From IMG/VR virus record IMGVR_UViG_3300045119_000263, positions 1-20,195 of that record: DNA of 20,195 bases. The stretch is one strand, 5' to 3'. This DNA comes from a virus. Of the stretch, positions 1-20,195 are shown piece by piece. The position numbers and the translations under genes were made by a program. Under the pieces are notes generated by a model. The model searched no databases. It was not told where the DNA came from and saw only the letters and a list, made by a program, of their open reading frames with translations. Each line of letters starts with the position of its first letter. The stretch's first letter is position 1.

Positions 1-619
1 CCTCGATCGCCGCCGCAATCTTCGGCCCGAGCCCCGACGCCTCATCGACCAGATAGAACGACGTGGACGTCGGCGCATGCTGCCCCTGGAACGCGTCGGA
101 CTTGCTTTCATTGTTCGGCAACGGCACGCAGAACCACGACGCCCGATGCCCCTTGCGGAAATGGATCGTCGCGTTGATCGTGAACCAATGCGCCGTGATG
201 CACCGAGCCGCCCACACCTGGATCGCCGCCCATGTCTTGTACTGGAGCTGATCGTCGGTGTTCGCCGTCACCGAGCCCTGCGCGTTGCGCCGCGTCGACA
301 TCAGCCAATTCTCGATCCACGCCAGCAAAGCGCTCTTGCCCGCAGAATGCCCTGAGCTAATCGCCCCGCGGATCGGCTCGACCGCCTGCACCCCATCAAA
401 CCCGCGCGCCTGGACCTCCTCGCCGATGTACTGGAGCTCGCCAACCTGCCACGATGGATCCGGACCCGCCCGCCCGTTGATCGGCCAATCGTACGCCTCG
501 ACCACGAACCGCAAGGGATCGGCGTAACAATCGGCGCAGAGATCGATGAGCGCCTTTTCGAGATGCGCTGGATCCTGCCGGAGCGCCTCGCGCCCAATGT
601 CCGCCGCACGCCCGCTCAT
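1..619 (-). CDS. terL: Terminase large subunit (partial, C-terminus beyond left edge)
   Basis: This is the N-terminal 206 residues of the packaging motor ATPase, which drives DNA into the procapsid and cuts genome concatemers. I translated the open minus frame from 619 to the window edge. It has a Walker A motif GHSAGKS at residues 90-96 (GAISSGHSAGKSALLAW) and a Walker B-like FYLVDEAS at 188-195, with the acidic pair D192/E193. An adenine-binding type segment precedes the P-loop (SWQVGELQYIGEE, residues 56-68). The nuclease domain would lie beyond the window. The start ATG at 619 overlaps the stop of the upstream zinc-cluster gene (ATGA), which fixes the start. The terminase small subunit lies about 1 kb upstream, separated by five small genes, which is wider than usual. 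The assignment rests on the motifs and on that neighbour. Confidence 0.88.
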   Translation of the reverse strand, partial: MSGRAADIGREALRQDPAHLEKALIDLCADCYADPLRFVVEAYDWPINGRAGPDPSWQVGELQYIGEEVQARGFDGVQAVEPIRGAISSGHSAGKSALLAWIENWLMSTRRNAQGSVTANTDDQLQYKTWAAIQVWAARCITAHWFTINATIHFRKGHRASWFCVPLPNNESKSDAFQGQHAPTSTSFYLVDEASGLGPKIAAAIE

Positions 620-813
620 TCCTTCACCGTCCACTGATCGACCAACGACGGCCCACCCGCCGCCGCCACCGTTACCGCCTCCCGATACTTTGGACACTCG
701 CACGGCACCCCGCGCCGGACGCGCAGACACGCCCCGGCCCCGAACCGATGCAACGTCTGGAGATCGCCGCACTCACAGACCACCAGCGCCGGCTCGATCG
801 GTTCATTCGGCAT
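616..813 (-). CDS. Small cysteine-rich, probably zinc-binding protein
   Basis: This 65-residue protein has a compact cysteine/histidine cluster: CECG followed by H at CG-x5-H spacing, then C, then a terminal CEC-P-K-Y element. Such spacing suggests one structural zinc site; no catalytic motif is visible. The start at 813 lies inside the end of the upstream ribbon-helix-helix-like gene (11-nt overlap), and its stop overlaps the terL start, so the three are translationally coupled. The cluster resembles the C-terminal part of the protein at 1317-1610, where it is fused to a ribbon-helix-helix-like N-terminus. Here the same two modules appear as two adjacent genes. The function is unknown; a DNA-binding or regulatory accessory role near terminase is only an inference. 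Confidence 0.7.
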   Translation of the reverse strand: MPNEPIEPALVVCECGDLQTLHRFGAGACLRVRRGVPCECPKYREAVTVAAAGGPSLVDQWTVKE

Positions 814-1003
814 CGGCCGCTCGCTTCGGGCGACCTTGCAGCGGTTCACGCAGGAGTTCCTGCGATTCGTCCTCCTCGAATAGCTCCCGATTGATGACGT
901 ACCGCAACCACTGAGCGACCGAGACACCCGCCGCCTTCGCCTTCGCGGTGACGATCGCGTGCTCCGCGTCCGACACCGATGAAAAGAGATATCGTCGACT
1001 CAT
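803..1003 (-). CDS. Ribbon-helix-helix-like small protein
   Basis: This is a 66-residue protein beginning MSRRYLFSSVSDAEHAIV. A short basic strand is followed by two predicted helices (SDAEHAIVTAKAKAAG, then SVAQWLRYVINREL). This is the layout of ribbon-helix-helix DNA-binding proteins and of mobilisation-protein-like accessory proteins. The acidic and then basic tail has no known motif. I prefer ATG 1003 to the GTG at 1006. ATG 1003 overlaps the upstream stop as TGATG and has GGGGG about six bases upstream. The next gene begins inside its last codons. It is likely a small DNA-binding regulator, but the family is assigned only by eye. Confidence 0.65.
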   Translation of the reverse strand: MSRRYLFSSVSDAEHAIVTAKAKAAGVSVAQWLRYVINRELFEEDESQELLREPLQGRPKRAADAE

Positions 1004-1227
1004 CACAGCCCCCGCACCACGCGCGCCCGGAGCGCCAGCGCCAGGCCAATCGACCCGACCGGCGCCGGCCAGCCGTGCCCGGTATTCCCGCGCGACTCGA
1101 CCGTGGAGTCCGCCGTCGCATAGAACGCCGACCAGAACGTCACCGCGTTCCGGCCTTGCGTCGGCTTCCGCCGATCGCCCTCCAACCGGACTGCCAACGA
1201 CTTGCCCCGAGGGCGCCGCTTGATCAT
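1003..1227 (-). CDS. Hypothetical protein, 74 aa
   Basis: I do not recognise this small phage protein. It has a basic N-terminus (MIKRRPRGKSLAVRLEGDRR), a middle part rich in small and aromatic residues, and a hydrophobic stretch near the C-terminus (PVGSIGLALALRARVV) that could touch a membrane. The open frame extends upstream to 1365, but ATG 1227 is the better start. It overlaps the stop of the 29-aa membrane ORF as ATGA, and a GAGAG element precedes it. Its own stop overlaps the next start as TGATG. No function can be given. Confidence 0.6.
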   Translation of the reverse strand: MIKRRPRGKSLAVRLEGDRRKPTQGRNAVTFWSAFYATADSTVESRGNTGHGWPAPVGSIGLALALRARVVRGL

Positions 1228-1313
1228 CGTTCTCTCAGCCACCAAACCAGGATCCCGCACGCCACGCACGCCAACAGGTAGAGCCCGAACACCACCTCGA
1301 CCAAGAACACCAT
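1224..1313 (-). CDS. 29-aa single-pass membrane miniprotein
   Basis: This is a very short ORF starting MVFLVEVVFGLYLLACVACG and ending with a basic WWLRER tail. Almost the whole protein is one hydrophobic helix of about 22 residues, with the positive tail probably cytoplasmic. The ATG has AAGGGGTGA eight bases upstream, an almost complete match to an extended Shine-Dalgarno sequence. The gene fills the space between its neighbours exactly: the previous stop is at 1317 and the next start overlaps its stop as ATGA. That spacing, more than length, is the argument for a real gene. The function is unknown. Confidence 0.6.
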   Translation of the reverse strand: MVFLVEVVFGLYLLACVACGILVWWLRER

Positions 1314-1316
1314 GAT

Positions 1317-1610
1317 TCACCCCTTCATGGTTGGCCGCCACGCGCACGAACACCCCGCAACACACCCGCTCTTGCTATGCACGCGCACCGGATGCCCGCA
1401 CCGACGCGGGCACATCGGCTCGACGGCCGCCACAGCCACCGGCGCAACATTGCGCGCCCGCCCCGCCTTCGTCGGCGGCGCCGCAGACACCCCCAAGGCA
1501 CCGGCGCACAGTCGCGCGATCAGCGCCCCGACGCTGACCGACTCCGCCCGAGCCCGCGCCCGCAAGGCTGTATACACCGCACGGTCCGTCATCCAAATTT
1601 GATAGCGCAT
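1317..1610 (-). CDS. Ribbon-helix-helix-like N-terminus fused to a zinc cluster
   Basis: This is a 97-residue protein. Residues 1-41 (MRYQIWMTDRAVYTALRARA, then ESVSVGALIARLCAGALG) look like a small DNA-binding fold with a strand and two helices. A proline/alanine linker follows, then a Cys/His cluster from about residue 66: C-P-R-R-C-G-H with a further His at CG-x5-H spacing, then C-x3-C-x-C. The cluster matches that of the 616-813 protein in its CG-x5-H and C-x-C parts. No strong ribosome binding site precedes ATG 1610; TAGGGGCG lies about 17 bases away. Three TGTATACA palindromes lie over and just upstream of the start, so self-regulation is possible. This is inference from position only. 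Confidence 0.65.
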   Translation of the reverse strand: MRYQIWMTDRAVYTALRARARAESVSVGALIARLCAGALGVSAAPPTKAGRARNVAPVAVAAVEPMCPRRCGHPVRVHSKSGCVAGCSCAWRPTMKG

Positions 1611-1651
1611 TCTGTATACAGCCTACGCCCCTAGAGGCCCACCTGTATACA
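1569..1651. promoter_or_regulatory. Cluster of three TGTATACA palindromes (operator-like)
   Basis: The perfect 8-bp palindrome TGTATACA occurs at 1569-1576, 1613-1620 (extended to CTGTATACAG at 1612-1621) and 1644-1651. These lie over the start codon and upstream gap of the 97-aa ribbon-helix-helix-like gene and just after the terminase small subunit stop. I saw no other full TGTATACA in the window; only the GTATAC core occurs elsewhere. Centre-to-centre spacings are 44 and 31 bp. Such a cluster suggests a dimeric repressor operator; the partner protein is unknown. Confidence 0.4.
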
Positions 1652-1653
1652 CC

Positions 1654-2193
1654 TTACTTCTTCCGGCCGCGCGCCGCGTTCCGTTCCCGGCCCCGATCCA
1701 GCCGCGCCAACAACTCATCCGACGCCTGGAGCTCCGAGACCTCCGTCAACAGCTTGAAATGCTTCGCCAGCATCTCCAGCCCGGCCGTCTTGCTCGCCGT
1801 CCGCACCCGCCGGATCGTATCCGTCTTGCCATCCCGCAAACCGGGGATATTCGCTTGGAGCACCTCGAAATCAATCACCAGCGCCCGCAATTCAGCCGGG
1901 AGCGCCTGTAGCTGCGCGACTGTCCGGCACGCCATGATCGGCGTACGATCCTCCAGCGCCACCCGGCGCAATTCCTCCAAGACGCGCGTCGCCGACAGTT
2001 CCGCCGTATCCATCTGCCGCTGCTGCCCAGACGCAATCGCCCGCGCGATCTGGACATTTTTCAACAATCGAGCACCCTGCGAATATGCCGTTCGTCTACT
2101 ATAGCCAGCCGCAAGAGCCGCCTTCGTCGCGTTCAGTGTCAGCAAATAGTGAGCGATGAATTGCTGCTGACGGCCCCCTAGCACTTCAGACAT
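1654..2193 (-). CDS. terS: Terminase small subunit
   Basis: This is the DNA-recognition subunit of the packaging terminase, 179 aa. The N-terminus has the signature of the Terminase_2 family: a phage-type helix-turn-helix with RQQQFIAHYLLTLNATKAAL, AAGYS at about 29-33, and then a RLLKNVQIARAI segment. The C-terminal half (ALVIDFEVLQANIPGLRD and the LLTEVSELQASDELLARLDR segment) is helical and probably mediates oligomerisation, with a basic tail. The start at 2193 lies inside the end of the HNH gene (8-nt overlap), and no good ribosome binding site is visible, so translation may depend on the upstream gene. The stop is followed by the TGTATACA cluster. The length is normal for the family. Confidence 0.88.
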   Translation of the reverse strand: MSEVLGGRQQQFIAHYLLTLNATKAALAAGYSRRTAYSQGARLLKNVQIARAIASGQQRQMDTAELSATRVLEELRRVALEDRTPIMACRTVAQLQALPAELRALVIDFEVLQANIPGLRDGKTDTIRRVRTASKTAGLEMLAKHFKLLTEVSELQASDELLARLDRGRERNAARGRKK

Positions 2194-2662
2194 ACGACAA
2201 TCCGTGTAGCACCTTGCAAACGGTCCGCTGGCTCACCCCGAATAGCGCCGCGATATCGCGCTGTCTCTCACCGCTCGATGCCAGTGCGCGGATCTCGTCT
2301 CCCATCTCTGGAGTGAGCTTCGCCTGCGGATGCGCGGCACCTCGCGGCGGCCGTTGTGTGCCCAACTGCCAAGCCGCTCTGCCCTTGTTCATCATGTCCC
2401 TGTTGTTGTCCGCGTACGAACCACCGAACAAATGATCCGGCCTAACGCAACGTGGCGTGTCGCAATGATGCCCGACGACCCTCGGCAAACTGCCGTTCGT
2501 CAGCCAATATACGAGTCGATGAGCGAGAATCACTCGGCTCTTGGTACCTGGCACATGAAATGCCCCGTACCCCCTTGTCAGCGCCCCGCCCCACAGCCAA
2601 CAACCTTCACCCCTCTGAACGAATCCCCAGAACCTAGAGGTTTCCTCTGGCGTTAATAGCAT
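2186..2662 (-). CDS. HNH homing-type endonuclease with C-terminal helix-turn-helix
   Basis: This is a 158-aa free-standing nuclease of the HNH_3 type. Residues 21-78 carry the family pattern: CWLWGGALTRGYGAF, then AHRLVYWLTNGSLP, then HHCDTPRCVRPDHL with the HNH histidines and zinc cysteines C67 and C72. A DNN-RDM segment follows at 85-90. The C-terminus (from AKLTPEMGDEIRALASSGER through IAALFGVSQRTVCKVL) is a helix-turn-helix that would help target recognition. The gene sits directly before terS and overlaps it by 8 nt, the usual place for a phage homing endonuclease next to a conserved gene. The ribosome binding site is weak; an in-frame TGA immediately before ATG 2662 excludes a longer start. 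Confidence 0.88.
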   Translation of the reverse strand: MLLTPEETSRFWGFVQRGEGCWLWGGALTRGYGAFHVPGTKSRVILAHRLVYWLTNGSLPRVVGHHCDTPRCVRPDHLFGGSYADNNRDMMNKGRAAWQLGTQRPPRGAAHPQAKLTPEMGDEIRALASSGERQRDIAALFGVSQRTVCKVLHGLSYV

Positions 2663-2689
2663 TCAACAAGAATACCTTATTCGCCTTCC

Positions 2690-2917
2690 TCACAGCTTGA
2701 ACCGTTCCACGGTCCCGAGCCGTGGATCGTCGTCCGCCACTCCTACGAACTCGGTCTCGACCATCAGGACCGGATCGAAGGACCGCGCCACGTTCACCGG
2801 CAGGCCGTGTATACGCACCGGCCCACGGCGCCGGAGATGCGCGAGATCCTTCATGCTCATATAGCGCCGCGCCTGTAACGGAAGCTCCGGCGCTTTGGCT
2901 GCTCTGCGCTTTGCCAT
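2690..2917 (-). CDS. Hypothetical protein, 75 aa
   Basis: This small basic protein of unknown function begins MAKRRAAKAPELPLQARRYM and continues into DLAHLRRRGPVRIHGLPVNV. A possible beta-rich C-terminal half (VLMVETEFVGVADDDPRLG) follows. No family is recognised. The ATG is preceded by GGGAAGGGTGGGAAACGG, which contains the GGGTGG element used by many genes here. The stop lies 27 bp before the HNH gene. An 83-bp gap to the gene upstream contains one copy of the 14-bp stem-loop repeat. Confidence 0.6.
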   Translation of the reverse strand: MAKRRAAKAPELPLQARRYMSMKDLAHLRRRGPVRIHGLPVNVARSFDPVLMVETEFVGVADDDPRLGTVERFKL

Positions 2918-2984
2918 CCGTTTCCCACCCTTCCCGCTTCTCAGCTTACGCCCCTCGCGGCCGCCCTGCCGAAGTATCGGTCGG

Positions 2985-2998
2985 TCCCGACGACGGGA
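2985..2998. repeat. TCCCGACGACGGGA stem-loop repeat, copy 1
   Basis: This is a 14-bp inverted repeat (5-bp arms TCCCG/CGGGA, loop ACGA) two bases after the stop codon of the 3001-3549 gene. The same 14 bp recur at 7884-7897 and 15373-15386. No T-run follows on the minus strand, so it is not a typical terminator. Confidence 0.5.
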
Positions 2999-3000
2999 GC

Positions 3001-3549
3001 CTAGACCACCTCGAGCACCTTCTCCGACACCTTGACGCCCGGCGCCAACGTATAGCCGTCGCCCTCCCGTGTCAGGAAGCCTGTATTCACGTATTCGTTC
3101 AGCGCCTCCGACAACCGGCCGCCCGAGCCCGGATCGCTGCCCGTCCGCGCCAGCTCGCCCCGCACTGTGCCCGACTTCTTCGAGTCCTTGAAGAACCCGG
3201 CCGCCATCAGCCGCGCGATCCGCCCCTTGAGACTGGAGCCCTCCATCTCGACCACCCGCGGCTCGATCTCCACCATGATCTCCGGCTGTGTCGCCAACAG
3301 CTTCACGAACACCGGATCGACCTTCAGATCATCGAGCAGCCGCCGCTTGATCTTCTGATAGAGCACTTCGAAATCGACCGCCGCAGCCGACGGATTCGGC
3401 CCTGGAAATTCCGTCGCAGCCGCGATCTTCGCGATCTCTGCCTTCTGCTCCCCGTTGTACGGCTGATGCGGCCGATCGAGCTTACCGCCGTCCGGCTCCG
3501 CCAGCTTCGTAATCAGCGCGATCAGCTGCTCCGCGTCGCTGCGCTTCAT
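3001..3549 (-). CDS. Hypothetical protein with a possible winged-helix C-terminus, 182 aa
   Basis: The frame is open up to 3660, but ATG 3549 (MKRSDAEQLIALITKLAE) is the likely start. It overlaps the stop of the 31-aa membrane ORF as ATGA and has CGGGGTGG upstream. The N-terminus is helical. The last 80 residues (SSLKGRIARLMAAGFFKD, then RLSEALNEYVNTGFLTREGD and GYTLAPGVKV) have the helix-helix-wing rhythm of winged-helix DNA-binding domains, with 'GFF' and 'GFL' turns followed by short strands. A DNA-binding role is therefore an inference. No specific family is recognised. It lies in a run of small phage genes between the resolvase and the terminase. Confidence 0.65.
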   Translation of the reverse strand: MKRSDAEQLIALITKLAEPDGGKLDRPHQPYNGEQKAEIAKIAAATEFPGPNPSAAAVDFEVLYQKIKRRLLDDLKVDPVFVKLLATQPEIMVEIEPRVVEMEGSSLKGRIARLMAAGFFKDSKKSGTVRGELARTGSDPGSGGRLSEALNEYVNTGFLTREGDGYTLAPGVKVSEKVLEVV

Positions 3550-3641
3550 CGTCGCCACCCCGACAAACTGATCGCGAACAGCGCGCAGAAGCCACCCCAC
3601 GCGGCGCCACACATGAACGCCAAGAACAGATCCCACCGCAT
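3546..3641 (-). CDS. 31-aa single-pass membrane miniprotein
   Basis: This short ORF starts MRWDLFLAFMCGAAWGGF and ends SLSGWRR. Residues 5-27 form one hydrophobic helix, with arginines at the end. Its ATG overlaps the previous stop as TGATG (3641) and its stop overlaps the next start as ATGA (3546-3549), so it fills the interval between its neighbours exactly. A GGGGGTCGG element lies just upstream. In size, shape and placement it resembles the 29-aa ORF at 1224-1313, although the sequences differ. The function is unknown. Confidence 0.6.
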   Translation of the reverse strand: MRWDLFLAFMCGAAWGGFCALFAISLSGWRR

Positions 3642-4288
3642 CACCGACCCCCTTTGGCATGCGCCGCGATCACCTTCGCGGAGGCAATCCCCCCCACCGC
3701 CATCCGGACCAACCCCCACGCATCATCTTCGGCCTGCGTCGAACTGGCCGCTTCGATCTCCAGCCGCACCGTCACCTCGACCGTGTGCATGCTGTCCGCC
3801 TGCCCGTCGATCACCTTCCGCCGCCGCGCCGTCTTGATCTCCTGCCGCAGCTCGCGCACCGTGAGCCCCTCCGACGCCGACCGCTCCATCCACTCGACCT
3901 GTTCCTCCGGTTCGAGCGCTGCCACCTCTGAGACATGCCCGACCGACGGGGCCAGATCGCGCGCCTTCGCGGAGGTATTCCGCACAATGTATCCCAGGTT
4001 GATCAACGATTTGTGTGTATACGCCGACTGCGACCGGATCGACTGTTCCAGCTTGTCGCGCCAGTCGGCCCGGCCTTCACCGTAGTTCCAGAGTTCGCCT
4101 ATCCAATAGGGCGACCCGTCACCACAGCCGAGCGCGAAATCCAACGCCGCCGCAAACTGCGCCAGCGTCGGCCGTCCGATCACCTCAATCGATCGCGCCT
4201 TCAGATGGAACCCGTCGAGCTCCATCGGCCGCTCATCGAACAGGAACGCATCCTGTCGGCGAGCGAGATCGGACGGCCCCTTCGCCAT
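3641..4288 (-). CDS. Phage protein with a ParB-C-like helical segment, 215 aa
   Basis: I start this gene at ATG 4288 (MAKGPSDLARRQDAF) rather than at the frame opening at 4354, because the upstream gene ends at 4293 and GGAGCGG lies just before. Residues 66-105 (LWNYGEGRADWRDKLEQ, then SLINLGYIVRNTS) and 118-150 (HVSEVAALEPEEQVEWMERS, then GLTVRELRQEI) match a pattern I know from uncharacterised phage and integrative-element proteins. In that pattern a helical 'linkage' region ends in a 'sv-ReLR' helix reminiscent of ParB/KorB-like regulators. The C-terminus is a beta-rich segment (TVEVTVRLEIEA). A DNA-binding or regulatory role is plausible but not shown. It is coupled to the miniprotein downstream. 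Confidence 0.65.
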   Translation of the reverse strand: MAKGPSDLARRQDAFLFDERPMELDGFHLKARSIEVIGRPTLAQFAAALDFALGCGDGSPYWIGELWNYGEGRADWRDKLEQSIRSQSAYTHKSLINLGYIVRNTSAKARDLAPSVGHVSEVAALEPEEQVEWMERSASEGLTVRELRQEIKTARRRKVIDGQADSMHTVEVTVRLEIEAASSTQAEDDAWGLVRMAVGGIASAKVIAAHAKGGR

Positions 4289-4292
4289 GACG

Positions 4293-4604
4293 CTACACCC
4301 GCTCCGGCCAGTGCCACGTCCCCGGCGCCTTCTCCTCATCGTGTTTGATGCCACGATTGAAGAACAGACCGGACGGATTCGCGACCATGATTCCGATCCG
4401 TTCGTCGGGATCCGGCTCCGCGCTTCCGAGTGGTACCCCTACCTCCGTCACGATCGCCGCCCGGCACACCCCGGCCGGAAACTCGCCGCCAGGCGTCCCG
4501 TACGCGACGTAATGAACGACCCGCCCAACACTCGGCTTCTGCTCCATCTTGCCCGCCTTTCCGTAGTAAGGGATACCGCCCAGGTTCCAATGCTCGCCGT
4601 ACAC
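4293..4604 (-). CDS. Conserved phage protein of unknown function (VHYVAYGTPGGE type)
   Basis: The core VGRVVHYVAYGTPGGEFPAG, then CRAAIVTEV, then VANPSGLFFNRGI and a C-terminal GTWHWPERV matches a small protein I recall from many phages and prophages, always without assigned function. Two starts are possible. GTG 4604 lies three bases after the upstream stop with AGGGG six bases before it. ATG 4547 sits just before the conserved core, which is where family members usually begin. I give the longer form. A small beta-barrel-like fold would suit the alternation of short hydrophobic strands, but this is a guess. Confidence 0.7.
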   Translation of the reverse strand: MYGEHWNLGGIPYYGKAGKMEQKPSVGRVVHYVAYGTPGGEFPAGVCRAAIVTEVGVPLGSAEPDPDERIGIMVANPSGLFFNRGIKHDEEKAPGTWHWPERV

Positions 4605-4607
4605 CGA

Positions 4608-5039
4608 CTACCCCTGATCTTCGTCGACGTCGCCGTCGCCGCTGTCATCGTCCGCGAGATCGCCGCCCTCCGGCGCCTCATCCTCGCCGCCGTCGCCCGA
4701 CGCCTCGAACGCCTGCGAGCTATCCTCCGCGTCCTTCGTCAGCCGCACACGCAACTTGTCCTCGCCCGGCACGAATGCGAACTCGACCCCGGCATGTTTG
4801 TACGCGCCGAGCTTCTTGGCCTTCATCTCCCGCAACGCCGCCTGGATCGATCCCTGCTCATCGGCTCGCGCGCTCGCCATCCGCTGCCGATCTTCCGCGA
4901 TCGCTTCCGCGAGATTGTCGAGCCGGTGATTGCGCACCTTCCCCATGCCCGGCAACGTCGCTGATCGCGGGCCTCGCTTGACCTTGGCCGGCTTGCCCTT
5001 CTTCGCCGCCGGCTTCTTTCCGCCCTTCTTTTTCGCCAT
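4608..5039 (-). CDS. Lysine-rich/acidic-tailed phage protein, 143 aa
   Basis: The N-terminus is a lysine-rich arm (MAKKKGGKKPAAKKGKPAKV). A helical centre follows (RLDNLAEAIAEDRQRMASAR to the AALREMKAKKLGAYKHAGVE segment) and then a strand with VPGEDKLRVRL. The last 35 residues are almost entirely Asp, Glu, Gly and Ser. The centre resembles a common phage protein of unknown function with a helical hairpin followed by a 'y-h-gv' strand. The opposite charges suggest nucleic-acid contact by the arm and an interaction or decoy role for the tail (inference). The first 182 nt overlap, in another frame, the C-terminal extension of the RuvC-like gene. The start ATG 5039 has GGGG seven bases upstream. 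Confidence 0.72.
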   Translation of the reverse strand: MAKKKGGKKPAAKKGKPAKVKRGPRSATLPGMGKVRNHRLDNLAEAIAEDRQRMASARADEQGSIQAALREMKAKKLGAYKHAGVEFAFVPGEDKLRVRLTKDAEDSSQAFEASGDGGEDEAPEGGDLADDDSGDGDVDEDQG

Positions 5040-5508
5040 TCGCTACCCCATGGAGTCTCCGAGCGAATTCTGCGATGAGCAGTGCGTCGGAGATCGCATG
5101 CGTCACCGTGAGCTGCGGAAAGAGCGCCGCGGCTCGCTGCTTCGTGATGTTTTTGTCCCGGCGGCCTGGCCCCTTCGGATAGACGATCCCCATCGCCTTC
5201 TGCCACCGCTGCGGCAGCACCTCCTCGAATGGGATCCGCTGCGCCGCTAACGCCATCCGGAGCGCCCCGTACGACTGCCCAAACTTGAAATTCCGCGCGC
5301 CCCACCCCGGCATGCCCCACACCCGTTCGAGCATCGCGAACGCGACCGGCCGAAACCCACCCGGCGCCCGATCGACTACCGACCGATAACCCGCCAGCAG
5401 CATCAGCAGCTCGCGATCCGTCCCCGGAATCGCATGCACCCGCACCTCGTCCGGATGAATAACCGCGATGCCGCCGTGGACTCCGGGGTCGCAGCCTATG
5501 AAAATCAC
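4858..5508 (-). CDS. ruvC: RuvC-like Holliday junction resolvase with out-of-frame-overlapped tail
   Basis: This is a phage-type RuvC/RNase H-fold resolvase that would cut four-way DNA junctions made by replication and recombination. It begins MIFIGCDPGVHGGIAV with the catalytic D7; E61 lies in AMLERVWGMPG, and H137/D141 lie in HAISDALLIAEF, giving the expected acidic residues. The catalytic domain ends by about residue 155. The frame then runs on to residue 216 through a Gly/Arg/Glu-rich tail that overlaps the next gene by 182 nt; this tail looks like frame shadow rather than a domain. The start is GTG 5508 with CGGGGGTGG upstream. It lies between dnaB and small phage genes, consistent with late replication and packaging. 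Confidence 0.85.
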   Translation of the reverse strand: MIFIGCDPGVHGGIAVIHPDEVRVHAIPGTDRELLMLLAGYRSVVDRAPGGFRPVAFAMLERVWGMPGWGARNFKFGQSYGALRMALAAQRIPFEEVLPQRWQKAMGIVYPKGPGRRDKNITKQRAAALFPQLTVTHAISDALLIAEFARRLHGVANGEKEGRKEAGGEEGQAGQGQARPAISDVAGHGEGAQSPARQSRGSDRGRSAADGERASR

Positions 5509-5533
5509 ACACCACCCCCGCGCGCATTTGTAG

Positions 5534-6943
5534 CTAGCGCAACCACTCGCGCCCCGAAGAATCCGTCCGATAGCGATCCTTTTCTTCGACAGGCTCGCTT
5601 TTCTTCGTCCGCTTCGGTTCTACCGGCTCCACCAGGTCCGGCGCATCCGTGAACAGCACCAGATCCCGATCCAGCGAGAGCTTGAGCGTCCCCGTTGACC
5701 CCTGCCGCTGCTTCTCGATGATGAAGTACGTCAGCCCGCCTTCCCGATGGTTCTTCCGGTGCAGAAACCCCACGATATCGGCGTCCTGCTCGAGCGACCC
5801 CGATTCCCGGAGATCGGACAGCTTCGGCCGCGGATCCGGCCGCTTCTCGTTCGCCCTGGAGAGCTGCGACAGCAGCAGGATCGGCACCCCAAGTTCATCG
5901 GCCAGCGTTTTCGTCCGCCGCGAGGTATCCGCGATCTGATCGTTCCGATTCGCCCGGCGATCCTCGAGCATCCCGCCCATCAGCTGCACGTAGTCGATGA
6001 TCACCAGATCCAGCGAGCCTTCCTCGGACTTGATCCGCCGGCACTCGGCCCGGATCTCGCCAATCGTGAGCCCCGCCTGATCGTTGATGTGGAACGGCAG
6101 CGCGTGCATCACCGTCGTCGCCGCCGCCAACGCCGGCCAGTCCGGTGCCATCACACACCCACTCAAGATCCGCGGCAACGGCACCCCGGAGAGACTCGAC
6201 AGCATCCGGTACTCCAACTGCTTCCGCCGCATCTCCAGCGAGAACAGCGCGACCCGCTTGCCGATCTTCGCGCTCGCCGTCGCCGAATTTACCGCGAAAC
6301 TCGACTTCCCGATCGAGGGACGCGCACCGAGCACGATCAGATCGCCCGGCTGCCACCCGAACGTAATCTCATCGATCGACGCGAACCCCGAGGGACACCC
6401 GAGGATCTCGCCCCGGTGCGCCACCCGATACTCCAGATCGGCCAGCAGCCCGGCGCTCGAATCGATCAGCGAGACGGTCCGCGACGTACCATTCCCCGCC
6501 TGGAGCTCCACGATCGCCTTATCGGCTTGCGCCAGGATCACTGCGGGCGACTCCTCCGCCTCGTAGGCGGCACTCACGATCTTGTTCCCGGCCGCGATCA
6601 GCGTCCGGAGTTGCGCCTTCTCGCGCACGATCCGCGCGTACTGCTCGATGTTCGTGGACCGCGGCACCCCATCGATCAGCGCTGAGATATACGCCGGCCC
6701 GCCGACTTCCTCCAGCTCGCCGCGCTTCCCAAGTTCCTCGCGCAACGTCACCAGATCGACCGTGCCGTCCTTCCACTCCAAGAGCCGATCGATCGCCGCG
6801 TAGATGAGCCTGTGCGCGATTCTGAAGAAATGTTCCGCCGCAACGATCGGTGCAGCCTGTTCGTAACAGTCACTGTGAAGCAGAATTGCGCCCAGTACCG
6901 CACGCTCCGCATCGATGCTGTTGGGCAGCTGCTGTTCCTTCAT
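5534..6943 (-). CDS. dnaB: Replicative DNA helicase (DnaB family)
   Basis: This is a full-length 469-aa DnaB, the hexameric helicase that unwinds the fork. The N-terminal domain starts PNSIDAERAVLGAILL and includes GGPAYISALIDGVP with a helical hairpin. After the linker come Walker A GARPSIGKS (206-214; Ile replaces the usual Met), the catalytic Glu in SLEM (E237), Walker B LVIIDYVQLM (313-322), LLLSQLSR with Q360, LSDLRESGSLEQDADIV (375-391) and the KQRQGSTG arginine-finger region (411-418). The C-terminal 30 residues are a charged tail. The start ATG 6943 overlaps the HNH stop as ATGA. No dnaC-type loader or primase is recognised; the gene just upstream of the HNH is the best candidate for a helper. 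Confidence 0.96.
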   Translation of the reverse strand: MKEQQLPNSIDAERAVLGAILLHSDCYEQAAPIVAAEHFFRIAHRLIYAAIDRLLEWKDGTVDLVTLREELGKRGELEEVGGPAYISALIDGVPRSTNIEQYARIVREKAQLRTLIAAGNKIVSAAYEAEESPAVILAQADKAIVELQAGNGTSRTVSLIDSSAGLLADLEYRVAHRGEILGCPSGFASIDEITFGWQPGDLIVLGARPSIGKSSFAVNSATASAKIGKRVALFSLEMRRKQLEYRMLSSLSGVPLPRILSGCVMAPDWPALAAATTVMHALPFHINDQAGLTIGEIRAECRRIKSEEGSLDLVIIDYVQLMGGMLEDRRANRNDQIADTSRRTKTLADELGVPILLLSQLSRANEKRPDPRPKLSDLRESGSLEQDADIVGFLHRKNHREGGLTYFIIEKQRQGSTGTLKLSLDRDLVLFTDAPDLVEPVEPKRTKKSEPVEEKDRYRTDSSGREWLR

Positions 6944-7356
6944 TGCGGGAAGAACTTCCCATCAGGTCGCCTCAACGCGCCTGCCGGATATCCACCCGCA
7001 CGAAACGATGCCAGCTTCGCCCTACGGATGTTCTCGCGGCGCTCTGTGGAGTACGTCTTTCCTATGTTCGCGGCTCTCATGAGAACCTGCGACCTCTTCA
7101 GTCTGCCGTCTATCCGCATGTGACACGATCGACACAAAAATTGCAGATTAGATCGATCGTTGTTCACCGTGTTTCCATCCATGTGATGTCGCTCTACCGC
7201 TTCTTCCGTGCAACCCTCGCCCTCGCACTGCCCCAACGGCATCGGATAGAGCACCAGCGCCCGCGATCGTCCAGTCGTCACGGCTGCGGCATCGCCCTTC
7301 CAGTTACTCGCCAGCTCACCTTGCAGTTTTTTGTTTGGTTTTTTCCCTCTAGCCAT
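6940..7356 (-). CDS. HNH endonuclease upstream of dnaB
   Basis: This is a 138-aa HNH nuclease. The metal-binding core is C44-x4-C49, then ERHHMDGNTVNNDRSNLQFL with H57/H58 and the conserved asparagines, then C75-x2-C78-H79 (LCRSCHMRIDG). The lysine-rich N-terminus (MARGKKPNKKLQG) and the basic C-terminal half with a NIRRAKLASFRAG helix would contact DNA. It overlaps the gene upstream by 8 nt and dnaB by 4 nt, so it sits exactly between two replication genes, as a homing endonuclease would. GAGGTGCGGGGCA precedes ATG 7356. A role as a resident phage HNH involved in replication or packaging is a less likely alternative. Confidence 0.85.
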   Translation of the reverse strand: MARGKKPNKKLQGELASNWKGDAAAVTTGRSRALVLYPMPLGQCEGEGCTEEAVERHHMDGNTVNNDRSNLQFLCRSCHMRIDGRLKRSQVLMRAANIGKTYSTERRENIRRAKLASFRAGGYPAGALRRPDGKFFPQ

Positions 7357-7864
7357 TGCCCCGCACCTCGCGCAGCTTCCGCTGCGTATGCTGCGTATCC
7401 GTCAGACAGCGCGGATCGTGCTGACAGTCCGCCGGCGCCGTGAGCTCGAGATCCTCATCCCCACCCGCCGGCGCCGTCCCTGCGCCCGCGTGCTGATTCA
7501 CCGTCGCCACGAAGGTACCGAATGGATGCCGGCGCGACGTGAAGAACGGATCGCCGTTCCGAATGTAGCGCCCGAACCGCGCCTCGAGCTCCTCGATCCC
7601 GAGCGAGCCGATCAGCCGCTTGAGATGCGGGCGATCCTTCGCGTACTGCCACACATACGCGCCCGGATACCGCGTCGACCAGGCGAGCCCGAATGCCGCC
7701 TCAGCCTGTTTGAGCAACGTGCCGATCCCCTCGCCCCCGTTGATCAGGATCTCGATCTCCCGGAGCACCGCCCCGAGCTCCGCCTCCCGCTCGCGCGCTA
7801 CCTCGATCAGCTGCCGGATCTTGCCCGCGGTCCCTGACGGGAGCTTCTCCGCCCCTTCGGTCAT
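7349..7864 (-). CDS. Putative phage replication-associated protein, 171 aa
   Basis: The protein starts MTEGAEKLPSGTAGKIRQLI, giving an N-terminal helical part with a coiled stretch. A central region reads LAWSTRYPGAYVWQYAKDRP, followed by a domain ending DPFFTSRRHPFGTFVATVNQH. The C-terminus has a Cys/His motif (DCQHDPRCLTDTQHTQR). The 'ff-rHpfgtFv-tiN' segment resembles the C-terminal part of phage replication proteins encoded just before a helicase. Location before dnaB supports a loader- or initiator-like helper, but the family is not certain. ATG 7864 is preferred to GTG 7873 because GGGAAGGGTGGGGCGG sits directly before it. It overlaps the HNH gene by 8 nt. Confidence 0.65.
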   Translation of the reverse strand: MTEGAEKLPSGTAGKIRQLIEVAREREAELGAVLREIEILINGGEGIGTLLKQAEAAFGLAWSTRYPGAYVWQYAKDRPHLKRLIGSLGIEELEARFGRYIRNGDPFFTSRRHPFGTFVATVNQHAGAGTAPAGGDEDLELTAPADCQHDPRCLTDTQHTQRKLREVRGNG

Positions 7865-7879
7865 CCGCCCCACCCTTCC

Positions 7880-8119
7880 CTAGTCCCGACGACGGGACTC
7901 TAGTCGCTCCCGCCGCCGTGCCATTTTAAGGCGCCGGACCAGCCGGGCGAAGTTCCGTTCGTCGGCCTCCGGATCGTTCGCTGGCGGGGCTCCTAGGCGG
8001 CTTGCTGGCGATTCTGAGCCGCTTACCAGCCTAGACCGCTGCCACCCGCTACCCTTAGCCGCCGACGGATTGCTGAGCCATTTCGGATCCCACATATTTG
8101 GCTCCGTATACACGTCCAA
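7880..8119 (-). CDS. Small arginine-rich protein, about 71-79 aa
   Basis: The C-terminal half (PEADERNFARLVRRLKMARR, ending RLESRRRD) is a strongly basic helix with a coding-like pattern; the N-terminal half is Ser/Gly/Pro-rich and probably disordered. Two starts are possible: TTG 8119 with GAGGGTGG close upstream, or ATG 8095 with CGGAG seven bases upstream. The second would give 71 residues starting MWDPKWLSNP. It is the first gene after the noncoding gap and 15 bp before the replication-associated gene. One copy of the 14-bp stem-loop repeat encodes its last residues (SRRRD) and the stop. It may bind nucleic acid; the function is unknown. Confidence 0.5.
   Translation of the reverse strand: MDVYTEPNMWDPKWLSNPSAAKGSGWQRSRLVSGSESPASRLGAPPANDPEADERNFARLVRRLKMARRRERLESRRRD
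7884..7897. repeat. TCCCGACGACGGGA stem-loop repeat, copy 2
   Basis: This is the same 14 bp as at 2985-2998. Here the arms extend to AGTCCCG-ACGA-CGGGACT (7882-7899), flanked by CTAG on the left and (C)TAG on the right. It covers the last codons and stop of the small arginine-rich gene. Confidence 0.5.
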
Positions 8120-8466
8120 CCTTCCACCCTCTTACAAAAGGACTTTTATCCCTGATACCCCTATGCCAAGGAAGGACATAAGGCTACGCGGGCCAAGTAT
8201 CCCAAACGCCTACACGAGGGCATCAGGTCGGGGGGGAAAAAGTCCTGAGAATCCCTAGTCCCCTCTTGTCGAATGCTCCTTTTCGGCACGAAGGAGCGAA
8301 CCGCCTGAACGGGGGCTAACAGGTCAGCCAGTCCTATCGCCAGCGGCCATCTCACAGGCTCGCCACGAGCGACCGGGAACCGCGGCCGTTCGTTCGATCG
8401 GCTCACGCCAATCGGTAGGGGGTGAATTGAAATCGAAGGCTATGGAGGCTCAACAGGCAGGCAAGC

Positions 8467-8567
8467 TACAATACGGTAGCTCGTCTCTGTGTGGGATCCA
8501 CAGACGACGATGTTAGCGGCCGGCGTTCACTGGACCACCCCTCCAGTGCCGGCCGCGTTCTCTTTTA
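8467..8567 (+). ncRNA. Candidate small structured RNA on the plus strand
   Basis: A -10-like TACAAT (8467-8472) is followed by a bulged hairpin at 8482-8509 (CGTC-TCTGTG pairing with CACAGA-C-GACG, loop TGGGATC). A very strong terminator hairpin with a T-rich tail ends near 8566. The transcript would be about 90 nt and run opposite to every gene in the window, ending just before the 3' end of the gene at 8576-9076. I see no good -35 box, no tRNA shape and no Rfam family I recognise. The terminator is the strongest evidence; the RNA itself is inferred. Confidence 0.4.
8516..8566 (+). terminator. Rho-independent terminator, plus strand
   Basis: The stem is GCGGCCGG (8516-8523) with CCGGCCGC (8549-8556), then a 4-nt bulge (CGTT), then CACTGGA (8528-8534) with TCCAGTG (8542-8548) around a 7-nt loop. 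This makes 15 GC-rich pairs, followed by GTTCTCTTTT. On the minus strand no T-run follows, so orientation is plus only. A further short hairpin (GTTCTC/GAGAAC, 8557-8574) overlaps the tail. Confidence 0.7.
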
Positions 8568-8575
8568 GGAGAACA

Positions 8576-9076
8576 TCATAGGCGCACTCTACGCCCCTCC
8601 TCGTTAGGAATCAACCCCGGACTTTCTGGCTGTAAGAGCTGCTCGATCCACGAGCAGATGCGAATGGCGATCACGTCCCCGGCGCGGTCCCACGTCCCGG
8701 CATAGTCCGGCCCGGCCAGCCGACCCGCCGTATGGAAGCTCACCTGACCCGTCGGCGTGTCTACGTAGAGCACCCATCGGTGGTATGCCTGCGCCGGATC
8801 GTCCTTCCAGCCCCACCGGACACCGAGCGCCTCGGCATGCTGCGTCAGCACCGAGACCAGGTTACTCATCGCCCAATTCTTCCGGTCATACGCCAGCCGA
8901 CGATACGAGCCTTTGCCGGGGATCCCGCCGCGATAGACCTTCGCGCGATCGGAGTTCTTCTTAGCCCGGAACAGGTTCAGGGCCAGCACGCCAGCCGGCC
9001 CCTTCGTCTCAAGCTCTGCGTAGAGCGCCTTCGTCGACGCGCCATCAGACCCCTTGAACACCGCGAGTGGTGTCAT
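8576..9076 (-). CDS. Conserved phage protein of unknown function, 166 aa
   Basis: The sequence FKGSDGASTKALYAELETKG, then LNLFRAKKNSDRAKVYRGG, then YDRKNWAMSNLVSVLTQHA and WVLYVDTPTGQVSFHTAGR matches a family I have seen beside phage recombination and replication genes, without known function. The C-terminus (WDRAGDVIAIRICSWIEQLL) is one helix. The conserved Lys/Arg positions and the VSFHTA strand suggest a folded nucleic-acid or nucleotide-related protein; this is a guess. ATG 9076 overlaps the helicase stop as ATGA. It is the last gene before the noncoding gap, and no minus-strand terminator follows it. Confidence 0.72.
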   Translation of the reverse strand: MTPLAVFKGSDGASTKALYAELETKGPAGVLALNLFRAKKNSDRAKVYRGGIPGKGSYRRLAYDRKNWAMSNLVSVLTQHAEALGVRWGWKDDPAQAYHRWVLYVDTPTGQVSFHTAGRLAGPDYAGTWDRAGDVIAIRICSWIEQLLQPESPGLIPNEEGRRVRL

Positions 9077-11820
9077 CGACGCACCGGCCGCCGAGACGCC
9101 GCCAGATCCAATAGATCCGACGCCTCCCCTTTGGTAATCGCTTTGGGATTATGCGGCACGCGCCACCGCGCCAGCAGTTCCAGCTGCTTCACTGACGCCC
9201 GTCCCAATCGCCACGGCGCATCCGGGGTTTTCATCTTCGCCACCGATCCCCGCTCCTGGAGGATGAACGCCTCCGCGAGCCCGGCCGCCGAGTCCTCAGT
9301 CGCCACGCCGGTTGCCAGCGTCCGCTGCCGTGCCGGCGGTCGGAGGCCCTTCTCGTTCGCCGATGGCCTCAGCGTGCACACGATCTGCCACTTGCTCAGG
9401 AGATCGCGCGAGACTTCGAGCACCTCCGTGCCGTCGGCCCACGGGTACTGCAACCGGAACGTATCCGGCCCGGTCTTGATCCAGTTGAACTGTCGCCCGA
9501 CCCCAAACGCCCCAAGCGAGGGGATCGCCCACACGTCAAACGTCGTCGCCCGATCAAGCAGCTCCTGGAGCGTGAACCGCGCGCCTCCGCTGAACAGCGC
9601 CTCGAGATCGAACGTGCGGTACTTCTCTTTCAGCGCCTCGAGCTGCGCCTTCACTGACTCGAGATCCTGCCCGTTGGTCAGCAGCCCCGGCGGCAGCCCA
9701 TAGAGCACCGGCGCCGTCTGGAGCGAATGCTTCCGCGCGATGTCGACCATATCCACCACGACGCACCGCCGCTTGCCTGGATAGGTCCGCAGTCCCCGGC
9801 CTATGCACTGCTCGTAAACCGTGGCGCTCTTGGTCGGCTTCGCCATCAAGATACAGCCCGTCAGCGGCAGATCCGTCCCTTCGGTGAATATCTGGCAATT
9901 GGTGAGCACCTGGATCCCGCCCCGCGTATAGCTGGCGAGCGTCTCGCGGCGCTCCTCCTTCGGCGTCTCACCCGACACGGCCGCGGCATTCACGCCGCAC
10001 CGCCGGAACTCCGCCGCGAGATCGTGTGCGTGCGCCACGTCCACCGTAAACGCGATCGTCGACTCCTTGCCGGCGTGTAGCTGCCAGGACTCCACCGCGA
10101 GCCGATTGCGGCGCTCTGTATTCACCGACTCCGCCAGATCCTTCTGGTTGAACTCGCCCCGCATGACCCGTACATCGTCCAACGACTCCGCCGTCTCAAT
10201 CACCCACGGCTCGATCGGCACCAGCCAGTGATCATCGATCGCTTGCTTGATCGGATAGCTGAACGCGATCGTTTGGAAGACGGCGGCAAGTCCGACGGCA
10301 TCCGTTCGGTTCGGCGTCGCCGTCACCCCGAGCAGGAGCCGATCCGTTGGCGCGATCACGTCCCACCCGTCCAACGCCTTCGTCATCAGCTCGACATCGT
10401 CGTACGTGGCCGCTTCGCTCTCCGTACTGTCCGACTCGTCAGCCTTCGGTAGAAAGCCGAGCCGCGCGAGCGTGGTGCGATAGGTCGCGGCCGCCGCATG
10501 GTGACAGTTCGATACGGCGAATCCATCGGCGAAGTAGGTGTGCAGATCCTCTACTTCGAGGTCATAGACGCGACCTTCAGGACACAGGCGCTCAAATTCT
10601 CCAGTACGGCCCGGTTGGAGAATCTCAACACGCGCCACCCGCGCCCAGTCAGAAAGGCGTCCTTCCTCGCATCCTGAGCTTTCCGCACCATCGCGAAATG
10701 GCTGAACCCGTCCACCTCGATCGCGATCATCAGCGCCCGGTTCGCGATGTCCACTTTGTAGTGCGTCGGCCAGTAGCCGCGCCTCCCCGTTCTGACGATC
10801 ACTTCCGTCGGCCATCCGAGCGCGTCGGCCAGCATCTGCTGGGGTACCGGAATGGCCCGACCGTTCCCGCCCCGCACCTTCGGACGGTGCTGCAATGCAC
10901 GCAGGGTGAGCCGCATCTTCTCGCGCGCTGCCGCGTGGCGCATCGGATTCCTGAGCGTCATACGCTGCGAGGCGTACCGGCGATTCGTCGCGGCCATCCG
11001 TCGCGATGATTCCTGAGACACCCACTGGTCGCGATGCGCTGGCGAACAGTACGCCCGCCCCGAGCGCCGCCACCCATCGATCGCCCACTTGACTGTCAAC
11101 GTGACCGGCGCGTGGCAGACATGGCACTGAGTCTCTACTGGCTGCGGCATGGTGCCCAATCATACACCCCACCGAGACGGCTCCAGCACGCATCCACCCG
11201 ACCGAGGTCCATAGCTTGTGACTCGGCGTGCAGACAATGACGCCCCGATCCGTCGTCAGGCGGACCAACGCCTGCGTTGTCTTGTGCAGCACCCGAACGA
11301 CGCGCCGCCGCGACAACTGGAGCGTCCTGGTATCGAATGCCGTCACCAGATCGCCGACGCGGATCGCCTCAATCGGCCGCCCATCTACGACCGTGCCAGG
11401 CGGGAAACATTCATCGACGACGACGATCCGAAACGTGTGCCGCGCCAGCAGCTGCTCGAGCCGCTGATACTTCCGCGCCGAGAGCGACTGAATCGACGCG
11501 ATGATCACATCCGCGTACCGGCTCGAGCGCCGCTCGCCCTGCTCGATATCGACCATCACGCCCGGATTTTGCTGCCGGATCTTGTCGGCCGCCTGATCGA
11601 GCAACTCCTCCCGATGCGCGATCACCAACATCGACGCGCCCCGCTTCGGCAGTCCATCGATCCAAGCTCGTAGCCGCGGTCGCTTCAGCATCGCGGCCAC
11701 ACATACCGTTTTCCCGACCCCGGTCGCAGCTTGCACCAGTACGCGATTCTGCCCGCGATCGAAGAAAGCTCCCTCGACGGCATCAAGGAATGCTGTCTGA
11801 TACGGCCGCAGCTCAGTCAT
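9073..11820 (-). CDS. SF2 (DEAD/DEAH-type) helicase precursor containing an intein
   Basis: One uninterrupted 915-codon frame encodes a superfamily 2 helicase split by an intein. Extein N (1-137) has LRPYQTAFLDAVEGAF, Walker A QAATGVGKT (30-38), LVIAHREELLDQ (motif Ia), IIASIQSLS, and the first half of motif II, VVVDE. The intein spans 138-438. Extein C begins CHHAAA, restoring DECH, then has GVTATPNRTD (498-507, motif III), TNCQIFTEGTDLP (640-652, motif V) and QCIGRGLR (671-678, motif VI), plus a C-terminal region of unknown role. The spliced protein would be 614 aa, near the size of phage SF2 helicases. Because the intein cuts the Mg/ATP motif, activity requires splicing. ATG 11820 directly follows the upstream stop. 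The partner is probably the replication or recombination machinery. Confidence 0.92.
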   Translation of the reverse strand: MTELRPYQTAFLDAVEGAFFDRGQNRVLVQAATGVGKTVCVAAMLKRPRLRAWIDGLPKRGASMLVIAHREELLDQAADKIRQQNPGVMVDIEQGERRSSRYADVIIASIQSLSARKYQRLEQLLARHTFRIVVVDECFPPGTVVDGRPIEAIRVGDLVTAFDTRTLQLSRRRVVRVLHKTTQALVRLTTDRGVIVCTPSHKLWTSVGWMRAGAVSVGCMIGHHAAASRDSVPCLPRAGHVDSQVGDRWVAALGAGVLFASASRPVGVSGIIATDGRDESPVRLAAYDAQESDAPRGSAREDAAHPACIAAPSEGAGRERSGHSGTPADAGRRARMADGSDRQNGEARLLADALQSGHREPGADDRDRGGRVQPFRDGAESSGCEEGRLSDWARVARVEILQPGRTGEFERLCPEGRVYDLEVEDLHTYFADGFAVSNCHHAAAATYRTTLARLGFLPKADESDSTESEAATYDDVELMTKALDGWDVIAPTDRLLLGVTATPNRTDAVGLAAVFQTIAFSYPIKQAIDDHWLVPIEPWVIETAESLDDVRVMRGEFNQKDLAESVNTERRNRLAVESWQLHAGKESTIAFTVDVAHAHDLAAEFRRCGVNAAAVSGETPKEERRETLASYTRGGIQVLTNCQIFTEGTDLPLTGCILMAKPTKSATVYEQCIGRGLRTYPGKRRCVVVDMVDIARKHSLQTAPVLYGLPPGLLTNGQDLESVKAQLEALKEKYRTFDLEALFSGGARFTLQELLDRATTFDVWAIPSLGAFGVGRQFNWIKTGPDTFRLQYPWADGTEVLEVSRDLLSKWQIVCTLRPSANEKGLRPPARQRTLATGVATEDSAAGLAEAFILQERGSVAKMKTPDAPWRLGRASVKQLELLARWRVPHNPKAITKGEASDLLDLAASRRPVRR
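10507..11409 (-). other. Intein in helicase motif II (DE|CH), 301 codons
   Basis: This is a protein-splicing element at residues C138 to N438 of the helicase frame. Block A is CFPPGTVVDGRPIEAIRVGD with nucleophile C138. Block B is GVIVCTPSHKLWT with the T198-x-x-H201 motif. Block F is RVYDLEVEDLHTYFADG (417-433), and block G is FAVSN|C with N438 and extein nucleophile C439. The penultimate residue is Ser instead of the common His. No LAGLIDADG or HNH domain exists in this frame. Residues of about 223-395 read as Arg/Ala/Gly/Ser-rich nonsense without a stop codon. That stretch carries the nested endonuclease in another frame. Excision would restore the DECH box exactly. Confidence 0.93.
10551..11159 (-). 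CDS. Vsr/DUF559-like homing endonuclease nested out of frame in the intein
   Basis: This is a 202-aa protein in a different frame from the helicase, wholly inside the intein. Residues 12-42 form a zinc site (C12-x2-C15, C38-x3-H42). A NUMOD3-like basic region follows (RMTLRNPMRHAAAREKM, 66-82), then HRPKVRGGNGR. The nuclease core is THYKVDIAN (D137), AIEVDGFSHF (E148, D150, H154), DARKDAFL (D163, D167) and GWRVLRFSN. This is the pattern of the EDxHD/Vsr-like homing endonucleases, known as free-standing genes between split-intein halves and exemplified by I-Bth0305I. The start is TTG 11159 with GGTGGGG seven bases upstream, or ATG 11150. The last 29 codons or so overlap the intein C-terminal region; the stop TAG lies inside block F codons. 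Confidence 0.88.
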   Translation of the reverse strand: MGTMPQPVETQCHVCHAPVTLTVKWAIDGWRRSGRAYCSPAHRDQWVSQESSRRMAATNRRYASQRMTLRNPMRHAAAREKMRLTLRALQHRPKVRGGNGRAIPVPQQMLADALGWPTEVIVRTGRRGYWPTHYKVDIANRALMIAIEVDGFSHFAMVRKAQDARKDAFLTGRGWRVLRFSNRAVLENLSACVLKVASMTSK

Positions 11821-12825
11821 TCAGACCGCCCTCGTTTTCTTCGTATGGCGAACCCCAGGCCACCCATCGAGCCGTTCATGCAGCGAGCGTCCGTACTCCG
11901 CGAGCTTGACCGGATTGACCATGAATAGATCCGCCGGAATCCCGAAGCGATTCTTGTAATCCTCCGGCGCACACCCCAGGAAGGCCGTCATCAGACTGCG
12001 CTCGTCCAGCACTTCCCCTCCCCAGGTGGTCCGGTCCGACATGCCGGCCGCTCGCTCGATCGCCGGCCGCACCTCCACATGCTCGACCACCACCGGCGCC
12101 GCGGCCTTCGCTGTCACCTGCCGGCGGATCGTCGCCGCCTGCTGCTTCGCCTTGATCGCCAGCTGGATCTTCGCGCTCGAGAGGAGCCGCGCCGCCGTTG
12201 CCAACGGATCCTTGTAGCCGGCGACCCGCGCCGACGTCTGCCCGTTCCCGCATGCCGCGAACTGATCGACGAACACCGTCTCGCGCGCCGAGAGCTCCGG
12301 CGACGCCTCCTCCGCCGCGACCGCCGCGGCCTCGAGCGACGCCAGCTCCGCCTCCCGCTCCTGCCGCGCCAGGAACTCCCGCTCCTCGCGCTCGCGCCAC
12401 TCCTGATCCGCTGCCCGCCGGCGCTCGCCCTCGACGTACGCATTGTGGAGCCGATTCCCGATCGCGTTCGCCTCCTCGAGCGCCTTCGCCCCGATGTCCC
12501 GCTTGGATGTCAGCCGCCGATGGAACCGATGGATCACCGCCGTAATCTGCCAATGCGCCTCGATCTCCTTCCGATCCTCCGTTGTCGTTTTGATGAACTT
12601 CTGAACCGCCACATCCTCCGCAGCGTTCGCCGGCGGCTTGATCGCTTGCGCCGCCTTCAGCATCGCCATAGCGCCGATCTCGAGCTCCCGAGCTTGCAGG
12701 AAGAACGCCCGGAGCCCCTGTACCCACCCGGCGATCTGCCGCCCGTCCGTTGTCGCCAGTGCCTCGTCCTCCGAGAGCACCGGCCCGACGTCGATCACCT
12801 CCGCCACCTTCTTCGACGCCTTCAT
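11821..12825 (-). CDS. Coiled-coil phage protein with a terminase-small-like helix-turn-helix, 334 aa
   Basis: The likely start is ATG 12825 (MKASKKVAEVID), which overlaps the pentapeptide gene stop as ATGA and has GCGGGGGTGGTCCG upstream. Residues 38-115 are helical (KTTTEDRKEIEAHWQITAVI, HRFHRRLTSKRDIGAKALEE). Residues 116-173 form a long charged coiled coil. Residues 177-230 (SARETVFVDQFAACGNGQTS, ARVAGYKDP, ARLLSSAKIQLAIKAKQQ) closely resemble the helix-turn-helix of terminase small subunits, including this phage's own TerS. The C-terminus (VLDERSLMTAFLGCAPEDYK, IPADLFMVNPVKLAEYGRSL) is conserved-looking but unrecognised. The stop immediately precedes the helicase start. It may be a DNA-binding partner of the helicase; that is inference from adjacency. 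Confidence 0.75.
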   Translation of the reverse strand: MKASKKVAEVIDVGPVLSEDEALATTDGRQIAGWVQGLRAFFLQARELEIGAMAMLKAAQAIKPPANAAEDVAVQKFIKTTTEDRKEIEAHWQITAVIHRFHRRLTSKRDIGAKALEEANAIGNRLHNAYVEGERRRAADQEWREREEREFLARQEREAELASLEAAAVAAEEASPELSARETVFVDQFAACGNGQTSARVAGYKDPLATAARLLSSAKIQLAIKAKQQAATIRRQVTAKAAAPVVVEHVEVRPAIERAAGMSDRTTWGGEVLDERSLMTAFLGCAPEDYKNRFGIPADLFMVNPVKLAEYGRSLHERLDGWPGVRHTKKTRAV

Positions 12826-13505
12826 CGGACCACCCCCGCGATCGTCGCCATCCGTTCCAGATGCTCGACAATCGCCAGCGACTCGTCGCCCAACCGCGTC
12901 CCGCCGCGCGTCGTCGTCCAATGCGCCCGCGCCTCCTCCGGAGTGAACCACCGACAGCCCGCCTTGATCTTGATCCCGCCAGCCTGGAGCACGAACGCGC
13001 GGAACTCGTACCCGTCCGATCGCGTCGCCGCTTCTCCGGCTGCTGCGATCTTGTCTCCGCTCAGGTTCGAGCCGCGCAGGTTCGAGCCGCGCAGGTTCGA
13101 GCCGCGCAGGTTCGAGTCGCGCAGGTCCGAGCCGCTCAGGTTCGAGTCGCTCAGGTTCGAGCCGCGCAGGTCCGAGCCGCTCAGGTCCGAGCCGCGCAGG
13201 TCCGAGCCGCTCAGGTCCGAGCCGCGCAGGTCCGAGCCGCTCAGGTTCGAGCCGCGCAGGTTCGAGCCGCGCAGGTTCGAGTCGCGCAGGTCCGAGCCGC
13301 TCAGGTCCGAGCCGCGCAGGTCCGAGTCGCTCAGGTTCGAGCCGCGCAGGTTAGAGCCGCGCAGGTTCGAGCCGCTCAGGTCCGAGCCGCTCAGGTTCGA
13401 GCCGGCCGCCCTTGCCTGCCTGAGCGCATCCTTCGCGCTCGTCGCGTCACCACTCCAAATGGTCGCGCCGCTCCACCGGTTAACGATCGTACGTACCGCC
13501 ATCAT
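12822..13505 (-). CDS. Pentapeptide-repeat protein with phage C-terminal domain, 227 aa
   Basis: After a short N-terminus (MMAVRTIVNRWSGATIWSGD) residues 35-149 are 23 tandem pentapeptides of the form (G/D)S(N/D)L(R/S), which should fold as a right-handed quadrilateral beta-helix. The C-terminal domain (GYEFRAFVLQAGGIKIKAGC, RWFTPEEARAHW, TRLGDESLAIVEHL) matches a domain I know at the end of phage pentapeptide proteins, with the 'AGCR-F' and 'HW' signature. Some pentapeptide proteins mimic DNA and bind gyrase; nothing here proves that, and the small residue is Ser rather than the usual Ala. The start ATG 13505 has GGAGGGGG seven bases upstream; ATG 13502 is an alternative. The upstream stop overlaps it. 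Confidence 0.85.
   Translation of the reverse strand: MMAVRTIVNRWSGATIWSGDATSAKDALRQARAAGSNLSGSDLSGSNLRGSNLRGSNLSDSDLRGSDLSGSDLRDSNLRGSNLRGSNLSGSDLRGSDLSGSDLRGSDLSGSDLRGSNLSDSNLSGSDLRDSNLRGSNLRGSNLRGSNLSGDKIAAAGEAATRSDGYEFRAFVLQAGGIKIKAGCRWFTPEEARAHWTTTRGGTRLGDESLAIVEHLERMATIAGVVR
13059..13403 (-). repeat. Array of 23 nearly identical 15-bp units (pentapeptide coding)
   Basis: The unit is CAGGTTCGAGCCGCG on the plus strand, with only a few variable positions (T/C, G/T, C/T). Variants change Asn to Asp, Arg to Ser or Gly to Asp in the protein. The unit length is a multiple of three, so gain or loss of units keeps the frame, and long shadow frames open on both strands. Confidence 0.9.
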
Positions 13506-13840
13506 TCCACCCCCTCCGATAATCCGAGCCCCTTCGCCGTCTCCGCGTCCTCGACCGCCGACTGCACCAGCCACGCCTGACACCGCGCACACGTCGGCTC
13601 CCGCGAGAACTCCCGCTCCCGGATCCACAGCCCGCACACCGTCTCCTGCTGCCGACCGTTCACCCGCGTAAACGGCGGGATGTAGTGTGTCGGCGCTTTC
13701 GCCCGCTCCACCGTCACCTCGGTACCGTCGGCCTTGACGATCGTGACCGACGCATACGGCACCACCTCCGGCCGGAGAATCGCCTGCGCCCGCGCGAACG
13801 CCGCGTCCCGCTGATCCCGCCCGATCATCTTGCTTCGCAT
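13502..13840 (-). CDS. Hypothetical protein with Cys motif, 112 aa
   Basis: The start is ATG 13840 (MRSKMIGRDQRDAAFARAQA), with GGAGGGGTGGACAAC upstream; the open frame extends to 13882, but its first codons precede the ribosome binding site. A beta-rich middle (ASVTIVKADGTEVTVERAKA) is followed by a cysteine pattern C-G-L-W, then C-A-R-C, which could hold zinc (CGLWIREREFSREPTCARCQ). The C-terminus is acidic. The family is not recognised. It is the first gene after a promoter-like site at 13885-13913 and is coupled to the pentapeptide gene downstream. Confidence 0.65.
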   Translation of the reverse strand: MRSKMIGRDQRDAAFARAQAILRPEVVPYASVTIVKADGTEVTVERAKAPTHYIPPFTRVNGRQQETVCGLWIREREFSREPTCARCQAWLVQSAVEDAETAKGLGLSEGVE

Positions 13841-13884
13841 GTTGTCCACCCCTCCGCGCCAGGAATCCCGCCCGACGCACACGC

Positions 13885-13913
13885 AGTCTAGACCAGCCCT
13901 AGTTAGTTATCAA
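13885..13913 (-). promoter_or_regulatory. Sigma70-like promoter upstream of the pentapeptide/helicase genes
   Basis: On the minus strand TTGATA (13913-13908) and TAGACT (13890-13885) are separated by 17 bp, with an AT-rich upstream stretch. Transcription would start near 13878, about 38 nt before ATG 13840. The -35 side TTGTTGATA is nearly the same as TTGTTGACA at the second promoter candidate (17075-17103). Confidence 0.55.
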
Positions 13914-13944
13914 CAACAATCGACAGGACCGATCGATTTATTTT

Positions 13945-14448
13945 TCAGATCCGCATCCCGGCCAGCGTATTGAGCGTCTTGCGCTGCCACGCCGTGAGCG
14001 GCGCCAGCACCCCGACCGCTGTCTCTTGCGCGACCTCGATCCAGCCCTGCGGCACGAACACCGATCCGAACGGCTGCATGGCCTCCACGTCAATCTCCCA
14101 GGCGATCGGCCCGTTCGCCCCCTCCGCCGTTAGCGGACGCCACCGCACCGTGCCCCGGTCGATCGCCATCCGGTTCTCGCGATGCCGCGCCGAACACACG
14201 TAGACCATCAGCTCCGGCGCCGATCGCTCGCCCTTCGGATTGCCGCCGGATCCCTTATGGACCGCGTGGCTAACTTCCAGCCGGAGCCCGAACCTCCGAC
14301 AACCGCATTGTGCAAAACGGCACCGCTTGTCACGGCGCCGGACCTCCGCCTTGCTCTTGTCCTCCGTCGCCTTCAGCGCCAGCCGGCGGATCAGCCGTTC
14401 CACCTTCGCCGACCCCTTCGGCTCCTTGAAGTTGGTCCCTTGGAACAT
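13945..14448 (-). CDS. HNH-family nuclease, 167 aa
   Basis: I choose ATG 14448 (MFQGTNFKEPKGSAKVERLI), since GGGGGGTGG lies just before it; the frame is open to 14496. The core is KRCRFAQCGCRRFGLRLEVS with zinc-type cysteines, then HAVHKGSGGNPKGERSAPEL and CSARHRENR. This gives the histidine, asparagine and histidine positions of an HNH fold used by phage endonucleases. A following segment (TVRWRPLTAEGANGPIAWEI) is typical of this subfamily. The last 50 residues are unassigned. It lies just downstream of the PD-(D/E)XK and ERF genes, so a recombination or DNA-processing role is possible, as is homing. Confidence 0.75.
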   Translation of the reverse strand: MFQGTNFKEPKGSAKVERLIRRLALKATEDKSKAEVRRRDKRCRFAQCGCRRFGLRLEVSHAVHKGSGGNPKGERSAPELMVYVCSARHRENRMAIDRGTVRWRPLTAEGANGPIAWEIDVEAMQPFGSVFVPQGWIEVAQETAVGVLAPLTAWQRKTLNTLAGMRI

Positions 14449-14545
14449 ACGCCACCCCCCATACCTTCCGGATCGCGGCCACCAGATCGATCGCATCGTA
14501 GTCCGCCCGATGCCGCCATTCGCGCCAGCGCCGCCGCGCCTCCAT
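14330..14545 (-). CDS. Small basic protein overlapping the HNH gene
   Basis: This ORF starts MEARRRWREWRHRADYDAID and continues LVAAIRKVWGVAYVPRDQ. Its ATG overlaps the PD-(D/E)XK stop as TAATG, a coupled start. The first 37 codons lie in the space between its neighbours and look coding, with amphipathic basic helices. The remaining half overlaps the HNH gene in another frame and is Gly/Glu/Pro-rich, like frame shadow. The function is unknown. Without it the stretch from 14448 to 14545 would be empty in an otherwise closed gene run. Confidence 0.5.
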   Translation of the reverse strand: MEARRRWREWRHRADYDAIDLVAAIRKVWGVAYVPRDQLQGAEGVGEGGTADPPAGAEGDGGQEQGGGPAP

Positions 14546-15111
14546 TAACCACACTGTTCCCGGATTAACCTGAAAGCCACGTCGAAGTCACGCCGCCTCC
14601 GGTGTTCTTCTAGGCGAAAACGGCCATCCGGCTTGAGATACAGACAGAACCGGCCGAGCGCCTCCGCCGGCAGCTCGAACCGCTCCGACTCCAGAATGGC
14701 CTGCAACGCCGTCTGGCATTCGTGCGCCTTCGACGGCTCCGCCGTTTTGATCTCCAGCACCCCGGCCAGCCCGTTATACAGCATCGCCCGATCCGGGCGC
14801 CCGCCAAACCGGTACCGCGAATGCAGCCGCGGCTCCTCGACCGCCACGAACTCCGGTCGCATGATCCCGACCGCCTTTACGTGCGCCAGGAGATAGCCCT
14901 TATATGGCGAGGAGCACGACGCCGGCCGCTCGATCGCCCCGAGATCGTAGCTGGCTGTCAGCGCATGGACCGCCGTCCCGCGCTCCCGGCTCGCCTGCGT
15001 AAGCCAGGTCGAATCGACTAGCCCGGCCCGCTCGATCATTTGCGTGATGCTTGGTACCTGCTGCCCGTCCAACCAGTACGAATGGTCGGAATCGTCATAT
15101 CTGAAGGTCAT
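14545..15111 (-). CDS. PD-(D/E)XK nuclease (RecB/lambda-exo-like)
   Basis: This is a 188-aa nuclease. MTFRYDDSDHSYWLDGQQVP and SITQMIERAGLVD form the N-terminal strands. RGTAVHAL gives H49, FGGRPDRAM gives D107, GVLEIKTAEP gives E120 and K122, and ECQTALQA gives Q133. That order (H, D, E-x-K, Q-x3-Q/A) is the signature of RecB-type PD-(D/E)XK exonucleases and of phage recombination nucleases. The start at 15111 overlaps the ERF stop as TGATG; the longer frame to 15237 is shadow. Coupled to an ERF annealase, it probably makes the single-stranded DNA that the annealase uses (inference from gene pairing). Confidence 0.85.
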   Translation of the reverse strand: MTFRYDDSDHSYWLDGQQVPSITQMIERAGLVDSTWLTQASRERGTAVHALTASYDLGAIERPASCSSPYKGYLLAHVKAVGIMRPEFVAVEEPRLHSRYRFGGRPDRAMLYNGLAGVLEIKTAEPSKAHECQTALQAILESERFELPAEALGRFCLYLKPDGRFRLEEHRRRRDFDVAFRLIREQCG

Positions 15112-15977
15112 CAGCCCTCTTCTCCAGGCTGCCTCATCGGCAACGCTCGCGACGAACTGAGAACCGTGCAGATATCGTCGTACGTGGCCCGCGTGATCGC
15201 CGCCGATGACTCGATCCCATACGCCCGCTTCAGCCACGCGCGCACGTCCTCGATATTGCGCCCGCTGCTCTTGAGGATCATCGCGAACCGCTGCCGCTGC
15301 TTCTGTGTAATCGGCTCGTTCGCGTCCTGCACCGGCTCCGGCATCGGCGCTCGAGCCGGCACCACCTCAGGTTCCCGACGACGGGACGCGCCCGCCGTCT
15401 GTCCGTCATCGTCCACCCCTTCCTCGACAATCGAGAGCAGATCCTTCAGCGTGTAGCGCCGCCCGTACTGCACCGCGGAGCCGAGCCCCTGGATCGCGTT
15501 CTTCCCGCCACTCGCATCGGCTGCTGCCCGGAACCGTGACTCCCGCGTATGCCCCTCCCGATGCACCAGCGAGCCCACCACCTCCGCGATCCCGTCCGAC
15601 GGCCACTCTGTTTTTGTGTGGACGTGGAACCCGTGCCGCTTGAGGATCGGATCGACGATCGCCCGGATGTCCTCATAGCGCGAATAGCGGCTCTGCACCT
15701 CTCTGGCTTTGTTCAGGATCGCCCCATTCTTTTTGATCCGCGGAATGTCATCCAGCATCGCCGCGTACGCCGCCTCGAACGCGGACCGCGCGTTCCGCTC
15801 GAGGATCACCGACTGCAACCGAATCAGCTCGCCGAGCTTCTCCACCGTCAGCCGCTTATCCAGCGCCAGCCGTTCGAACACGCCGAGCGCCCCGACCGGA
15901 TTCTCCACCACCGCCGACGCGACCGCCGCCGCACGCCGCATCAGCCCACCCGCCTTTGCCATGCGCTTCTTCGACAT
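15111..15977 (-). CDS. erf: ERF-family single-strand annealing protein
   Basis: This is a 288-aa member of the ERF superfamily, which anneals complementary single strands in phage recombination. The conserved core has AFEAAYAAMLDDIPRIKKNG, the YEDIRAIVDPILKRHGFHVH region, VVGSLVHREGHTRES, and the hallmark SAVQYGRRYTLKDLLSIVEE followed by a DDDG motif. After a Pro/Ala linker a C-terminal helical domain (TQKQRQRFAMILKSSGR, DVRAWLKRAYGIESSAAITR) probably mediates contacts. ATG 15977 has GGGGGGTGGG directly before it. The linker contains one copy of the 14-bp stem-loop repeat, coding SRRRE. Its neighbour downstream is a PD-(D/E)XK nuclease, the expected partner. Confidence 0.9.
   Translation of the reverse strand: MSKKRMAKAGGLMRRAAAVASAVVENPVGALGVFERLALDKRLTVEKLGELIRLQSVILERNARSAFEAAYAAMLDDIPRIKKNGAILNKAREVQSRYSRYEDIRAIVDPILKRHGFHVHTKTEWPSDGIAEVVGSLVHREGHTRESRFRAAADASGGKNAIQGLGSAVQYGRRYTLKDLLSIVEEGVDDDGQTAGASRRREPEVVPARAPMPEPVQDANEPITQKQRQRFAMILKSSGRNIEDVRAWLKRAYGIESSAAITRATYDDICTVLSSSRALPMRQPGEEG
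15373..15386. repeat. TCCCGACGACGGGA stem-loop repeat, copy 3
   Basis: This is the same 14 bp as at 2985-2998 and 7884-7897, here inside the linker codons of the ERF gene (encoding SRRR). As in copy 2, the coding frame reads it as SRRR. Confidence 0.5.
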
Positions 15978-15993
15978 CCCACCCCCCTAGCGA

Positions 15994-16224
15994 TCAGCGT
16001 TTCCGCTCCTCCAGATACTTCCGCGTCTCCTCGGCACCTCGCGCGAGAAATTCCGCCGTGTCCCCGTCCGACACTTGCGCGATCGTCCGTCCCGTCACCG
16101 CCGCATACAGCTTGCCGAGTTCGCGCCGTGCCTGTTCGAATGCCTTCAACCCGGCCGGCGTCATGATTCCCTGAATCGGCCGCGACTGGACATCCTTCCC
16201 TCTAAAGACTGCCGGCCGTCCCAT
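15994..16224 (-). CDS. Small basic phage protein, 76 aa
   Basis: The start ATG 16224 (MGRPAVFRGKDVQSRPIQGI) has AAAGGGGGTGGGAACG directly upstream; the open frame to 16347 is shadow of the HNH gene. A basic arm and the segment MTPAGLKAFEQARRELGKLY are followed by VSDGDTAEFLARGAEETRKY, two helices separated by a turn. The layout would suit a small ribbon-helix-helix-type or other DNA-binding regulator, but no family is certain. It overlaps the HNH-AP2 gene by 23 nt, lies 16 bp before the ERF gene and belongs to the same transcript. Confidence 0.65.
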   Translation of the reverse strand: MGRPAVFRGKDVQSRPIQGIMTPAGLKAFEQARRELGKLYAAVTGRTIAQVSDGDTAEFLARGAEETRKYLEERKR

Positions 16225-16711
16225 CGTTCCCACCCCCTTTAGCCTCTGCCGCGAACTCTCCGAATGCCCTGAACGCCGCCGATCGTCGCGCTTCAGATGC
16301 CTCTGCCTTCGTCGCGAAGTAGCCCAAATGGTACTTTTTGTAACCAACCATGATCACCGCCGACCACGGTTTAGACTTCAGCCTCGAAATGAAACACACG
16401 CCGAGCACGCCTGAACGCGCATGTACTGAGTGTCTATTCGCCATGTTCTGCTGATGCGAGCACGCGCGTAGGTTCTTTTTCCTATTGTCTAGACCGTCAC
16501 CATTCCTATGGTCAATCTCGCGATCGACACCAACGCCGGCAATCTCTCGGTGCATGTAAATCGACCGTCGCGACACCTGCCTGACCGCATGCCATACGGT
16601 CCGTCCCTTCCGCTCTGTTTTCTTCGCCCACCATTTGAATCTACTCATCGCAGCGTATACATCGTCGTCGACGATAGCGGACTTACCGGCCGTCAGCGGA
16701 ATCAGACGCAT
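16202..16711 (-). CDS. HNH-AP2 homing endonuclease
   Basis: This is a 169-aa protein with the complete layout of the phage HNH/AP2 homing endonucleases. MRLIPLTAGKSAIVDDDVYA and FKWWAKK form the N-terminal domain. The nuclease is IYMHREIAG followed by EIDHRNGDGLDNRKKNLRAC, then SHQQNMANR, carrying the HNH residues. The AP2-like DNA-binding part is SGVLGVCFISRL, SAVIMVGYKKYHLGYFATKA and EARRSAAFRAFGEFA. ATG 16711 has GGAGGGCGACAG before it. The gene overlaps the KTSC gene by 29 nt and the following small gene by 23 nt, so insertion has remodelled both junctions. It is the first of several homing-type genes in the run. Confidence 0.9.
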   Translation of the reverse strand: MRLIPLTAGKSAIVDDDVYAAMSRFKWWAKKTERKGRTVWHAVRQVSRRSIYMHREIAGVGVDREIDHRNGDGLDNRKKNLRACSHQQNMANRHSVHARSGVLGVCFISRLKSKPWSAVIMVGYKKYHLGYFATKAEASEARRSAAFRAFGEFAAEAKGGGNDGTAGSL

Positions 16712-17036
16712 CTGTCGCCCTCCTGACGTCGGCTGCGTAGTTCGCACAGCCGCAACTTTCACAGCATTCGCCGATCCACCCCGGCCGATCGCCGCACTTG
16801 GGACACGTTCCCGTCATCTTCTCGCCGCGATACTGCCCCCGGATGTTCGCCGCATAGAACTTGCCGCGTGACTCCGCGAGATACCACGACGCGAACACTT
16901 CCGCCGGGACATCGGCATAGTGGAACACGTCGCCCGACTTGAACCGCAGCCCGGCGATCCGTTTCCGATCGTTGTAGCCGATCGCCGCGAGATTCGACGA
17001 TGCGATCTCCTCGAGGTCGATTTTTTCGGCGATCAT
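16683..17036 (-). CDS. KTSC-domain protein with zinc ribbon
   Basis: Residues 13-70 match the KTSC domain: SSNLAAIGYNDRKRIAGLRF, KSGDVFHYADVPAEVFASW and ESRGKFYAANIRGQY. This small domain is common in phages and near recombination or lysine-tRNA-synthetase fusions; its exact activity is not known. Residues 78-95 form a zinc ribbon (C78-x2-C81, C91/C92-x2-C95). The remaining tail overlaps the HNH-AP2 gene. ATG 17036 has only a weak CGGGAAC ribosome binding site. It is the first gene after the promoter-like site at 17075-17103, so it may be an early protein. Confidence 0.85.
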   Translation of the reverse strand: MIAEKIDLEEIASSNLAAIGYNDRKRIAGLRFKSGDVFHYADVPAEVFASWYLAESRGKFYAANIRGQYRGEKMTGTCPKCGDRPGWIGECCESCGCANYAADVRRATDASDSADGR

Positions 17037-17074
17037 CTGTTCCCGTACCTGCGGCCGTCCCGACCGCGAGACAG

Positions 17075-17103
17075 AGGATCGCTTAGTCCATGCCCATTGT
17101 CAA
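17075..17103 (-). promoter_or_regulatory. Sigma70-like promoter upstream of the recombination genes
   Basis: On the minus strand a perfect TTGACA (17103-17098) is followed after 17 bp by GATCCT (17080-17075, weak -10). The region upstream is AT-richer. Transcription would start near 17067, about 30 nt before ATG 17036. The sequence TTGTTGACA parallels TTGTTGATA of the promoter near 13.9 kb. Confidence 0.5.
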
Positions 17104-17112
17104 CAATAACCG

Positions 17113-17532
17113 TCAGCGTATCGGCGGATGCTCGTCGATGGTGCCCACCGGATAGAGCGCCAGCAGCGCCGCGAAGCGGTCCTGCACCGTCTGGATCGTC
17201 TGTCGCGCATCCTTCGGCGCCAACGGCCCGACTAGCCCACTCAGCGCCCCCACCGCCACGTTGACCGACCGCAGCCAGGAGAGCGCCTGCGGGTGCCCCG
17301 CCACGTACTGGATGCCGAGCGGCAGGCTGTCCGCGACCCCCTCATAGGCGATCGCCAACTTGGCCGCGATCTGCTTATGTTGCTCCTCCGTCGGCCAGGC
17401 GTGATGCGCCTGCACTTCGCGCAGCTCGATCACCTGAAAATCGCGAAGCGCCGCGAAACAGGCACGCCCCGCGCGATCGAACTGCGCCGCCGTCGCCAGC
17501 ACCACCGCCAATAGGATCGGTCCGATCGTCAT
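17113..17532 (-). CDS. Exported or membrane-anchored protein, 139 aa
   Basis: The start ATG 17532 (MTIGPILLAVVLATAAQFDR) has AGGGGAACC before it; the frame is open far upstream, but that part is shadow. The first 16 residues are a hydrophobic signal or anchor segment with a possible cleavage after ATA. The rest is mostly helical (FAALRDFQVIELREVQAHHA, EEQHKQIAAKLAIAYEGV, IQTVQDRFAALLALYP). It follows a holin-like and a lysozyme-like gene, so a cell-envelope or spanin-like role is conceivable, but no spanin or lipobox motif is seen. It is the last gene before the promoter at 17.09 kb. Confidence 0.7.
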   Translation of the reverse strand: MTIGPILLAVVLATAAQFDRAGRACFAALRDFQVIELREVQAHHAWPTEEQHKQIAAKLAIAYEGVADSLPLGIQYVAGHPQALSWLRSVNVAVGALSGLVGPLAPKDARQTIQTVQDRFAALLALYPVGTIDEHPPIR

Positions 17533-17540
17533 GGTTCCCC

Positions 17541-17747
17541 TCAGAAGGGCGTGTATGGCGGCACGTCGCCGAAACACAGATAGATCAGCACCAGACACGC
17601 GAGCGCGAACTTCAGCAACGTCAGCGCCGGCCCCGACGGAAACCCGATCCCGAGCATCTCGAACACCAGCGGGATCACGAACGCGAGGATCGCCACCACG
17701 ATCACGACGTAGACCAGACGCCAGAGGAACGCCTTCAATCGCGACAT
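17541..17747 (-). CDS. Two-helix membrane protein, holin-like
   Basis: This is a 68-aa protein with two clear hydrophobic helices: RLVYVVIVVAILAFVIPLV (about residues 10-29) and ALTLLKFALACLVLIYLCF (about 41-59). They are separated by a short turn containing MLGIGFPSG. The N-terminus is basic (MSRLKAFLWR). Size and layout suit a class II holin, which would release endolysin. The neighbours fit: a lysozyme-like gene directly upstream (overlap 13 nt) and an exported protein directly downstream. ATG 17747 has AAAGGATGG. Holin sequences are poorly conserved, so the call rests on topology and context. Confidence 0.65.
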   Translation of the reverse strand: MSRLKAFLWRLVYVVIVVAILAFVIPLVFEMLGIGFPSGPALTLLKFALACLVLIYLCFGDVPPYTPF

Positions 17748-18241
17748 GCTGCCATCCTTTCATCCGTTGCCAACACCGCGCCCGCCGCGTCATAGTGCGC
17801 CGCCCACCGAGAACCATCGGCCGCCGCCGCTGAAGGACGCCACAGCTCCCGATACATCGCCCAGGCCTCGCCGGAGCCCTGGAGCGCCTCGACAGCCGGC
17901 GGCAGCAGGCACCGCGCCACCACGAACCCGAGACAATCGTTATGCTCGAGCGCTGCCTGCAGCACACCCCGCTCCATCGTCAGGATCCCATACCCGAGCT
18001 CCCGGGCCGCATTCACCAGCGGGCCGCGCTCTTTGGAGAACCGGAGCACCTCCGCCACCTGATCGACGCCCAGGAGCCAATATCCCCGCCGTGGACTTGA
18101 ATAGGCCAGCCGTCGCACATGAAACCCGGAGGCGTGCGCCCCGACCGCCAGGATCAGCCGTGCGGCCTCCGGCGTCCGCAGCTCACGCGGTAACAGCGCA
18201 TACGCCGCCGGCAGCACCTGTTCCACGATCCGGCGCATCAT
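17735..18241 (-). CDS. Lysozyme/transglycosylase-like phage protein, possible loss of catalytic Glu
   Basis: This is a 168-aa protein, starting at ATG 18241 (overlap ATGA with the upstream stop). The pattern AAYALLPRELRTPEAARLIL, AVGAHASGFHVRRLA, SSPRRGYWLLG and LQAALEHNDCLGFVVARCLL follows a phage family of lysozyme-like fold that usually reads '..aiq-QESgf-hRRQ..GPArGfWQFE'. Here the QES position is HAS (residues 36-38), so the usual Glu is Ala37, and the QFE part is also changed. If my alignment is right, the enzyme may be inactive or use another residue. Its place beside a holin-like gene keeps a lysis-related role plausible. The alignment is from memory and not verified. Confidence 0.65.
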   Translation of the reverse strand: MMRRIVEQVLPAAYALLPRELRTPEAARLILAVGAHASGFHVRRLAYSSPRRGYWLLGVDQVAEVLRFSKERGPLVNAARELGYGILTMERGVLQAALEHNDCLGFVVARCLLPPAVEALQGSGEAWAMYRELWRPSAAAADGSRWAAHYDAAGAVLATDERMAACRD

Positions 18242-19185
18242 CGGACCCCATCGAACGCACCGTGCGCGCCATTCGCCATCGCCACCGCACCCCAGTCGCG
18301 CGAGGCATCCTCTGGCAGATTCCGCCAATAGGCGTAATACGACGTCTCCTCCGCGGCGATCAGATCGAGCGGCTCGCCACTCGCGCACACCGTCGGCCAG
18401 CCGGCATAGCCGTGGACGAACCGATCCGCCAGCGACCCGCGCACGTCGATCCGGAACTGATCCCCGAAGTTACGCGCGAGGGGCGGATTGTCGGCCGGCG
18501 CCGTCCCATATGGCCCATTCTGGATCAGGTAGCCGGTCAGGTACGGCACGACGCGCCGCCACGCCTCCGCCATTCCAATATAGGACGGCTGCCCCGGCGT
18601 AAAATCGTCGTTGTTCCCCGGCGCATCGAAATCTGCCGGCAGATGGAGGTACTGCAACGCCGTGGGGAACACGCGCTGCGCCCACTGGAACCGCGCGACG
18701 AATTCCGCGTTCGGCGTATCCTCCGACGGCTCCCACCCCATCGGGACAATCTGCCGCAAGACCGCCTGCCATCGTGGCTGCACAAAGATCGGCTCCAGCG
18801 TCTCCATCTGCGTCGTGGTCCACCCATCCGGCCCCAGGAACGCCACCACGGCGAAGCCGGCCGCCCACCAGCTTTCGAGCCACGCCAGGATCTCGTCCGG
18901 ATTGTTGCGGAAGTCAGTCGCTGGGTACTGGCCGTGGTAGCCGGCGTCGATGAACGGCCCCACCTGGACATGTGTATACCGACGCGACCGGATGATCATG
19001 CGCGCCAGCGCCAGATCGGCCGCCGTGTAGGCTTCGCAGCCGGTATCGATGATGTTGTCCTCCTGCCCCGGCCGTGGCCCGAAGGCGACCGGCCCACGCG
19101 TCGGCCAGATCGCGCCCCGGATCGCCCGGAGCTGCGCCGGTGTCCACTCGCGGACCCTGCTCGAGCCGTAGAGCGCGGCGTTCAT
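18238..19185 (-). CDS. Large unknown protein, possible glycosidase-like or tail-associated, 315 aa
   Basis: I choose ATG 19185 (MNAALYGSSRVREWTPAQLR), since it overlaps the upstream stop as ATGA; GTG 19203 is an alternative. The sequence has the strand-helix rhythm of a TIM-barrel-like protein (YTHVQVGPFIDAGYHGQYPA, AGFAVVAFLGPDGW, ALQYLHLPADFDAPGNNDDF, YIGMAEAWRRVVPYLTGYLI). It is rich in Trp, Tyr, Asp and Asn, as in carbohydrate-acting enzymes. No catalytic site of a known glycosidase family is certain. I recall similar proteins from uncultured-phage contigs without function. Its place between structural-type and lysis-type genes suggests a host-surface or cell-wall role (inference). Confidence 0.65.
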   Translation of the reverse strand: MNAALYGSSRVREWTPAQLRAIRGAIWPTRGPVAFGPRPGQEDNIIDTGCEAYTAADLALARMIIRSRRYTHVQVGPFIDAGYHGQYPATDFRNNPDEILAWLESWWAAGFAVVAFLGPDGWTTTQMETLEPIFVQPRWQAVLRQIVPMGWEPSEDTPNAEFVARFQWAQRVFPTALQYLHLPADFDAPGNNDDFTPGQPSYIGMAEAWRRVVPYLTGYLIQNGPYGTAPADNPPLARNFGDQFRIDVRGSLADRFVHGYAGWPTVCASGEPLDLIAAEETSYYAYWRNLPEDASRDWGAVAMANGAHGAFDGVR

Positions 19186-19460
19186 GAGTTGGGAAGCCGA
19201 CACCAGGTGTAAACGAACGGCGGATCCTGCGGCCGAGTGTGAAACGTCACGAGCTGCCCGTCGACCATCGCCCGCTGATAGGCGCCGCGCACATCAGCCC
19301 CACCGGGCCGGAACACGCCATAGCCGCCCGGCTCCTGTGTGGCGAAGCTGCCGTCGGGCATCACCAGACAGACCGTGCCGTCCTCGTTCGGGCTGAAGCT
19401 GGCGAACGTCAGGGTCGGCGTCTCCTTCGGATCGGTCACATCGTGTTTCAAGATCATCAT
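19182..19460 (-). CDS. Hypothetical protein, 92 aa
   Basis: This small beta-rich protein begins MMILKHDVTDPKETPTLTFA and continues SFSPNEDGTVCLVMPDGSFA, with GGYGVFRPGG in the middle and a C-terminal FVYTWCRLPNS. It resembles small accessory proteins encoded beside phage tail-fibre and host-surface genes, but no family is recognised. Starts at ATG 19460 or ATG 19457 are possible; no strong ribosome binding site is visible. It is coupled to the 315-aa gene through an ATGA overlap. Confidence 0.6.
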   Translation of the reverse strand: MMILKHDVTDPKETPTLTFASFSPNEDGTVCLVMPDGSFATQEPGGYGVFRPGGADVRGAYQRAMVDGQLVTFHTRPQDPPFVYTWCRLPNS

Positions 19461-19478
19461 CGTTCAGTGTCCCATGCC

Positions 19479-19694
19479 TTATGGACTCTCGTTGTCGAAC
19501 CGCCACTGCATCAGACCGCCCGCGCACACCAGGATCGCGACGCCCGCCACCTCTCGCCAGCCCACCGACGGCGACATGAAGTGCAGCCCGACCCACATGA
19601 CGATCACGGCCATGCCGTCGGCCCGCTTCTTCAGGAACTTGCGGATCGCGTCCCGTTGCGGATCGCTCAGCCGGACGACCGGCAGCCGCGTCAT
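19479..19694 (-). CDS. Two-helix small membrane protein
   Basis: This is a 71-aa protein. The basic amphipathic N-terminus (SDPQRDAIRKFLKKRADG) is followed by two hydrophobic helices: MAVIVMWVGLHFM and VAGVAILVCAGGLMQW. A short acidic tail follows. This topology is common among holins and holin-like membrane proteins. Here the gene follows a coiled-coil protein of the kind often placed next to phage holins. ATG 19694 overlaps the upstream stop as ATGA. A second holin-like gene occurs at 17541-17747, so which one opens the membrane, or whether one is an antiholin, cannot be said. Confidence 0.65.
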   Translation of the reverse strand: MTRLPVVRLSDPQRDAIRKFLKKRADGMAVIVMWVGLHFMSPSVGWREVAGVAILVCAGGLMQWRFDNESP

Positions 19695-20195
19695 GAGACG
19701 ACCGATGCCGCCTTCATCGCCGCCGCCTTCGTCGTTGCCGCTTCCGCCTCCACGGACAACTGCGCGGCATGCCGGTCTGCGAGGATTTGATCCAGCTCCG
19801 TGATCCGCTTCTCGAACGCCACGATCGTGTCCTGCTCGTTACCGCTGAGCGTCAGCCCGAGTTTGACACTCAGATCGTAGCCGTTCTTGAGCGAGAGGAC
19901 GAGGAGCCGCAGGGAATCGCGCTCCGCCGTCCGGGCCGCCGTCATGTCGCTATTGACCAGGATATGGATCTCTTTCCCCTGCACCTCGATCGCGGTCAGC
20001 TGCGCCCGCACGCGTTGGTCGGCTTCGGCAGCGATCCGGGCGACCTCATCGGTGCGCGTGATGGTGTCGCGTTGCGCCTGCAGGAGCAGCTGCGCCGCCA
20101 TCGCGGCTTTCTCAGCCACCGCGTCCTGCCGGCGCCAATCCTCTTGCTTTTCCGCGCTCTTGAGTTGGGCGGCTAGCGTGGCCGCACGCTGCTGC
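19691..20195 (-). CDS. Coiled-coil phage protein (partial, N-terminus beyond right edge)
   Basis: The frame is open to the right edge (upstream codons read QQRAATLAAQLKSAEKQEDW), so the true start lies outside. The visible part is a long heptad-like coiled coil (AVAEKAAMAAQLLLQAQRDT, ARIAAEADQRVRAQLTAIEV). It contains KEIHILVNSDMTAA, a short segment I know from phage proteins encoded next to holins ('IHtLVNS-mTAA'). A second helix pair (LVLSLKNGYDLSVKLGL, IVAFEKRITELDQILADRHA) ends the protein. The exact role is unknown; a lysis-cassette or virion accessory protein fits the neighbours. Confidence 0.75.
   Translation of the reverse strand, partial: QQRAATLAAQLKSAEKQEDWRRQDAVAEKAAMAAQLLLQAQRDTITRTDEVARIAAEADQRVRAQLTAIEVQGKEIHILVNSDMTAARTAERDSLRLLVLSLKNGYDLSVKLGLTLSGNEQDTIVAFEKRITELDQILADRHAAQLSVEAEAATTKAAAMKAASVVS

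Follow-up and report, generated by a model that had tools for sequence, protein, structure and literature searches.

The helicase locus and its two reading frames

The window, which is the whole stretch of 20,195 nucleotides of viral DNA that was analysed (IMG/VR record IMGVR_UViG_3300045119_000263), carries a helicase gene whose coding sequence contains an intein, and the DNA of this intein also encodes a nuclease in a second reading frame. The features of the locus are the following:

9073..11820, minus strand: helicase gene, DEAD/DEAH-type, one uninterrupted frame of 915 aa
11410..11820, minus strand: N-extein, 137 aa, ending in the Walker B sequence ..IVVVDE
10507..11409, minus strand: 301-aa intein (C1 to N301), in frame with the helicase
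11209..11229, minus strand: intein block B, TPSHKLW (T61, H64)
10551..11150, minus strand: putative homing endonuclease, EDxHD/Vsr-like (DUF559), 199 aa and a stop codon, read in +1 with respect to the intein
10614..10641, minus strand: dual-coded segment, giving GWRVLRFSN in the nuclease (10640-10614) and the strand RVARVEIL in the intein (10641-10618)
10507..10566, minus strand: intein blocks F/G (YDLEVEDLHTYFADGFAVSN)
9076..10506, minus strand: C-extein, beginning C+1 HH; spliced motif DECHH

The helicase open reading frame (11820..9073) has no stop codon, including through the complete intein. Its product was matched by the Pfam families ResIII (2.7e-19), Helicase_C (5.8e-11) and PT-HINT, and by the PHROG family phrog_16, DNA helicase (1.8e-70). 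The insertion lies directly after the DE of Walker B in 94 of the 100 parsed loci of this type. A self-splicing intron with an internal ORF was considered and rejected, as Rfam gave 0 matches within the window and the insertion is in frame and carries intein motifs.

The intein

The first-pass annotation of this DNA had described a contiguous intein with a complete nuclease in a different frame, an arrangement confirmed here by the stop-free host frame and by the match of the nuclease to DUF559 (E = 1e-10). The intein begins with C1, continues through block B TPSH (T61/H64) and block F/G VYDLEVEDLHTYFADGFAVSN, and ends with N301, which is followed by Cys+1; blocks A, B, F and G, C1, TxxH, the terminal Asn and a C/S/T residue at +1 were thus all found in the host frame. 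At the profile level, NCBIfam intein_Cterm matched the helicase-frame protein, the Pfam Intein_splicing match fell below the curated cut-off, and, among 30 aligned inteins, TIGR01443 matched 23 and TIGR01445 matched 22. In the AF2 model of the intein, most positions in the stretches 1-90 and 261-301 had a pLDDT above 90, compared with ~42 in the spacer. Comparison of this model with the Mtu RecA mini-intein 3igd (TM(target) 0.84, rmsd 1.9) identified a HINT fold. The penultimate residue is Ser (VSN); DnaE split inteins end in ASN, yet they splice. Because the host frame stays open, it would be possible for the helicase intein to splice in cis.

The nuclease and its translation

All 39 nuclease relatives were also matched by DUF559, and the residues D137, E148, D150 and H154, which the first-pass annotation had singled out, proved to be invariant among them, together with D163. 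The AF2 model of the nuclease (pLDDT 93.6) found its best fold match in I-Bth0305I (3r3p) with a probability of 0.99, but with E = 0.016. The window nuclease, a putative site-specific homing endonuclease, has the catalytic residues and fold of the EDxHD (Vsr-like) group, preceded by an N-terminal Cys zinc-finger-like region. A profile search of PHROGs gave no family for it, and the seven phage records examined annotate the region only as helicase or hypothetical protein. Its stop codon TAG (10553-10551) overlaps the end of the intein sequence YDLEV.

A 202-aa product starting at TTG 11159 had originally been proposed for this gene. That codon has a good Shine-Dalgarno (SD) sequence (-6.9), yet a stop occupies its position in the relatives L072 (71% identity) and L073 (67%), and the sequence GGnCACC-ATG is common to these two and the window; the start is therefore ATG 11150 and the product is 199 aa in length. 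ATG 11150 is itself preceded by a poor SD sequence (-2.8 kcal/mol), and a strong one is absent in about half of the relatives. Across the loci, ATGs located just before the first CxxC nevertheless showed stronger SD pairing than did extein sites drawn at random or extein ATGs in the +1 frame (p = 3e-10; here and below, the loci share descent, so that p-values overstate the independent evidence). This enrichment speaks for a nuclease that is translated separately, from its own start. The alternative, a programmed ribosomal frameshift that fuses the nuclease to the N-terminal part of the intein without separate initiation, would need a fixed phase such as the one found in every locus with parsable boundaries (see below), and the nuclease ORF does run far upstream of the likely start in several loci. 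The SD enrichment argues against it, and in L072 and L073 the ATG follows in-frame stops at a distance of only three codons, which leaves almost no room for a shift; together these points make frameshifting unlikely.

In a subgroup of loci (L002, L023, L028, L029, L034, L038, L043, L048 and L049), the nuclease apparently starts before block B; block B would then be dual-coded as well.

Most differences between pairs of relatives fall at third positions of nuclease codons. Between L007 and L008, a close pair, the differences by nuclease codon position number 3, 0 and 31, indicating strong purifying selection on the nuclease. Between the window and L072, the third-position excess follows first the host frame, then the nuclease and then the host frame again (22,15,42 / 48,40,83 / 2,1,10), and the switches coincide with the gene borders. 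These patterns bear on the possibility that the nuclease is a relic, dead or decaying, with only the intein function kept. Such decay would account for the locus L106 near 4007-4597 (313-kb contig, GC 0.33), in which the matched region of the nuclease is interrupted by TAA as its ninth codon while the intein host frame is open, so that the nuclease would be decaying and the intein kept, and it would also suit the short nucleases with open host frames in L047 and L052. The window nuclease, however, retains every invariant catalytic residue, its changes relative to L072 favour nuclease third positions, and the close pairs show strong purifying selection, so that a relic is improbable, more so than a frameshift.

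Synonymous codon choice keeps the host frame open

The significance of the open host frame was assessed by keeping the nuclease protein fixed, shuffling synonymous codons and counting the host-frame stops. For the window alone, the host frame was open in 6-10% of shuffles (P = 0.06-0.10). The initial judgement that an open frame is weak evidence therefore holds for the window by itself, but not across its relatives. The search for these used the nuclease rather than the layout as query, which left the host frame free to be open or closed, and it recovered the same layout in 146 loci, 110 of them non-redundant, from phages and bacterial contigs with GC contents of 0.28-0.67. In 109 loci, ~713 host-frame stops were expected from synonymous shuffling and 0 were observed, a zero that holds by definition, since the count took in loci found open; the weight of the test lies in the share of close relatives that are open, which is all but about a dozen, and in the improbability of each. 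The host frames of L072 and L073 are also stop-free.

A host stop requires a T-ending nuclease codon before AA, AG or GA, so that the exclusive use of C at this position keeps the frame open. Nuclease NNY codons in this context ended 1420 times in C and 0 times in T, compared with 2626 C and 3092 T elsewhere. No such avoidance was found before AA, AG or GA in chromosomal DUF559 controls (582 C/646 T), free-standing phage copies of the nuclease (46 C/129 T) or fractured genes (67/120). The signature is simple to test in other sequences: T never precedes AA, AG or GA in the nuclease. The spacer peptide is less conserved than the nuclease but stop-free through synonymous replacement of T by C. 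Conservation of the spacer as a protein was considered and rejected, as its seemingly conserved residues L217/Q218 are explained by the conserved HYK codons of the nuclease and its identity falls faster than that of the nuclease.

A chance shadow frame in GC-rich DNA, in which case the locus would be a fractured gene or a dead intein, is left some room by the shuffling result for the window alone. The stop deficit among loci down to 28% GC, the 1420:0 codon context and the differing controls go against it, making chance highly improbable here, and the shuffles and controls rule it out for the class.

The weakest alternative, that the locus is truly a conventional in-frame intein whose frames were joined or split through faulty sequencing or assembly, was raised for this metagenomic window by the first-pass annotation and can be set aside as negligible, since a compensating pair of errors would have to recur, always at the same two boundaries, in about 110 distinct loci, and the same frames occur in a second assembly (L001), in L072 and L073, and in isolate phage genomes (CP-T1, phi673, Vibrio lentus phages and MR14).

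A dual-coded β-strand and an invariant phase

One segment of DNA specifies both GWxVLRF, a motif of the nuclease, and RVxSVE[VI], a strand of the intein. This segment, with its TTG-AGA codons, forms a β-strand in both predicted structures and falls within residues 254-264 of the window intein, and the host-frame consensus at this position is R-V-[DE]-S-[VI]-E-[VI]. The Leu of the nuclease strand is encoded by TTR in 70 of 78 loci, versus 48% elsewhere (p = 5e-14), and the Arg by AGR in 79 of 106 loci, versus 33% elsewhere (p = 2e-16). These TTR-AGR choices yield Val-Glu in the intein. They are not demanded by stop avoidance, and the bias is absent at the strand in chromosomal control relatives.

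The nuclease is in the +1 phase in 100 of the 100 loci with parsable boundaries. In the opposite alternative frame, 96 of 109 loci contain stops that are synonymously unremovable, arising from a Met codon followed by A. No alternative phase other than +1 allows all host stops to be eliminated while the nuclease protein stays as it is, and +1 also encodes the intein strand. These two properties together probably account for the invariance of the phase. The shared strand coding, the C/T codon signature and the true start codon all go beyond the earlier description of the locus.

Proposed mechanism

The locus is very probably a mobile intein that splices in cis and carries its homing endonuclease as an overprinted gene instead of a fused domain, a reading built on the sequence comparisons and structure predictions above. 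A ribosome would read the host frame through helicase-N, intein-N, a disordered spacer of ~150 residues, intein-C and helicase-C, and the two intein halves would fold as one HINT domain that joins the helicase by splicing. A second ribosome would start at ATG 11150, inside the intein and in the +1 frame, and produce the free 199-aa EDxHD nuclease. This nuclease would presumably cut intein-less helicase genes at the Walker B site DE|C and thereby spread the intein.

Alleles of the insertion site and origin

At the site DE|CHH, one Vibrio siphophage helicase occurs in three forms: empty (1.024.O, DECHH), with a mini-intein (150 aa in K389 and others) or with an overprinted intein (356 aa in 1.088.O and others). 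The Vibrio phage helicases L064-L068 have natural mini-inteins of 143-150 aa in the position that the overprinted intein occupies elsewhere. The empty, mini and overprinted alleles at one site fit a mobile element, for which homing would be the likely means of spread. The mini-intein allele fits a nuclease gained by, or lost from, a mini-intein, and to this extent favours the first-pass suggestion that the locus is a step on from a mini-intein; the idea of a lone or transient intermediate did not stand, given 110 loci under selection. Relatives of each kind that had been proposed for a search, lacking the intein, lacking the nuclease or having stops in the spacer, were found as the empty, mini-intein and fractured forms.

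A fractured layout, its two halves sharing one phase, was found only in L022, L033, L035, L165 and L055. In the nuclease tree, the fractured group of L022 joins an open relative (SH-aLRT 93), with several branches being long, and fractured nucleases nest with moderate support inside the open group. Fractured genes may accordingly have been derived from overprinted inteins and not the reverse; one stop in the spacer suffices to fracture an overprinted intein, which bears on the origin of split inteins as well. The overprinted layout is the commonest state found in the nuclease family and, on the evidence of codon usage, is maintained by selection. Whether the two-frame intein should be seen as a separate mobile class, phase-locked by the dual-coded strand and synonymous stop removal and giving rise through later stops to fractured genes and some split inteins, is a broader proposal that may be right about as readily as wrong.

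Other arrangements were also encountered. L056 (2029-3465) carries the N-part of the helicase, the N-half of the intein and the nuclease in one frame and the C-half in another, making it an N-fused, C-split form of the element. L057 contains the single copy of a conventional in-frame intein with its nuclease. Free-standing nuclease genes also belong to the family, and three of them, in L108, L123 and L151, lie directly upstream of a helicase that has no intein at the site, although helicases of its type carry the intein in other loci; these three copies may reflect a stage before the present layout or may assist in homing.

Relation to known systems

Fractured genes, in which split inteins accompany EDxHD (Vsr-like) endonucleases, were reportedly described by Dassa et al. 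in 2009, a study cited in PMC12350094. They are found mainly in phage and share with the window the nuclease superfamily and its placement between intein halves, and L022, L033, L035, L165 and L055 are of this kind. In fractured genes, however, stops give rise to two separate chains, whereas the continuous host frame of the window would allow cis-splicing from one polypeptide. Conventional full-length inteins resemble the window in their splicing motifs and in the position of the nuclease between blocks B and F, but contain the nuclease in the polypeptide, whereas the window encodes it separately in the +1 frame. The locus is neither a usual in-frame intein nor a fractured gene, as the first-pass annotation had proposed; the constant +1 phase and the lack of a host stop bear this out.

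I-Bth0305I (PDB 3r3p), from a phage group I intron, is the best fold match of the window nuclease and gives a weak profile match to its catalytic core. Its host element is an RNA intron, whereas that of the window nuclease, with its N-terminal Cys zinc-finger-like region, is an intein.

Out-of-frame endonucleases in open host frames are known from ShiLan, in which an HNH endonuclease is inserted out of frame in a phage methylase and the host frame has no stops (PMC11855218). Both ShiLan and the window thus place a homing endonuclease in another frame of a stop-free host gene. ShiLan has an HNH nuclease and no splicing domain, and its insert is thought to be retained in the protein, whereas the window has a full HINT domain, an EDxHD nuclease and a dual-coded strand. 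An insertion of the ShiLan type was rejected for the window, where splicing blocks are present and the nuclease is DUF559/EDxHD. Split-intein fractured nucleases being likewise already known, the novelty lies in the combination: the literature searched, outside which most subscription papers lie, gave no description of a continuous splicing-type intein with an overprinted nuclease and a shared β-strand. The combination indicates that one stretch of phage DNA can sustain two structured proteins in different frames across distant phages, and it offers a source of inteins that are candidates for cis-splicing with a long disordered spacer in place.

The window also contains two other free-standing genes for HNH_3 endonucleases, at 2186-2662 and 16202-16762. 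The window gene at 12822-13880 contains a long run of pentapeptide repeats, and the repeat DNA gives rise to long open frames on the opposite strand.
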